Notes under the pieces: model-generated
Told to the model about the DNA's origin: nothing
The model's input: the letters and a program-made list of their open reading frames with translations, nothing else
Databases searched by the model: none
Made by a program: the position numbers and the translations under genes
Assembly: GCF_009930795.1 (NCBI RefSeq)
Contig: NZ_CP017146.1
Location: forward strand, 2,728,001-2,792,000
From: Marisediminicola antarctica
Lineage (GTDB): Bacteria; Actinomycetota; Actinomycetes; Actinomycetales; Microbacteriaceae
DNA: 64,000 nucleotides
Direction of reading: 5' to 3'
Shown: piece by piece, positions 1 through 64,000 of the stretch
Numbering within the stretch: the stretch's first letter is position 1
Layout of the letters: each line of letters opens with the position of its first letter

Positions 1-27
1 GCTGATAACCCAGATGATTCGAAGCAT
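1..27 (-). CDS. Small membrane protein of ICE type, N-terminal codons only
   Basis: Nine codons (MLRIIWVIS, start ATG at 27-25) lie inside the window and the gene runs off the left edge. It matches the start of the small gene at 27772-27975, within the long direct repeat. Without that second copy this fragment could not be recognised. The function is unknown. Confidence 0.45.
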
Positions 28-217
28 GACAACGGTCCTCCCATGGCTCGGCAACGTGGAACCTTGGAGGACTGCCCTGGGGCCGTCATGCCATCGCGTG
101 GGCGATGGCGAACATTGAGTGTGTCGCCTGGTTCCAAGGGTACGCCGAACCAACGACATAGGAAAGGGCGGCTCTGTTCACCTCCACAGTGATGACTGGC
201 TGTGAAGGAGCCCGATG

Positions 218-1222
218 ATGACTTCCCTCTCCTCGCTCGCGCACGACGAGCGGAGCGCGCGAACCGTTCTCTCAATCGTGGCTGCACCGAATGATCAAAC
301 GACCGGTGGCCTCCTTGGCCGAGTCGGCGCTGTCGAGCTGCTGCGCCTCGCTGATGCTGACGGCGCGGTGCCCGGCCTCGACCAAGTCGCCTCGGCGGTA
401 TGGCGGGAGCGCTTGCACGCTGCGAACAGCCCTGACGCTTTGGCAGCTCAAATGGAAGCCTTCGAACAGCAGGGTCTCCAGGTGCTGATTCCGGGCGAGA
501 GAGATTGGCCAGTCTCCCTCAACGATCTCGGTGAACGCACCCCGTACGTGCTTTGGACGCGCGGTGAGACTGCGCTCTTGGCGAAGCCTCTCGCCGACCG
601 CATCACGCTGACCGGCGCGCGTGCCTCCACCGCATACGGAGACCACATGGCGATTGAACTCGCCAGCGACCTCGCGCTCAGCGGCCGTGCGATCGTCGCT
701 GGCGGCGCATTCGGTATCGAGACAGTCGCCCACAAGTCCGCACTGGCCAGCGGCGGAAGCACTATCGCCGTCCTCGCGGGTGGGATCGATCGCGCATACC
801 CTGCCGGGAACGCTGACTTGTTCGCGCGTATTGAGCAGCACGGTCTCCTCGTTTCCGAAGTTGCACCGGGCGCCGCGCCAACACGTCAGCGCTTTCTTGA
901 CCGCGGCCGGATCATGGCCGCGCTTTCCTCGACGACGGTGATCGTTGAGGCGGGGGCACGGTCGGGATCGCTGCGTGTCGCCGACGAGGCAGCGGAGCTT
1001 GGCCGCGCTGTTGGTGCGGTTCCTGGCCCAGTGACGAGCGCCGCCAGCACTGGCTCTAATCTCCTCATTCAAGACCGACGCGCGGGTTTGGTCACAGGTG
1101 CCGATGACGTCCTTCTACTCGCCGACGAGGACAAGAGCAACGACCACCATGCGGAGCTGTCACGAGCATTTCGCATCGCTGCAGCTTGTGATCGTCGCTT
1201 ACCCGATTCACGCGGCCTGTAA
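218..1222 (+). CDS. DprA/Smf-like DNA-processing protein, left paralogue
   Basis: A 334-aa protein of the DprA/Smf Rossmann-fold family, whose chromosomal members bind incoming single-stranded DNA and load RecA. Family motifs are present in order: a TGARASTAYG segment, the GGAFGIETVAHKSAL segment (SGGArGID..AH..AL in the family), AVLAGGIDRAYP, then RGRIMAALS, VVEAGARSGSL-like and VGAVPGP segments. The usual RNR of the family reads DRGR here. The start at 218 is preferred over 215 because AAGGAG at 205-210 then has a 7-nt spacer. It lies convergent with the relaxase remnant, and a near-identical paralogue lies at 28165. DprA-like genes next to MobF relaxases are common on actinobacterial mobile elements, so a role in handling transferred single strands is plausible but inferred. 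Confidence 0.85.
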   Translation: MTSLSSLAHDERSARTVLSIVAAPNDQTTGGLLGRVGAVELLRLADADGAVPGLDQVASAVWRERLHAANSPDALAAQMEAFEQQGLQVLIPGERDWPVSLNDLGERTPYVLWTRGETALLAKPLADRITLTGARASTAYGDHMAIELASDLALSGRAIVAGGAFGIETVAHKSALASGGSTIAVLAGGIDRAYPAGNADLFARIEQHGLLVSEVAPGAAPTRQRFLDRGRIMAALSSTTVIVEAGARSGSLRVADEAAELGRAVGAVPGPVTSAASTGSNLLIQDRRAGLVTGADDVLLLADEDKSNDHHAELSRAFRIAAACDRRLPDSRGL

Positions 1223-1287
1223 TCGCTCATCTTCCTCAGCGCGGCTTGTTGAAGGTACGAGCGCGTACCAGCGCGACTGGGCAGCGG

Positions 1288-3078
1288 TCAGAGCACCCGC
1301 CCCTCCGAAGTCCGCTCAGACGGCTCACGATGGGACTGCACACCCTTGGCCGCGGCGTTCATACGGCGGATCTCGTTGAGCGCTGCTTCGGCCCTGGAGT
1401 GATCGATTCGCTGCGCCGTGGCCTCGGGTCGAAGCCCAAGCGGGCTCGGCGTCGCGACGGAGTACCGGTCGCGATACGCGGCGATCGTCCGCGCCGCCAA
1501 CTGCCAGCTCTCAGGCCCCGATGCCCCAGCAGGAGCTTCACCGAGTGACGCGATCCATTGCGCACCATCTGCGATGGCTTTGCCGAGCACTGCATCGGCT
1601 CGCTGCGTGATGAGGTCACGACGTTCATCGAGCGCCTGACGCATGTCATCAGCGACCAACCCCATCGCTTCGGGCACGAGCCCCGCAACGAGCCTGGCCG
1701 CTTTCCGTGAACGCCCCGACCCAGCCGGCCGAGCCGTCGCCGCTATCAGTCGATGGCGGATAACCGCAGCAATATCGTCCGCATCCCCAAAGTCACGCGC
1801 AGAGACGAGACGCGGGAGCAAGCCGGCCAGGTCATGATGGTTGGCTTCAGCACGGCGCAGCTCCGCAGTCAACGGGCCGAAGGCATCCGAGCTAATGACC
1901 TCCTCGGCATCTTCTGTACTGAGGCCGGATGTCCGCACCAGGGCGGCCCACCGGTCGCGTTGCGCGGCCGAGGCGATCGTCTCGTATTCTGCGGCAAGCT
2001 GCGCGATCGTTCCCCAGGAATCTTGTTCAACGGCGATCGTTTCATGCGCGGAAAGTTCGGCACCGACGTGCTGGAGGACGCTGATAAGCACGCTGCGGCC
2101 GGTAACTTCATCGTTCTCACCCGGATGTGGACCATCGTGGGACGGGTCCGGCTTGTCGACAGCTACATAGGCGACGTTGGCAGCACGACCCCGTGTCATC
2201 GCCACGTAGAAGTTCTCCCGGGACATCGTCGAGTCGACGAGGACGTGTGCCGTTCCGGTAGTGAGGCCTTGCGCGCGGAAGGATGTCACGGCGTAGCCGA
2301 GTTCGACGTGCTCTGCGACGTAGTCGGCTGGCAGAAGAACGCTGGTCCCCCAGGAACTCCCAGCACGCCGAGCAAGCATCGATCCGTCGCGTCGAACATC
2401 GACGACGTTCCAGCGGTCGCCGTTACGCACCCAACTGCGCCCTGCCAATAGACGGCGGTCATTGCGGCGCGTGATGACGATGTCACCGGATGCCGCATGG
2501 GTTCCATCGTGCAGCTCAGACTCACGCGACCCGCGAACGGCGCCATCGAGAATCAGATCGGTGCGCGCTCGGTTGTTGAGTGCGGTCACCGATTCATTGG
2601 AGTCTGAGACGAGAACCGTTGCACGCCCCGCGACGAGATCGCTGCGCCAGGCGGTATACGCCGAATCGATCATTTCCTCGGTGTCCCCGTCAATGATGCG
2701 TTGGTGCTCGTTGTAGGTGTCGATGACGTCGGTGTGGCCATGGCGAAGATCGAGGGACGCACGCTTTTCCCAGTTGTGGGTGAAGCGGTGAACGTCGGCG
2801 AGTTCGGGCACGTCATAACGATCATGCGTGAGCATCCCAGAGGCGCCGCCCGCGTCGACAGCCTGGAGCTGCGCGTAGTCTCCGACGAGCAACACTTTCG
2901 CCCCAGCATCAGCAGCAAGCTGGGTGATTCGGTCCAGGGAAAGCGTTCCCGCGAGTGACGCTTCATCAACGATGACGAGCTGGCCCGACTGAAAGGTCTC
3001 GCCTTCTCGCAGGTGATTATGCCACCACTTCGCCGTGTTCTCAGTTGTGATCCCGAGATCGTCGGCAAGCAAGTGCCC
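1288..3078 (-). pseudogene. MobF/TraA-type relaxase, helicase and C-terminal part only (5'-truncated)
   Basis: About 596 codons of the SF1 (RecD/TraI-like) helicase half of a conjugative relaxase. Visible signs are the helicase region with NTAKWWHNH, the Walker B segment LVIVDEASLAG, LVGDYAQLQAVDAGG, and the late helicase motifs GYAVTSFRAQGLT and NFYVAMTRGR. The N-terminal relaxase domain with its catalytic tyrosine and histidine triad, and the Walker A loop, are missing. The reading frame stays open to 3150, but the 24 codons before about 3078 do not look like the family, and the break coincides with the hairpin at 3076-3096. Full TraA proteins of this kind exceed 1000 residues, so this remnant cannot nick or unwind DNA. 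Its last 45 codons recur at 29235-29378. Confidence 0.85.
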
Positions 3079-3096
3079 CCGCGCACGTAGCGGGGG
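3076..3096. other. Perfect hairpin at the relaxase truncation point
   Basis: CCCCCGC (3076-3082) and GCGGGGG (3090-3096) form a perfect 7-bp stem around a 7-nt loop. The hairpin sits where similarity to relaxases stops and the cargo begins. It resembles a single type I-E CRISPR repeat in shape, but there is no array. It may be a scar of insertion or recombination. Confidence 0.6.
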
Positions 3097-3212
3097 TATG
3101 CATAGCATCGGAGCCGTAAGTCCGACGCCGGACGAGGCCGACAAGCTCACCCGCCTGCTGCTGCTCGTGGCTGAGGGCTTCGGGAGAAAGGCCCAGGGAC
3201 CACTGCTACCAG

Positions 3213-3887
3213 CTAGAGCGTTGTAATCTTCTCGTCACCGTACGCTTCGAGGACCAACACGATCGCATCCGAGATAGCACGAATGCTACCCGGAACCCCC
3301 GCCATCGCCGTCACGTGATAGCTCGGCTCGATTCTTCCGGCGAGCATCCCGACAGTGACCTCCACGTCACCTTCGACGACCCAGATGGTGGTGTCCGCGG
3401 CCTCGTTCTCGAAACTCCAAAGGCTTCCCTGACTGAGGTGAATCGGTTCGCCGCGAATATGCGCGGAATCAGGCAGTGCAGTGTTCCGAAATACGTTCCC
3501 GACCAGCGGTTGCCCCTCGAAATCCTCCGCCGAAAAGGGAGCGGTCTTCCATCGTTCGCCTTTCACGTTGGGCGATACGAGGGCGAGCATCCTGAGATCT
3601 TCCGAGGCGAGATTCTGGGGCGAGTGGAAGGTCCCGGGCGGTATCAGGCAATAATCACCCGCCGACAGGACCAAGTCCGTGGTACCCACCGTGACGTGAA
3701 GTTCTCCCGAGGCCACGAAATAGACCTCGCTGGCTCCAGGATGGGTGTGCGGGAGCGGACCAAGGGGGTCATTTGAGAACCAACTCTCCCCGGCCGGCCA
3801 CAGCAAGGGGCGCGACCGCTGCCTCTCCGACCACCAAAGAGCCTGGCGTGCCCACGGGTGTGACGATTCCATTTCAGGGCTTGTCAC
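3213..3887 (-). CDS. Cupin-domain protein
   Basis: A 224-aa protein with a recognisable first cupin barrel: PHTHPGASEVYFVASGEL gives the H-x-H...E motif 1, and GDYCLIPPGTFHSPQN gives the G...P.G..H motif 2. These residues normally bind one metal ion. The C-terminal half looks like a second, degenerate barrel that lacks the histidines. There is no signal peptide. The start at 3887 (GTG) is uncertain; an ATG at 3872 is also possible and neither has a clear ribosome-binding site. It is divergent from the SMP-30-like gene across an operator-like site at 4015, so it may belong to the same LacI regulon. The substrate is unknown; many cupins beside sugar genes are isomerases or epimerases. Confidence 0.75.
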   Translation of the reverse strand: MTSPEMESSHPWARQALWWSERQRSRPLLWPAGESWFSNDPLGPLPHTHPGASEVYFVASGELHVTVGTTDLVLSAGDYCLIPPGTFHSPQNLASEDLRMLALVSPNVKGERWKTAPFSAEDFEGQPLVGNVFRNTALPDSAHIRGEPIHLSQGSLWSFENEAADTTIWVVEGDVEVTVGMLAGRIEPSYHVTAMAGVPGSIRAISDAIVLVLEAYGDEKITTL

Positions 3888-4014
3888 GATCGGTCGTCCG
3901 CTATGGATCGCTTGCTGCCCGACGCCGACATTGGCGGCGCTCCCGACATGCGAATCAAAATTCCCTCATTGCATCTTCCGCGTTGGCTGATCAAACTATT
4001 CCTGTCATGATTGC

Positions 4015-4026
4015 TCAAACGATTGA
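4015..4026. promoter_or_regulatory. LacI-type operator, site 1
   Basis: TCAAACGATTGA is palindromic at 10 of 12 positions with a central CG, the usual layout of LacI-family operators. It lies 21 bp before the chosen start of the lactonase-like gene and in the divergent gap with the cupin gene. Identical or reverse-complement sites occur at 7132 and 10609. Confidence 0.75.
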
Positions 4027-4047
4027 ATAGTGCAAGGGATGCCGTGC

Positions 4048-4977
4048 ATGGATGATGTGAAGCTCCAGTTCGAGGGTACGAGCGACGTGCGATCAGTGTC
4101 CGCACGTCGGATTCCGTCGCAGCTCGAAGTCGGTGAAGGACCGCGCTGGGACCCCCATCTTCAGGAGTGGACCTGTATAGACATATCGACCGGCGGCTTC
4201 TTCGTCGGTCTCGAGTCCGGGTCCCCGGCCGTGACATTTCCAGCCCCGCTCGGGTGCACGGCCCGCCATGTGAGCGGAGCCGTCCTCGGTGCTTGTCGGG
4301 ACGGCCTCTACTCCTGGGACGGGATAACGCCGCCAGCGAAGTTCGCACACCTTCCGACACCGCTCAAACAGTTGAATGACGGTCGCTGCGACGCGATGGG
4401 CCGCTGGTGGATCGGCGGGGTAGGCCTCGGTGACGATGACGGATGCCTGATGCGCCTCGACCTGGATGGTTCGCTGGAGGTCGTGGCAGGGGGCTACGCA
4501 CTCCCCAATGGGATCGATTGGTTTGCGGAGGCGGGCGTCATGCTGCACGCCGACAGTTACTCCCGTCGCATCTTCGCTTACGATTTCGACCTCGAGAGCG
4601 GTTGCGTCGAGAATCGACGAGTCTGGTGGCAGGGGACAAAGGATGACGGCCTACCGGACGGCCTCTGCATCGCGGACGACGGAACGGTGTGGGTAGCGTT
4701 CTGGGGCGGTCACGTGGTCAGACAGCTCGACTCGACAGGGTCCACCATTCGGGAACTTCGCACACCGATGAGCCAACCAAGCAGCGTCACCTTCGGGGGG
4801 CCGTCGGGGTCTCAGATGTTCATCACTTCGGCGTGGGCCGATCTCGAACCGAGCGAACGGGCCGAGCAACCCTGGGCGGGCGACGGCATGGTAATCGAGG
4901 GTCTCGGTCGCTCTAATGGCGATGCGGATTGCCTGGTTCCGATCACCGCGCTCAGCTCGAGCCGGCTCGATGGCTGA
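4048..4977 (+). CDS. SMP-30/gluconolactonase-family protein
   Basis: A 309-aa six-bladed propeller protein of the SMP-30/gluconolaconase/LRE family, which hydrolyses sugar lactones to aldonic or uronic acids with one divalent metal ion. Family signatures appear in order: EGPRWDP (metal-binding glutamate and tryptophan), LNDGRCDAMGRWWIG, LPNGIDW followed by HADSYSRRIFAYDFD, and PDGLCIADDGTVWVAFWGG. The start at 4048 (MDDVK) is a choice; the frame is open from 4030, but that would overlap the operator more closely. The stop overlaps the start of the dehydrogenase gene by 8 nt, so the two are coupled. With the dehydrogenase it would make and open a sugar lactone; the actual sugar is not visible. 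Confidence 0.82.
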   Translation: MDDVKLQFEGTSDVRSVSARRIPSQLEVGEGPRWDPHLQEWTCIDISTGGFFVGLESGSPAVTFPAPLGCTARHVSGAVLGACRDGLYSWDGITPPAKFAHLPTPLKQLNDGRCDAMGRWWIGGVGLGDDDGCLMRLDLDGSLEVVAGGYALPNGIDWFAEAGVMLHADSYSRRIFAYDFDLESGCVENRRVWWQGTKDDGLPDGLCIADDGTVWVAFWGGHVVRQLDSTGSTIRELRTPMSQPSSVTFGGPSGSQMFITSAWADLEPSERAEQPWAGDGMVIEGLGRSNGDADCLVPITALSSSRLDG

Positions 4978-6016
4978 ACTGCTGCCGCGGGCGGCGCGCG
5001 CGCTCGTCAGTAGCTCCGGCGGTATCGCAGTTCGGGAGTACCGTCCCGCTGCGCTTGGACCCCTCGACGTGCGTGTTGCGATCGCGTTTGCCGGCATTTG
5101 CGGAAGCGATCTCCACCTGATCGACTCGCCCGATACTCACAGATCAGTTCTGGAAGGGGCCGAGGTGGTTCCCGGGCATGAGCAGTCCGGCGTGATTGTG
5201 GAGATCGGTGACGGAGTCACAGGGCTGTCGGTCGACCACGAGGTCTGTGTTCTGCCACGCACCCCGTGCGGCAGGTGTCGGATGTGCAGGGTGGGCAGCA
5301 GCACTCGGTGCACATCCTTCCTTCGTCCCGTCGGCGGAGGGTGGTCAACCGAGATGGTGGTTGACCAGAGGCTCGTGGAGCGGATCCCCTCCGGTCTGGC
5401 CCTGGACATGGCCGCACTATCGGAGCCCACCGCCTGTGTCTTGCGCGCGATCGACCGCGCCGGCATCCGCCCAGGATCGACCGCCCTCATCGTTGGAGCC
5501 GGGCCCATGGGTCTTTTGCTCAGCTGCCTCCTGCCACGCTGCGGAGTCGCGACGGTCCTGGTGAGCGAACCGAGCCCGGAACGGCGGCGACTCGCCGAGT
5601 CTTTCGGTGCCGTCGTGTTCGACCCTCGGGGTTCCGATCTGGCTGCCTGGGTCCGATCCGAAACCCGGGGCCGCGGCGTCGACTATGCGTTCGAGGCAGT
5701 GGGTTCCGCCTCCGCGCTCGAGGATGCGATTGACGCAACGGATGTCGGCGGAACCGTCATCGTCGTCGGGGTAGCCAACCCGGCAGCTCGAGCCCAGGTG
5801 AGCCCCCACGCAATTTTCGCGAAGGAGCTGACGATTGTGGGAGCGTGGGGCGTGGAAACCACGTTCACCCGAGCGATGGGGTTGCTTTCGACGCTCAACC
5901 CTCGCGACCTGATCACAGATCGATTCGGCCTCGACGACGTGGAGGCGGCGATCGGGCTGGCGCGGCGCGGAGCGGCCGGCAAGGTTCTGCTCGCGCCCGG
6001 ACTGGAGCGTAAGTAG
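4970..6016 (+). CDS. Zinc-dependent medium-chain alcohol/sugar dehydrogenase
   Basis: A 348-aa MDR-family oxidoreductase. The catalytic zinc set is seen as C44 (AGICGSDLHL) with H70-E71 (PGHEQSG). The structural zinc cysteines are C100, C103, C106 and C114 (PCGRCRMCRVG...C). The nucleotide fold carries VGAGPMGLLL, and an acidic residue after the second strand (VSEPSPE) favours NAD. The ATG at 4970 overlaps the previous stop and gives the normal family length; an earlier start at 4916 would add 18 residues with no family match. It is followed by the LacI gene with no gap. A sorbitol- or threonine-dehydrogenase-like sugar oxidation is likely; the substrate is not determined. Confidence 0.85.
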   Translation: MAELLPRAARALVSSSGGIAVREYRPAALGPLDVRVAIAFAGICGSDLHLIDSPDTHRSVLEGAEVVPGHEQSGVIVEIGDGVTGLSVDHEVCVLPRTPCGRCRMCRVGSSTRCTSFLRPVGGGWSTEMVVDQRLVERIPSGLALDMAALSEPTACVLRAIDRAGIRPGSTALIVGAGPMGLLLSCLLPRCGVATVLVSEPSPERRRLAESFGAVVFDPRGSDLAAWVRSETRGRGVDYAFEAVGSASALEDAIDATDVGGTVIVVGVANPAARAQVSPHAIFAKELTIVGAWGVETTFTRAMGLLSTLNPRDLITDRFGLDDVEAAIGLARRGAAGKVLLAPGLERK

Positions 6017-7072
6017 ATGACCGCCTCACCCGACGAATCGCAGGTGCCTCCTTCGCCTCCGACACGGAGAGTCACGCTCAAAGATGTTGCCGTTATCGCG
6101 GCGGTCGACACGGCCATCGTGAGCCGGGTAGTGAATAACGACCCCACGCTGAAGATCACGGTTCCAACGAGAACCCGAGTCGAGGCTGCCCTCAAACAGA
6201 CGGGGTACGTTCCCAACGCCGCGGCCCGGGGCCTCAGAACCTCGCGCACCCGGACAGTGGGCGTTGTACTTCCCGACCTGACGAATCCGGTGTACGCGCA
6301 GATCGTCGCCGGTGTGCAACGGCAAGCCGAGAAAGCTGGATACGCCATCGTGCTCGGCGGCTCATTCGGCAATGCCTCTGGGGAAGAACAATTCGCGCGG
6401 CTTCTCGCCGAAGGTCGCGTGGACGGGCTGCTCATCGCGACCGGAAAAATTCCCGACCTGACTTTGCGGGCGCTACGCGAGATCAAGGCTCCCCTGGTTC
6501 TGGTCAATCGCGCCGCGGAGGGGCTCGACAGCGTGACCATCGACGACACCGCCGCCATCCGTTTGGCGACCGAGCACCTCCTCGAACTCGGCCATCGGAG
6601 GATCGCACTCATCAACGGCGCTTTCGGCGTCGACACGTCGGTACGCCGCGAGGAAGGCTTCCAGCGAGCAATCCGGAACGCGGGCTTGACGAGTATTCCG
6701 GTCGTCAACATGCGGGGGTGGGATGCCGCGGCCGGGTGCGACGCCGTGGACAAGCTGATTGCGGCTCACGGGGACACCACGGCGATCGTCGTTGCGACCG
6801 TCGCGGCGACTCCGGGAGTCCTTCACGGCCTACAGATGCGCGGCCTGCACGTGCCCTCGGATGTCAGCGTGGTCGCCCTCCATGACATGCCTTCAGCGCG
6901 CTTCGAGTCCCCTCCCATCACCATCGTGCAAACACCCCTCGCGACGATGGGCAGCAGCGCCTTCGATTTGCTCCTCGGTCGCATCAACGGCTCGCAAGGA
7001 CCCCAGTCGCGGATGATCGACGACCCACTGACGCTCGTCGTACGCGAATCCTCGGGTGCTGTTCGCGCTTAG
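6017..7072 (+). CDS. LacI-family transcriptional regulator
   Basis: A 351-aa LacI/GalR repressor. The N-terminal helix-turn-helix and hinge are seen at about residues 18-75 (VTLKDVAVIAAVDTAIVSRV, then GYVPNAAARGLRT). A periplasmic-binding-like effector domain follows (VGVVLPDLTNPVYAQIV, later HLLELGHRRIALINGAF and LHDMPSARFESPPIT). The recognition helix reads VDTAIVSRVV where most relatives have VS.ATVSRVL, which may reflect its particular operator. ATG directly follows the stop of the dehydrogenase, so it is co-transcribed with the genes it probably controls. Three TCAAWCGWTTGA sites (4015, 7132, 10609) sit before this operon, the lyase and the E1 gene and are the likely targets. Confidence 0.9.
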   Translation: MTASPDESQVPPSPPTRRVTLKDVAVIAAVDTAIVSRVVNNDPTLKITVPTRTRVEAALKQTGYVPNAAARGLRTSRTRTVGVVLPDLTNPVYAQIVAGVQRQAEKAGYAIVLGGSFGNASGEEQFARLLAEGRVDGLLIATGKIPDLTLRALREIKAPLVLVNRAAEGLDSVTIDDTAAIRLATEHLLELGHRRIALINGAFGVDTSVRREEGFQRAIRNAGLTSIPVVNMRGWDAAAGCDAVDKLIAAHGDTTAIVVATVAATPGVLHGLQMRGLHVPSDVSVVALHDMPSARFESPPITIVQTPLATMGSSAFDLLLGRINGSQGPQSRMIDDPLTLVVRESSGAVRA

Positions 7073-7131
7073 TTGGTCAACACCACTACCTCGCGCACTG
7101 CATGTCTAACCGTTGTGCGCGCTAGAATCGT

Positions 7132-7143
7132 TCAAACGATTGA
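7132..7143. promoter_or_regulatory. LacI-type operator, site 2
   Basis: TCAAACGATTGA is identical to site 1 and lies 39 bp before the GTG start of the lyase gene, where promoter elements would be expected. It shares the central CG and 10-of-12 symmetry. Confidence 0.75.
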
Positions 7144-7182
7144 AGGACGTTGTTTACAACTGTAGAGAGAGATGGTTCACAC

Positions 7183-8538
7183 GTGCATAACGGCGCTCGA
7201 AGAGACATCCGCGGGTTCTCACTGTTGAGCGTCGCGGCGATCGACCCCGTCGCCAACGAGATCATGTCCCCCGAGGCCACGGTGGCTGGGTGGCTGGCCT
7301 TCGAGACCTCGCTCGCTCGCGCCCAGGCGTCCCTAGGACTCATCCCGCCGGATGTTGCGGCCTGCCTTGAGCGGCTCGGCGTAGCCGACATCGACCTGGA
7401 TCGATTGTGGGAGGAGACTCACAACGTTGGGTACCCAATCCTCCCCCTGGTTCGCCAGCTCGACGAGCTTGTCGAACCGGGTGCGCGGGGCAAGATCCAC
7501 CTGGGTGCCACCACACAGGACGTCATGGACACCGTTCTCTCAATACAGATGAAACGGGTGCTGCACCGATTGATCGAACTCACTCACGATGCCGGCGATG
7601 CCCTGTGCGACCTGGTCGAGGAGCACGCAACAACCGTGATGGCGGCACGAACGCACGGCCAGCAGGCCGTGCCAACGACCCTCGGAACGAAACTGTCGAC
7701 CTTCGTCGCAGAGCTCGGCCGGCACCTGGATCGCCTTCGGGCGGCAGAGCCGCGAGTCGCGCGAGTATCCCTTCATGGTGCCGGAGGGACCTCGGCTGGC
7801 TACGGCGCTTCATCCGCCACCATCCGACGGCTGGTAGCTGATGACCTTGGACTTCACGACGCGGTGGTCCCGTGGCACTCCTCTCGGGACTCTGTGGCCG
7901 AGTTCGGCTTTCTGTGCGCAGCGGTCGCCGGCACGATGGCTCGCCTGGCGCGCGAGATTGTCGACCTGTCGCGAACCGAAATAGGCGAGATCAACGAGCC
8001 GGGCGGACACCACCGCGGCGCCTCGTCGACCATGCCCCAAAAAGCCAACCCGATCTCGAGCGAGTCAGCGATCGGCGCCGCCATCGCCACCGCGAGCGGA
8101 GTGACGGCCCTTCTTCATGCCATGGTTGTTCCCCAGGAGCGAGCGGCTGGGGAATGGCAGGCCGAATGGGAGTCGGTTCCGCGGCTGGCGGTGCTCGCCT
8201 GCGCCTCGGCAAACGAAATGGTGGGCATCCTGCCGCGCCTGAAAGTGAACGCCGATCGGATGCGGTCAAACCTCGAGCTCGACAGGGGGCTCGTCATGTC
8301 AGAGGCATACATGATGGCGTTGAGCCGAGAACACGGCCGCGAGACCGCACACGACCTTGTCTACGCAGCAGCCGCGACCGCTCGCGCCGACGCGATCACT
8401 CTCCACACAGCACTGGAGCGCGACCCGCGGACAGCGGGGATCCTCGAACCGGAGCCGATGGACCCTCGAACCTATCTTGGAGCCGGACCCTCCCTGTGCC
8501 TGGAGGTCGTGGCCGGGTGGCGGTCGAGTCGCGGATAA
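7183..8538 (+). CDS. Fumarase/aspartase-superfamily lyase (adenylosuccinate lyase / PcaB-like)
   Basis: A 451-aa member of the fumarase-aspartase superfamily, which eliminates across a carbon bearing a carboxylate. The superfamily signature is GASSTMPQKANPISS, carrying the mobile catalytic-loop serine. Other conserved blocks are HLGATTQDVMDT and AARTHGQQAVPTTLG. The length and the THGQQA block resemble 3-carboxy-cis,cis-muconate cycloisomerase and adenylosuccinate lyase. It is unlikely to be the housekeeping purB, given its place in a LacI-controlled catabolic unit. GTG at 7183 is preferred because GAGAGAGA stands 11 nt upstream; a TTG at 7150 would overlap the operator region. It is convergent with the E1 gene, 15 bp apart. 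The true substrate is unknown. Confidence 0.8.
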   Translation: MHNGARRDIRGFSLLSVAAIDPVANEIMSPEATVAGWLAFETSLARAQASLGLIPPDVAACLERLGVADIDLDRLWEETHNVGYPILPLVRQLDELVEPGARGKIHLGATTQDVMDTVLSIQMKRVLHRLIELTHDAGDALCDLVEEHATTVMAARTHGQQAVPTTLGTKLSTFVAELGRHLDRLRAAEPRVARVSLHGAGGTSAGYGASSATIRRLVADDLGLHDAVVPWHSSRDSVAEFGFLCAAVAGTMARLAREIVDLSRTEIGEINEPGGHHRGASSTMPQKANPISSESAIGAAIATASGVTALLHAMVVPQERAAGEWQAEWESVPRLAVLACASANEMVGILPRLKVNADRMRSNLELDRGLVMSEAYMMALSREHGRETAHDLVYAAAATARADAITLHTALERDPRTAGILEPEPMDPRTYLGAGPSLCLEVVAGWRSSRG

Positions 8539-8553
8539 CGACCCGATCGCAGA

Positions 8554-10542
8554 TCAGACCGCCAGTTCCCGTGCCGCGCGCAGGATCTCGGCGATGTCCG
8601 GAACCAATGCGGCCTGCAGCACCGCGGAGGCGGGGATCCGAGTATCCGGCGCTCCCAGTCGCGTGACCCTCGTCGCAGCACCCGCCTCGTAGAGAATCGC
8701 GGAGATATCGGAGGCAACTCCGCCCGTGAGATTCGCCTCCTGCACGACCAGCACCCGTCCTGAGTGCGCTCGCGCGGCATCCGTCAACAGGCCCCTATCC
8801 AGCGGAGCGATCCAGCGAAGGTCGAGTACTCCCGCGGCGATGCCCTCGCCCGCGAGGATGTCGGCGGCAGCCAGCGCGTTCTTCACCATGCTTCCCCAAC
8901 TCACGATGAGGAGGTCGCTGCCCTGGTGGGCCAGGCGCGCACCTCCCACCGACTCGCGAGGTGCTTCGTAATCCACGATGCCCTTGTCGAGGTACATGGA
9001 CCGCGCCTCGATCAGCACCACCGGATCGTCGTCTGCGACGGCCGCCCTCGTCATCGCGAAGGCATCCTGGGGATTTGAAGGCATCCCCACCTTGATTCCC
9101 GGGATATGGAAGAGGAGCGCCTCCAGGGACTGGGTGTGCTGGGCGCACGAGCCGGGCGTGACGCCCTGTTGGGTTCGCACGACCATCGGCGCCACCTGCG
9201 CTCCTCTGCTGAGGTAACGGACGTTCGCTGCCTGGTTCACGAGCTGGTCGAGCGCCACCAGCATGAAATCCATCCACATGATTTCGACGATGGGCCTCGC
9301 CCCACCCATGCTCGCGCCGAGCGCACCGCCCAGAATCGAGGACTCGGCAATCGGCGTATCGAAAACGCGATCACTGCCGAAATTTCGCTGCAGGTTGCGT
9401 GTCACACCGAAGACTCCGCCCGGTGCAGCGACGTCCTCTCCGAAGACGAGCGCCTCGGGCCGCTCAGCAAGTTCGCGCTGAATTGCTTCGTTGATGGCCA
9501 GGCCGAACGCGACTGACTTGCCCTCCCGCGGAAGCGGCCGCGCTGTTGCTTTCGCTGCCAGGTCCCAGACGTGATCCGTGGCAGTGGCGGCATCGGGAAA
9601 GGGGTGCGTCATCGCTTCCCGCGCGGCCGCTTCGACTTCGTCGCGAACTTCGGTCTCGACCACGTCCGGGTCGAACCCGAGGTCGTCGAGTTCCACTATG
9701 CGCTGGCGCAGGCGGGGCAACGGGTCCCGGCCCGCGGCACGACGCTTGTCATCCTCGCTGCGGTAGTGCTCGATGTCGGCGTTGTAGTGGCCGAGCATCC
9801 TTGGCACCAGGCACTCAACGAACGACGGCCCTCCTCCCGATCGAGCCCGCTCTACCGCTAGCAGCAGCGCTACGCCAGTTTCGATCGGGTCAGTCCCATC
9901 CACGGTTCTCGCATCCATTCCGTAGGCGCGAGCACGCTCCGAAAGCGAAACAGGCACGACGTCCCGGATCGCCGTCATCTCGGACCACTCGTTGTTCTCG
10001 CAGACGAAGACGACGGGCAGCTGGCGAGCAACGGCCAGCACGAATGCCTCATGCGACGCGCCCTGGTTCGTTGCACCGTCACCGAACGAGACCATCACGA
10101 CGTCGTCTCCGCCCCGGGCTCGACCGCCCATCGCAATTCCGTTCGCAATCGGCAGGCCGGCGCCGACGATGGAGTTTTCGCCGACAAAGCGATGCGCCGC
10201 GGAACTCAGGTAGGCAGACCCACCGCGTCCCCCATTGGTACCTGTCGCTCGTCCCAGGATCTCGGCGAACAGGTCGAGCATCGGCACCCCGGATGCGAGC
10301 GCCCAACCGTGCCCCCGGTATGTCGCGAGCACCGGGTCACTCGGTCGGAGTATCCGCGCCGCCACCGCTGGGACCACTTCCTGGCCGATGCAGAGATGAA
10401 CCGATCCCTTGACCTCGTCTGACTTTCGCAACTCGAGGACTTTCTCCTCGAACATCCGGATACGGAGGGCCGAGCGATAGATATCAACCAGCTCCTTTGT
10501 TGCACTCCGCGGCTCCAGAGCGCTGGGGGTTTGCTGCGTCAT
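8554..10542 (-). CDS. Fused E1 alpha/beta thiamine-diphosphate 2-oxoacid dehydrogenase
   Basis: A 662-aa protein joining both subunits of a branched-chain/acetoin/pyruvate-type E1. Residues about 1-330 are the alpha part, with the thiamine-diphosphate motif at 154-156 (GDG..N, in MVSFGDGATNQG). Residues about 345-662 are the beta part (AFGLAINEAIQ, FGEDVAAPGGVFG, DTPIAESSILGGALGASMGG, then a transketolase C-terminal domain). E1 normally decarboxylates a 2-oxoacid and passes the acyl group to a lipoyl E2, but no E2, E3 or lipoyl domain is encoded nearby, so it must borrow them or work differently. It is led by operator site 3 and convergent with the lyase. It could process the 2-oxoacid made by the neighbouring genes. 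Confidence 0.87.
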   Translation of the reverse strand: MTQQTPSALEPRSATKELVDIYRSALRIRMFEEKVLELRKSDEVKGSVHLCIGQEVVPAVAARILRPSDPVLATYRGHGWALASGVPMLDLFAEILGRATGTNGGRGGSAYLSSAAHRFVGENSIVGAGLPIANGIAMGGRARGGDDVVMVSFGDGATNQGASHEAFVLAVARQLPVVFVCENNEWSEMTAIRDVVPVSLSERARAYGMDARTVDGTDPIETGVALLLAVERARSGGGPSFVECLVPRMLGHYNADIEHYRSEDDKRRAAGRDPLPRLRQRIVELDDLGFDPDVVETEVRDEVEAAAREAMTHPFPDAATATDHVWDLAAKATARPLPREGKSVAFGLAINEAIQRELAERPEALVFGEDVAAPGGVFGVTRNLQRNFGSDRVFDTPIAESSILGGALGASMGGARPIVEIMWMDFMLVALDQLVNQAANVRYLSRGAQVAPMVVRTQQGVTPGSCAQHTQSLEALLFHIPGIKVGMPSNPQDAFAMTRAAVADDDPVVLIEARSMYLDKGIVDYEAPRESVGGARLAHQGSDLLIVSWGSMVKNALAAADILAGEGIAAGVLDLRWIAPLDRGLLTDAARAHSGRVLVVQEANLTGGVASDISAILYEAGAATRVTRLGAPDTRIPASAVLQAALVPDIAEILRAARELAV

Positions 10543-10608
10543 TGTGGTACTCGTTTCTTCGCGTGTGCGGCTGCGAGTTGCGCAGCATGCCTGACAGGGT
10601 CAGTCTAG

Positions 10609-10620
10609 TCAATCGTTTGA
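10609..10620. promoter_or_regulatory. LacI-type operator, site 3
   Basis: TCAATCGTTTGA is the exact reverse complement of sites 1 and 2. It lies 66 bp before the start of the minus-strand E1 gene, placing that gene in the predicted regulon. Confidence 0.75.
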
Positions 10621-10686
10621 ACGCCCGCCACTGAAAGCGCGCATCGCCCGGCATCCGCGCGTCGGGCGATGCGCGTCCGCTGCGCG

Positions 10687-13644
10687 TCAGTGGAAGATTT
10701 GAACCGAGCTAAGCTGCGGATTCCAGTAGTTGGCGGTCGTATTGGCAAAGGTTATTTTCAGGAACTTCGTTCCCGCAGGCACCGTCGAATTGGTGTATCC
10801 CACGACTGTCCAGTTCGTCCCGATCGGATCGGGAACCGCCGTTTGGGTTGGCGCGATTGGCGTATACGTGACACCGTCAGGAGATGTCGCGAACTGGAAG
10901 TTCGCGATCGCTTCTCCGGGCCAGAAGTACGAGGACACGACGAACCCCTTCATCGTCGTACCCGACGGCACCGTGTACGCCACATACGCGGCGGTGTTGC
11001 TTGACCGGACCAAGCGATGAGAGTTGTATCCCAAAAACTCCGAGTTGGCTCCATCGAACGCCAAGTTGGCACTGTGACTGCTCATCTTGCTGAAATCCGC
11101 GAGCAAGTCCGTGTAGTTCGGTTGCGGGCTCGGGTTGCGTTTGACCTCAAAGTCGTCCCCGTTGCTGTAGGAACCAGCTGACCCAGCGGGGGCCGAGTAC
11201 GTGACGGTGGCTGTCGAATTCGCCGTGGTTACCGTGAACGGCACGCTCACGCGCTGCCACGATGACGACGTTCCCGAAGCGGTGACAGTCGCCCCGCCAT
11301 ACCCCGAGACGCTGATGCTCGAGGTAATGCCCGCGCTACCCCTGACGAATCCGCTGAAGCTGTACCTTCCGGGGGCGAGTCCGTTCACGGTCTGCGAGAA
11401 GCTTCCCGCACCTGTTGAGGTGCTGATGGTCCCCACAACCCCACCGCTCCGGGCGCTCGTGACGGCCTGCCGGGAAGCCGATCCGCTCGCAGTCCAATAG
11501 AAGGGCGACGCGTTTTCGAAGCCGCCGTTGGCCAGGTTTGCAATGCGAACGACACGCACATCGTCGAGGTTCACGAACGTGCCGCTCGAACCGGCCGGCA
11601 CCTTCACGTAGACCGTCGCACTCCCGCCGCCGGTCGGCACGGTAAAGTAGACGCTGGCACTCCGATAAACAGAACTCGTGACATCCTGCGAATAATTCTT
11701 GGTTCCGTCGAAGTTCTTCACTCCTATCGTCGCCGTGTTTGTGCCCGCCGTGCGTATGTGAGCGGAAAGCACGTAGCTGCCAGCGGACAGGCCGGTGAGG
11801 GTCTGTGCGAGTTCGGCGGCACCGACGCTCGAGTTGAGCGTTCCGACGTAGGAGCCGGCGTTAGCCCACACTGGGCTGTTCTGCACGGTGACCGAGCCGG
11901 TCGTGGTCCATCCCGAGGAGCTGCCCGTCTCGAACCCGCTGTTCGCGACAGGAGCTGCAACCGATGTGGCAGTCACCCCGCCCGTCGCCTGATTCACGGT
12001 GAGCATCGATTGCGGCGTGAAGTCCGACCCGAGAGTGGTGAACGTGCTCACACTGCGAGGTGCCAAGGGAAGGTTGAACGTGCGCCCCTGATAGGTCAAG
12101 GCCTGCTTGGCGAGGATGCCATTGGGATTACCCGAACTCCACTCGTATTGGTAAAGAGGAGTCGACGTCGGTATGCCGAGTGCCGAGAGGTCAAGGTCTG
12201 CCTGCCGGTCGGTGTAATCGTTGTTCACCAGGTAGATCGTCCAGTTGCCGTCCGCCCGCTTTAGCGCGGTGGCGAATACTCTGGCGGGCGACCCCGCCCC
12301 TGTCACCGTGGTGCTGTGCACGCTCGCGCCTTTGGACAGGTACCGTGACAAAATCGCGGCCGAGTAGTACGAACCGCCCTGGGCGCTAAAGGTCTGACTC
12401 GGAAAGTCGTAGGTGATCGGCACGAAGCCGGTCTCGTAGGGAAGCCCGCCTTGAGACGTCGTCGTGAGGTTCCACCGCATGACGCCGTCAACGCCCGATG
12501 ACAGGTAGCGTGCTGACATCTCGGCGCTGAACAGCCCATCGTCCGTGACTGCTGATGCGTCGTTGATGTACGCCGCCCCGTACGCGGTGTTGCAGCACTC
12601 CGCGACGAACATCGGTGGAGCCGGCTTGCCCGCAGCCGCGTATGTTGCGTTCACGCTCGTCTTAATGTCGGCAACCCTGCCGATGGTGGATGTCGCCGTG
12701 AAATAGTCCCTCGCGTTGTCATAGGTGCGTGTGTCGTGGTCAGAAAAGCTGTCGTAGTCGTGGACGGCGATCGCATCCACGACCTGGCCGAACTGCTGGG
12801 GCTGGCCCGCAGCGGGCGTCTTGACATATGTCTTGATGTTGGGTCCGAACCGCTCGATCCACGAGGTTTCCGGACCCACAATAGAAACCTGACTCCGGAT
12901 GCCCGCCGTAGTGAGCGCGTTGCCGATGCTCGTGTAGAGCGGCCAGAAGGTGTTGCTGCCGCTGGTCGCACTTGCAGGGTAAGAGGCGTTGGCCGACACA
13001 AAGTTCCAGTCGGGCTCGTTCCACGCCGACAGGTACTTGATGTTGGTGTACCCCTTGGTAACCGTCAGGTGCTTGATTCCTGCCACGAGCGCCTCGGAGA
13101 ATTTGGCATTGTCGTAGGGCAGGTCATTCCGCTTGAACGAATCCGGATCGGTCGTGCCGTTGCGTGAGGTCTCCGACCACCAAAAGTTGTCGGGGTAGTT
13201 CGAGCTGGTCCACCAGTTGGACAGCATTACGGTGACCCCGGCGGCCTTGTAAGCATCCAGCTGCTGGTAAAGGTTCTGCATCCACGAGCTGTTCCACGTG
13301 TACGTGCCATAGCTGGGGGACCAATAGGGCACCTGCACTCCAAGACGCACGACCTGTGGGTTGAGGAACTTGACCATGTTGTTGTACTGGTCCCACTGGG
13401 TGGTCCCCCAGTTGATGCCGCCATCAATCTTGTTCTCCGATTGCCAGACGTTCTCGGCGTTCCAGCCCAGACCCTCCTTCACGACGCCGGTCGTCGAGTT
13501 CGCGACGACGACAGATACCGCACTTGAGCCGCTGAGCGAATCGGCGAACGACCTGTCGGCCGAATCGGTCACCGCTGCGAGCGACACTGCGAGAACGGCC
13601 ACCATGGTGGCGGCAAGACTGCGATAAACGTTGCGATGGCGCAT
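10687..13644 (-). CDS. Secreted multidomain clan GH-A glycoside hydrolase
   Basis: A 985-aa exported protein. Residues about 1-35 form a signal peptide (basic start, hydrophobic LAATMVAVLAVSLAAV, then an AD-S region). A (beta/alpha)8 catalytic domain spans about 45-545, with the acid/base in SAWNEPDW (E210) and the likely nucleophile in MFVAECCN (E349), the strand 4/strand 7 glutamates of clan GH-A. About 565-855 hold two related jelly-roll modules (NSGFETGSSSGW and NGGFENASPFYW), and the last ~130 residues resemble a discoidin-like module (HSANLAFDGANSEFLG). The layout suggests a GH30/GH39-like endo-acting enzyme on a polysaccharide, but I cannot fix the family. It probably supplies the sugar for the importer encoded downstream. 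Two palindromes precede it. Confidence 0.85.
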   Translation of the reverse strand: MRHRNVYRSLAATMVAVLAVSLAAVTDSADRSFADSLSGSSAVSVVVANSTTGVVKEGLGWNAENVWQSENKIDGGINWGTTQWDQYNNMVKFLNPQVVRLGVQVPYWSPSYGTYTWNSSWMQNLYQQLDAYKAAGVTVMLSNWWTSSNYPDNFWWSETSRNGTTDPDSFKRNDLPYDNAKFSEALVAGIKHLTVTKGYTNIKYLSAWNEPDWNFVSANASYPASATSGSNTFWPLYTSIGNALTTAGIRSQVSIVGPETSWIERFGPNIKTYVKTPAAGQPQQFGQVVDAIAVHDYDSFSDHDTRTYDNARDYFTATSTIGRVADIKTSVNATYAAAGKPAPPMFVAECCNTAYGAAYINDASAVTDDGLFSAEMSARYLSSGVDGVMRWNLTTTSQGGLPYETGFVPITYDFPSQTFSAQGGSYYSAAILSRYLSKGASVHSTTVTGAGSPARVFATALKRADGNWTIYLVNNDYTDRQADLDLSALGIPTSTPLYQYEWSSGNPNGILAKQALTYQGRTFNLPLAPRSVSTFTTLGSDFTPQSMLTVNQATGGVTATSVAAPVANSGFETGSSSGWTTTGSVTVQNSPVWANAGSYVGTLNSSVGAAELAQTLTGLSAGSYVLSAHIRTAGTNTATIGVKNFDGTKNYSQDVTSSVYRSASVYFTVPTGGGSATVYVKVPAGSSGTFVNLDDVRVVRIANLANGGFENASPFYWTASGSASRQAVTSARSGGVVGTISTSTGAGSFSQTVNGLAPGRYSFSGFVRGSAGITSSISVSGYGGATVTASGTSSSWQRVSVPFTVTTANSTATVTYSAPAGSAGSYSNGDDFEVKRNPSPQPNYTDLLADFSKMSSHSANLAFDGANSEFLGYNSHRLVRSSNTAAYVAYTVPSGTTMKGFVVSSYFWPGEAIANFQFATSPDGVTYTPIAPTQTAVPDPIGTNWTVVGYTNSTVPAGTKFLKITFANTTANYWNPQLSSVQIFH

Positions 13645-13710
13645 GGGAGATCCCTATCTGTCGCTGGGAGTACCGCGCAGCTCGTAACCGGATAGGGCGT
13701 TGGCACCCTC

Positions 13711-13728
13711 ATGAACGGCGCCGTTCAT
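13711..13728. promoter_or_regulatory. Perfect 18-bp palindrome before the glycosidase gene
   Basis: ATGAACGGCGCCGTTCAT is a perfect palindrome 67 bp before the start codon. It shares the half-site TGAAC...GTTCA with the next palindrome. It is a likely operator for a dimeric repressor, whose identity is unknown; the spacing differs from the TCAAWCGWTTGA sites. Confidence 0.6.
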
Positions 13729-13732
13729 ATAC

Positions 13733-13748
13733 GTGAACTTGTGTTCAC
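13733..13748. promoter_or_regulatory. Second palindrome before the glycosidase gene
   Basis: GTGAAC (13733-13738) and GTTCAC (13743-13748) are perfect inverted arms around four bases. It is the partner of the 18-bp palindrome 5 bp away, and together they could form a tandem operator. Confidence 0.55.
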
Positions 13749-13757
13749 AGATTAAAA

Positions 13758-16634
13758 CTACCCTGGAGTGCTGCTGTCGTCAATGGCAGGTGCCGTCAGG
13801 CGATCGAGCACTTTGAGGATGTGCTGGTACGGATGCCCCGTGGCTCGAGTAATCCCGATCTCGCAGGTGCGATTGCATGAGACGTACGCATCGAACGTTG
13901 CGTGCTCGATCTCCGTCGACTCGGCAGCGGTAGCGCTGGCGGTCAACTCCGGGTGAAGCATTCCACGGTCGTCAGCGAAGGCGCAGCATCCCCACGCGTC
14001 GGGCACAATGACTGAGGCAGCGACCGACCTGGCAAGCTTGTTCAGGTTGGCGTTGGACCCGGCGCGAGTGCTGGAGCAGGTCGGATGCACGGCAAGGGTT
14101 TCGAGCCGGTCGGTAATGTCGATGTGTGGTAGAACGTGCTCCGCGGCGAAGTCGACGGCGTCAACGATGCGCAACGGGTGGAACTCGGGATGCTTCTCCG
14201 CGGCCTTCTCGGCGGCGACCACCAGGCCCTCCGAGCAGGAGGAGTTGTCACACACGACGGGCATTCGCCCGCTGTCGGAGGCCGCCCAGAGCGCCGCGAG
14301 GGTCTTCTCGACCATGTCGTCGTAGCCCACGGAAATCCCCTTCGACTTTCACGGCGTGCCACAGCAGAGGCTCCCGTTGCTCGCCGGGCGCGTCACTTGC
14401 ACGCCCGCCTTGGCTGCAAGGGATTCGAACGCAGTGCCGACGCCAACGCCCCCTCCGCGGGGCCGAACATCTCTCCGACGCAGGCCTGGAAATGGACTGC
14501 GGTGGCCGCCGGCCCTCCTTGCGCCCGAGACCGTTTTGCGCCTCCGCGGGGAAGGTCGCTGGACCACAATGGCACCGTATCGGCGCCCGCCACTTTTCTG
14601 GCCAGCCGGTTGACGCCTGTGATGAGTGGCGGCGGCACGGATGCGGCGACTGTCAGCGCCGCGGACGCCGCCGTGGTGACCGGTCCCCACGCCTTGTCCG
14701 CTGCGTTCCACACCCCTCTCTCGAGCACACCGACCTTGTCCGATCGAAGGCGCCGAACGAGGTCGCCGGTGTTGATCCGAACGGGGCACGCCGTTTGGCA
14801 CATCCCGTCTACGGCGTAGGTGTCGACGACTTCATACTCCCGCTCTTCACTCAGTTCGCGGGCGAGGGTGAGATCGCCGCGCCCCACAGCCTCCGCGATC
14901 GCCCGCTGCACGACAATTCGCTGCCGTGGCGTGGTCGTGAGATCTTTGCTCGGACAGACCGGCTCGCAGTAGCCGCACTCGACGCATCTATCGACCTCGG
15001 CCTCAACAGCGGGTGTCGACTTCAGGTTGCGCAGGTGAAGATCAGGGTCGGTGGTGAGGATCGCGTCGGGATTGAGTATCCCCGCCGGATCGATGGCCCG
15101 CTTTATCTCCACCATGATTCGGTAGAGGTCAGAGCCGTACTGCCGTTCGACGAAAGGGGCCATAATGCGGCCCGTGCCGTGCTCGGCTTTCAAGGTTCCC
15201 CCCCGACTCCAGAACAAGGTCGACCATGTCCTCCGTGAACGCGCGGCACCGTTCGATATTGGCTGGCGCGTCGAAGTTCTCGTTGATGAGGAAGTGGATG
15301 TTGCCGTCTTTGGCGTGACCAAAGATGACGGCATCCGGATAACCGTGTCGAACGAAAAGTTCTGTGAGACCTGCGCACGTCGCCGAGAGTGTCTCGACCG
15401 GCACCGCGATGTCCTCCAGCAGAGCGGTGGTACCCGAGGGGCGCGCCCCCGCAATCGTCGCGTAGAGCCCCTTGCGAATGTGCCACAGGGAAGCTCGAAC
15501 CCTCGCGTCCGTCGTGAGCTGTGGTCGCAGAACGACGGGCAGTTCCTCGAAAGCGGCGCGAGCGTCGGCGACCTGCTCGTCCAGTGAGGAGTCGGATGCC
15601 GCCTGATATTCCACCAGGAGCGCGCAGTGGTCCACGATCTCCAGCGACGGGAGCTCCGCCCGGGACTCCGCATCACCGTACGCCGCACGGAGGATCGCCG
15701 CATCCATCAATTCGACTGTGGCGGGCTCGGTCGCCACGATTCTCACCGGGGCGTCCGTTGCATCTCGCAGGCTGCGGAAAACCAGCAAGCTGGTGGCCGC
15801 AAATTTGTGGAGCGGCACGGTGTTGAAGGTGGCTTCCGCAAGGAAAGCAAGCGTTCCCTCACTGCCAATAATGAGGTGAGCGAGCATTCGCGCCGGCGAC
15901 TCGTGATCGACCAGCGAGTTCAGTCCGTAGCCCATCGTGTTCTTGATGCGATACTGGCGGCGCACCTCGGCTGTCATCGAGGGGCTCGTCAGAATCTCTT
16001 CGCGTAGGCCGGCAAGCCGGTGCCACAACGCCGGTGCCACAACGCCGGTTCCGCTACCCTGAGCCGCCTATCCGCGTCCGGCTCCGAAGTGTCGACGACC
16101 GTTCCGCTGGGGAGAACAATGACCGCAGACTGCAGTGTCTCGTACGTATTCTGAGCGGTCCCGCATGCCATACCACTGGAGTTATTGGCGACGACCCCGC
16201 CAATCGTGCACGCGATCTCGCTTGCGGGATCCGGCCCCAGTTTTCGGCCGTGCCGCAGCAGTCGCGAGTTGACTTGGCGCACTGTGGCACCGGGGCCCAA
16301 CGCGCGCGACGTGACCGTCGGCCAGCACCTCGACATGGCGAAAGTACTTGCGCGTGTCCACGAGGATGTTCGCAGTTGAGGCTTGACCCGAAAGACTCGT
16401 GCCGCCCGATCGGAAGGTCAGAGCTTCGCCCTGCGCCGTGGCGAACGCGAACAGCTCAGCGATCTCCGCCACCGACTTCGGAGTGACTACCGCGCGCGGA
16501 GTCAGCAGGTAGTGCGATGCGTCAACAGCCGTGATGACGCGGTCGAAAGCGCTCGCCGAAACCGTGGTATCCGTGGCTTCGGAAATGGAGCGCGCAAGTG
16601 CGGACTCGCTCGTAATCGAGCCTGTACGGCTCAC
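13758..16634 (-). pseudogene. FAD-linked / Fe-S 2-hydroxyacid oxidase (D-lactate or glycolate type), multiply broken
   Basis: Joined conceptually, this is one gene of about 955 codons: an FAD-binding type-4 oxidase domain (TFRSGGTSLSGQA, then IACTIGGVVANNSSG), two 4Fe-4S motifs (CVECGYCEPVCP and a later CQTACPV), and C-terminal cysteine-rich domains (SLCCGTP, CDNSSC, WGCC). Intact relatives oxidise D-lactate or glycolate and pass electrons to the quinone pool. Lesions seen in reading order are a frameshift near 16291-16303, a 14-bp tandem duplication at 16017-16044, a shift in the C7 tract at 15198-15204, a shift in the C5 tract at 14449-14453, and a TGA for the usual tryptophan at 14349-14351. 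It is the last gene of the catabolic operon. If the lesions are real the function is lost. Confidence 0.85.
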
Positions 16635-16674
16635 GGCTCACCCCTCCTCCCAGATCTCCGCTCAAGCGCGATCA

Positions 16675-17424
16675 TCAGCCTGCAACTGGGACGCGGACCC
16701 CAGCCATACCCCCGTCAACCAGCAGAAGAGTGCCCGTGGTGGACATCGATTGGGGGTTCGCGAGGAAGACGATGGAGGTAGCGACCTCCTCCGCGGTCAC
16801 AAGGCGGCCCATGGGTTGCCTGCGCCGCAGCGACTCGGCGGCGCCTTCTGCGTCAGCGGAGTCTGCAAGAAGACGAGACACCCATGGCGTGTCGGCCGTG
16901 CCTGGCAGAACAGCGTTAACCCGGATTCCGTCGCTCAAGTGATCGGCCGCCATCGCGAGGGTGAGCGAGAGGACCGCACCCTTCGTCGCCGAGTAGAGGG
17001 CGCGCTGGGGTACCCCGATTTTCGCGACGACCGACGACGTATTGACGATCGCCGCGCGGGACGATCGCTTCAGAAAGGGGAGCGCAGCGCGAGTAACGCG
17101 CGCGATCCCCAACACGTTGACGTCGAACACGTTCCGCCACTCGTCGTCGGAGTTGGCCGCGATGTCTCCGACCGCACCGATGCCGGCATTGTTGATGAGC
17201 ACGTCGATTCCGCCGAGCTCCTCTGCCACCTCGGCGACCGCGCGGTCGACGGAGTCCCGGTCGACCAAGTCGCAGACCTTGTAGCTAAGCCTCGGATCGG
17301 CGCCCACCATGCGATCCAAAACGGCCACTCGTGCGCCGGCCTCGTGGAGCATGACTGCCGTGGCAGCACCGATCCCGCTCGATCCGCCCGTGACGATTGC
17401 GACAATACCTTCGAAGCCAGTCAC
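16675..17424 (-). CDS. Short-chain dehydrogenase/reductase
   Basis: A 249-aa classical SDR with the NAD(P) motif TGGSSGIG near residue 13, the structural NNAG motif (VLINNAGIG), the active-site serine in NTSSV and the catalytic YSATK (Y..xK). The C-terminal LLVDGG is typical of the glucose/gluconate dehydrogenase-like group. An aspartate after the second strand (VAVLDRM) favours NAD. Its ATG overlaps the stop of the FAH-family gene (ATGA). Next to a sugar-acid dehydratase and an FAH hydrolase, its likely role is oxidising a 2-keto-3-deoxy sugar acid to the diketo acid; this is inferred from context. Confidence 0.85.
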   Translation of the reverse strand: MTGFEGIVAIVTGGSSGIGAATAVMLHEAGARVAVLDRMVGADPRLSYKVCDLVDRDSVDRAVAEVAEELGGIDVLINNAGIGAVGDIAANSDDEWRNVFDVNVLGIARVTRAALPFLKRSSRAAIVNTSSVVAKIGVPQRALYSATKGAVLSLTLAMAADHLSDGIRVNAVLPGTADTPWVSRLLADSADAEGAAESLRRRQPMGRLVTAEEVATSIVFLANPQSMSTTGTLLLVDGGMAGVRVPVAG

Positions 17425-18296
17425 TTCTTCACCCCATCTTCCCTGTCGAAGCTCACCACGTGTTGCTTCTGCGTTCCGAGCCCGTCGATGCCGAGCGTCA
17501 TGACGTCGCCCGGTCGCAGGTAAGTCGGCGGCGTCATCCCGAGGCCGACTCCGGGCGGCGTGCCTGTGTTGATGAGATCGCCCGGTTCGAGCACCATGAA
17601 CTGACTCAGGTAGTGAACGATGTAGTGCGGCGAGAACACCATCGTTCCGGTCGACCCGGTCTGGCGACGATCGCCGTTAACGTCGAGCCACATGCCCAGC
17701 GCGAGCGGATCCGTAATCTCGTCAGCGGTGACCAGCCAGGGGCCGCAGGGGTTGAACGTCTCAGCCGACTTGCCCTTCATCCACTGGCCTTCGCGCTCCA
17801 GCTGGAATTCCCTCTCGCTCACATCGTTCGAGATGACATACCCCGCGATGTGCGCCTCGGCCTCAGCCTCTGACGAGAGGTAGCGGGTGCGCTTGCCGAT
17901 CACGATTCCGAGCTCGACCTCCCAATCGGTCTTGCTCGAGTTCTTCGGTATGCGCACATCGTCGTTCGGACCGATCAGGGTGTTGGGAGACTTCGAGAAA
18001 ATAATCGGCTCAGACGGAACGGACGCTCCGGACTCCGCCGCATGGTCAGAGAAATTAAGCCCGACGCAGATGATCTGGTGCGGTCGCGTTATCGGCGCCC
18101 CGATGCGCTCCGCGTCGAAGCGGCGGATGTCGCGGCGCCCGATCTTCTCCTGCATAAGTGCTGCGGCGCGCGCCATCCCATCCGCGAAGAAGGACTCGTC
18201 AACGTCCCCCAACTCCGCCAGGTCAAGGTACTCCGAGTCGTTGAGGCGAGCGACCGGCCGTTCGTGGCCGCGCTCGCCTATTCGCATTAGGTACAT
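17421..18296 (-). CDS. Fumarylacetoacetate hydrolase-family protein
   Basis: A 291-aa FAH-superfamily enzyme. An N-terminal strand-rich part is followed by the catalytic core: ICVGLNFSDHAAE, then the metal-binding WEVELGIVIGK, a GYVISNDVSERE segment, FNPCGPWLVTADEI and NTGTPPGVGLGM. Members hydrolyse or decarboxylate beta-diketo or 2-oxo acids using Mg2+. In non-phosphorylating routes for L-fucose, L-rhamnose and pentoses, FAH-family hydrolases split 2,4-diketo-3-deoxy acids into pyruvate plus lactate or glycolate. ATG follows the UxuA stop with no gap. The neighbouring SDR and dehydratase support such a role, but the substrate is inferred. Confidence 0.85.
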   Translation of the reverse strand: MYLMRIGERGHERPVARLNDSEYLDLAELGDVDESFFADGMARAAALMQEKIGRRDIRRFDAERIGAPITRPHQIICVGLNFSDHAAESGASVPSEPIIFSKSPNTLIGPNDDVRIPKNSSKTDWEVELGIVIGKRTRYLSSEAEAEAHIAGYVISNDVSEREFQLEREGQWMKGKSAETFNPCGPWLVTADEITDPLALGMWLDVNGDRRQTGSTGTMVFSPHYIVHYLSQFMVLEPGDLINTGTPPGVGLGMTPPTYLRPGDVMTLGIDGLGTQKQHVVSFDREDGVKK

Positions 18297-19382
18297 TCAG
18301 TCGTCTCTTCCTCGTGGCACTTCGCTGTACTGGGTCGTGGTGGTGGGGAGCAACGGCTTCCCGGAAATGGCATGCTGCAGGCCGCGGATATAACCGAGCG
18401 CGAAGAGCCGGCCGAGCGTTCCGTAGCCGGGCTGGGCGTTATCTTCGCCGTACATCGTTGGAACATGGTCTGGGCGAACGGGGCCATCGAATCCGGCAGA
18501 CTCGTACGCGCTCAGGCACGCGGCTAGATCGGTGGGGCCGTCGTCGTGGAACGTTTCCACAAAGTCGTCGGCGGTCCCCGCGACATCCCGCAAATGAACG
18601 AAGGCGATGGCGCCGCGCGCTCCGAATTCGGAGATCAGGGAGGGCAGGTCGTCGGTCATCAGTGCGAAGTTGCCTTGGCACAGGGTGATGGCGTTCGCCG
18701 GGCTGGGAGAGAGGTCGAGCACGCGGCGGAAGGAGTCAACAGAACTCATTATCCTGGGCACGCCACGAACCACGGGCAGCGGTGGGTCGTCAGGATGCAG
18801 CGCGAGCCGCACGCCCGCACTTTCCGCCACCGGGACGATCTCCGCGAGGAAATAGGCGAACGCACTCCACATATACTCCGCGCGCGCATCCGCTGCCCCA
18901 TCGATCGCCGGCAACGACGACTCCTCGGCCCGCCGGAAACCGGTGACGAGGGCGCGGCCGCGGGAGCGCACCGTCGTGCTCGTTCGTGCCCAGCTGGAGA
19001 GCGCCATCCAGTTGTAACAGAGGGTGGTCACTCCGAGTCGTCCCATGGCCTCGATCTGGGCGGCGAGGTGATCGAGCTGCTCGTCGCGACCGGGCAGGCC
19101 CAGGCGAACCAGGTCGAGCGGAGGTGTGTCTTCGACCGCGACCACAGTGAGCTCGTGCTCCGCGTACAGCTCCAGATACCTGTGAATCGATGCTTCGCTC
19201 CAGGGCGCGGAATCCCCGCGGGAGACCGGTCGGAGCGGGTCGCCAGCTCCAACGGACTGGAACATCCGCTGGTCTTGCTCTCCCCCGTCGAGCAGCGTGA
19301 CGACGGAGTCGACCCCGCACTGTTTCACGAGGCGCCAGAGCGCACTCGGCCGCGGCGAAAGCAGTTCGGTCAGGGTCATCAT
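18297..19382 (-). CDS. uxuA: Mannonate dehydratase-family protein (UxuA-like)
   Basis: A 361-aa protein with the UxuA TIM-barrel hallmarks: LCYNWM, a metal-binding LALHPDDPP, GNFALM, FVHLRDV and RPDHVPTMYGE. UxuA dehydrates D-mannonate to 2-keto-3-deoxygluconate in hexuronate breakdown using Mn2+ or Fe2+. The family consensus near the fourth motif is HFRDV and here it reads HLRDV. Its start overlaps the SDR stop (ATGA at 19382-19379). It sits beside an FAH-type hydrolase and two SDRs rather than uxaC, uxaB or kdgK/kdgA, so it may act on another aldonic acid. The locus also encodes a second, unrelated mannonate-dehydratase fold (26172). Confidence 0.83.
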   Translation of the reverse strand: MMTLTELLSPRPSALWRLVKQCGVDSVVTLLDGGEQDQRMFQSVGAGDPLRPVSRGDSAPWSEASIHRYLELYAEHELTVVAVEDTPPLDLVRLGLPGRDEQLDHLAAQIEAMGRLGVTTLCYNWMALSSWARTSTTVRSRGRALVTGFRRAEESSLPAIDGAADARAEYMWSAFAYFLAEIVPVAESAGVRLALHPDDPPLPVVRGVPRIMSSVDSFRRVLDLSPSPANAITLCQGNFALMTDDLPSLISEFGARGAIAFVHLRDVAGTADDFVETFHDDGPTDLAACLSAYESAGFDGPVRPDHVPTMYGEDNAQPGYGTLGRLFALGYIRGLQHAISGKPLLPTTTTQYSEVPRGRDD

Positions 19383-20194
19383 CGTGAACCCGCATCCGGC
19401 TCGGGAAGGGCCGCGGCCAACCGTGACAACAACCCGCCGTCGACGCGGACGTCGTCGCCACTGACGAAGCTCGCCCTCGGACTGGCAAGGAATGAGACGA
19501 CCGCGCCAACCTCTGCCGGCGTGGCCACTCGCCCGAGCGGGTGGGCGGTGCCCCAGTTACGCACAAGTTTCTCGATGGCGTCGGGATCCTCGGTGAAACG
19601 GGCTGCGGCCGCCCGCAGCATTGGCGTGTCAACGGAGCCCGGACTGACGCTGTTCACTCGCACCCCGTGCGGTCCCTCGTCCACTGCCATTGCACGGGCG
19701 AGGGCGAGAAGTGCTCCCTTGCTCGCCGCGTAAGCCGGCACACCGGCCTGGCTCGCCGTTGCCTGCACGGAGGAGACGATGACCACGCTTCCGGTGGCGC
19801 TCATCCGGATGAACGGAAGGGCATAGTGGGCGGCGAGAAAAACGCCTGTCACGTTGGTGTCGAAGACCTCCGCCCATCCTTCCGCGCTCGTCTCCACGAC
19901 GTCGCCGTACCACTGGATGCCCGCGGACGTCACGAGGGTGTCGAGACCGCCAAACTCATCGAGGGCCAGTTCAACCGCCCGTTCAGAGGTCTGCGCCAGC
20001 CCGATGGGGCCGGCCGTTGCGACAGCCCTGCGCCCGAACCGCCGAATCTCGTCGGCCACAGATTCGGCCTGATCGTGGACGAGGCCGTGAACGACAACGG
20101 ACGCCCCTTGCTCCGCAAGCTCGGGCGCGACGCCCCTACCAATGCCGCTGGACCCGCCGGTGACGAGCGCGACGCGCCCCGCGTGCTCAGTCAT
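19379..20194 (-). CDS. Short-chain dehydrogenase/reductase
   Basis: A 271-aa classical SDR: TGGSSGIG nucleotide motif near residue 13, VTSAG in place of NNAG, VSSVQAT with the catalytic serine, YAASK with the catalytic tyrosine and lysine, and a C-terminal VDGG. ATG at 20194 is chosen because it overlaps the mutarotase stop; the frame runs open further upstream but without family similarity. It is probably an NAD(P)-dependent sugar 1-dehydrogenase or ketose/aldonate reductase of the operon. The VTSAG variant is uncommon and may slightly alter the cofactor site. Confidence 0.85.
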   Translation of the reverse strand: MTEHAGRVALVTGGSSGIGRGVAPELAEQGASVVVHGLVHDQAESVADEIRRFGRRAVATAGPIGLAQTSERAVELALDEFGGLDTLVTSAGIQWYGDVVETSAEGWAEVFDTNVTGVFLAAHYALPFIRMSATGSVVIVSSVQATASQAGVPAYAASKGALLALARAMAVDEGPHGVRVNSVSPGSVDTPMLRAAAARFTEDPDAIEKLVRNWGTAHPLGRVATPAEVGAVVSFLASPRASFVSGDDVRVDGGLLSRLAAALPEPDAGSR

Positions 20195-21159
20195 CGCGTT
20201 CCGCTTTCGTCGAGGATTTCGATGGAGGTGGAGAGCGAGATCGCCTGTTGGGCGTCGAGAACGATCCCCGGCGTGCGTTGCGGCCCGCTCGTCGGTGTGC
20301 TCGACGGCTCGATCGCGATGGTGCGGGCACGTCCGAACCAGGGGAAGGTCGGGGTCGAGTTGAGTTCTTCCCACAGCCACGTGAAGGGGAGCTCCGCGGC
20401 GTCCCACGTGACCCGCGCCGCGATGCCCAGATCGTGGTTCGAGAGTTGCACCCATCGATCAGCGAAGTCGCTCAACCATCCGAACACCAGCGGGTTCGTG
20501 GCATCCCGACCGAGAACGCTCAGGTCAACCGGGTCCCGGTCGCCGAAGTCACCAGTCGGCCACGGTGTCCCCGAAGGGCCCGCGGCACCGAAGGTTTCCG
20601 GGTCGGGGTGGAATCTGCCGGCGCCGGTCGTCAGCCGCACGTCCCCCTCCAGGATCGGCCCGCCAAAGGCAGGGTGGCTGCAGTAGTCGAACTCCAGCCG
20701 CTGGTTGCTCAGATTCTGCAGCTCGTCAGAGACCGTAATCCTGGCGCCGTCGAGCGCAACGCTGCGCCTCACTCGGAGGGGTATGGTGAACAGCTCCGAC
20801 TCGAGCGCGACGTTAGCGGACGAGCGCGAGGTAACCCGCCACGGTGCCGTAGACGTCTCGCCGTGGAATCCGACCTCGGCGCCACCGATGACCCGAGGGG
20901 CACCCGGGTTCGGGCAGATGATTTGCCAGCCACCCCGGTACTGCTCCATCCAGATGGAGGTCGAGTCGGTGCCCACGGGTGCCACGGCGCCCGCGCGTAT
21001 CGAATCGGCGCGCTCGCGCCACGGGGTCGAGAAGAAAACGTCGATGCCGCTGGCCGCGTGGGTGAGCTCGAGGATGTCGGCGCCACGACCCGGATCGAGG
21101 CACGCGGTGATGCTCCCATTGGACAGGACGACCTCATCCGCTGATCCATTCGACGCCAT
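20191..21159 (-). CDS. Aldose 1-epimerase-like mutarotase
   Basis: A 322-aa protein of the galactose-mutarotase-like beta-sandwich fold. It has GRGADILELTHAASGIDVFF near the N-terminus, a conserved YCSHPAFGG segment (the HP.F motif of the fold carries a catalytic histidine) and a late LWEELNSTPTFPWFGRARTIAIEP segment with the acidic residue expected as base. The start at 21159 has GAGAGG eight bases upstream; an ATG at 21177 overlapping the permease stop is possible but lacks a spaced ribosome-binding site. It probably converts the anomers of the imported sugar before oxidation. The sequence is far from classical GalM, so the sugar is unknown. Confidence 0.75.
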   Translation of the reverse strand: MASNGSADEVVLSNGSITACLDPGRGADILELTHAASGIDVFFSTPWRERADSIRAGAVAPVGTDSTSIWMEQYRGGWQIICPNPGAPRVIGGAEVGFHGETSTAPWRVTSRSSANVALESELFTIPLRVRRSVALDGARITVSDELQNLSNQRLEFDYCSHPAFGGPILEGDVRLTTGAGRFHPDPETFGAAGPSGTPWPTGDFGDRDPVDLSVLGRDATNPLVFGWLSDFADRWVQLSNHDLGIAARVTWDAAELPFTWLWEELNSTPTFPWFGRARTIAIEPSSTPTSGPQRTPGIVLDAQQAISLSTSIEILDESGTR

Positions 21160-21173
21160 CTGGCTGACCTCTC

Positions 21174-22037
21174 TCATCCCTTGACTGATCCCTGAAGCCC
21201 GTTGATGAAGTACCGCTGCAGCACCACAAAGAGCACGATGATCGGCACGACAATGAGCAGGGATGCCGCCATCACCTGGTTCCACTGCACAACGTTCGAG
21301 GAGAGCAGGGCCTGCAATCCGACCGGCAGTGGATACCGCGACGGGTCGTCGTTGGTGAGGGCGGGAAGCACATACTCGTTCCAGGCCGCGACGAAGTTCA
21401 GCACGGTTACGGTAATGAGCGCCGAGCGGGATAGCGGGAAATAGACCCGCCAGTAGATACCGAACGGCGAGCATCCGTCGAGGACCGCGGCCTCATGCAG
21501 TTCGTAGGGGATGCTCGAAAAGTAGGCACGCAGCAGGATGATCGCGATCGGCGCCGCGCCGTTGACTATCGGCAGCACGACCGCCCAGGGGGTTCCGAGA
21601 AGTCCGAGCTGCTGGTCCAGGATGACGATGGGCAACAGCACCGTCACGCCGGGCACGAACAGGGCCCCGACGAAGATCGCGAACAGCACGCGCTTGAACG
21701 GGAAGTCGAGCACCGCGAATGCATACCCCGCGAGCGGAAAAATGATGAGGATCAGCAGGCACGACAGGCCCGCAATGATCAGGCTGTTGACCAGGAGGGT
21801 CGGAAAGTCGAGCGCATTCCACGTGTCAACAAGAGTGTCGAACGTGGGATTGATGGGAATCGGCCACGGGTTGGTGAGCACCTCGGTGTTCGTCTTGAGA
21901 GAGCCCGACACCATCGTGAGAAACGGGTAAACCGAGAGCAGCGCGTACAGCGCGAAGGCGGCAATGGCCAGAACGGCGGCGACTCGACTGGCGAAGCGCT
22001 TCCGGGGCCTCGCCCGTCTGGTCTTTATCGTGGTCAC
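21174..22037 (-). CDS. Sugar ABC transporter permease (MalG type)
   Basis: A 287-aa inner-membrane protein with six predicted membrane spans and the ATPase-docking EAA loop (HEAAVLDGCSPFGIYWRVYFPL). This matches the CUT1 MalG subfamily. GTG at 22037 overlaps the stop of the first permease (GTGA), showing translational coupling. It pairs with the 22034-22990 permease and the lipoprotein encoded upstream. No ATPase gene is present, as is usual in actinobacteria where one MsiK/MsmX-type ATPase serves many sugar importers. Confidence 0.9.
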   Translation of the reverse strand: MTTIKTRRARPRKRFASRVAAVLAIAAFALYALLSVYPFLTMVSGSLKTNTEVLTNPWPIPINPTFDTLVDTWNALDFPTLLVNSLIIAGLSCLLILIIFPLAGYAFAVLDFPFKRVLFAIFVGALFVPGVTVLLPIVILDQQLGLLGTPWAVVLPIVNGAAPIAIILLRAYFSSIPYELHEAAVLDGCSPFGIYWRVYFPLSRSALITVTVLNFVAAWNEYVLPALTNDDPSRYPLPVGLQALLSSNVVQWNQVMAASLLIVVPIIVLFVVLQRYFINGLQGSVKG

Positions 22038-22990
22038 TGCCTGCTCCTGAGGATTCTGAGGTTGATGACGGCGAGGACGATCGCGACAGCCGCGAGCATC
22101 CATCCGAGCGCGCTCGCGTAGCCCAGGTCGCTCGCCTGATCGAAGGCCAATTGGTAGGTGCGCAGGCTCAGCACCTGCGTGCTGTCGACGGGTCCGCCGT
22201 TTGTCATCAGCAGGAAGACCTGAAAGTTCTGCAGCGCTTCTCTCAGCTGGATGATGATCACGAGCGCCGTTATCGGATTGAGCAGGGGCAGAATCACCGA
22301 CCGCAGAGTGCGAAAGGTGGATGCGCCGTCAACGCGAGCCGCCTCGACCACCGATTCAGGAATTGTCTGCAGTCCTGTCAGATAAAGCAGCATGGCAATC
22401 GGCACGTTCGCCCAAATGAGGACGAACAGAACCGCCGCGAGCGACGTGAACGGGTTGCCGAGAAAGCCGTCCCTCTGAACGAGGGAGGTCAGCCCAAGGC
22501 CCGACAGGATCGCGTTGAGAGACCCGTTGGGCTCGTAGACGAAACGCCAGGCGTAGAAAACGGCGATCCCGGTGGTGACATAGGGCAGGAAGTACACGGT
22601 TCTCAGTAGCGCCCGGAAACGACGAATCGAGTTCAGCAGAACGGCGAGGACGAGGCCGATTGCCGACACCGCGATGGGCAGCACAACCATGACCACGAGC
22701 GTGTTCTGGCTGGCGACGCGCACCGAGGTGGCGAGCGGAGGATTGGCGCCGAGCAGATCCAGATAGTTCTGGATGCCGGTCCAGGTCCAGTTCGGCGAGA
22801 AGCCATTCCACCGAGCGAAGCTCAACGAGAAGCCGTAGACGATGGTGTAAACCCCGAAGACGGCGAAGAGAGCGGCGGCCGGTGCGACGAAGAGAAGGCC
22901 GGTGAAGCGGCCACCCAGGCGGCGGGATGAAGCCCGCCGCCTGGGTGCCGGTGTTCCAGCGCTGGTAACGAGTGCGCGGGAACCGGACAT
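22034..22990 (-). CDS. Sugar ABC transporter permease (MalF type)
   Basis: A 318-aa CUT1 permease. After an Arg-rich cytoplasmic start it shows six membrane segments (first about LLFVAPAAALFAVFG) and an EAA loop (VVEAARVDGASTFRTLRSVILP). ATG at 22990 overlaps the stop of the binding-protein gene (TAATG); the frame is open a few codons further but those would lie inside that gene. It forms the transmembrane channel with the MalG-type permease. Confidence 0.9.
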   Translation of the reverse strand: MSGSRALVTSAGTPAPRRRASSRRLGGRFTGLLFVAPAAALFAVFGVYTIVYGFSLSFARWNGFSPNWTWTGIQNYLDLLGANPPLATSVRVASQNTLVVMVVLPIAVSAIGLVLAVLLNSIRRFRALLRTVYFLPYVTTGIAVFYAWRFVYEPNGSLNAILSGLGLTSLVQRDGFLGNPFTSLAAVLFVLIWANVPIAMLLYLTGLQTIPESVVEAARVDGASTFRTLRSVILPLLNPITALVIIIQLREALQNFQVFLLMTNGGPVDSTQVLSLRTYQLAFDQASDLGYASALGWMLAAVAIVLAVINLRILRSRQ

Positions 22991-24360
22991 TACTTGATCG
23001 CGGCCCAAGCAGCCGTGTAGAGCTCGGTCATTGCGGTTCCGAGGCCATCCGGGTCATCCGTCTTCGCTGGCAGGTTCGTCAGGAGCACCGAAGCGTCATG
23101 AAGAACCGTTCCAGCGGGCTGCGCCGAGAAGTCGTTCGGTGCGAAGGACTCGTCACCCGTCGTCGTCGCGATAACGGAGACCAGCTGCTTGAGCAGCGGG
23201 TCGGAAAGCTCCGACTCTGGGATCGCCGTGGCGGGCAGGTCGAGCGCGGTCGATGCGAAGAGCGCGGCACCTTCGACGCTGGTCAGGTACTTCAGGAAGC
23301 TGATCGCCTCGTCCTGGTGCTTGCTCGTGTTGGTGACAGCGCCGCTGATCAGCGGGCTGGCCGGGTAGGCGATCGACTTGATCTCGCCCTCTGCCGACGG
23401 CGGAACCGGGAAGACCGAAATGTCACTGGCGTCGACACCGAAGGTCGTCAGCGACGACAGGGTGAAGGTTCCACCGACATCCCACGCTGCTGAACCGTCA
23501 GCGAACGCCTGGTCTGCCTGGTCGATGCCGAGCGAGAGCACACCTGGCGCCCACAGCGGTGAGAGCTGGTCGTACAGCTTCAGCGTCTCAACGCTCTCGG
23601 CCGAGTCCCACGCGGGGGTCTGGTCGACCGAGTCGCGCCCGTAGAACGCGTCCTTGCCGAGGTAGGCGTATGCCATCGGGCGGTACAGCCAGAAGAGGCC
23701 GGTCTCGGGCACGGAAAGCCCGGTCACGAGTCCGCCCGTTGCGGCGTCCTTCTCGACCGTGGCGGTCATCGACTCAACCCACTCTTCCCAGGTCTTCGGA
23801 GGCGTGGACGAGTCAACGCCCGCCGCTTCGAGCAGGGACTTGCGAGCGAAAACGACGCCCGGGGTGCCGGCGAGGAAGGGAATCGAGTAGAAGTTGCCGG
23901 CCTTGAGATCCTTGAGCGTCGTGGTGGGATCGTCGCCCGAGTTGTCGATCTGGGTCTGCGTGAGGGCTGCGGCCTCGACGATGCCCGGCAGGAACTGGGT
24001 CTGCCAGTCTTCATCGAAGTTCTCACTGAGGTCCTTGATGATTCCCGCTTGCGCGAGCTTCCAGTCCTCGCCCTGGCTGTGGACCGAGAGCACGTCGGGA
24101 AGAGTGCCGGCTTTCGCAGCGCTCTGAATCTTCGTGGCGTAGGCATCGTCCGGGGTGTAGACGCTGACCTTCACCTTCATGTCGTTTTCGGCGCCCCACG
24201 CCTCGCCAACAGCTTCGAGGGCTTCGACCTCTGACTGCTTGAATGTCCAGACGGTGAGGGTTTCCTCGGATGAGGCGCCTCCACCGGTGCTGCACGCCGC
24301 GAGTGCGGAGATGGTGGCAAGCACGGTGATGGCTGCCACGGCTTTAAGTGATCGCTTCAT
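22990..24360 (-). CDS. Sugar-binding lipoprotein of an ABC importer
   Basis: A 456-aa extracellular solute-binding protein (family 1). A lipoprotein signal peptide ends in the lipobox LAAC with Cys23, followed by a Gly/Ser linker and the mature start TLTVWTFKQSE. Later blocks typical of the family are GIIKDLSENF, FLAGTPGVVFARKSLLEAAG and the aromatic-rich sugar-cleft region PETGLFWLYRPMAYAYLG. The start at 24360 (MKRSLK) is preferred over 24375 since it gives a compact signal peptide. It is the first gene of the transport-catabolic operon, led by a promoter at 24406-24433. Confidence 0.9.
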   Translation of the reverse strand: MKRSLKAVAAITVLATISALAACSTGGGASSEETLTVWTFKQSEVEALEAVGEAWGAENDMKVKVSVYTPDDAYATKIQSAAKAGTLPDVLSVHSQGEDWKLAQAGIIKDLSENFDEDWQTQFLPGIVEAAALTQTQIDNSGDDPTTTLKDLKAGNFYSIPFLAGTPGVVFARKSLLEAAGVDSSTPPKTWEEWVESMTATVEKDAATGGLVTGLSVPETGLFWLYRPMAYAYLGKDAFYGRDSVDQTPAWDSAESVETLKLYDQLSPLWAPGVLSLGIDQADQAFADGSAAWDVGGTFTLSSLTTFGVDASDISVFPVPPSAEGEIKSIAYPASPLISGAVTNTSKHQDEAISFLKYLTSVEGAALFASTALDLPATAIPESELSDPLLKQLVSVIATTTGDESFAPNDFSAQPAGTVLHDASVLLTNLPAKTDDPDGLGTAMTELYTAAWAAIK

Positions 24361-24379
24361 TGCAACCTCGTTCATGTAG

Positions 24380-24397
24380 GGGAACGGTACTATTCCC
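24380..24397. promoter_or_regulatory. Inverted repeat before the importer operon (possible IclR operator)
   Basis: GGGAA (24380-24384) and TTCCC (24393-24397) face each other across eight bases, just downstream of the predicted start of transcription and 20 bp before the binding-protein start codon. IclR-family operators are short imperfect palindromes in this position, and an iclR-type gene is adjacent. The assignment is inferred. Confidence 0.45.
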
Positions 24398-24405
24398 TCG
24401 TGAAT

Positions 24406-24433
24406 GCTATACAGCCCGAGGCGTCGGAGTCAA
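24406..24433 (-). promoter_or_regulatory. Sigma-70-like promoter of the importer/catabolic operon
   Basis: On the minus strand TTGACT (24433-24428) and TATAGC (24411-24406) are separated by 16 bp and point towards the binding-protein gene, whose start is 46 bp beyond. It lies in the 105-bp gap after the IclR gene. Confidence 0.6.
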
Positions 24434-24465
24434 CCCGCTGATTATTAATTCAGCAGTGTGAACGA

Positions 24466-25239
24466 TTACACCGCGACGAGCGCGGCATCCCGGTCCTCGT
24501 ACGACGCCACCGCACTCAGGAGCGTCGACACGACGTGCTTCTGGAACTCGGCATCCAGACGCGCGAGCGGCACCGAGCAGCTGATCGCATGGGTGCGTGG
24601 CCCGGTCGTGCCGAGAGCCGCCGCGAAGCACCGCACGCCCTCGGTGCTTTCCTGCTCGTCGATCGCGTAGCCGCGGGATCGCGTTGCCTGCAGGTCGGCC
24701 GCGAAGGCCTCGGTGTCCACTATCGTGTGCGGAGTCAGCTTCTTGAGTGGCAGAAGCAGGTGACTGCCGACGGCCTCCGGCGCGAGTTCGGCGAGGAGCA
24801 CCTTCCCGAGTGCCGTCGCGTAGGCGGGAAGCCTCACGCCAACGCCGGAGACGAGCCTTAGGGAGTGGCGGGCGGCACGCTTCGCCAGATAGACGATGTC
24901 GGGGCCGTCGAGCGATCCGAGGTGGACGGTCTCTCCCAGTTCGAGCGACATCGTGTCGAGCATCTTCGCAGTCGCAGCGACGAAGCCGTCCCGTGCGAGA
25001 TACGACGCCCCGACGGTGAGCGCGTGCGGGCCGATCCAATAGCGCATCCCGCTCTCATCAGGTTGAACCCAACCCCGAGTCTGCATGGTGCGTAGGAGTC
25101 CGTGGAGGCTGCTCTTCGGGATGCTGAGGGACTTCGCGATGTCGGCCAGCGACTGCGGCTCGGCAGTGGCCGCCAGGTGTTCGAGGATGCTCAGTGCGCG
25201 GTCCGCGGATTTCACCGAGCCTGTTGCATCATCAGCCAT
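24466..25239 (-). CDS. IclR-family transcriptional regulator
   Basis: A 257-aa regulator. A winged helix-turn-helix (about residues 10-65; ALSILEHLAATAEPQSLADI and IPKSSLHGLLRTM) is followed by the IclR effector domain (GLETVHLGSLDG-like segment, SGVGVRLPAYATALGKVLLAEL, RGYAIDEQESTEGVRCFAA). IclR proteins sense small aromatic or sugar-acid ligands and repress or activate neighbouring catabolic genes. Its start overlaps the end of the NAD-dependent epimerase gene by 8 nt. The importer operon starts just downstream, with an inverted repeat at its promoter, and is the likely target. Confidence 0.9.
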   Translation of the reverse strand: MADDATGSVKSADRALSILEHLAATAEPQSLADIAKSLSIPKSSLHGLLRTMQTRGWVQPDESGMRYWIGPHALTVGASYLARDGFVAATAKMLDTMSLELGETVHLGSLDGPDIVYLAKRAARHSLRLVSGVGVRLPAYATALGKVLLAELAPEAVGSHLLLPLKKLTPHTIVDTEAFAADLQATRSRGYAIDEQESTEGVRCFAAALGTTGPRTHAISCSVPLARLDAEFQKHVVSTLLSAVASYEDRDAALVAV

Positions 25240-26158
25240 GAGATCCGTCCCTTTCAGTGGTCCCCACGGAAGAGTCCGGCGCGCTCGCGGGGTGGTGCAC
25301 GAAGTGCCTTGCCGTAAAACCTATCTCCTCGGTCGCGCGCCGTGTTGAATACGGCTCGCGCTCCTGGTGGGCAGGTACGTCGTTGGAAAATTCGGGGTGC
25401 CACTCCCCCAACAGCTGGCTCAGCGGCGGATCGAGAAGCAGGTCCGGCGCAACGATGTTCATCGCCGTCCATCCCCGCACGGGCGCGGCGTTTACCGCGC
25501 GCAGCGCCAGCTCGCACGCCCTGGCCGCGTCACGCAGGTCTAGGTACGCCCACAGTTCTTTCGCCGACTGAGCGGCCTGATCGGGCTTCGTCTCGGCCGC
25601 GAGCTTGGTCGCCTCGATGATCTCCATGGTTTGCGTAAACGGAAACCTCAGCGACGCTATCGACATATTCCACCGACGCGAGGCCATCCGAGCGATTGCT
25701 TCGTCGGTTTCCTTGCTGAGTGAATACCCCTCGGTCGGTCGAAGGGAGTGCTCCTCGGTGATGGGCACTTCGAGCGGGCTCATGAGCTCCGCCGACCACG
25801 CCATCCCGAGAATGGAGATGCTCGACGCGACAACCGCGGAGCGGACCCCAGCGGACCCGGCCGCTTCCAGCACCGCGATGGTCATCAGGGAGTTCGCAAT
25901 CAGGAGCTCGCGGGCAGTGCGGCCGCCCGGGTGCGGCACCGCCGCCAGGTGCAGGACGGAGTCGACTCCGCCCATCAGCGTCTCCAGAAGCTCAACGTCT
26001 CCGGCATCCCCGACGACCTCCCGGAGTCCCGGGACGTTCTCCGGCGACAGCTGTGACGGGCTCCGCAGAATCGACACGACGTCGTGCCCGCTCTCCAGCA
26101 GGTGCGCGACGGCCGCGCGCCCGATGAGTCCGGCTCCGCCGGTTACGAGTAATCGCAT
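25232..26158 (-). CDS. NAD-dependent epimerase/dehydratase-family protein
   Basis: A 308-aa extended SDR. The N-terminal VTGGAGLIGRA gives the NAD-binding GxxGxxG, followed by DAGDVELLETLMGGVDSVLHLAA. The catalytic YSLSK (Y-x-x-x-K) is in EGYSLSKETDE, with the serine of SSISILG upstream. The group includes uronate dehydrogenases, which oxidise hexuronates to aldarolactones, as well as sugar epimerases. It lies 13 bp after the RspA/ManD-type gene and overlaps the IclR gene. A sugar 1-dehydrogenase role would suit the locus but cannot be read from the sequence. Confidence 0.8.
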   Translation of the reverse strand: MRLLVTGGAGLIGRAAVAHLLESGHDVVSILRSPSQLSPENVPGLREVVGDAGDVELLETLMGGVDSVLHLAAVPHPGGRTARELLIANSLMTIAVLEAAGSAGVRSAVVASSISILGMAWSAELMSPLEVPITEEHSLRPTEGYSLSKETDEAIARMASRRWNMSIASLRFPFTQTMEIIEATKLAAETKPDQAAQSAKELWAYLDLRDAARACELALRAVNAAPVRGWTAMNIVAPDLLLDPPLSQLLGEWHPEFSNDVPAHQEREPYSTRRATEEIGFTARHFVHHPASAPDSSVGTTERDGSHG

Positions 26159-26171
26159 GGTAGCTCCGTCG

Positions 26172-27440
26172 CTATGGTCGGGCGACGGATCCGTCGCGGT
26201 GGCGCAGAAGCGCCCACGAGTCGTACGTCAGGGGCGCCGCGATCTCGTACTTGCGCGCCTCGTGTTCGTCGAAGCCGACGCCCAGACCGACTGCCTCCGA
26301 GATTTCGTACGCACCATTCTTGATGACGGGTGCGCCCGGGAAAACGTCACGAACGGCATCCGAATATTTTGTCGACTCCTGGATGCCGAAAGCGCGCGAG
26401 GAGACGTCTACGGCGAGGGCGGCCGCGTGCCCGATCGGCGAGATGTCGCCGGGCCCGTGGATCGCTGTGCGGACCCCCATGAGTTCGCACAGTACGGCGA
26501 GCTTCACCGTCGGCGTGAGTCCCCCGATTGCCCCCATGCGGATGCGCGCGAAATCGATCAGCCTGTTCGTGATCAGCGGGATGAACGTGCGCATGTCAGA
26601 GAACACCTCACCGACCGCCTGGGGCGTGGTGGAGTGGGCGCGGAGTTCGCGGTACCAGTCCAGATCCTCGGGAGCGATGGCATCCTCAAGGAAGTACAGA
26701 CGGAACGGGTCGAGAGCCTCCGCAAGTCGGATTGCCTCCGAGACGGTGACCCTCTCGTGCACGTCATGGAGCAATTCGACATCCCAGCCGACCGCGTCTC
26801 GCACCGCCTCAAACAGGCTCGGGATGGCACGGAGGTAGGGGCTCGACATCCAGAAAGCGTCTCGCGAGCGCGCAAGCTCGGCTATCGACCCCGCGTCGGA
26901 GGGGGCGTGAGTTCCGTACGTGTCGGCGCCCTTGATCGCTACCTGGCACCGAACGTATTCGTAGCCCTCTTCGATGAACTGCTGCACAGAATCGACGACT
27001 TCGCTGTTGTCGGCTCCGTCGGCGTGCCCGTAGACGCTGACCGTCGTGCGCGCCCGGCCCCCCAGCAGCTGGAAAACCGGGAGCCCGGCGATCTTTCCCT
27101 TGAGGTCCCACAGCGCGATATCGATGCCCGCCAGTGCGTTGTTCTCGATCGCTCCGCCACGCCAGTACGGGCTGAGGGAAAGCAGGTGTGACAGGTCGTC
27201 AATGTCGAGGACGTCGCGCCCGATGATCATTGGCGCCAGATACTCGTCGAGAACCTGCTTGATGGCGAGGGGGCGCTGGGGGCTGCTCGCGCAGCCGTAA
27301 CCGACGAGGCCCGGCTGATTCGTCTCCACCCGGACGATCAGAAGAGGAGCACCCGCGGGTGCTGTCAGGAAGCTTGTGACCCCCGTAATACGGGTGCGGT
27401 CACCTGTCCGCGACCACGGCGCGGATGCCAATACCGTCAT
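26172..27440 (-). CDS. Enolase-superfamily sugar-acid dehydratase (RspA/ManD type)
   Basis: A 422-aa mandelate-racemase-like enolase superfamily protein closest to the D-mannonate/D-gluconate dehydratase (ManD, RspA) group. It shows the capping N-terminus (LIVRVETNQPGLVGYG), YWRGGAIENNALAGIDIALWDLKGK, the metal-ligand strands around LLHDVHERV, FLEDAIAPED and AVGEVF, and the late HGPGDISPIG and GIQE segments characteristic of ManD. ATG at 27440 is taken; two codons upstream a GTG is in frame. It probably dehydrates an aldonic acid to a 2-keto-3-deoxy acid. UxuA (18297) in the same locus belongs to an unrelated fold with the same type of reaction. Confidence 0.83.
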   Translation of the reverse strand: MTVLASAPWSRTGDRTRITGVTSFLTAPAGAPLLIVRVETNQPGLVGYGCASSPQRPLAIKQVLDEYLAPMIIGRDVLDIDDLSHLLSLSPYWRGGAIENNALAGIDIALWDLKGKIAGLPVFQLLGGRARTTVSVYGHADGADNSEVVDSVQQFIEEGYEYVRCQVAIKGADTYGTHAPSDAGSIAELARSRDAFWMSSPYLRAIPSLFEAVRDAVGWDVELLHDVHERVTVSEAIRLAEALDPFRLYFLEDAIAPEDLDWYRELRAHSTTPQAVGEVFSDMRTFIPLITNRLIDFARIRMGAIGGLTPTVKLAVLCELMGVRTAIHGPGDISPIGHAAALAVDVSSRAFGIQESTKYSDAVRDVFPGAPVIKNGAYEISEAVGLGVGFDEHEARKYEIAAPLTYDSWALLRHRDGSVARP

Positions 27441-27668
27441 GAGCACCGCCGTCGACTGGGTTGATTCATGTCTGTGACTGCGAAATCGTCCATGTGAACA
27501 TTGTAGGGCGTTCAGGCCGTCATGCTACCCCGACAGTGGATTGCTCTCCCGAGTTTTCGAAGATGCCTGCCGCCGCGCCCCGAATCCGGGGACAGGAGAC
27601 GTCATCAGGTTCGCGCGTTCTGAGTCCAGCACGGCCGTCGCACACGATTAACCGAGCCCAGGGTGGGG

Positions 27669-27790
27669 CTAGTGCGGCGTCACGCGCTTCCGACGCGCTA
27701 CGAGTGCCGCGAACCCTGCCAGCCCGAGGATGCCCGCAAGCGCGATCCCATCAGCGGGTGACGTGCCTGTCTCACTGAGGCGCAGACGCT
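27669..27790 (-). pseudogene. Fragment of a cell-wall-anchored protein: C-terminal sorting signal
   Basis: Reading the minus strand to the TAG at 27671-27669 gives an LSETG pentapeptide, an 18-residue hydrophobic span (IALAGILGLAGFAALVA) and the basic tail RRKR. This is the architecture of a sortase (LPxTG-type) sorting signal. No upstream coding part exists: the frame runs back into the small membrane-protein gene in a different frame. It is therefore the tail of a lost surface or pilin-like protein joined at about 27780. Confidence 0.6.
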
Positions 27791-27975
27791 CCCCCGTCGA
27801 TCAGAGCTGTGCAGATGCTCGCGGCGAAGAGATACGGGATGGCGAGGAGCATGGCGGGCAGGCCCCACTTGAGCCCGCGGCGGGTGCGAATCGCGTCGAG
27901 CAGGATGTTGGTGGGCATGTACCTGCGCATGAAGTTGCGGAGGTGGATGCTGATAACCCAGATCATTCGAAGCAT
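27772..27975 (-). CDS. Small ICE-type membrane protein (often annotated 'sulfate permease'), truncated
   Basis: A 67-aa product starting MLRMIWVISIHLRNFM, with the block MPTNILLDAIRTRRGLKWG and one membrane span (GLPAMLLAIPYLFAASICTA). Similar ~100-residue proteins are frequent on actinobacterial integrative and conjugative elements; transport function is unproven. Here the frame ends shortly after ALIDGG, where relatives continue with a second hydrophobic segment, because the DNA switches into the sorting-signal fragment. The gene is divergent from the DprA-like gene, as in the left repeat. Confidence 0.65.
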   Translation of the reverse strand: MLRMIWVISIHLRNFMRRYMPTNILLDAIRTRRGLKWGLPAMLLAIPYLFAASICTALIDGGASAPQ

Positions 27976-28164
27976 GACAACGGTCCTCTCATGGTTCAGC
28001 AACGTTGAACCTTGGAGGACTGCCTGGGGCCGTCATGCCATCGCGCGGGCGATGGCGAACATTGAGTGTGTCGCCTGGTTTCAAGGGTACGCCGAACCAA
28101 CGACATAGGAAAGGGCGGTGCTGCGCACCTGCACGGTGATGACTGGCTGTGAAGGAGCCCGATG

Positions 28165-29169
28165 ATGACTTCCCTCTCTTCCCTCGGACACGACGAGCGG
28201 AGCGCGCGTACCGTCCTCTCGCTCGTGGCTGCACCGAATGATCCGTCGACCGGTCGTCTCCTTGGCCGAGTCGGTGCCGTAGAACTGCTCCGCCTCGCTG
28301 ATGCTGACGGCGCGGTGCCCGGCCTCGACCAAATCGCAGCGGCAGTATGGCGCGAACGCTTACACGCTGTGAGCAGCGCCGACACCTTAGCCACACAGAT
28401 GGCGACCTTCGAGCGACAAGGCCTCCGGGTCCTGATTCCGGGTGAGAAGGATTGGCCAGTCGCCCTCAACGACCTCGGAGCACGCACACCATATGCACTT
28501 TGGACGCGTGGCGAGACTGCGCTGCTGGCCAAGCCTCTCGCCGACCGCATCACGCTGACCGGTGCACGCGCCTCCACCGCGTATGGGGACCACATGGCGA
28601 TTGAACTCGCCAGCGACCTCGCGCTCAGTGGCCGTGTCGTTGTCGCTGGCGGCGCGTTCGGCATCGAAGCAGTCGCACACCAGTCGGCGTTGGCGACCGG
28701 TGGAAGAACGATTGCAGTCCTCGCGGGTGGGGTCGATCGCGCATACCCTGCCGGACACGCGGATCTGTTTGCGCGTATTGAGCAACAAGGTCTCCTCGTT
28801 TCTGAAGTCGCTCCTGGCGTAACGCCAACACGGCAGCGCTTTCTCGATCGTGGCCGGATTATGGCCGCGCTTTCCTCGACGACGGTGATCGTTGAGGCGG
28901 GGGCGCGGTCAGGATCGCTGCGTGTCGCCAACGAAGCCGTCAAACTTGGACGCGCTGTGGGCGCGGTTCCTGGCCCCGTGACGAGTGCCGCCAGCTATGG
29001 CTCCAACATCCTTATTCAAGACAGACGCGCCCGTTTGCTCACAGGTTCCGAAGACGTTCTTCGGCTCGCCGACGAGGACAAGAGCAACGACCACAACGCA
29101 GAGCTGTCACGAGCATTTCGCATCGCTGCAGCGTGTGATCGTCGCACACCCGATTCACGCGGCCTGTAA
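28165..29169 (+). CDS. DprA/Smf-like DNA-processing protein, right paralogue
   Basis: A 334-aa paralogue of the protein at 218-1222, with the same motif series (TGARASTAYGDHMA, GGAFGIEAVAHQSAL, VLAGGVDRAYPAG, DRGRIMAALSSTT, GARSGSL, GAVPGP). Most differences are conservative (for example ERDW versus EKDW near residue 95), showing both copies were kept under protein-level constraint after divergence. The same AAGGAG ribosome-binding site stands seven bases before the start. It is followed by a relaxase tail and then the excisionase-integrase pair, so it lies within the integration module. Confidence 0.85.
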   Translation: MTSLSSLGHDERSARTVLSLVAAPNDPSTGRLLGRVGAVELLRLADADGAVPGLDQIAAAVWRERLHAVSSADTLATQMATFERQGLRVLIPGEKDWPVALNDLGARTPYALWTRGETALLAKPLADRITLTGARASTAYGDHMAIELASDLALSGRVVVAGGAFGIEAVAHQSALATGGRTIAVLAGGVDRAYPAGHADLFARIEQQGLLVSEVAPGVTPTRQRFLDRGRIMAALSSTTVIVEAGARSGSLRVANEAVKLGRAVGAVPGPVTSAASYGSNILIQDRRARLLTGSEDVLRLADEDKSNDHNAELSRAFRIAAACDRRTPDSRGL

Positions 29170-29234
29170 TCGCTCATCTTCCTCAGCGCGGCCTGTTGAC
29201 GGTACGAGCGCGTACCGGCACGACTGGGCAGCGG

Positions 29235-29378
29235 TCAGAGCACCCGCCCCTCCGAAGTCCGCTCAGACGGCTCACGATGGGACTGCACACCCTTGGCCGC
29301 GGCGTTCATCCGGCGGATCTCGGTGAGTGCGGCTTCGGCCCTCGCGTGATCGACTCGCTGCGCCGTGGCCTCGGGTCG
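29235..29378 (-). pseudogene. Relaxase C-terminal remnant (about 45 codons)
   Basis: The minus strand reads RPEATAQRVDHARAEAAL, then EIRRMNAAAKGVQSHREP and a stop at 29237-29235, matching the end of the relaxase at 1288 with few changes. The rest of the gene is absent; similarity ends at the excisionase start. It shows that both repeats derive from the same kind of conjugative backbone. Confidence 0.8.
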
Positions 29379-29597
29379 GTGAGCAACGCGGCCGAAGCGG
29401 CGGCGCCAGTCTCGCCATTGCTGGATAGCCGAGAGGTCGCCTCGTACCTGAAGGTCTCCGAATCGACGTTGTCTCGATGGCGCTCCGCGGAGTCCGGGCC
29501 ACCATTCATCAAGCTCGGCGGTATCGCCCGATACCGGCTCGAAGCAATTGACGAATGGCTGCAGAACTTAGAGCCGCACCATGGCCCGCCCAACTGA
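29379..29597 (+). CDS. Excisionase-like helix-turn-helix protein
   Basis: A 72-aa protein with a MerR/excisionase-type HTH: LLDSREVASYLKVSESTLSRW, then the wing PPFIKLGGIARYRLEAIDEWL. Proteins of this type bend att-site DNA and steer a tyrosine integrase towards excision. GTG at 29379 is chosen since the residues before it are antisense relaxase sequence; the ribosome-binding site is weak. It overlaps the integrase start by 17 nt. Confidence 0.8.
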   Translation: MSNAAEAAAPVSPLLDSREVASYLKVSESTLSRWRSAESGPPFIKLGGIARYRLEAIDEWLQNLEPHHGPPN

Positions 29598-30813
29598 GCC
29601 GATGCCGGAGTCCTCACCCCGGCCGGTACCGCCGATCGGGGTGAGGATCTCCGCCGACATGGAACGACGTTCCTACGGAATTCGAGCGCGGGCACGCTGG
29701 ACTGATCCGCTCACCAGGCGGCGCGTGATCCGTACCGAGATCGTGAAAGACGAGGCAACCGCACGCGCATTCTTCGACACGCTCCGGAACTCTTCGGTCA
29801 AGGGGATGGACGTATCCATGACGCTCCTGGAGTTCTTCACCTCGATCGACGACCGATGGGCACGCGGCCTCGATATGACTTCTACCGGAGACAACTACCG
29901 CTACGGTCTTCGACTACGGGTGCTCCCGGCACTCGGTCATCTGCCCGTAACGCAGATCACCGCTGGAATGATCGACCGCACGATCGATGACTGGGAGAAG
30001 CAGTACGGCGCATCGACGATCAAGAACACCATCGCCCCTCTCGTGCGGGTGCTCGACGAAGCCGTTCGTGACGGCCTGATCACAATCAATCCCGCCAAGC
30101 ACCGCGCGAAGCGGAGTCTCCATCGAAACGCCTTCCGAATCCAACCCGCCGAAGACGCTGCCCCGCGCGCACACGCGATCCCTGACCTCCAGAAGCTGAA
30201 CCAACTCGCCTCCGCCTGCGGCGCCGTCCATCAGTCCTATTCAGACTTCGTGATGCTCGCCGCCCTGCTGGCAGCTCGCTCTTCAGAAGTCTCCGGTCTT
30301 CAAGTTGGAGACGTGAACTTCGACAAGAACCTCGTCATCATCAGACGGCAAGTCTTCCCCGGCAGAGGTGGCCTCATCACCAAGCCGACCAAGAGCCGCA
30401 AAGAACGTCGCGTGCCAATTCTCGACCCACTCCGACCAATCCTGAAGCGACTCTGCGCGTTCAAACAGTCGGACGCACCACTACTCATCGGTCCACGCGG
30501 CGGTTTCCTCACGACGGCCACCGTTCGCGACGCCACCAGCTGGGACCAAGTTGTTGCCGACCTCAGCCTGCCCAACCTCACCCGACACGGCCTCCGACAC
30601 ACCGGCGCCACCTAGCTCGCCGACGCCGGGGTCCCTCTCCACGTCCTCCAGGAGATCCTCGGACACGCATCGATCGAGACCACTCGCGGCTACCTCCACC
30701 CCGATGACCGCCACCTCGCCTCCGCCGCGGAACAGGCCAACGCATTCCTCGCCAGAGACGCTCGTCCGAACTCATCGAGACGACCGCGGCAAGGCACGGG
30801 ACGCGGACTGTGA
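29581..30813 (+). pseudogene. Tyrosine-type integrase with internal amber stop
   Basis: The frame encodes 410 codons with one TAG at 30613-30615, where the family has tryptophan or a similar residue (HTGAT*LADAG). Before the stop are the arm-binding N-terminus, the core-binding SAM-like domain (about residues 80-165) and the catalytic R (ARSSEVSG), K region (TKSRKERRVPI) and HGLRH. After it are the second histidine in ILGHASIETT and the nucleophile tyrosine in RGYLHPD. Without readthrough the product lacks the tyrosine and is inactive. It directly adjoins the tRNA-Pro gene, the expected attachment site. Confidence 0.88.
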
Positions 30814-30842
30814 ACGGCCCAGACGTGGGTTTTCACCGTTCT

Positions 30843-30944
30843 GGTCCCCTTTTGGTCCCCTCATCCACAGACAGGGCATCGCGGCGGATTCTGTTATCCA
30901 CAGGTCGACCGCGTGTACCGGCCGAGGGGGACCAGAGGGGGACC
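30843..30944. repeat. GGTCCCC direct/inverted heptamers beside the attachment site
   Basis: GGTCCCC occurs at 30843-30849 and 30854-30860, and its complement GGGGACC at 30927-30933 and 30938-30944. Each pair is spaced one helical turn (11 bp), and the pairs face each other across 66 bp. This lies between the integrase end and the tRNA, the place where arm-type integrase or excisionase sites are found. TCCACAG also occurs three times nearby. Confidence 0.55.
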
Positions 30945-30970
30945 AGCGAAAACCGTCCACAGAAACAACA

Positions 30971-31004
30971 AATCCCTGATGAAAATTGCTTCTCATCAAG
31001 GATT
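30971..31004 (-). terminator. Hairpin after the tRNA-Pro gene
   Basis: AATCCCTGATGA (30971-30982) pairs with TCATCAAGGATT (30993-31004) at 11 of 12 positions. On the minus strand it begins 6 nt after the tRNA 3' end. There is no strong U run, so termination may be partial. Confidence 0.55.
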
Positions 31005-31009
31005 TTACG

Positions 31010-31083
<74 letters not shown>

Positions 31084-31130
31084 TGGCATCGATTTTCAGT
31101 TGTTCGGGCCGACCGAAGAGTGGTAAACCA

Positions 31131-31174
31131 CTTAACCCCCAGTCAGGTGCGCTACCAAGGTGCGCTACAGCCCG
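31131..31174 (-). repeat. Partial tRNA-Pro copy (5' half), first
   Basis: A 44-nt segment matching tRNA-Pro from its 5' end through the anticodon stem (31040-31083) with four differences, including a changed D-arm and acceptor base. It cannot fold as a tRNA. It is best explained as an att-site remnant. Confidence 0.75.
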
Positions 31175-31220
31175 TTATTTAGTTTTTGCCTCAAAAACGC
31201 TGTTTTGCGCTTCCAACCCA

Positions 31221-31264
31221 CTTGACCCCCAGTCAAGTGCGCTATCAAGCTGCGCCACAGCCCG
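31221..31264 (-). repeat. Partial tRNA-Pro copy (5' half), second
   Basis: A 44-nt segment identical to 31040-31083 except one base (CTATCAAG for CTACCAAG). It lies 90 bp from the first partial copy, which is itself 91 bp from the tRNA. It is another attachment-site duplicate. The rest of 31084-31455 holds no gene that I can see. Confidence 0.78.
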
Positions 31265-31455
31265 TGACTTGTGCTGCATTTGGTCAGTTCAGACCAACCG
31301 CGGCACCAGAAAGAGCTTACCCGTTCGCGCAGGGCCGCACGAACCATGCCGCTGCCAGCCGCCACTTATTCGACATCCGCGGACTACGCGGGCGAAATCC
31401 AGGCTGGCGTTTCGCTGGCCCTGCTTCCCATCCACACGAAATCAGGAGGACTCTC

Positions 31456-32195
31456 ATGGCACGTGTCAATGGAAGAGTCGCACTCATCAGTAGTGGAGCA
31501 CGCGGCATGGGCGCATCCCATGTTCGTCTGCTCGTGGAGGAAGGCGCCCTGGTCGTCGTCGGCGATATTCTCGATGACGAGGGTGCCGAGCTGGCCGCCG
31601 AACTGGGCGACAGCGTGCGGTTTGTGCACCTCGACGTGACGAAGATCGACGACTGGGACGCCGCCGTCGCGGTCGCTGTCGCTGCCTTCGGCGGGCTCGA
31701 CATTCTGGTCAACAATGCGGGTATCGCTAACTTCGGCCCCATCGAGGACTACACGATCGAGGCGTGGAACACCATCATCGCAATCAACCTCACGGGGGTG
31801 TTCCTTGGCATCAAAGCTGCGGTGCCGGCGATAACGAAGTCGAAGGCCGGGTCGATCATCAACATTTCCTCCACAGCCGGCATCCAAGGCTACGAGGCGC
31901 TGCCCGGATACACGGCCACGAAGTTCGCGTGCGCGGCCTGACCAAGTCGGTCGCACTCGATCTCGGCAAGCACAACGTGCGGGTCAACTCGGTGCATCCC
32001 GGAGTGATCAAGACACCGATGACCGAGGGGATCGACCAGGCCCAGAATCACGTCGCGCTGCACCGCGCGGGCGAACCGGACGAGGTCTCGAACCTCATCC
32101 TGTTCCTCGCCAGCGACGAGTCGAGCTTCTCGACCGGCGCCGAGTTCATCGCCGACGGCGGCGAAACCGCAGGGCTCTCGCACTACACCAGTTGA
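31456..32195 (+). pseudogene. Short-chain dehydrogenase, frameshifted
   Basis: A classical SDR in two frames. The first part (to 31941) starts after AGGAGG and has the variant nucleotide motif SSGARGMG, DILVNNAG, INISSTAG and the catalytic YTATK. The second part (from about 31930 to 32195) continues VRGLTKSVALDLG, NSVHPGVIKTPM and FIADGG. A single base is missing near 31929-31931, where GCGGTGCGC would keep the frame and GCGTGCGC is found. Intact, it would be a ~246-aa hydroxysteroid/glucose dehydrogenase-like enzyme. Confidence 0.85.
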
Positions 32196-32207
32196 TACCG
32201 CCCGGCG

Positions 32208-32560
32208 GCCGGCGCACCACGCGCTGGCCTGCGGCTTCTCGACGACACCCGGCTCGAGGCCATCACCGTCACGGGACGCTGCCGCGAGGCCGGAGTGCAC
32301 CGCACGACGTTCTACGGCCACCACCGCGACGTTGTCGGCTTCGCGGCATCCGTGTTCATGGACGAACTCGACGCGATCGCGCGGGTGGAGATCGACGCGC
32401 ACACCTCGCTCGCCCCGCTGGCGATCAGCGACGCCTGTACCGAGTCGCTGACGCGAATGCTCGAGCACATCGCACACGAGCGCAGGAGCGCAGGAGCGCA
32501 CGACCTACCGCGCCCTCTTCGCCTCCCCCGTCGGCTCGGGCTTCCACGGCGGCAGCCTCG
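32208..32560 (+). pseudogene. Decayed TetR-type regulator
   Basis: An N-terminal HTH is visible as ITVTGRCREAGVHRTTFYGH, typical of TetR regulators (the ...TFY.HF... recognition helix), followed by HHRDVVGFAASVFMDEL and part of an effector domain. No start codon stands before the HTH in this frame, and the frame breaks after HERRSAGA; TYRALFASP continues in another frame. It lies 3' of the frameshifted SDR, which it may once have controlled. Confidence 0.6.
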
Positions 32561-32615
32561 TAGCGGCTCCGGCGGCAGGACACCAGGATCTCGCCGGGCA
32601 ACGGCCCCTCTGGAA

Positions 32616-34199
32616 CTACTGCTCGAGCGCGTCGAGGATTGCACCGACCTCGGACTCGGCGAGCGGCGCCCACGGCGCGCCGTCGGGATTCGATGAGGCA
32701 GCCTCGGGGCTCTCCCCCTCGTTCCACCACTTGGACTCGAACGGCACTCCGTCGAAGAGCACCCGGTCACCCTTTTCATAGATGGTCGGGCCCTCCCACT
32801 CGGGATAAGTACCCTTCGGCAGGGTCGGCATCTCGAAAGGGGTCTCCCCCGGCAACACCGGGCCAATGAGGGTCCACGGTGTTTCCCACTCGTTGAGCAC
32901 CGGGTTGTCGGGCAGCTCGCCCCGGGTCCACCATTTGGCCTGGTACACGGAGCGGTGCCAGACAATTTTGGTGCCCTCAAGGTATGAGGCCTCGGGAGCC
33001 CAGATGGCATACGGGCTCGTGGCGGGGTCGTCGACAATCTCCTCGAGCGTGTCCGCGGTGGTCACGGCGCCAGCCGAGCCGTCCGGCCGCCCGTCAAAGC
33101 CCTCCCCAAGCAGGTCGACGAATCGCACGTCGCCCTGATCGATGCCGCTGCACGAGTCGGACACGCGCTTCAGATCGACGTAGTTCGACCCGCAGCTCTG
33201 GTCGCGGTTGAGCGACCAGAGCGACATGCGTCCGATTCGCTGTTCGAGCGCGAAGGCGTTGAACTCCTCCGCATCCGCTAGCCCGAACACCTCGCCGGGT
33301 ACGTCGTTCTGGCCGATCATCGGGGTGGCGCCGATCTTGGTCCAGAGGGATGCCGGCGACAGCTCGATCCCGGCGCGCGAGTAGAGCGCGCCGAGCTGGC
33401 GGTGGGTCGACTGGAGCGCCTGGATGGATGCCATCGCCATGCTGTCTCCGTCGGTGCGGCTGGAGCCGTAGTCCATCGTCATGACGTTGACCCCGGCGAG
33501 GTCCACGCCCGCGTCGAGCATCTGGCTGACGGCAGTCGTGCCGTACTCGGTGAGCCCGGACGGCGCGACCGGCAGGGTGAGCCAGACGGCGAGGTCGTCG
33601 CCCGCGCTGCGCCTCTCGACCTGGAGGGTGTGGATCGCCTCGGCGCGCCGCTCCCCCGCCGACGTGTTCGTGAGGTTGCCCGCTTCGATGTCGAGGTCGA
33701 TCGTCGTGATCTCGTAACGGTCGACCACCGAGGCGTAGGCGTCGACGAGGTCGTTCACATTGGTGCATCCGGTCGCGAGTTCGTCGTTCAGGAGCCCACC
33801 GAACGACACGGTGATCTGCCCGCCGAGCTGATCGAGTCGCGCAAGCCGACGGTCGAGATCGAGCGCGTGCGACGCCTCCTCGAGCGTGTACCCGGTACCC
33901 CAGGTGGGCTCGCACGCGTCGTCTTTCGCGGCGACGATGAACGACAGGACAACGTCCCGGCCCGCGTCGGATGCGGGTGCCTCGAACGCGAACGTCGGGG
34001 TGGCGGTCACGTCGACGTAGCCGGCGAACCAGGGCTCGTGATCCTCGACGGCCTGCGCGGCGCTCCACCACTGCCAGCCGACGAATCCGCCTGAGGCGAG
34101 GAGGCCGACGAGCGCGACCGAGAGGACTACTCGCAGCGCGGAGAGGCGACGGCGCGGCGCCACCGGCTGCGTCGATGCGGCGCTCGTGGCGGCGCTCAC
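32616..34199 (-). CDS. Membrane-anchored GH18 (chitinase-like) protein
   Basis: A 527-aa protein. There is one N-terminal membrane anchor (about residues 22-42), then a GH18-like barrel with the strand-4 catalytic motif at 167-172 (IDLDIE, glutamate 172 as acid/base) preceded by VSFGGL. Near the C-terminus are two chitin-binding type-3-like modules (YQAKWWTRGELPDN and FESKWWNEGESPE), each with paired tryptophans. It would act outside the membrane on beta-1,4-N-acetylglucosamine-type glycans. Its start overlaps the glycosyltransferase stop (ATGA), so synthesis and trimming of one surface glycan are likely coupled. The polymer is unknown. Confidence 0.87.
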   Translation of the reverse strand: MSAATSAASTQPVAPRRRLSALRVVLSVALVGLLASGGFVGWQWWSAAQAVEDHEPWFAGYVDVTATPTFAFEAPASDAGRDVVLSFIVAAKDDACEPTWGTGYTLEEASHALDLDRRLARLDQLGGQITVSFGGLLNDELATGCTNVNDLVDAYASVVDRYEITTIDLDIEAGNLTNTSAGERRAEAIHTLQVERRSAGDDLAVWLTLPVAPSGLTEYGTTAVSQMLDAGVDLAGVNVMTMDYGSSRTDGDSMAMASIQALQSTHRQLGALYSRAGIELSPASLWTKIGATPMIGQNDVPGEVFGLADAEEFNAFALEQRIGRMSLWSLNRDQSCGSNYVDLKRVSDSCSGIDQGDVRFVDLLGEGFDGRPDGSAGAVTTADTLEEIVDDPATSPYAIWAPEASYLEGTKIVWHRSVYQAKWWTRGELPDNPVLNEWETPWTLIGPVLPGETPFEMPTLPKGTYPEWEGPTIYEKGDRVLFDGVPFESKWWNEGESPEAASSNPDGAPWAPLAESEVGAILDALEQ

Positions 34200-36502
34200 G
34201 CGTTGCTCGTCACTTGACGCGACGCAGTCTCGCGCGACGGAATGGTGTGAGTGGGCTGCGGCACCGTGGCGCCGTCGTGCCCGTGGTAGATGACGGCCCG
34301 CCAGTCCATCGCGGGCAGCGCCTCAGCGACCGGACGGACCGACTTCGCCCGCGGCTTCTTCTCCACCCAAAGCCAACTGGTCATGCCGAGCCAGATGTCG
34401 ACGAGCGAGTTCCAGACGCCGATTGTGGCGAGGATCGCGGCCGTCGCGAGCACTGCGTTGAACCCAGCGAACGCGGCATTGCCCCAGTTCTGCGCGAGCA
34501 CGTCGCGCCACAGGGTGAGCGCGGAGAACGCCACAATGAGGTACGGCGCGACCACGTAGAGCACGGGCGCCGCGGTGCGGTTCTTCACCTTAGGGGTGCG
34601 GACGAAGGGGATCTTCTTGCTTGTCAGTGCCTGCTCGAGCGACTTCAGCACACCCGCCAGGTTGACCGGCAGCAGCACGAGGTTGAAGCCGTAGATGCGG
34701 AAGATGTCGCTGAACCGGTAGCCGCAGTAGCGCAGGTCGCTGCCCATCGCGAGAAAGTACGGCAGCGCGGCCAGCACGACGACGGGGCTGAGCAGCCGGC
34801 TGTCGTAGGGGTAGACGAGCAGGAAGACCAGGCCGAAGCTCGCCCAGCTGATTGATGTCATGTAGTTGACGCGCAGGAGCATCTCGATGAGGCTCACCGA
34901 CTCGCCGGCACGCTTGCGGGCGCGAACCTGGCGCCACAGCTTGGGCAGGATGAGGAGGCCTCCGTTGGCCCAGCGGCGACGCTGCACAACGAGGGATCCG
35001 AAGTCCGGCGGCGTCGCGCTGTAGCTGAGCCGCTCGGGGTAGTTGACGAGGGTCCAGCCATGCGCGCCGAGGTCGATGCTCGACTCCGTGTCTTCGATGA
35101 CCGTGCGGTCCTGCACATAGCGGCGCACCTCGAATCCGCCGACGGTCTCGACCTCGACGATGTCCTCGAGGGCTCGTTTGCGGATGACTGCGTTGGCGCC
35201 GACCCAGAAGGTCGCGCCGTAGTGCGACATGCCCTGGTGCAGGATGTGCTGGATGTCGGTAGTCGCCCCGGCGAGACGCTCGATGCGGGTGGGCGCACCT
35301 CGGAACGAGGAGTACGGCGTCTGAGTGACGGCGACGCGGGCGTTGTCGGGCTGCTCGAGGAAGTAGACCAGGCGCAGGCAGTAGTCGCGCAGCAGCAGCG
35401 AGTCGGCGTCGAGGGTCAGCAGGTACTCCGAGTCCGGCACGACGAAGTCGGCATTCGCGGATGCGGGGACGGGGCGCAGAATGGTGCCATCCGGTCCCTC
35501 CTCGCGCTGGAAGCGTCCACCCATCAGTCCGATGTAAGCGTTGAGGTTCATTGCCTTGTTGGTCTCGTGCGAGAGCGACGCGAAACGCTTGCGCTCGAAG
35601 GTCTCCATCTCGGCGGTGAACGTCCAGGCGAGGCGGCGGTGGAGCTCGAGCATCCGGTCCGGGGTGGGGGTGGCTCCCTCGTCGGCGGCGGCGTCGAGGG
35701 CCGTGGCCATGAGCGTCAGCTCGCTTGCCAGCTCGCCCAGAACCTGCTCGACAAAGAAGGTGTCGACGTGGTCGGTGACGTCTTCGGCTTCGGCCATTCC
35801 GGTGAGCCAGGCGGTCGCCCAGCGGTAGCTCTCGGCAAGCTCGCGCACCGCGCCGATCCCGATGGTGTCGCTCTCGGCGACAGCGATCTCGCAAATCAGC
35901 AGCTCGTCCGTGAACCGCTCTCGCGGCTCGGCGAGAGCGTGCGCGATGGTGTTCGCGATGGCCCGGGACTCGGTCAGACGTGCGGCGACGGCGGCATCGC
36001 TCGGATAGGGCGGGTCGTCGAGCAGCAGTACGACGCGCAGGGACGGGTACTCCTGCAGTGCCGCCGACCAGAGGGTCGCGCGCACGACGGCGGGCTCCTC
36101 CGCATATGAGGGCACGAGCACCGTCATCGAGCCGTGGGTGGTCGCGAAGTGGGCGTCGAGCTCCGCTCGGGGCACCCGAACATGGTCGCGGAATCGCTGC
36201 AGAGCGCCCTGGCGGGCCACGAGGTACATCAGCGCGGAGAAGGTGAGGAAGGTCACCACCACGAGGTAGGAGATCGCCTCGGTGGTGAAGCGGAAGCTTT
36301 CGGTCCCGTTATTGAGGAATTGGCGCACCACGGTGTAGATCAGGTACGCGAACCACGCCAGCACCGTCGCGACGATGGCGAGGCGGCCCCAGGTGATCTT
36401 GGCATCACTGGGCCTGTCGTGCACGGATGGGAGCGGCTGGGTGGTGCGTTCCGCCCCCCACTGGCGTTTGCGGGCGCGCGAAGGCAGGGTCGTCGAAGGC
36501 AT
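34196..36502 (-). CDS. Membrane GT2 glycosyltransferase (cellulose/chitin synthase-like)
   Basis: A 768-aa processive-type family-2 glycosyltransferase. Two N-terminal spans (about 41-62 and 77-97) precede a GT2 domain with acidic residues at DDPP (162-165) and DAD (365-367), the catalytic base region EDTES (470-474) and the processivity motif QRRRW (507-511). Four or more membrane spans follow. An insertion of about 110 residues, mostly helical, separates the first and second acidic motifs and is unusual. The start at 36502 has GAGGA in a leader shared with the half-gene upstream. It is coupled to a GH18 protein, pointing to an exported polysaccharide made from activated sugar on the inner face. 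Confidence 0.88.
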   Translation of the reverse strand: MPSTTLPSRARKRQWGAERTTQPLPSVHDRPSDAKITWGRLAIVATVLAWFAYLIYTVVRQFLNNGTESFRFTTEAISYLVVVTFLTFSALMYLVARQGALQRFRDHVRVPRAELDAHFATTHGSMTVLVPSYAEEPAVVRATLWSAALQEYPSLRVVLLLDDPPYPSDAAVAARLTESRAIANTIAHALAEPRERFTDELLICEIAVAESDTIGIGAVRELAESYRWATAWLTGMAEAEDVTDHVDTFFVEQVLGELASELTLMATALDAAADEGATPTPDRMLELHRRLAWTFTAEMETFERKRFASLSHETNKAMNLNAYIGLMGGRFQREEGPDGTILRPVPASANADFVVPDSEYLLTLDADSLLLRDYCLRLVYFLEQPDNARVAVTQTPYSSFRGAPTRIERLAGATTDIQHILHQGMSHYGATFWVGANAVIRKRALEDIVEVETVGGFEVRRYVQDRTVIEDTESSIDLGAHGWTLVNYPERLSYSATPPDFGSLVVQRRRWANGGLLILPKLWRQVRARKRAGESVSLIEMLLRVNYMTSISWASFGLVFLLVYPYDSRLLSPVVVLAALPYFLAMGSDLRYCGYRFSDIFRIYGFNLVLLPVNLAGVLKSLEQALTSKKIPFVRTPKVKNRTAAPVLYVVAPYLIVAFSALTLWRDVLAQNWGNAAFAGFNAVLATAAILATIGVWNSLVDIWLGMTSWLWVEKKPRAKSVRPVAEALPAMDWRAVIYHGHDGATVPQPTHTIPSRETASRQVTSNA

Positions 36503-36504
36503 AG

Positions 36505-36600
36505 GGGCTGGTCCTCGGGTAAGGCCGGCGGCTCAGGATCTCGGGGGCGCCGGGGATTTCGGGTCATCCACGCCGCAACGGAGTTTCGGGTTCCAGGGAG
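36505..36600 (-). promoter_or_regulatory. Leader of the glycosyltransferase gene with ACCCGAA repeats
   Basis: On the minus strand the leader contains ACCCGAA twice (complement at 36585-36591 and 36558-36564) and ends with CCGGCCTTACCCGAGGAC (36530-36513), a string also present before the half-gene at 37565. The last part includes the ribosome-binding site. The role is unknown; it could be a protein-binding or structured RNA leader. Confidence 0.5.
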
Positions 36601-36677
36601 GGCGTCATCGAGATTTCCTTAGAATATCGACTCTTCAACACTATCGACGAGCGAGCGCGAAAGGGGGGTTAGTGAAA

Positions 36678-36713
36678 AATCCCCGTGTCCCCAAATAGGG
36701 GGACACGGGGATT
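36678..36713 (-). terminator. Rho-independent terminator of the half-glycosyltransferase gene
   Basis: A perfect 15-bp stem, AATCCCCGTGTCCCC (36678-36692) with GGGGACACGGGGATT (36699-36713), around a 6-nt loop. On the minus strand it is followed by TTTTTC and lies 12 bp after the stop of the gene at 36726. Confidence 0.85.
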
Positions 36714-36725
36714 CGAGAAATCGAC

Positions 36726-37565
36726 TCAGGCCTGCGGCTGCCGCGACTTCGTTCGACGAAAGTCGAGCTCGAAGGTGTCGAGGTCGGCGGAGAAGGTCCA
36801 GGCCAGTCGCTGGTGCAGCTCCAGCATCCGTTCGGCGGGCGGCACACGACGCTCGTCAGCGATCGCGACGTGAAGCGAACGGGTCAGCCGGGAGAGCTCG
36901 TGGGCGGTGTCGTCGAGCACCTTCGCTGCGGCGTCGCCGCCGGCGGCCCGCTCCTCGGCTGCCTCCGCTGCCAGGCGCTTGATGGCGAAGCGGTAGCTCT
37001 CGGCGAGCTCGCGCACAGCCTCGGGGGCGATGACGCTCGACTCGGCGAGACGGATCTCGCACGCGAGGAGTTCGTCGCGAAATCGCCTGCTGGGTTCGGC
37101 GAGCACGAGCGCCACACGGTCGGTGATGGTGCGCGACTCGCCCAGCCGCGCCGCGATGTGGGCCTCGAGCGGACGGGGCGGGTCATCGAGCAGGAGCACG
37201 ACCCGCAGCTTGGGGTACTCCTGCAGCGCTGCGGCCCACACGGTCGCCCGCACGTCGGGCACCTCCTCGGTGTAGGGCGGCACGAGCACCGTCATCGACC
37301 CCTCCCTGGTGGCGAAGTGGCTCTCGAGCCGGGCCGGGGCGCGCCGACGGCCGTGCTGGCGGACCGCCGATTGCCGCGCGAGCAGGTACATGACCAGGGC
37401 GAAGGCGAAGAACGTCATCACGATGAGATAGGAGATCGAATCGGATGTCGCCGCGCCGGTCGCCACCAGCGGAACGACGAAGGAGGGGATCAGGTAGGCG
37501 AGCCAGGCGAGAACGGTCACGGCGATCGCAACACGGATCCAGAGAGTGGATGACGTGGAAGTCAT
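36726..37565 (-). CDS. Stand-alone N-terminal half of a GT2 glycosyltransferase paralogue
   Basis: A 279-aa protein similar along its whole length to residues about 30-305 of the adjacent GT2 enzyme: two membrane spans, SMTVLVPPYTEEVPDVRATVW, LRVVLLLDDPP and RMLELHQRLAWTFSADLDTFE. It then stops with DFRRTKSRQPQA. The DAD, EDTES and QRRRW motifs and all C-terminal spans are missing, so it cannot transfer sugar itself. It has its own conserved leader and a strong terminator, which suggests an expressed gene rather than debris. A regulatory or assembly partner of the full enzyme is possible. Start ATG 37565 follows GAGGA. Confidence 0.75.
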   Translation of the reverse strand: MTSTSSTLWIRVAIAVTVLAWLAYLIPSFVVPLVATGAATSDSISYLIVMTFFAFALVMYLLARQSAVRQHGRRRAPARLESHFATREGSMTVLVPPYTEEVPDVRATVWAAALQEYPKLRVVLLLDDPPRPLEAHIAARLGESRTITDRVALVLAEPSRRFRDELLACEIRLAESSVIAPEAVRELAESYRFAIKRLAAEAAEERAAGGDAAAKVLDDTAHELSRLTRSLHVAIADERRVPPAERMLELHQRLAWTFSADLDTFELDFRRTKSRQPQA

Positions 37566-37834
37566 GGGGGCGTCCTCGGGTAAGGCCGGACGATGCGAGC
37601 GGGTGGATTCGCATCGGTAGTTCGGGTCGGTCAGGACGCGCGCGACGATCCGAATTGTCGCGCAGCATCCCGAACGCATGACGTCCGTATTCGGGTAGGA
37701 CACGGTCGTCGATGCGTGTGCCGACACGCTCTCAGGGTCTGGTGGGAGTGCGCGGGCGTTCGATCTGATGGTAATGCACAGCACGGGTACTTCGGGTGCC
37801 CGGCGGTGGCGGGCCGAAAATTCGGGTTTCGGCC
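37566..37834 (-). promoter_or_regulatory. Leader of the half-gene: repeats and hairpins, no gene
   Basis: This gap holds four ACCCGAA heptamers on the transcribed strand (complements at 37621, 37690, 37791 and 37821), plus ACCCGAG next to the start. Two stem-loops are visible: CGATGCGA (37591-37598) with TCGCATCG (37609-37616), and GGCCGAAA (37812-37819) with TTTCGGCC (37827-37834). The six bases containing the ribosome-binding site (AGGACG on the transcript) can pair with CGTCCT further upstream, enclosing the first hairpin. I see no coding sequence from 37566 to 37920. Confidence 0.5.
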
Positions 37835-37871
37835 TTGTCTAACGGTAGGTCACGGAGGGTTTCTGGAAACT

Positions 37872-37885
37872 CCCCCAAGCGGGGG
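37872..37885 (-). terminator. Short hairpin after der
   Basis: CCCCC (37872-37876) and GGGGG (37881-37885) form a stem with a 4-nt loop 36 bp after the der stop, followed on the minus strand by AGTTT. It is a weak terminator candidate for the der operon. Confidence 0.4.
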
Positions 37886-37920
37886 CCACACGCCCGGCGT
37901 ACGCCGACCCGCGAGGTGCG

Positions 37921-39444
37921 CTAGTTGCGCTTGCGCTTCTCGCGCACGCGCATGTTCACATTGATCGGGCTTCCCTCGAAGCCGAAGATCTCACGCAGGC
38001 GCCGCGTGATGAACCGGCGGTAGCCGGGGTCGAGGAAGCCGGTGGTGAACAGCACGAAGGTCGGCGGGCGGATCGCGGCCTGGGTGCCGAACAGGATGCG
38101 CGGCTGCTTGCCGCTGCGCACGGGGTGCGGGTGCTCGGCGGCGAGCTCGGCGACGAGCGCGTTGAACTTGCCGGTCGGGATGCGGGTGTCCCAGGACTGC
38201 AGGGCGAGCTCGAGGGCGGGGACGAGCTTCTCGAGGTGCCGGCCGGTGCGGGCGGAGATGTTCACGCGCGGGGCCCACGCGACGTGCGCGAGGTCCTGCT
38301 CGATCTCCCGCTCGAGGTATCGGCGGCGGTCGTCGTCGAGCATGTCCCACTTGTTGAAGGCGAGTACGAGGGCGCGGCCGGATTCGAGCACGAGGTCGAT
38401 GATTCGCACATCCTGCTCGCTGATCACTTCGCTCACGTCGAGTACGACGATTGCGACCTCGGCCTTCTCGAGCGCGGCGCTCGTGCGCAGGGAGGCGTAG
38501 AAGTCGGCGCCCTGGGCCAGGTTCATGCGACGGCGGATGCCGGCGGTGTCGATGAAGCGCCAAACCTTGCCGGCGATCTCGACCTGCTCGTCGACGGGGT
38601 CGCGTGTGGTGCCGGCCATCTCGTTGACGACGACCCTCTCCTCGCCAACGGCCTTGTTGAGCAGGCTCGACTTGCCGACGTTGGGGCGACCGAGGATAGC
38701 GACGCGCCGGGGTCCGCCAACCTCCTGCTTGGCGACGGCCGAGATCTCGGGCAGCACGGTGAGCACGTGGTCGAGCAGGTCGGCCACTCCCCTGCCGTGC
38801 AGCGCCGAGACGGGCCACGGCTCGCCGAGGCCGAGGCTCCACAGGACGGCGGCCTCCGGCTCCTGGCGCGCGTCATCGACCTTGTTGGCGACGAGGATGA
38901 CGGGTTTGTTCGACGCGCGCAGCATCCGCACGACATGCTCGTCGGTCGAGGTGGCGCCGACCATCGCGTCGACGACGAACAGCACGGCGTCGGCGAGGTC
39001 CACGGCCACCTCGGCCTGCGCAGCGACGGAGGCGTTGATGCCGCGCGCATCGGGCTCCCAGCCGCCCGTGTCGACGAGGGTGAAGCTGCGGTCGACCCAC
39101 TCGGCGCGGTAGGTCACGCGGTCGCGAGTGACGCCGGGGGTGTCCTGCACGACGGCCTCGCGGCGGCCGAGGATGCGGTTGATGAGCGCCGACTTGCCGA
39201 CATTCGGTCGACCGACGACGGCCAGCACGGGCAGCGCGGGGAGGTAGGTGATCGCCTCGGGATCGTCGCCGACGCTCTGAAGCATGTCGAGGTCTTCGGC
39301 CTCGAGGTCGTAGTCGTCGAGCCCGGCGCGCAGGGTGTTGGCGCGCTGCAGTGCCTCGGCTTCGTCGATCGCCGCAATGCGCTTGGCGAGCTGTTCGTCC
39401 ATCTCGGGGTAATTGTCCCGGTCGGCGTTGTCGTGGTCGGCCAT
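37921..39444 (-). CDS. der: Ribosome-assembly GTPase Der (EngA)
   Basis: A 507-aa double GTPase needed for 50S ribosome assembly. An N-terminal acidic extension (about 70 residues, common in actinobacteria) precedes the first G domain ([34 protein letters not shown]). The second follows ([34 protein letters not shown]), then the KH-like domain ending at [17 protein letters not shown]. It is the last gene of the run parA-scpA-scpB-rluB-tyrA-cmk-der, all on this strand, with a 39-bp gap from cmk. Confidence 0.97.
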
Positions 39445-39483
39445 TAGTTAATCCTTTTAGGTTCGGTGCGCCCGCGTTGCGGG

Positions 39484-40155
39484 CTACTCAGCCCACACGC
39501 TCGTGACGAGATCGACGACCGCGGTGACGGTCTGGTCGAAGTCGAGGTGGGTTGAATCGACGGTGGTCACACCGTCGGCGGCGTTCATGAAGTCGACGAC
39601 CCGAGAGTCCTGGACGTCCCGCGAACTGAGTTGCTGGGCGGTGACCTCGGCGGATTGTCCGGTAACTTCTAGCGAACGCCTCGCCATTCTAGCTTCTTCA
39701 CTGGCTGTCAGCAGAATTCGCACGTCGGCGTCCGGTGCGACGACTGTGGTGATGTCGCGTCCCTCGGTCACGATCCCGGGCCGCAGGCTCTCCCGGATGA
39801 CGCTGCGGAACAGCTCGACGAGGTACGCGCGCACCTCGGGGATGCGGGCGACCTGGCTGACCACGGCGCTCACCCGCGGCTCGCGGATCGCCTCGGTGAC
39901 GTCGGTGTCCCCGACCTGCACGACCGTGTGGTCGGGGTCGGTGCTGATCCGGTAGTCGAAGCCGGGGAGCGACGCGATGACGGCTGCCGCGTCGGTGGTG
40001 TCGATGCCTCTGTCGAGTGCGCTCCAGGCGAGGGCGCGGTAGGCGGCGCCGGTGTCCTGGTAGCCGAAGCCAAGGCGGCGGGCGGTCGCCCGGCTCACGC
40101 TCGACTTGCCGCTTCCCGCGGGGCCATCGATCGCGACGACGACGCCGCCGCTCAC
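39484..40155 (-). CDS. cmk: Cytidylate kinase
   Basis: A 223-aa CMP/dCMP kinase: P-loop [13 protein letters not shown] near residue 10, [13 protein letters not shown], the CMP-binding insert with [17 protein letters not shown], and [18 protein letters not shown]. It phosphorylates CMP and dCMP with ATP. GTG at 40155 overlaps the tyrA stop (GTGA), so the genes are translationally coupled. Confidence 0.95.
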
Positions 40156-41261
40156 AGCGAGGCCCCCGCGATGCGCCAGCCGCGCGATTCGAGTTCGTCG
40201 GTGAGCTGCTGCTCGACCTCGGGCAGCACCGAGATCTCGGCGAGGCCGATCTGGGCGCCGGGCGAGTGCTCCAGCCTGAGGTCTTCCATGTTCACCCCTG
40301 AGGCTCCGATCTCGGTCAGCAGCCGGGCGAGCTCGCCCGGGCGGTCGTCGACCATGACAACCATCTGGCTGTACCGGCGGTCCTGCCCGTGCTTGCCCGG
40401 GATCGCGGCGACCCCCGCGTTGCCGGCGGCGATCGCCTCGGCGAGCGTGCGCCGGGCGCCGGGAGCGGTCGGATGCTCGAGGGCGGCGAGCACCGCGTCG
40501 AGGTCGTCACGGTAGGCGCGCAGGATCGGGGTGATCGCGGGGGCGTTGGCACCGAGGATCTGCACCCACAGCTCGGGTTCGCTCGCGGCGATCCTCGTGG
40601 TGTCGCGCAGGCCCTGGCCGGCGAGGCCGACCGAGGAGTGCGCGGCGCCCAGCAGCCGCTTCGCGAGCAGTGTCGCGATGAGCTGCGGCACGTGCGAGAC
40701 GAGCGCGACGGCGCGGTCGTGCTCCTCGGGGCTCAGCTCGACGAGCACGGCGCCGAGGTCGAGGATGAGGTCGTCGATCGCCGATCCCTCACGGTAGGAG
40801 ATGTCGTCATGCCCGGTGACGACCCAGGGCCGGCCGAGGAACAGATCGGCGCGGCCGGCGACGGCTCCCCCGCGTTCGCGGCCGGCGAGTGGATGCGAGC
40901 CGATGTAGCGGGAGAGGTCGGCCCCGGCGGCGCGCAGCTCCTCGAGCGGCTGCACCTTGACGCTCGCGACGTCGGTGACGATGGCGTCGGGGAACGCGGC
41001 GAGCTCGGCGGCGACGACCCTGCCGGTGACGTCCGGCGGCACGCAGACGATGATGAGCTGCGGGGAGTCGTCGGGTTCGGCCGGGCGGCCGGCTCCGTAG
41101 TCGACCGCGAGGCTCAGGTTCGCCGGGGACGCGTCATCAAGGATCACGTCGATGCCCTTGGCTCGCAAACCCAGCCCGATGCTCGTGCCGAGCAGGCCGG
41201 AGCCGACGACGCGCACGGGACCGACGAGGCGGGAGTCGGTCAGGAGCATTGACTCGGTCAC
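40152..41261 (-). CDS. tyrA: Prephenate dehydrogenase with ACT domain
   Basis: A 369-aa enzyme of tyrosine synthesis (prephenate plus NAD to 4-hydroxyphenylpyruvate). [21 protein letters not shown] is the NAD-binding start. [10 protein letters not shown] carries the active-site histidine region and [15 protein letters not shown] follows. The last ~75 residues form an ACT domain ([25 protein letters not shown]), expected to sense tyrosine. GTG at 41261 overlaps the rluB stop; an ATG at 41249 is also possible. Confidence 0.92.
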
Positions 41262-42136
41262 GAGCCGGCCGGGTCGTCGGCCGGGTCGTCGGGCTGGTCG
41301 GATGCTGCATCCGCCCCGGTCGTCGCCTTCGCGTCGCGGGAGATGGTGAGCAGCTGGCCGACCTCGGCCTTGGTCAGGTCGCGGATCTCGCCGATCTGCA
41401 GGGTGCCGAGGTGCAGCGGCCCGAACTGGCGGCGGACGAGGTCGACGACGGGGTGGCCGACCTCCTCCAGCATCCGCCGCACGATGCGGTTGCGGCCCGA
41501 GTGCAGGGTGATCTCGACGATCGTCTCCCGGCCGCCGGAGGCCTGGTCGAGGATGCGGGCCTTGTCGGCGGCGATGGGGCCGTCTTCGAGGTGGATGCCG
41601 GAGGTGAGCTTGGAGATTGTCGCTGGGGTCACCCGGCCCTCGACCCACGCGATGTAGGTCTTGAGCACACCGAAGGAGGGGTGTGCGAGCACGTGGGCGA
41701 GCTCGCCGTCGTTGGTGAGGATGAGCAATCCGGATGTCTGCGCGTCGAGCCGGCCCACGTTGAACAGCCGCTCGTCGTAGCGGGAGACGAACTGTGACAG
41801 GTCGGGGCGACCGCGGTCGTCCTGCAGCGAGGAGACGATACCGGTGGGCTTGTTGAGCATGAGGTAGCGACGGCTGGTGTCGAGTTGGATGGCGACGCTG
41901 TCGACCGAGACGAGGTCGGTCTCCTGCACGCGGCGTCCCAGCTCGGTGACGACCTCGCCGTTGACCTCGACGCGGCCGGCGGAGATGAGGTCTTCCGAGA
42001 CGCGACGGGAGGCGACACCCGCGGCGGCCATGAGCTTCTGCAGGCGGATGCCGTCGTCGGCGGCATCCGCGCTCTTGCTGCGGTCGGGCGTGTTTTTGTC
42101 GGGCGTGTTCTTGTCGGGCATGTTTCTATCGGGCAT
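41258..42136 (-). CDS. rluB: rRNA pseudouridine synthase (RluB family)
   Basis: A 292-aa RluB/RsuA-type enzyme that modifies a uridine in 23S rRNA. An S4 RNA-binding domain (RLQKLMAAAGVASRRVSEDLI) is followed by the catalytic domain with the aspartate motif VGRLDAQTSGLLILTNDG. The N-terminus contains repeats of the pentapeptide (M/T)PDKN, encoded by near-identical 15-bp units, and the C-terminus a DDPADDPA tail. The start is uncertain between 42148 and 42136; both overlap the end of scpB. Confidence 0.9.
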   Translation of the reverse strand: MPDRNMPDKNTPDKNTPDRSKSADAADDGIRLQKLMAAAGVASRRVSEDLISAGRVEVNGEVVTELGRRVQETDLVSVDSVAIQLDTSRRYLMLNKPTGIVSSLQDDRGRPDLSQFVSRYDERLFNVGRLDAQTSGLLILTNDGELAHVLAHPSFGVLKTYIAWVEGRVTPATISKLTSGIHLEDGPIAADKARILDQASGGRETIVEITLHSGRNRIVRRMLEEVGHPVVDLVRRQFGPLHLGTLQIGEIRDLTKAEVGQLLTISRDAKATTGADAASDQPDDPADDPAGS

Positions 42137-42743
42137 CGTCGAATCCATTCGAGCCGTCCGCGAGGAGCGGGGAGATGTGCGGCAGCTCGTCGAGCGAGTT
42201 GATGCCGAGTTGGGTGAGAAGGAGGTCGGTGGTGGCGTAGTGGATCGCACCGGTCTCGGGATCGGCGAACGCCTCGGTGACAAGGCCGCGGCCGAGCAGC
42301 GTGCGCACGACCGAGTCGACGTTCACCGCCCGGATCGAGGCGATCGCGCCGCGGCTGATCGGCTGCTTGTAGGCGATCACCGCGAGGGTCTCGAGGGCCG
42401 CCTGGGTGAGCCGGGTCGGGCTCTGCGCGAGGGAGAAGTCGCGCACGACGGAGTCGAACTCGCCGCGCACATAGAAGCGCCAGCCTCCGCCGACCTCACG
42501 CAGCTCGAATCCGCGCCGCACGGTGCCAGCGACACCGTCGTAGTCGGCGACGAGCCGGTCGATCGCGGCGCGCACCTCGGCGACGGGCCGCTCGAGCGCG
42601 GTCGCGAGGCGCACAAGGGACTGCGGCTCGTCGGCGATCATCAGGATCGCCTCGAGGCCGCGCTCGACGTCCACCGGCGCACTGGTTTCTGTGCCCGCTT
42701 CGGTGGCGGTTTCGGTGGCGGTTTCGGTCGCGTCAGTTGCCAT
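42126..42743 (-). CDS. scpB: Segregation and condensation protein B
   Basis: A 205-aa ScpB with two winged-helix domains (VERGLEAILMIADEPQSLVRLA; LTQAALETLAVIAYKQPISRGAIASIRAV). It forms the SMC-ScpA-ScpB condensin with ScpA. The N-terminus has a Thr/Glu-rich repeat (TETATET). It overlaps scpA by 11 nt and rluB by 11-23 nt. Confidence 0.95.
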   Translation of the reverse strand: MATDATETATETATEAGTETSAPVDVERGLEAILMIADEPQSLVRLATALERPVAEVRAAIDRLVADYDGVAGTVRRGFELREVGGGWRFYVRGEFDSVVRDFSLAQSPTRLTQAALETLAVIAYKQPISRGAIASIRAVNVDSVVRTLLGRGLVTEAFADPETGAIHYATTDLLLTQLGINSLDELPHISPLLADGSNGFDDAR

Positions 42744-43558
42744 AATCGGCCCCGAGATTCGCGAGGCTGTCGTCGGAGAACGACTCGGCCGTCCATCGGA
42801 TCGTGAGCTCGCCGAGCGGCTCGAGCTGGTCGAAGCCGATGAGCCCGCCGCGGTAGAGCTCGAGCACGGCGAGGAACCGGGCCACGATCACGCCCTTGCG
42901 GTCGGCGCCGGCGATGAGCTGGCGGAAGGTCATCGGGTCACCCCCGCGCAGCATGGCGACGATGAACGCGGCCTGCTCCCGGATGCTGACGAGCGGCGCG
43001 TGCAGGTGGTCGAGCCCCACCGAGGGCAGCTCGCGCGGCGCGAAGGCGAGCATCGCGATCGCGGCGAAGTCCTCAGGGGTGAGCGTCCAGACGAGTTCGG
43101 GGGTCTGCCTGCGGTACTTCTCCTCCAGTGGCACCGACCGGAACTGCCGCGACGCCTCGGCATCCAGCCCCGCCGCGAACCAGGACGAGGCCTCCTTGAA
43201 CGCACGGTATTGCAGCAGCCGGGCGAAGAGCAGGTCGCGCGCCTCGAGCAGTGCCACGTCCTCGGCATCCACCAGCTCGCCCTGTGGCAAGAGCCCCGCG
43301 ACCTTCAGATCGAGCAGGGTCGCGGCGACGACGAGGAACTCGGTGGCCTGATCGAGCTCCTCGGCGGAGTCGAGGGTGCGCAGGTAGGAGATGAACTCGT
43401 CAGTGACCTGGCTGAGCGAGATCTCGGTGATGTCGAGCTCATGCTTGGTGATGAGCGAGAGCAGCAGGTCGAACGGTCCGTTGAAGTTGCGCAGGGTCAC
43501 CGAGAATCCGCCGGCTTCCGCTGGCGCATCCGTGGGGTCGACCGAAGGCTTCGCCGGG

Positions 43559-43575
<17 letters not shown>
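42733..43575 (-). CDS. scpA: Segregation and condensation protein A
   Basis: A 280-aa kleisin: N-terminal helix FNGPFDLLLSLITKHELDITEISLSQVTDEF, the SMC-neck binding part, and a C-terminal winged helix. It bridges the SMC dimer. It overlaps parA by 17 nt, the usual arrangement in actinobacteria. Confidence 0.95.
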
Positions 43576-44449
<874 letters not shown>

Positions 44450-44672
44450 CCCGACATTCCTCACTACTCGACGTGCAGGCCGGCGGCTCCCGACCGTGTC
44501 GAGTCTAACCGCGGCGCGCCGACGACCCGGGGAGATACGCGCTGTTTCGAAATATGCCAATCACGCGGTTGCGGAAGCGAAACACGAGTCTCCCTTCCGC
44601 ACGCCGCCTCGAGGCCAGTAACGTCGAGGTGTTGGGTCGTCCGCAGGCCTTCATCATCCAGAGGAGAACCAC

Positions 44673-45023
44673 ATGACCATCCCGCCGCCGGGCCCCGCTC
44701 CGTACGTTCCACCGTCGGCGCCGAATGGTGATTACCCCGGCAAGACCATGGGGCTCATCGCCCTCATCCTCGCGATCTTCTTCAATATCGTCGGGGGCAT
44801 CGTCGGCATCGTCGCGCTCCGCACGTCGAAGAAGGCCGGCGCCAAGAACCCGCTCGCGGTCGCGGCGATCATCGTCGGCTTCGCGCTGTTCGTGATCCTC
44901 TCCATCATCGGAATCGTTGTCGGAATCGCCTTCGTCGCGCTGACCACGGAGCTGGCCCAGCAGTGCACCGGCCTGAGCGGCCAGGAGATCATCATCGAGG
45001 GCACCACGCTCGTCTGCCCGTAG
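44673..45023 (+). CDS. DUF4190-like small membrane protein
   Basis: A 116-aa protein with a Pro-rich start (IPPPGPAPYVPPSAPNGD), two hydrophobic spans (MGLIALILAIFFNIVGGIVGIVAL and AAIIVGFALFVILSIIGIVVGIAFVAL) joined by a basic loop (RTSKKAGAKN), and a Cys-containing tail. Such DUF4190 proteins are common in actinobacteria and have no known role. AGGAG stands 7 bases before the ATG. It is on the opposite strand to the core operon. Confidence 0.8.
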   Translation: MTIPPPGPAPYVPPSAPNGDYPGKTMGLIALILAIFFNIVGGIVGIVALRTSKKAGAKNPLAVAAIIVGFALFVILSIIGIVVGIAFVALTTELAQQCTGLSGQEIIIEGTTLVCP

Positions 45024-45083
45024 GCCAGCGCACCCGACCGATCCCCCTGTTGCCGGGGACCTCCAGTCGATAGCCTCGGTTTC

Positions 45084-46004
45084 GTGAAACATGTGATCTT
45101 CGGCACGGGCGCGATCGGGCGGGCCACCGCCGCCGCGCTGCTCCGCCGCGGCGAGCGGGTCACAATGGTGAACCGGTCGGGAATCGCGCAGATGCCGGAC
45201 TCGGTCGAGGTGATCGGCGGCGACGTACGCGACGCCGACTTCGCCCGGCGGGCCGCCCGCGGCGCACACGTCGTCTACCAGACGCTCAATCCGCCCTACC
45301 ACCGGTGGGCGGAGGAGTTCCCGGCGCTGCAGGACGGCGTGATCGCGGCCGCCGAGGCATCCGGGGCCCGCTTCGTGAACATGGACAACCTGTACTCCTA
45401 TGGGACGTCGGGCGGGCGGCCCATCACCGAGAGCAATCCGATCGCGCCGAACTCGCGCAAGGGGGCGGTGCGAGCGCGCATGGAGGAACAGCTGTGGGCG
45501 GCGCACGCTGCCGGACGAATCCAGGTCGCGAGCGGGCGGGCATCCGACTATTACGGCCCCGGTGCCGGAGCGCAGTCGGCTCTGGGCGACCGACTGTTCC
45601 TGCCGGCGATCGCGGGCAAACGGGTGCGACTGCTGGGCAACCCCGATCTCCTGCACAGCTACACCTTCCTGCCCGACATAGGCGAGGGGCTGGCCGTGCT
45701 CGGGCTGCATCCGGATGCGCTCGGCTCGACCTGGCACCTGCCCAACGACCCGGTACCGCAGACGAGCCGCGCAATGGTGGAGACCGTGTTCCGGCTCGCC
45801 GGCAGGTCGCCGCGCATCTCCGGAACGCCCACGATCGTGCTGCGCCTGCTCGGGCTCGTCGACCCGACCGTGCGCGAGCTCGTGGAGATGCAGTACGAAT
45901 TCACCGAGCCGTTCGTGGTCGACAGCTCCCGCATCGTGGGGCTGGGCTTGCGGGCAACGCCGATCGACGAGGCGCTCGACACGACCTTCGCGAGCTACCG
46001 CTAG
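45084..46004 (+). CDS. NAD-dependent epimerase/dehydratase-family protein
   Basis: A 306-aa extended SDR starting with the nucleotide motif FGTGAIGRATAAALLRRG. It contains GGDVRDADFARRAARGAHVVYQ, NMDNLYSYG in place of the usual Y-x-x-x-K, and DYYGPGAG. No YxxxK pair is evident, so it may be an atypical NAD(P)-binding reductase. GTG 45084 is the only start giving the full motif. It lies 60 bp after the DUF4190 gene and is probably co-transcribed. The substrate is unknown. Confidence 0.78.
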   Translation: MKHVIFGTGAIGRATAAALLRRGERVTMVNRSGIAQMPDSVEVIGGDVRDADFARRAARGAHVVYQTLNPPYHRWAEEFPALQDGVIAAAEASGARFVNMDNLYSYGTSGGRPITESNPIAPNSRKGAVRARMEEQLWAAHAAGRIQVASGRASDYYGPGAGAQSALGDRLFLPAIAGKRVRLLGNPDLLHSYTFLPDIGEGLAVLGLHPDALGSTWHLPNDPVPQTSRAMVETVFRLAGRSPRISGTPTIVLRLLGLVDPTVRELVEMQYEFTEPFVVDSSRIVGLGLRATPIDEALDTTFASYR

Positions 46005-46008
46005 CTTT

Positions 46009-46186
46009 CATCATTCAGGAGTTGGGCAGCGGGAGCCCGGTCATTATTCAGGAGTCAGGCTATCCAGGCACTTCGATATTCGGGAGTGCGTGGGTGTATA
46101 ACGCCCCGAGCCGGGGCTGGGGTGGCCAGAGAGACGGATGCTGGTCCGAATGCCGCTACAGGGCCGTCAGCCTCCTGAATAATGAC
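46009..46186. repeat. Inverted-repeat element between the epimerase gene and xerD
   Basis: GTCATTATTCAGGAG (46040-46054) is exactly complementary to CTCCTGAATAATGAC (46172-46186). A third copy in direct orientation, CATCATTCAGGAGT, lies at 46009-46022, and a diverged one, ATTCGGGAGT, near 46078. The 178-bp stretch has no coding sequence. It resembles a small palindromic or miniature mobile element, or a transcription-end structure between convergent genes. Confidence 0.6.
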
Positions 46187-46189
46187 AGG

Positions 46190-47122
46190 TCAGCGGGCTC
46201 GGGGGTGCGCCGTCGTGTACATGTCACGCAGGGTGTCGGCGGTCACGTGCGTGTAGATCTGCGTCGTGGCGACGGAGGAGTGCCCGAGCAGCTCCTGCAC
46301 CACCCGCACATCCGCACCGCCGGCCAACAAGTGCGTGGCAAACGAGTGACGGAAGGTGTGCGGTGAGATCTCGATGCCCAGCTTCGCCTGCTCCGCCCTC
46401 GCCCTGATAATGAGCCACGCGTTCTGCCGCGATACCCGCGACCCGCGCACCCCGAGGAACAGTGCCGGGCTCGCGGTACCACGCGCCGAGAACAGCGGCC
46501 GGGCGCGCACCAGGTACGCGTCGATCGCGGCGCGCGCGTAGCTGCCGAGCGGCACGATCCGCTGCTTGTTGCCCTTGCCGAGCAGCCGCACGATGTCGCC
46601 GTCGATCACGTCGTCGACGTTGAGGTCCACGGCCTCCGAGATGCGTGCACCCGTCGCGTAGAGCGTCTCGAGCAGCGCCCGGTCGCGCAACGCGAGCGGG
46701 TCGTCGCCGGCTGCCGCGTCGAGCACGGCCGCCATCTGCTCGATCGTGATGGCCTTGGGCAGCCGGGAAGCGAGCTTGGGCGGTTTGGCGTCGACCGAGA
46801 CGTCCTCTGCGACGACGGACTCCTCGAGCAGGAACCGGTGGAATCCGCGCACCGACGACAGCATCCGGGCCACGGACGACGCCGCGAGCGCACCGTCCGG
46901 CCGGGATCTCAGGTCCATCGCGAACGCCGTGACTTCGGCGGCGCCGATCGCCTCCGGGGTACGGATGCCGAGGCGGCCGAGCAGCTCGAGATAGGCAGCG
47001 AGGTCGCGGCGGTACGCCGCGACGGTGTTCGCGGAGAGCCCACGCTCGATCGCGACATGGCGCAGGTAGTGGTCGACGGCACGGTCGAGAGGCACACGCG
47101 CTACCGGCGCCGGGGAGGTCAT
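46190..47122 (-). CDS. xerD: Tyrosine recombinase XerD
   Basis: A 310-aa recombinase. The N-terminal SAM-like domain (HYLRHVAIERGLSANTVAAYRRDL) is followed by the catalytic residues R (TGARISEAVDL), K region (GKGNKQRIVPLG), HTFRHSFATH, GHSSVATTQ and the tyrosine in IYTHV. With XerC it resolves chromosome dimers at dif. ATG at 47122 overlaps the NUDIX stop. Confidence 0.95.
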   Translation of the reverse strand: MTSPAPVARVPLDRAVDHYLRHVAIERGLSANTVAAYRRDLAAYLELLGRLGIRTPEAIGAAEVTAFAMDLRSRPDGALAASSVARMLSSVRGFHRFLLEESVVAEDVSVDAKPPKLASRLPKAITIEQMAAVLDAAAGDDPLALRDRALLETLYATGARISEAVDLNVDDVIDGDIVRLLGKGNKQRIVPLGSYARAAIDAYLVRARPLFSARGTASPALFLGVRGSRVSRQNAWLIIRARAEQAKLGIEISPHTFRHSFATHLLAGGADVRVVQELLGHSSVATTQIYTHVTADTLRDMYTTAHPRAR

Positions 47123-47763
47123 GGCGTCGCCGGTTGTCCGAGCTTCGGGTGCCACGGCCAGGCCGAGCGCGGGTCGCCGAGCGTGTCCCAGCCGCGCGTC
47201 CGCGAGGCTGCGGCCGCGAGCACCGCGAAGCCGAGGATCGAGTTGGTCACCGAGCGGGTCAGCACGGCCTCGACGATCTCGTCGAGATCGACCCAGCGGG
47301 TCTCCATCTCGGCCTCCTCGTCGAACCGGGCGAACGGATGCGCGGTGGCGGAGAGGCCGCGGGCGAGGAAAATGCGGATGGACTCGTTGCTGCCGCCCGG
47401 GGACGTGAAGAACTCAGCAAGCAGGTGCCACCGGGTGGCCTCGAGGTCGGCCTCTTCGGCGAGCTCGCGGATGGCCCCGTCGACCGGCGCCTCGCCGGCC
47501 TCGTCGAGCAGGCCCGCGGGCAACTCCCAGTCGCGCGCGGCAATCGGGTGCCGGTACTGCTTGATCAGAAGTACCCGACCGTCGTCGTCCAGGGCGAGGA
47601 TCGCGACGGCGCCGGGGTGGTCCACATACTCGCGGGTGATCGGCGTGCCGGAGTAGTCGAAGCTCTCCCGGCACACATCCCAGACGGCCCCGGCGAAGAC
47701 CGTCTCGCTCGCGGTGATTCTCTGCGGTGCCGGGTCGTCGCGCAGGCCCTGGGGGTCAGACAA
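47119..47763 (-). CDS. NUDIX hydrolase, probable ADP-ribose pyrophosphatase
   Basis: A 214-aa NUDIX protein. The Nudix box is seen as [26 protein letters not shown] (GX5EX7REUXEEXGU, with one residue altered). [23 protein letters not shown] precedes it, typical of ADP-ribose pyrophosphatases. It is part of the pyrG-xerD gene run, overlapping pyrG by 8 nt and xerD by 4 nt. Confidence 0.9.
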
Positions 47764-49438
47764 CTTCGGCTTCCGCCACCTCGAACAGCCGGCTCGACTT
47801 CTGCCGGTCGAGCGCGGCCGCGATCAGACCGCTGAACAGCGGATGCGCGCGGTCGGGCCGCGAGCGCAGTTCGGGGTGCGCCTGCGTTCCGACGTAGAAC
47901 GGGTGCACCTCACGCGGAAGCTCGGTGAACTCGACGAGCTGGCCGTCGGGCGAGGTGCCGGAGAATCGCATTCCGGCGGCGGCGATCTGCTCGCGGTACA
48001 CGTTGTTGACCTCGTAGCGGTGGCGGTGACGCTCGGAGACCTCCGTCGCCCCGTACAGCTCGGCGACGATCGACCCGTCGGCGAGGGTGGCGGGGTACAG
48101 CCCGAGGCGCATGGTGCCGCCGAGGTCACCGTCGGCAATGATCTCGACCTGCTCCGCCATCGTCGCGACCACGGGGTAGGTGGTGTCCGGGTCGAACTCC
48201 GACGACGAGGCCCCCTCGAGGCCGGCCTCGTTGCGGGCGTACTCGATGACCATGCACTGCAGGCCGAGGCACAGTCCGAGCGCGGGCAGCTGGTTGTCCC
48301 GCGCGAACTTCAGTGCGCCGAGCTTGCCCTCGATGCCGCGGATGCCGAATCCGCCGGGAACGCAGATCGCGTCGAGCTCGCCGAGCTGACGCAGGGCGCC
48401 CTCCGTGGTCTCGCACTCGTCGGAGGCCACCCAGCGCAGGTTGACCTTGGTGTTGTGCGCGAAGCCGCCGGCGCGCAGCGCCTCGGTCACCGAGAGATAC
48501 GCGTCGGGCAGGTCGATGTACTTGCCGACGAGCCCGACCGTGACCTCGTGCTTGGGGTTGCGCACCGCGCTGAGCAGCTCGCTCCAGCCGGACCAGTCGA
48601 CGTCGCCGGTCCGAAGCCCAAAGTGGTCGATGATGTAGGCGTCGAGGCCCTGGTCGTGCAGCATCCGCGGGATCTCGTAGATGCTCGCCACGTCGACGGC
48701 GTTGACGACGGCCCGCTCGTCGACGTCGCACATCAGCGCGATCTTGCGCTTGTTGGACTCGGAGACGGGGCGGTCGGAGCGCAGCACGAGGGCGTCGGGC
48801 TGGATTCCGATCGAGCGCAGTGCCGCGACGGAGTGCTGCGTCGGCTTGGTCTTCTGCTCACCGGAGGCGCCGAGGTAGGGCACAAGCGAGACGTGCACGA
48901 AGAACACGTTGTTGCGGCCGAGTTCGTGGCGCACCTGCCGGGCCGCCTCGATGAACGGCTGCGACTCGATGTCGCCGACGGTTCCGCCGATCTCGGTGAT
49001 GATGACGTCGGGCCGGGGGTCGGATGCCGCCTGCAGCCGCATCCGTCGCTTGATCTCGTCGGTGATGTGCGGGATGACCTGCACGGTGTCGCCGAGGTAC
49101 TCGCCGCGGCGCTCGCGCGCGATCACGGTCGAGTAGATCTGCCCGGTCGTCACGTTGGCGGCCTGGTTGAGGTCGATGTCGAGAAAACGCTCGTAGTGGC
49201 CGATGTCGAGGTCGGTCTCGGCGCCGTCATCGGTCACGAAGACCTCGCCGTGCTGGAAGGGGTTCATTGTGCCGGGATCCACGTTGAGATAGGGATCCAG
49301 CTTCTGCATGACGACGCGCACGCCGCGTGCCGTGAGGAGGTTACCGAGGCTTGCCGCCGTCAGTCCCTTGCCGAGGGAGGATACGACACCGCCCGTAACG
49401 AAGATGTGCTTTGTCGTACCCGCGTTTTGAATGTTCAC
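47756..49438 (-). CDS. pyrG: CTP synthase
   Basis: A 560-aa amidotransferase making CTP from UTP. The N-terminal synthase domain begins [21 protein letters not shown], with [19 protein letters not shown] and [13 protein letters not shown]-type segments ([12 protein letters not shown]). The C-terminal class-I glutaminase has [16 protein letters not shown] (nucleophile Cys) and AHPELRSRP (His). GTG 49438 is chosen because it gives the usual N-terminus; a TTG four codons earlier is unlikely. Confidence 0.96.
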
Positions 49439-49495
49439 CACGGGGTTCAAACCTATCAGCAGCGGGGACCGAATTCGGCGAATCCGGGGGGCAAA

Positions 49496-51193
49496 TCAGC
49501 TCGCGATACTCCTGGCCGTCTCCAGCAGCTCCCTCGCGTGGGCGAGCCCGCTTCCGCTGTCTTGCAGCCCGGACAGCAGCCGGGCCATCTCTGCGGTGCG
49601 TTCCTCGCCGTCGAGGCGTTCGACGCTGGATGCCGTGACCGACCCGGCCTCGTCCTTGGCGACGCGGAGGTGGTTGGTCGCGAAGGCGGCGACCTGGGCG
49701 AGGTGGGTGACGACGATCACCTGGGAGGTGCGGGCGAGGCTCGCGAGCCGCCGGCCGATCTCGATCGCTGCGGCGCCGCCAACGCCGGCATCCACCTCGT
49801 CGAACACGAAGGTCGCGACGGGGTCGGTGCTCGCGATGACGACCTCGATCGCGAGCATCACCCGGGACAGCTCGCCGCCGGATGCTCCGCGGCCCAGCGC
49901 CCGCGGCTCGGCGCCAGAGTGCGGCTGCAGCAGGAAAGCGACCTGGTCCTTGCCTGTGGGGCTGTACTCGGCACGATCGGTGACCTCGATGGTCAGGCGC
50001 GCGTTGGCCATGGCGAGCGCCGAGAGCTCGGCGGTAACCTGCTCGGACAGCCCGGTGGCGGCCGCCGCGCGCACCTCGCTGAGCCGTGCGGCGAGAACTG
50101 TGACCTCGGCCCGGTCGAGCTCGACCTGGTCGCGGAGCCCTCCGATGCGGTCGGCGTCGGTGTCGAGCTCGATGAGGCGCTGGCTGCCGGTGTCGAGGTA
50201 GCCGATCACGTCGTCGAGGCCGGGGCCGTACTTGCGCAGGAGTGTGCCCAGCTGCGCGCGCCGCTCCTGCACCGCGTCGAGCTCGCGCCCGCTGTCGGTG
50301 TCGAGGTCGCCGAGGTAGGCGGCGAGCTGTCCAGAGATGTCGACAACGAGGTAGGAGGCCTCCTTGAGTGCGGCGACGATCGGAGTCAGTGCGGGATCGT
50401 GCTCTGACACCCTGTCCAGCTGGCGCCGGGCGGATTCGAGCAGTCCGATGACATCGGCCGGCTCGCCGATCTCCTCGGAGGAGACCTGCTCGTGCGCGTG
50501 GGCGGCCGCGAGGCGGAGGTCTTCGACGTTGGCGAGGCGTTCGGCTCGTTCGGCAAGCTCGGCATCCTCCCCCGCCTGTGGGGCCACCTCCTCGATCTCG
50601 GCGATCGCGATGCGAAGTCCGTCGGCCTCCCGGGCGCGACGGTCGCGCTCGGCCTCGAGGGCGTCGAGCTCGGCCTGTGCCGCCTGCCAGCCGGAAAAGG
50701 TTCGGGTGTACTCGGCCAGCACTCCTGCGAGCTCGTCGCCGGCGAAGCGGTCGAGGGCCTCGCGCTGAGCGGTCGCCGAGCGCAGCCGCAACTGGTCGGA
50801 CTGGCCGTGCACCACCACGAGTTGCTGGCCGATCTCGGTCAGCACGCTCACCGGGGCCGACCGTCCGCCGACGACGGCGCGGCTGCGCCCTTCCGGCGAC
50901 ACCGAGCGGCCGAGGATCAGCTCGCCGTCCTCGACCTCTCCCCCGGCATCCCGCACACGCTCGGCGACGGCTCCGGTCTCGGCGATGCTCCAGCGTCCCT
51001 CGACGACAGCCTGGTCGGCTCCCGACCTGATGGACTGGGCATCCGACCTGGCACCGAGCAGCAGCCCGAGGGCGGTCACCACCATCGTCTTGCCCGCTCC
51101 GGTCTCGCCGGTGAGCACGGTGAGCCCGGCGCCGAGCGGCAGCACGGCGTCACCAATGACACCGAGGTTGCGGATCGTGATCTCCTCGATCAC
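49496..51193 (-). CDS. recN: DNA repair protein RecN
   Basis: A 565-aa SMC-like ATPase in double-strand-break repair. Walker A LTGETGAGKTMVVTAL is near residue 35. A central coiled coil spans roughly 155-370 (for example AELDALEAERDRRAREADGLRIAIAE split over two helices). The ABC signature GASGGELSRVML and Walker B TFVFDEVDAGVGG are near the end. GTG 51193 begins 10 bp after the nadK stop; the frame runs further upstream through nadK without family match. Confidence 0.94.
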   Translation of the reverse strand: MIEEITIRNLGVIGDAVLPLGAGLTVLTGETGAGKTMVVTALGLLLGARSDAQSIRSGADQAVVEGRWSIAETGAVAERVRDAGGEVEDGELILGRSVSPEGRSRAVVGGRSAPVSVLTEIGQQLVVVHGQSDQLRLRSATAQREALDRFAGDELAGVLAEYTRTFSGWQAAQAELDALEAERDRRAREADGLRIAIAEIEEVAPQAGEDAELAERAERLANVEDLRLAAAHAHEQVSSEEIGEPADVIGLLESARRQLDRVSEHDPALTPIVAALKEASYLVVDISGQLAAYLGDLDTDSGRELDAVQERRAQLGTLLRKYGPGLDDVIGYLDTGSQRLIELDTDADRIGGLRDQVELDRAEVTVLAARLSEVRAAAATGLSEQVTAELSALAMANARLTIEVTDRAEYSPTGKDQVAFLLQPHSGAEPRALGRGASGGELSRVMLAIEVVIASTDPVATFVFDEVDAGVGGAAAIEIGRRLASLARTSQVIVVTHLAQVAAFATNHLRVAKDEAGSVTASSVERLDGEERTAEMARLLSGLQDSGSGLAHARELLETARSIAS

Positions 51194-51203
51194 GGTGGGG
51201 CGC

Positions 51204-52178
51204 TCACGCGGGGCCGCTGTCGTCGAGGAACTCGGCGTCGTGGGTGTCGTCATCGTGAGTGTCGTCATCGCGGGTGTCATGCGGTCCGCGCCATCCGATC
51301 GTCGGGAGGGCGAACTTGCGCACCAGGCGGTCGGTGAACGGGCCCGGATGCAGGCGGGCGAGGCGAACCGGCTGGGGCGATCGCCGCACGACGACGCGGG
51401 CGCCGCGGGCGAGGTCGTGAGTGCGGCGGCCGTCGCACCAGAGCACGCCGATCCCCTGCGTCCTCGAGAGCACCTCGACGGCGAAGACGGAGTCTGGTCC
51501 GACAACGAGCGGGCGGGCGAAGAGGGCGTGCGGGCTCAGCGGCACGAGGAGCATCGCGTCGAGGCTGGGCCAGACGATCGGCCCACCGGCCGAGAACGCG
51601 TAGGCGGTCGACCCGGTCGGCGTCGACATGACGACGCCGTCGCAGCCGAACGACGACAGAGGGCGGCCGTCGACTTCGATGACGACCTCGAGCATCCGTT
51701 CCCGGCTCGCCTTCTCGACCGTCGCCTCGTTGAGAGCCCACGTCTCATAGACGACCTCCTCGTCGATCTTGACCTGCACCGAGAGTGTCATCCGCTCCTC
51801 GACGAGGTAGTCCCGGGCGAGGGCGCGCTGCACGGTGGAGGTGAGGTCATCCCGCTCGGATTCGGCGAGGAAGCCCACGTGCCCGAGGTTGACGCCGAGC
51901 AGGGCCACCGCCGACCCGCGGACGAGTTCCGCGGCGCGCAGGATGGTGCCGTCACCGCCGAGCACGATGACAAGTTCGAGGTCGCCGAGCTGCACATCGT
52001 CGCCGAGCACCTGGATGCCGACGAGATCCGGGGCATAGCCGACGATGTCACCGTACTCCTCACGCGGGGTGACCGGCATCACGCCGGCGTCGACGAGCTG
52101 GCGGCCGACAATGACGGCGGCCTTGAGCGATTCGGGGCGGCCGGTGTGGGCGACAACCAGGATGTGGCGCTGTGGCAC
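51204..52178 (-). CDS. nadK: NAD kinase
   Basis: A 324-aa ATP/polyphosphate NAD kinase: GGDGTILRAAEL motif, LGHVGFLAE, and the NAD-binding CDGVVMSTPTGSTAYAFSAGGP. It makes NADP. The C-terminus ends in a repetitive acidic tail (DDDTHDDDTHD) encoded by a tandem 15-bp repeat near 51240-51280, which is absent from most relatives. Confidence 0.95.
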   Translation of the reverse strand: MPQRHILVVAHTGRPESLKAAVIVGRQLVDAGVMPVTPREEYGDIVGYAPDLVGIQVLGDDVQLGDLELVIVLGGDGTILRAAELVRGSAVALLGVNLGHVGFLAESERDDLTSTVQRALARDYLVEERMTLSVQVKIDEEVVYETWALNEATVEKASRERMLEVVIEVDGRPLSSFGCDGVVMSTPTGSTAYAFSAGGPIVWPSLDAMLLVPLSPHALFARPLVVGPDSVFAVEVLSRTQGIGVLWCDGRRTHDLARGARVVVRRSPQPVRLARLHPGPFTDRLVRKFALPTIGWRGPHDTRDDDTHDDDTHDAEFLDDSGPA

Positions 52179-52197
52179 TTCTCAGGTCCTCACGTTG

Positions 52198-53073
52198 TCA
52201 GTTGGCTTCCGTCAGAGCAGTAACCGCGTCTGACCATTCTGCCGGACTGCGGCCGGCCGCCACGTCCAACCAGACCAGATACTCGTGATTGCCGCTGGCT
52301 CCGGCAATCGGGGACGACACCACTCCGGCGGTGGGAAGCCCCAGATCCCATGCGGCCCAGAGCACGCCATTCACGGCGTCGGTGCGCAACGGCGCCTGGC
52401 GCACGATGCCCTCGCGGATGCCGGTGCGGCCGACCTCGAACTGGGGTTTCACGAGCAGCACGTAGCTCGAGCGGAGGCCTGCCGTGCCGACGATGGCCGG
52501 AAGCACGGTCGTCAATGAAATGAACGAGAGGTCCGCGACGACGATCTCCGGCGCCACCGGCCCGCCGGCGGCGGTGGCGAGGTTCTCCGCGGTCATGAAG
52601 CGGGCGTTGTAGCCCTCGATCACGGTCACCCGTTCGTCGCCGGCAATGTCGGGGGCGAGCTGGTCGTGTCCGACATCGAGAGCGATCACGCGGGTAGCGC
52701 CCCGCTCGAGTAGCACCTGGGTGAACCCGCCGGTGGACGCGCCGACATCGAGCGCCACGCGCCCCTCGATACGGACCGGGAACGCGTCGAGCGCGGCGTT
52801 CAGCTTGTGGGCGGCACGGCTGACGTAGTGATCAGTCCCAGCGACCTCGATGACCTGGCTCGCGCGCACCCGCACCGATGCCTTGACGACCGGTCGGCCA
52901 TCGACTGTGACGAGTCCATCGGTGATCAGCTGGGAGGCGTGGGTGCGGGAGCGGGCGAGACCGCGCCCGGCGGTCGCGGCGTCGAGGCGCAGATCAGTCT
53001 GCCCCGCCCCCGGGCCGGACTCGCCCACGCCGTCCGGCAGCCGGCCCTGGGCGGCCCATCCGGATTCAGCCAT
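52198..53073 (-). CDS. tlyA: TlyA-family rRNA 2'-O-methyltransferase
   Basis: A 291-aa protein: an S4 RNA-binding domain (RLDAATAGRGLARSRTHASQLI) followed by an FtsJ-like methyltransferase with DVGASTGGFTQVLLERGA for SAM binding and VKPQFEVGR. TlyA methylates 16S/23S rRNA riboses and its loss gives capreomycin resistance in mycobacteria. ATG 53073 lies inside the end of the 55-aa gene upstream. Confidence 0.93.
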   Translation of the reverse strand: MAESGWAAQGRLPDGVGESGPGAGQTDLRLDAATAGRGLARSRTHASQLITDGLVTVDGRPVVKASVRVRASQVIEVAGTDHYVSRAAHKLNAALDAFPVRIEGRVALDVGASTGGFTQVLLERGATRVIALDVGHDQLAPDIAGDERVTVIEGYNARFMTAENLATAAGGPVAPEIVVADLSFISLTTVLPAIVGTAGLRSSYVLLVKPQFEVGRTGIREGIVRQAPLRTDAVNGVLWAAWDLGLPTAGVVSSPIAGASGNHEYLVWLDVAAGRSPAEWSDAVTALTEAN

Positions 53074-53233
53074 GCGAGCGCGAGTCGCCGCCCTCGAGTC
53101 GCGACTGCAGCGCATCGTGCACGTTGCCGAAGGAGGCTGCGCGCGTCTCGAGCGGCTGGTCCTCGATCACGCGCACGCGGGAGAGCAGGGCATCCGTCTC
53201 GTCCGAGTCGTCGGGTGCGGTGTAGTCGGTCAC
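53066..53233 (-). CDS. Small conserved-looking protein upstream of tlyA (55 aa)
   Basis: An ORF from GTG 53233 to TGA 53066, beginning VTDYTAPDDSDETDALL and containing VIEDQPLETRAASFGNVHDAL. It is acidic, with no membrane segment, and overlaps the tlyA start by 8 nt, the type of overlap used for coupling. Short ORFs of this character commonly precede tlyA in actinobacteria. The function is unknown. Confidence 0.6.
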   Translation of the reverse strand: MTDYTAPDDSDETDALLSRVRVIEDQPLETRAASFGNVHDALQSRLEGGDSRSHG

Positions 53234-53297
53234 GCAGATAACTCTAGACTCCCGCGCCCCGCGCTACGCTGAGCCAACGTCGACGAGGGGTCACCGA

Positions 53298-54134
53298 ATG
53301 ACAAGCGAGAAGCCCGACAAGCCGAAACGGGTCAACAAGACTGCCTACAACGCCGAGCTACGCCGCCTTCAGGCCGAGCTCGTCGTCATGCAACAGTGGG
53401 TGCTGGAGACCGGCTCACGTGTGGTCGTGATCTTCGAGGGCCGCGATGCCGCGGGCAAGGGGTCTGCAATCAAGCGGGTCAGCGAGTACCTCAGCCCACG
53501 CGTCGCGCGAATCGTGGCCCTCCCGATGCCGACGGAGCGCGAGAAGAGCCAGTGGTACTTCCAGCGCTACATCGAGCACCTGCCCGCGAAGGGCGAGATC
53601 GTGCTGATGGACCGGTCCTGGTACAACCGCGCCGGGGTCGAGCACGTGATGGGTTACTGCACCCACGACCAGCATCGCCGGTTCCTGCACCAGGCCCCGC
53701 TGTTCGAGCGGATGCTGGTCGAAGACGGCATCATCCTGCTCAAGTACTGGTTCTCGGTCTCGGACCTCGAGCAGGAGCGGCGCTTCCGCTCGCGGCAGAA
53801 CGACCCGATGCGCCGCTGGAAGCTGTCGGAGACGGACGTGCTCTCGATCACCAAGTGGGTGGACTACTCGAAGGCCAAGGATGAGCTCTTCGTGCACACC
53901 GACATCATCGAGGCGCCCTGGTGGGTCGTCGAAAGCGAGGACAAGCGCGCCTCCCGGCTCAACATGATCAGCCATCTGCTGTCGGCGGTGCCCTACGAAC
54001 ACAGGGAGCCGCCTGCGGTGAAGATCCCGTCGCGGCCGCCGGCATCCGACTACGAGCGTCCCCCTCGCGAGGAGAACCACGAGGTTCCCGACCACGCTGC
54101 GACGCTCAGCAAGAAGAAGAAAACCAACCGTTAA
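53298..54134 (+). CDS. ppk2: Polyphosphate kinase 2
   Basis: A 278-aa class-I PPK2. Walker A FEGRDAAGKGSAIKR, RVVALP-like segment and EKSQWYFQRYIEHLP precede the lid/Walker B motif MDRSWYNRAGVEHVMGYC, with KYWFSVSDLEQERRF and DPMRRWKLSETD further on. It transfers phosphate between polyphosphate and nucleoside diphosphates. It is divergent from tlyA and ends in a strong terminator. Confidence 0.93.
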   Translation: MTSEKPDKPKRVNKTAYNAELRRLQAELVVMQQWVLETGSRVVVIFEGRDAAGKGSAIKRVSEYLSPRVARIVALPMPTEREKSQWYFQRYIEHLPAKGEIVLMDRSWYNRAGVEHVMGYCTHDQHRRFLHQAPLFERMLVEDGIILLKYWFSVSDLEQERRFRSRQNDPMRRWKLSETDVLSITKWVDYSKAKDELFVHTDIIEAPWWVVESEDKRASRLNMISHLLSAVPYEHREPPAVKIPSRPPASDYERPPREENHEVPDHAATLSKKKKTNR

Positions 54135-54137
54135 CGC

Positions 54138-54167
54138 AAGAAAGCCACCCCGAGGGGTGGCTTTCTT
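54138..54167. terminator. Bidirectional terminator between ppk2 and the rrn operon
   Basis: AAGAAAGCCACCCC (54138-54151) and GGGGTGGCTTTCTT (54154-54167) are perfectly complementary with a 2-nt turn in between. A/T-rich ends on both sides let it serve ppk2 (plus) and the rRNA operon (minus). Confidence 0.88.
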
Positions 54168-54183
54168 GGTGTTGCTAGTTTAA

Positions 54184-54300
54184 GTCCGGCGGTGTCCTAC
54201 TCTCCCACAAGGTCCCCCTTGCAGTACCATCGGCGCTGAGAGTCTTAGCTTCCGGGTTCGGAATGTGACCGGGCGTTTCCCTCTCGCTATGGCCGCCGTA
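54184..54300 (-). rRNA. rrf: 5S ribosomal RNA
   Basis: About 117 nt. On the minus strand it begins TTACGGCGGCCATAGCG, includes the loop with CCCGGTCACATTCCGAA and ends with GGTGGGAGAGTAGGACACCG. These are standard 5S features; ends are estimated to within a few bases. It lies about 110 bp after the 23S gene. Confidence 0.93.
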
Positions 54301-54411
54301 ACACTTGTTGATTTACAAAGTGAACAGACAAACGATAGTTCGTTTGTGCTAGTTCCCGACCGTAGATCAGGAACCACATAGTGGACGCAAGCACCAATTT
54401 TTGGTGTTATC

Positions 54412-59513
<5,102 letters not shown>

Positions 59514-60016
59514 TGATAGCCAGCAAGCAAGCTCACCGACACATCTAGCGCCCCAAGCCACCGGAAATAGGTGAACAAGAAGCAAGTTTGAAACTGACAG
59601 AACAAATCATTACTGACTTGCTTTGTTGTTTAAATGTATTCCAAAGGAATCTCCTGCATCCATCACCGCTAGAAACGGGACGAAATACACGAGGTTTTTG
59701 GCATTTGACATTGTGCACGCTGTTGAGTTCTCAAGGATCGGACGCTCCTGCACCACACCCTCACGGGCAGCCACAGGGCAACTTCACAACCTTACCACTT
59801 GAATCGAATCTGTCAAGCAGACCCGCCGAGCGGATTTCATCCTATGTCCCCCACTCACGCCTGAAACCAGGGTGGAGAGTTGAACCGGATCTAGTCCCTC
59901 TTGAGGCCGTTTAGCACTGCGGCTTTGCGAACCTTTGGGGTGACAAGAGGAAACATTACGTGGCGGTTACATGACGCGCAAGCTGGCTTTCCCGCCGGGC
60001 GTGTCGGCACTGAGGG
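59514..60016 (-). promoter_or_regulatory. rrn leader with promoter and boxA
   Basis: This 503-bp gap between tyrS and the 16S gene holds the rRNA leader. TTGACA (59816-59811) and TAAGGT (59794-59789) on the minus strand, 16 bp apart, form a likely rrn promoter about 280 bp before the 16S start. The boxA-like CTTGAGAACTCAACAGCG lies near 59713-59735. The 200 bp next to tyrS has no visible feature. Confidence 0.7.
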
Positions 60017-61336
60017 TCACTCGACGAACACGCCTGCGAGGGTCTTCTTGCCTCGCCGGAGCACCGCGAATCCACCCGGGAGCACGGTCCCTTCGAGGGT
60101 CGCCGCCTCGCTCTCGACGCGTGCGTTGTTCACATAGACACCGCCCTGGGCGATCGCGCGCCGGCCCTCCCCCGCACTCGTCGTGAGACCGGTGTCGAGC
60201 AGCAACTGTGCAACCGGAGTCGATGCGGGACTGGTCGTGTTGGGCAGCTCGCGCAGGGCGGACTCGAGCGTTCCGGCATCCAGCACCGCCAGGTCACCCT
60301 GGCCGAACAGCGCCGCGGCCGCCGCGATGACCGACTCGGTCGCCTCGGGGCCGTGCACGAGCGTCGTGACCTCCCAGGCGAGGGCCCGCTGCGCCTCCCG
60401 CTTGAACGGTTCGGTCGCCACCGCCTCGGCGAGCCGATCGATCTCAGTGCGGTCGAGGAAGGTGAATACCCGCAGCCGGAAGATGACATCGGCATCGTCG
60501 GTGTTGAGCCAGAACTGGTAGAACGCGTACGGGCTCGTCATGCTCGGCTCGAGCCAGATCGCGTTGCCCTCGCTCTTGCCGAACTTCGTGCCGTCGGAGT
60601 TCGTGATGAGCGGCGTGCCGATCGCGTGCACGCTCACCCCCTCCGCCTTGTGAATGAGGTCCGTGCCGCTGGTGAGATTGCCCCACTGGTCCGATCCCCC
60701 GGTCTGGAGCACACAGCCGTGGTCGCGGTACAGCTGCAGGTAGTCCAGTCCCTGCAGCACCTGGTAGCTGAACTCGGTGTAGCTGATCCCCTCGGCGGAG
60801 TTGAGTCGCGCGCTCACGGCATCTTTCTTGACCATTGTGCCGATCCGAAAGTACTTGCCGATGTCGCGCAGGAAGTCGATGGCACTGAGGCCGGCCGTCC
60901 AGTCGAGGTTGTTGACCATGCGCAGGGCGTTGTCGCCCTCGCCGCTCAGGAACCGGGACACCTGGGCCCGCAGGTAGCCCACCCACTCGGCGACCGTGTC
61001 GCGGGTGTTGAGCACGCGCTCGGCGGTCGGCCGCGGGTCGCCGATGAGCCCGGTCGATCCGCCGACGAGTCCGAGCGGGCGGTGGCCGGCCAGCTGGAGA
61101 CGCCGCATGGTCAGCAGCTGCACAAGATTGCCGAGGTGCAGGCTCGGTGCGGTCGGGTCGAAACCGCAGTAGAAAGTGATGGGAGGTCCTGCCAGGAGTG
61201 ACTTGAGGGTCACGGCATCCGTCGACACATGCACGAGTCCCCGCCAGTTGAGCTCCTCCCAGATGTCGTCGAAGGAGGCGTCATTGCGTTGCGACGACAG
61301 GGCGGGCTGGGGCGACGGGGTTTCAGGGTGCGACAC
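60017..61336 (-). CDS. tyrS: Tyrosyl-tRNA synthetase
   Basis: A 439-aa class-I synthetase. FYCGFDPTAPSLHLGNLVQL contains the HIGH-type motif, LQGLDYLQLYRDHGCVLQTGGSDQWGNLTSG the tyrosine site, KFGKSEGN the KMSKS-type loop, and the C-terminal S4 domain is GEGRRAIAQGGVYVNN. The start is uncertain: GTG at 61336 gives the common length, and the frame is open to a TTG at 61384. Confidence 0.95.
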   Translation of the reverse strand: MSHPETPSPQPALSSQRNDASFDDIWEELNWRGLVHVSTDAVTLKSLLAGPPITFYCGFDPTAPSLHLGNLVQLLTMRRLQLAGHRPLGLVGGSTGLIGDPRPTAERVLNTRDTVAEWVGYLRAQVSRFLSGEGDNALRMVNNLDWTAGLSAIDFLRDIGKYFRIGTMVKKDAVSARLNSAEGISYTEFSYQVLQGLDYLQLYRDHGCVLQTGGSDQWGNLTSGTDLIHKAEGVSVHAIGTPLITNSDGTKFGKSEGNAIWLEPSMTSPYAFYQFWLNTDDADVIFRLRVFTFLDRTEIDRLAEAVATEPFKREAQRALAWEVTTLVHGPEATESVIAAAAALFGQGDLAVLDAGTLESALRELPNTTSPASTPVAQLLLDTGLTTSAGEGRRAIAQGGVYVNNARVESEAATLEGTVLPGGFAVLRRGKKTLAGVFVE

Positions 61337-61393
61337 GAACAACAGGTTAGCCGAGACCGTCGTGCCCTTTGGGGAATGAATCAATATTGCAGA

Positions 61394-61414
61394 CTTGATG
61401 AGGTAGACATCAAG
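61394..61414. promoter_or_regulatory. Perfect inverted repeat before the SatD-like gene
   Basis: CTTGATG (61394-61400) and CATCAAG (61408-61414) face each other across seven bases, 51 bp before the start codon and overlapping the probable promoter. A smaller palindrome, TTGTC/GACAA, follows at 61424-61438. They are likely autoregulatory operators of the downstream HTH protein. Confidence 0.55.
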
Positions 61415-61465
61415 CTATTAAACTTGTCTTAGTGACAAACATCCCGTGAGGCTTGAGGAGTAGCA

Positions 61466-62104
61466 ATGATCGTCATCACCGCCGACCAGGTAGACAGCCG
61501 TTCGACGCCGGATGCTGTGGCCGGCACCCTCGATCAACTCAACTCCGACCCGACGCTCGGCCTGCTCCTGCCCGCGGACCGCACTGCGGGCGACGAGATC
61601 CAGATGCTCGCGGCCTCCGGTCGCGACGCGCTCGCGATCATCCTGCGCCTCACCCGGTCGAGGCGGTGGAGCGTCGGATGCGGCATAGGCGGGGTGCGCG
61701 AGCCGCTCCCCGCAAGCGTGCGCGAGTCGTCGGGCGATGCGTTCGTCGCCGCCCGCGCCGCGGTCGATCGGTCGAAGAAGCGCCCGACGCGGTTCGCGCT
61801 CGAGTCGGTACCCGCCGCGACGCCGGGCACCGACGCGGAGGCGATCCTCGATTTGTTGCTGGTGATTCGCGACCGGCGCAGCGACGAGGGCTGGGAGTTG
61901 CACGATCTGCTCGCGACGGGCCTGACCCAGTCGGATGCCGCGGCGAGGCTCGGGATCAGCCCGCAGGCCGCGAGCAAGCGTGCGCGGGCGGCGGAGCTCC
62001 GGGCGGAGGAGTCGGTGCTCGACCCGCTTGCCCGGCTGATCGCGACAGCCGACACAGGGACCGCACGCGAAGTCGACAACCACGGGCGGGAGGTGCAATC
62101 GTGA
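61466..62104 (+). CDS. SatD-like protein with C-terminal HTH
   Basis: A 212-aa protein. The N-terminal ~110 residues (MIVITADQVDSRST, then GDEIQMLAASGRDALAIILRL) resemble the SatD family. The C-terminal part has a sigma-like helix-turn-helix (LATGLTQSDAAARLGISPQAASKRARAA). SatD was named in a streptococcal acid-stress locus; its biochemical role is unclear. GAGGAG stands seven bases before the ATG, and GTGA overlap couples it to the membrane-protein gene. The palindromes upstream suggest self-regulation. Confidence 0.75.
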   Translation: MIVITADQVDSRSTPDAVAGTLDQLNSDPTLGLLLPADRTAGDEIQMLAASGRDALAIILRLTRSRRWSVGCGIGGVREPLPASVRESSGDAFVAARAAVDRSKKRPTRFALESVPAATPGTDAEAILDLLLVIRDRRSDEGWELHDLLATGLTQSDAAARLGISPQAASKRARAAELRAEESVLDPLARLIATADTGTAREVDNHGREVQS

Positions 62105-62688
62105 GTGGCATGGTTCTCCTCGTCGTCTGGATCGTCGCCGTGGTGCTCGTCTGGGCCGCGGTCGCCATCGCGTTCTTTGCAGTGCGGCCCGGCCGGCACT
62201 GGCTGATCGTGCCGGCCGCTGTGCCCGTCGCCGCGATTGTCATTGCGGGGATGCTGGGTCCCGTCGCGACGGCGCCGCATCCGGCCCTCGCGCTCCTCGC
62301 CGGGCTCGGCCTCACCCTGCTCGGCGTCGTCGGCGGCAGCCCGATCGTCTCGGTGCTGCTCGGTGTCGCGACCCGTGGGAGCGTGCCGCTCGGCAGCCAC
62401 GGAGGAATCCTCGTGCGCGACGTGCGCTCCCCCGCCCCCGCGCAGCGGGAGATCCTGCGCGGCGGAACGACGATCGGCTACCTCGAGCGATTTGCACTCA
62501 TCGGCTCGGTCGTCGCGGGCCAGCCGGGCGCGGTCGCCGTGATCGTCGCGGTCAAGGGCCTCGGCCGCTATTCGGAGCTCGAGAACGAGCTCGCACGGGA
62601 GCGGTTCATCATCGGGTCGCTCGCGAGCCTCACCTGGGCCGGGCTCTGCACCGCCGCGATCGTCATGACGGTGGCCGGCGTCAGCTGA
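62101..62688 (+). CDS. Membrane protein coupled to the SatD-like gene
   Basis: A 195-aa protein with about five membrane spans: MVLLVVWIVAVVLVWAAV, LIVPAAVPVAAIVIAGML, ALALLAGLGLTLLGVVGG, FALIGSVVAGQPGAVAVIVAV and LASLTWAGLCTAAIVMTVAGV. A conserved-looking loop before the last spans has GRYSELENELARERFIIGS. GTG 62101 overlaps the upstream stop (GTGA). It has no assigned function; the pair probably acts together. Confidence 0.78.
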   Translation: MSGMVLLVVWIVAVVLVWAAVAIAFFAVRPGRHWLIVPAAVPVAAIVIAGMLGPVATAPHPALALLAGLGLTLLGVVGGSPIVSVLLGVATRGSVPLGSHGGILVRDVRSPAPAQREILRGGTTIGYLERFALIGSVVAGQPGAVAVIVAVKGLGRYSELENELARERFIIGSLASLTWAGLCTAAIVMTVAGVS

Positions 62689-62809
62689 CTGCGCGCGTCA
62701 GCTGGCCGGACGCGAGCGGCGGCCCGGCGAGTAGCTGGCCATTGGGGCGCAAAGCTCGACCGTGATTGGGCCATCGGCAGTGGGCGAGCCATCGGGCATG
62801 AAGGTCCTG

Positions 62810-63880
62810 CTAGTGGTGGTGGGCCTCAGGCCAGATGGGAAAGGGGTCGGGGAAGCGGGACCAGCCCATCGGGCCAGCGAGCAGTTCGGGGCCGGTAAGG
62901 AGGCAGGCATCGAGAGCATCGCTGATTCGGTCGAGGTTGAGTCCGAGGCCGAAGAAGACTAGTTCCTGCCCGGCAGGCGAATCGGGACTCCAGGTGGCCA
63001 GATCCGTTGGCTGAAGGCTGAGATTGTCGCCGGCGCTGTGCCAAGATCCGACCGACGAGGAACGGGTGGCCAGCTGGGTGAGGCCTCTGGAGCGGGCAAT
63101 ACGACCCACTCGTTCGGGTCGAAGGTCCTCGTGAATCATTTCCGATAGACGCCCCGAATGGAACGGGCGCGGATCCCGCCAGACCAGGGTATCGACACCG
63201 TGACGGGGGTCCACCACGGAACGGGAGCTAGAAAGGGCCAGCATCCAGCCCATGGTGCGGCCGACCCTTCGTGCGGGCCAGATCGTTCGCGTGTCGCCGC
63301 GCACCCAATTGCGGGTGCAGATATCAGCGAGGCTGAGGATAGCTGCTGTCGGGTTGAGGCTCTTGATGAGGCCGAGGGCCACCCGGAGGATGTCATGCGG
63401 GACAGAGTCAGCGATGACGATGCTCGTCGCGAACTCGATCTGTACCGCCAGTCTCTCGCCGGAATCGAGGTCGTCACCATCCCCGGGTGCTGGATCCACC
63501 AGCCATCGCAGAACGTCACCACACTTGACGACACTGACGAGGTGAATCAGCTCGACCTCGACCCTCTCGCTGAGCCCAGACTCGAACTGGGCCTCCAGGA
63601 CAAGGCCGACTTCCATCGGATTGGCATCAGCTTCCAAGGCCAGCACCGTGTGGCCGGACCTACCCAGTCGGGCTTCCTCCAATACTTCCTCGGCCAAGCG
63701 CACAGCGAAGTCGGCCGGAGTAGATGTCGCCTCCTCAACCTCGGTCCCCGACGCCCTCGGCCCGCCAGCGATAAGGCGGGACACCTCCGCGACGACGGCC
63801 CAATCGAGGCCGCTGACCAGCGACACCCCGGTCCAGCGTCGGCGACCGGCGGGCTCAATTGGGCGTTTCACACTGACCAT
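62810..63880 (-). CDS. CobW-like zinc-homeostasis protein without a P-loop
   Basis: A 356-aa protein whose C-terminal third matches the CobW C-terminal domain (WRDPRPFHSGRLSEM, then SPAGQELVFFGLGLNLDRISDALDACLL) and which ends in a His-rich EAHHH. The N-terminal half keeps the outline of the G3E GTPase fold (LVSGLDWAVVAEVSRLI; VVKCGDVL) but lacks the GxxGxGKS P-loop and the metal-binding CxCC motif. The start at 63880 directly follows a Zur-like box. G3E proteins such as ZigA/YciC deliver zinc under scarcity; this one cannot hydrolyse GTP in the usual way, so it may act as a partner or has a divergent role. Confidence 0.75.
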   Translation of the reverse strand: MVSVKRPIEPAGRRRWTGVSLVSGLDWAVVAEVSRLIAGGPRASGTEVEEATSTPADFAVRLAEEVLEEARLGRSGHTVLALEADANPMEVGLVLEAQFESGLSERVEVELIHLVSVVKCGDVLRWLVDPAPGDGDDLDSGERLAVQIEFATSIVIADSVPHDILRVALGLIKSLNPTAAILSLADICTRNWVRGDTRTIWPARRVGRTMGWMLALSSSRSVVDPRHGVDTLVWRDPRPFHSGRLSEMIHEDLRPERVGRIARSRGLTQLATRSSSVGSWHSAGDNLSLQPTDLATWSPDSPAGQELVFFGLGLNLDRISDALDACLLTGPELLAGPMGWSRFPDPFPIWPEAHHH

Positions 63881-63890
63881 GTCACTATCG

Positions 63891-63907
63891 TAAACGAGAA
63901 TCGTTAT
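63891..63907. promoter_or_regulatory. Zur-like operator
   Basis: AACGA (63893-63897) and TCGTT (63901-63905) are perfect arms around three bases, with TAA/TTA-type flanks, matching the general shape of actinobacterial Zur boxes (AACGATTNTCGTT core). It lies 10 bp before the CobW-like start codon. A divergent gene may exist beyond the right edge. Confidence 0.6.
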
Positions 63908-64000
63908 CGGAGGAGTGTCAGCAAGGTACGAAATTCGTTGAAGTCGCTGAAAAATCTTCCCGGTGCACAAGTCGTCCGCCGCCGAGGCCGCACCTTCGTC

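Follow-up and report, generated by a model that had tools for sequence, protein, structure and literature searches.

The window analysed here is a stretch of 64,000 nucleotides (C1:2728001-2792000) of the single-contig Marisediminicola antarctica genome. Its minus strand carries, in order, a gene that we take from its sequence to be der, a half gene, the full-length gene of a GT2 membrane glycosyltransferase (GT) and a gene with a GH18-like stretch (Table 1). The last of these overlaps the GT stop codon, and the two genes probably form an operon. The GT protein matched the cellulose-synthase and PgaC models far under their cut-offs, and its nearest named relatives (among the best 80 of 168) are those of Glaciibacter superstes (83%) and Planctomonas (81%). 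A second GT copy was found in the flanks of none of 109 other orthologue loci. A 15-bp hairpin between the half and the full gene was read by eye as a possible terminator; the terminator scan listed nothing at this place.

A preliminary description of this DNA had drawn attention to six same-strand copies of ACCCGAA in the leaders of the half gene and the full gene, with ACCCGAG beside both start codons. All of these are present, together with one CCCCGAG, and the opposite strand of the half-gene leader carries one CCCGA. Both leaders end, as had been described, in the same string, the 18-mer CCGGCCTTACCCGAGGAC. Its exact matches in the 3.35-Mb genome are two, both at these leaders, and one additional site appears at two mismatches; a reversed control pattern gave one match. 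The proteins behind the leaders have indeed diverged, the half protein sharing 52% identity with the N-terminal portion of its full-length counterpart. Over both strands of the window ACCCGAA occurs 16 times, versus a mean of 7.96 (sd 2.99) over 100 dinucleotide shuffles, none of which reached 16, and the heptamer thus stands above background within the window. A single-strand cluster of six copies falls within 578 nt, where the density in the remainder of the window predicts about 0.05, an expectation that is arithmetic from the window counts for a region picked post hoc.

Table 1. Positions of the features discussed, in window coordinates except for the pilB-type hairpin
Feature	Position	Strand	Remarks
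GT2 membrane glycosyltransferase, 768 aa, Glyco_trans_2_3	34196-36502	minus	gene behind leader
Half gene, 279 aa	36726-37565	minus	N-terminal part of GT protein only
Gene with CBM5/12 and GH18-like stretch	32616-34199	minus	GH18 below cut-off
Leader of full-length GT2 gene	36503-36725	minus	four CCCGA copies
ACCCGAA copies, full-length GT leader	36558-36564, 36585-36591	minus	
ACCCGAG, full-length GT leader	36514-36520	minus	
Extra copy CCCCGAG, full-length GT leader	36540-36546	minus	
Leader region of half gene	37566-37920	minus	five copies
ACCCGAA copies, half-gene leader	37621-37627, 37690-37696, 37791-37797, 37821-37827	minus	
ACCCGAG, half-gene leader	37575-37581	minus	
Shared 18-mer, first copy	36511-36528	minus	start-proximal ACCCGAG overlaps ribosome-binding site GAGGAC
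Shared 18-mer, second copy	37572-37589	minus	overlaps half gene's ribosome-binding site
Small hairpin GGAT-GACCCGAA-ATCC, ACCCGAA in loop	36554-36569	minus	CCCGA unpaired probability 0.98
Hairpin GGCCGAAA-CCCGAAT-TTTCGGCC, motif in loop	37812-37834	minus	unpaired probability 0.97
15-bp hairpin AATCCCCGTGTCCCC..GGGGACACGGGGATT	36678-36713	minus	between half and full genes; possible terminator
pilB-type motif hairpin	G000:C1:959189-959209	plus	locus L128, leader of pilB/GspE-type ATPase

Conservation of the motif in glycosyltransferase leaders

The best 80 of the 168 GT relatives were compared and grouped by record title into 23 Arthrobacter-type loci, 10 with labels of metagenome-assembled genomes (MAGs) of other phyla, and 47 others, mostly Microbacteriaceae. 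The Arthrobacter-type group takes in a record (L067) that bears the title Vibrio cholerae strain 35D and was placed there by its company; its GT locus lies among Arthrobacter relatives and the title probably reflects contamination or mislabelling. In the 7.3 kb before the start codons of the 47 leaders ACCCGA was counted 74 times in sense and twice in antisense orientation; the 96 kb of gene body at the same loci held 24 sense and 17 antisense copies. At least two ACCCGA copies were present in 22 of these 47 leaders and in 0 of the 23 Arthrobacter-type loci, whose leaders held one sense and three antisense copies altogether. The 10 leaders with other-phylum labels had one sense and no antisense copy, and none had two. 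A GT gene was detected at E<=1e-100 in 46 of the 199 family genomes sampled, and 24 of these 46 carried at least two CCCGA between -120 and +12, the copy number varying from 2 to 7. No CCCGA was found in this interval in a group including G063, G064, G077, G129, G140, G182 and G192. The motif, in a single prevailing orientation, and the leader itself are kept in related species.

Some neighbouring observations belong here. In a Glaciihabitans MAG (L040 3884-4001, the same as L160/L170) the motif hairpin together with the start-site copy is duplicated in tandem, which gives seven CCCGA. A palindrome resembling CCCC-N-GGGGA lies about 100-230 nt before the GT start in 7 of 46 leaders (L288, L289, L293, L295, L303, L311 and L313), and with this count it was dropped as a general GT upstream element; similar strings are also found ahead of pilB and of the second sRNA type described below, and they are perhaps a shared operator. 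A three-copy ACCCGA pattern was likewise abandoned as a regulon search: it matched 113 of the 199 family genomes, and the recognised matches among those listed were mostly coding-looking repeats (DPTDPT), with few leaders.

Predicted fold of the leader

Placed side by side, the leaders point to a common fold, in which an outer helix of about 6 bp is followed by ACCCGA in a 5' bulge and by an inner helix of 6-10 bp closed by an ACCCGAA loop. After the return strands and a short spacer, many leaders have an ACCCGA that touches the Shine-Dalgarno sequence or the start codon. G145 (CAAGAT ACCCGA CGGCGTCT ACCCGAA AGATGCCG ATCTTG) and G197 (CAAGAT ACCCGA CGGCGATT ACCCGAA AATCGCCG ATCTTG) illustrate the arrangement, as do G028 (GAGGGC TCCCGA CCGCACA GACCCGAAA TGTGCGG GCCCTC) and G125 (GGGAGC TACCCGA CCGTGTC TGCCCGAG GGCACGG GCTCCC), with other helix letters. 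MAFFT misplaced the helices, and the decomposition into 24 rows (23 GT and one pilB) was made by hand. In these rows, chosen for showing the fold, 95.5% of the inner-helix cells were paired (22 distinct of 24 rows) versus 51.9% and at most 61.4% in shuffles, and 89.3% of the outer-helix cells (15 distinct of 23 rows) versus 63.0% and at most 73.3%. Nine ungapped rows gave 90.7% paired versus 56.4% in shuffles, with six of six pairs changed on both sides. Among homologous leaders the helix letters change in pairs and the loop stays; in the loop CCCGA is preceded by A in all but one of the 24 rows, the exception having GCCCGA.

Two comparisons with less selection bias address the loop position of the motif. 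CCCGA was situated in a hairpin loop scoring at least 16 in 17.6% of 193 copies from 82 leader stretches versus 2.8% of 1585 copies from other parts of the loci. Against shuffles of the flanks that kept the motif, the motif-loop hairpin reached p<0.05 in 14 of 33 leaders (1.7 expected) and p<0.01 in 6 of 33 (0.3 expected), with close relatives among the leaders counted. This second test drew on 33 of the 47 non-Arthrobacter loci and the two window leaders; the 14 loci omitted were close relatives from Curtobacterium and Cryobacterium, or had been noted before as lacking the motif. It ran on 33 of the resulting 35, two having no CCCGA in the stretch, in L018 owing to an incorrect choice of start codon.

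According to the folding models, both window leaders are looser versions of the fold of their relatives, and the full-gene leader departs from the consensus. Its small 4-bp hairpin gave p 0.24 in the motif-keeping shuffles and is non-significant taken alone. The 8-bp loop hairpin of the half-gene leader gave p 0.008; it is also one training row of the hairpin model R1. By eye, the 18-mer common to both leaders resembles what is found in G168, where the outer helix ends and the start-site copy follows. The preliminary description had further suggested that CGTCCT pairs with the ribosome-binding site of the half gene and encloses the 8-bp hairpin. The enclosed hairpin is supported by folding, but the CGTCCT/AGGACG helix around it was rejected, with -41.3 kcal/mol when forced versus -46.7 kcal/mol for the free minimum and a pair probability of 0.0.

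The comparisons argue well for a structured leader, and very probably the two genes have a real regulatory leader element in common. No Rfam 15 covariance model reached its gathering score between positions 36000 and 38500; the best, CcsR1, scored 17 bits on the other strand, with 65.3 needed. The earlier proposal of an undescribed regulatory element thus holds for the shared, conserved leader, for which Rfam offers no match, and not for the operator array or the CGTCCT switch that it had offered as its form. A DNA operator array for a transcription factor would account for iterated, clustered copies upstream of two related genes, and the separate palindrome lies further upstream in seven leaders, but the 74-to-2 orientation, the position of the copies in loops with covarying stems and their running into the start codon and over the ribosome-binding site led us to rule this reading out as very improbable. 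A self-contained cis element, whose fold would sense temperature, a metabolite or ribosome occupancy with no partner in trans, would suit a conserved fold that ends at the ribosome site. Several GT relatives also bear titles of cold-adapted genera such as Cryobacterium and Glaciibacter. However, only the short motif is conserved by eye, with no pocket-like core, the copy number varies over the range given above and Rfam gives no match; a purely cis-acting leader is in our judgement rather improbable.

Hairpins with UUCGGGU loops beside mazG and elsewhere

A genome search for paired ACCCGAA copies, and in this way for the complement of the motif, led to a candidate sRNA in M. antarctica itself (genome G000, contig C1, minus strand, from about 1344594, with a predicted extent of about 140 nt over 1344450-1344594). 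The hairpin AAAGGCA-UUCGGGU-UGCCUUU is followed there by a second one, GGUCGGC..GCCGACC with UUUCGGGUAA in the loop, and by a 12-bp GC-rich hairpin; the UUCGGGU loops are the exact complement of ACCCGAA. The candidate lies past the 3' end of mazG on the opposite strand. In a genome of the same genus, G198, the three hairpins recur in the same order between hisS and mazG (assigned by Pfam tRNA-synt_His and MazG), with identical loops and a different second stem.

The neighbourhood of mazG was then found to be shared. A hairpin with a TCGGGT loop is located on the opposite strand in 6 of 50 mazG 3' regions (G000, G021, G023, G031, G034 and G044), versus an average of 0.34 regions for 59 other permutations of the hexamer; the overlapping TTCGGG also gave six. 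The hairpin model R2, built from seven training rows with no mazG information, placed 9 of its 30 best family loci beside mazG and 0 of 28 class-wide loci, the nine being five of the seven training loci (G000, G021, G023, G044 and G198) and four of the 23 others (G035, G064, G139 and G190). UUCGGGU hairpins conserved opposite mazG occur in eleven genomes from ten genera in all, and six of these (G000, G198, G021, G044, G139 and G035) have at least two hairpins with UCGGGU loops, the rest one.

An sRNA locus beside mazG is fairly supported by these sequence comparisons, and we infer that the UUCGGGU hairpins are transcribed as an sRNA. The sigma-70 promoter scan of the M. antarctica locus found none, and the terminator scan listed a sole site, at the first hairpin, the 12-bp end hairpin having no listed T tract. 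Rfam gave no match at this locus, and over 10 sRNA or pilB loci it returned a single miRNA-family match, under its gathering score. A DNA search with the candidate matched 135 of 199 genomes at E<=1, nearly all with short matches of chance quality; of five such loci inspected only G198 held a convincing homologue, and two others had the first hairpin alone in common.

Further hairpins of this kind are spread over the family. At E<=0.05, R2 matched 81 of the 199 family genomes, and in the class 62 of 197 genomes (5 in the family and 57 outside); because class-wide genomes match too, single loose matches mean little. Stricter scores and tandem arrangement set the family apart more clearly. At E<=1e-4 R2 matched 18 of 199 family genomes, of which seven are training genomes and at least one match is coding-looking, versus two outside the family. 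Two motif hairpins within 200 nt occurred at 12 of 70 loci taken from the listed family matches, with one place counted twice and two being training rows, versus 3 of 45 loci from outside the family, these by eye being coding repeats. With permuted hexamers this tandem test yielded 0 or 1, and with the reverse complement counts close to those of the motif, as anticipated (11 and 2); the count missed some places with imperfect hairpins, for example in G179 and G057. In 18 non-training hairpins 96.0% of cells were paired versus 57.6% in shuffles, and 10 of 11 pairs had changed on both sides, in a set that leans towards structure since a structure model found it.

A second, longer sRNA type was recognised in G084, G147, G021, G071, G110, G167 and G171. 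It has a promoter-like start, TCC.C..AA.TG.CGACT .. TAGGTG, and a GACTAGGGTAAGC-like stretch no more than 100 nt away from the hairpin, the latter exemplified by CAGGGCGACA-UUCGGGU-UGUCGCCCUG; at L278 of G084 the hairpin is present without the GACTAGGGTAAGC-like stretch. This type lies near the centre of L272, L273, L281, L286, L366, L372 and L397, is conserved and is a probable sRNA; Rfam had no match for it at L272 and L281. At L273 it adjoins a membrane-protein-like gene without a Pfam match. The richest place seen was L362 (G137:C1:706600-707400), with several UUCGGGU-loop hairpins within about 320 nt that look intergenic.

Predicted pairing between the candidate sRNA and the leaders

The duplex of the heptamers ACCCGAA and UUCGGGU has a calculated energy of -9.5 kcal/mol. 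None of 300 dinucleotide shuffles equalled the accessibility-weighted complementarity of the candidate M. antarctica sRNA to either window leader; for the pilB leader one of 300 did. Among 84 upstream regions in the window (of ORFs of at least 200 aa) the last 140 nt of the full GT leader ranked first in complementarity and the region before a GTG at 37784, inside the half-gene leader, second; as the number of motif copies produces this ranking, it adds no independent evidence for binding. The A before CCCGA in 23 of the 24 decomposed rows matches the U of the sRNA loop. The same letter bears on a tRNA-Pro(CGG) sensor, for which CCCGAA would complement six letters of the anticodon loop UUCGGGA. 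Six of the seven letters match in this case, and at L020 a tRNA-Pro(cgg) lies about 200 nt before the GT, but the loop A would pair with the sRNA loop, which has U there, and not with the tRNA loop, which has A, and Rfam gave no T-box match; on these two points we rejected the tRNA reading as extremely improbable.

In the mechanism that we propose, the leader RNA serves to display a short C-rich motif. In a typical leader one ACCCGA would be offered in the bulge of the outer helix, a second in the apical loop and a third over the Shine-Dalgarno sequence or start codon. sRNAs with UUCGGGU loops would dock by loop-loop (kissing) pairing at the loop or the bulge, and a second sRNA loop would pair with the start-site copy and keep ribosomes off the GT mRNA. 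We infer that the sRNA pairs with the leader in the cell, with repression as the effect. Kissing at the loop and bulge, with covering of the ribosome site, is on balance the reading that we favour. The half-gene leader with its five copies may also soak up sRNA, the full gene having the looser four-copy version, and the half gene is possibly a decoy, or its leader a sponge.

Genomes with the leader and genomes with the sRNA overlap weakly. An sRNA-like UUCGGGU place was found in 6 of 24 leader-bearing genomes (G000, G021, G031, G040, G071 and G137), or in seven if the lone hairpin of G082 is counted, and in 14 genomes in which this GT was not found (G023, G034, G035, G044, G074, G084, G110, G139, G147, G167, G171, G179, G189 and G198). 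In eight further GT genomes (G025, G037, G055, G091, G102, G114, G150 and G178) the R2 matches were un-sRNA-like by eye. Poor detection, other targets or a wrong link would each produce this pattern. Leader-bearing genomes without a detected sRNA would suit a Csr-like protein that reads ACCCGA in the loop, the bulge and the ribosome site, the UUCGGGU hairpins being unrelated terminators or acting solely by sequestering the motif. CsrA targets carry a short motif twice, once in an apical loop and once over the Shine-Dalgarno sequence, and the layout here, as in CsrA/RsmE-controlled leaders, likewise repeats a short motif at both places. The CsrA motif is, however, ANGGA, and the apical loops here hold ACCCGA; we know of no CsrA involvement in these leaders and of no candidate protein for recognition of ACCCGA. 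On this reading the two loops of one conserved place, exact 7-nt complements in the same genome, need a separate reason, and we regard a Csr-like protein as unlikely.

sRNA-leader pairing of the kind that we favour has parallels. RNAIII of Staphylococcus aureus is a 514-nt dual-function RNA. In one account, several of its hairpins with similar loops contact the leader loop and ribosome site of the rot and coa mRNAs, rot being engaged by two loop-loop contacts that involve its ribosome site and 5' UTR (PMC2837412). The likeness is that at least two loops of the candidate sRNA are complementary to the leader loop and ribosome site, by complementarity and predicted accessibility only. RNAIII has C-rich loops, unlike the UUCGGGU loop of the candidate sRNA with its ACCCGAA target, and we claim no kinship. 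The mycobacterial sRNA B11/6C is described as using a terminator-hairpin loop as seed near the ribosome sites of lipooligosaccharide (cell-surface glycolipid) genes (PMC12395582). In G021, G044, G023 and G035 a UUCGGGU loop also sits on the last, terminator-like hairpin, judged from hairpin strength and position only; in M. antarctica the terminator-like hairpin is the third one, which the terminator scan left unlisted. B11/6C directs cytosine loops at guanine tracts, whereas the candidate sRNA does the reverse, at other loci and with structured multi-site targets; its loops are UUCGGGU rather than seeds of six or more C, and Rfam gave no 6C match. By analogy, we propose a pairing mechanism of the RNAIII-on-rot and B11 type, with a different sequence, locus and target architecture.

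A gene for a pilB-type ATPase, in which T2SSE and MshEN domains were recognised, has a leader that is a possible second target. The best untrained R1 match in the M. antarctica genome, CGCCAG-ACCCGAATC-CTGGCG (E 0.003), has its loop about 43 nt before the GTG of this gene, and a further CCCGA lies 13 nt upstream of the one in the loop. Over 199 genomes R1 matched 26 at E<=0.02, the non-GT places being mostly coding or terminator-like by eye, and five other genomes had a match at least as good as the pilB hairpin, again mostly coding or terminator-like. As single-hairpin R1 matches are near background, the pilB hairpin is only suggestive. Among the pilB leaders of 27 genomes CCCGA loops occurred in six and TCGGG loops in five, with no family-wide excess.

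Literature searches, mainly outside subscription journals, turned up no sRNA or structured mRNA leader for Microbacteriaceae, and a search on the motif sequence brought up nothing among the matches listed. More broadly, and as a tentative idea that we hold with considerable doubt, UUCGGGU/ACCCGAA may be a family-wide loop code of the Microbacteriaceae. Several unrelated sRNAs (mazG-adjacent, promoter-driven type 2, and further ones in which the hairpin is repeated up to three or four times) would then control structured leaders of genes for surface polysaccharides and perhaps for type IV pili, with orphan leaders acting as sponges. If the pairing holds, it would provide the Microbacteriaceae with an sRNA-target pair governing a cellulose-synthase-like enzyme through an unusually clear loop code.
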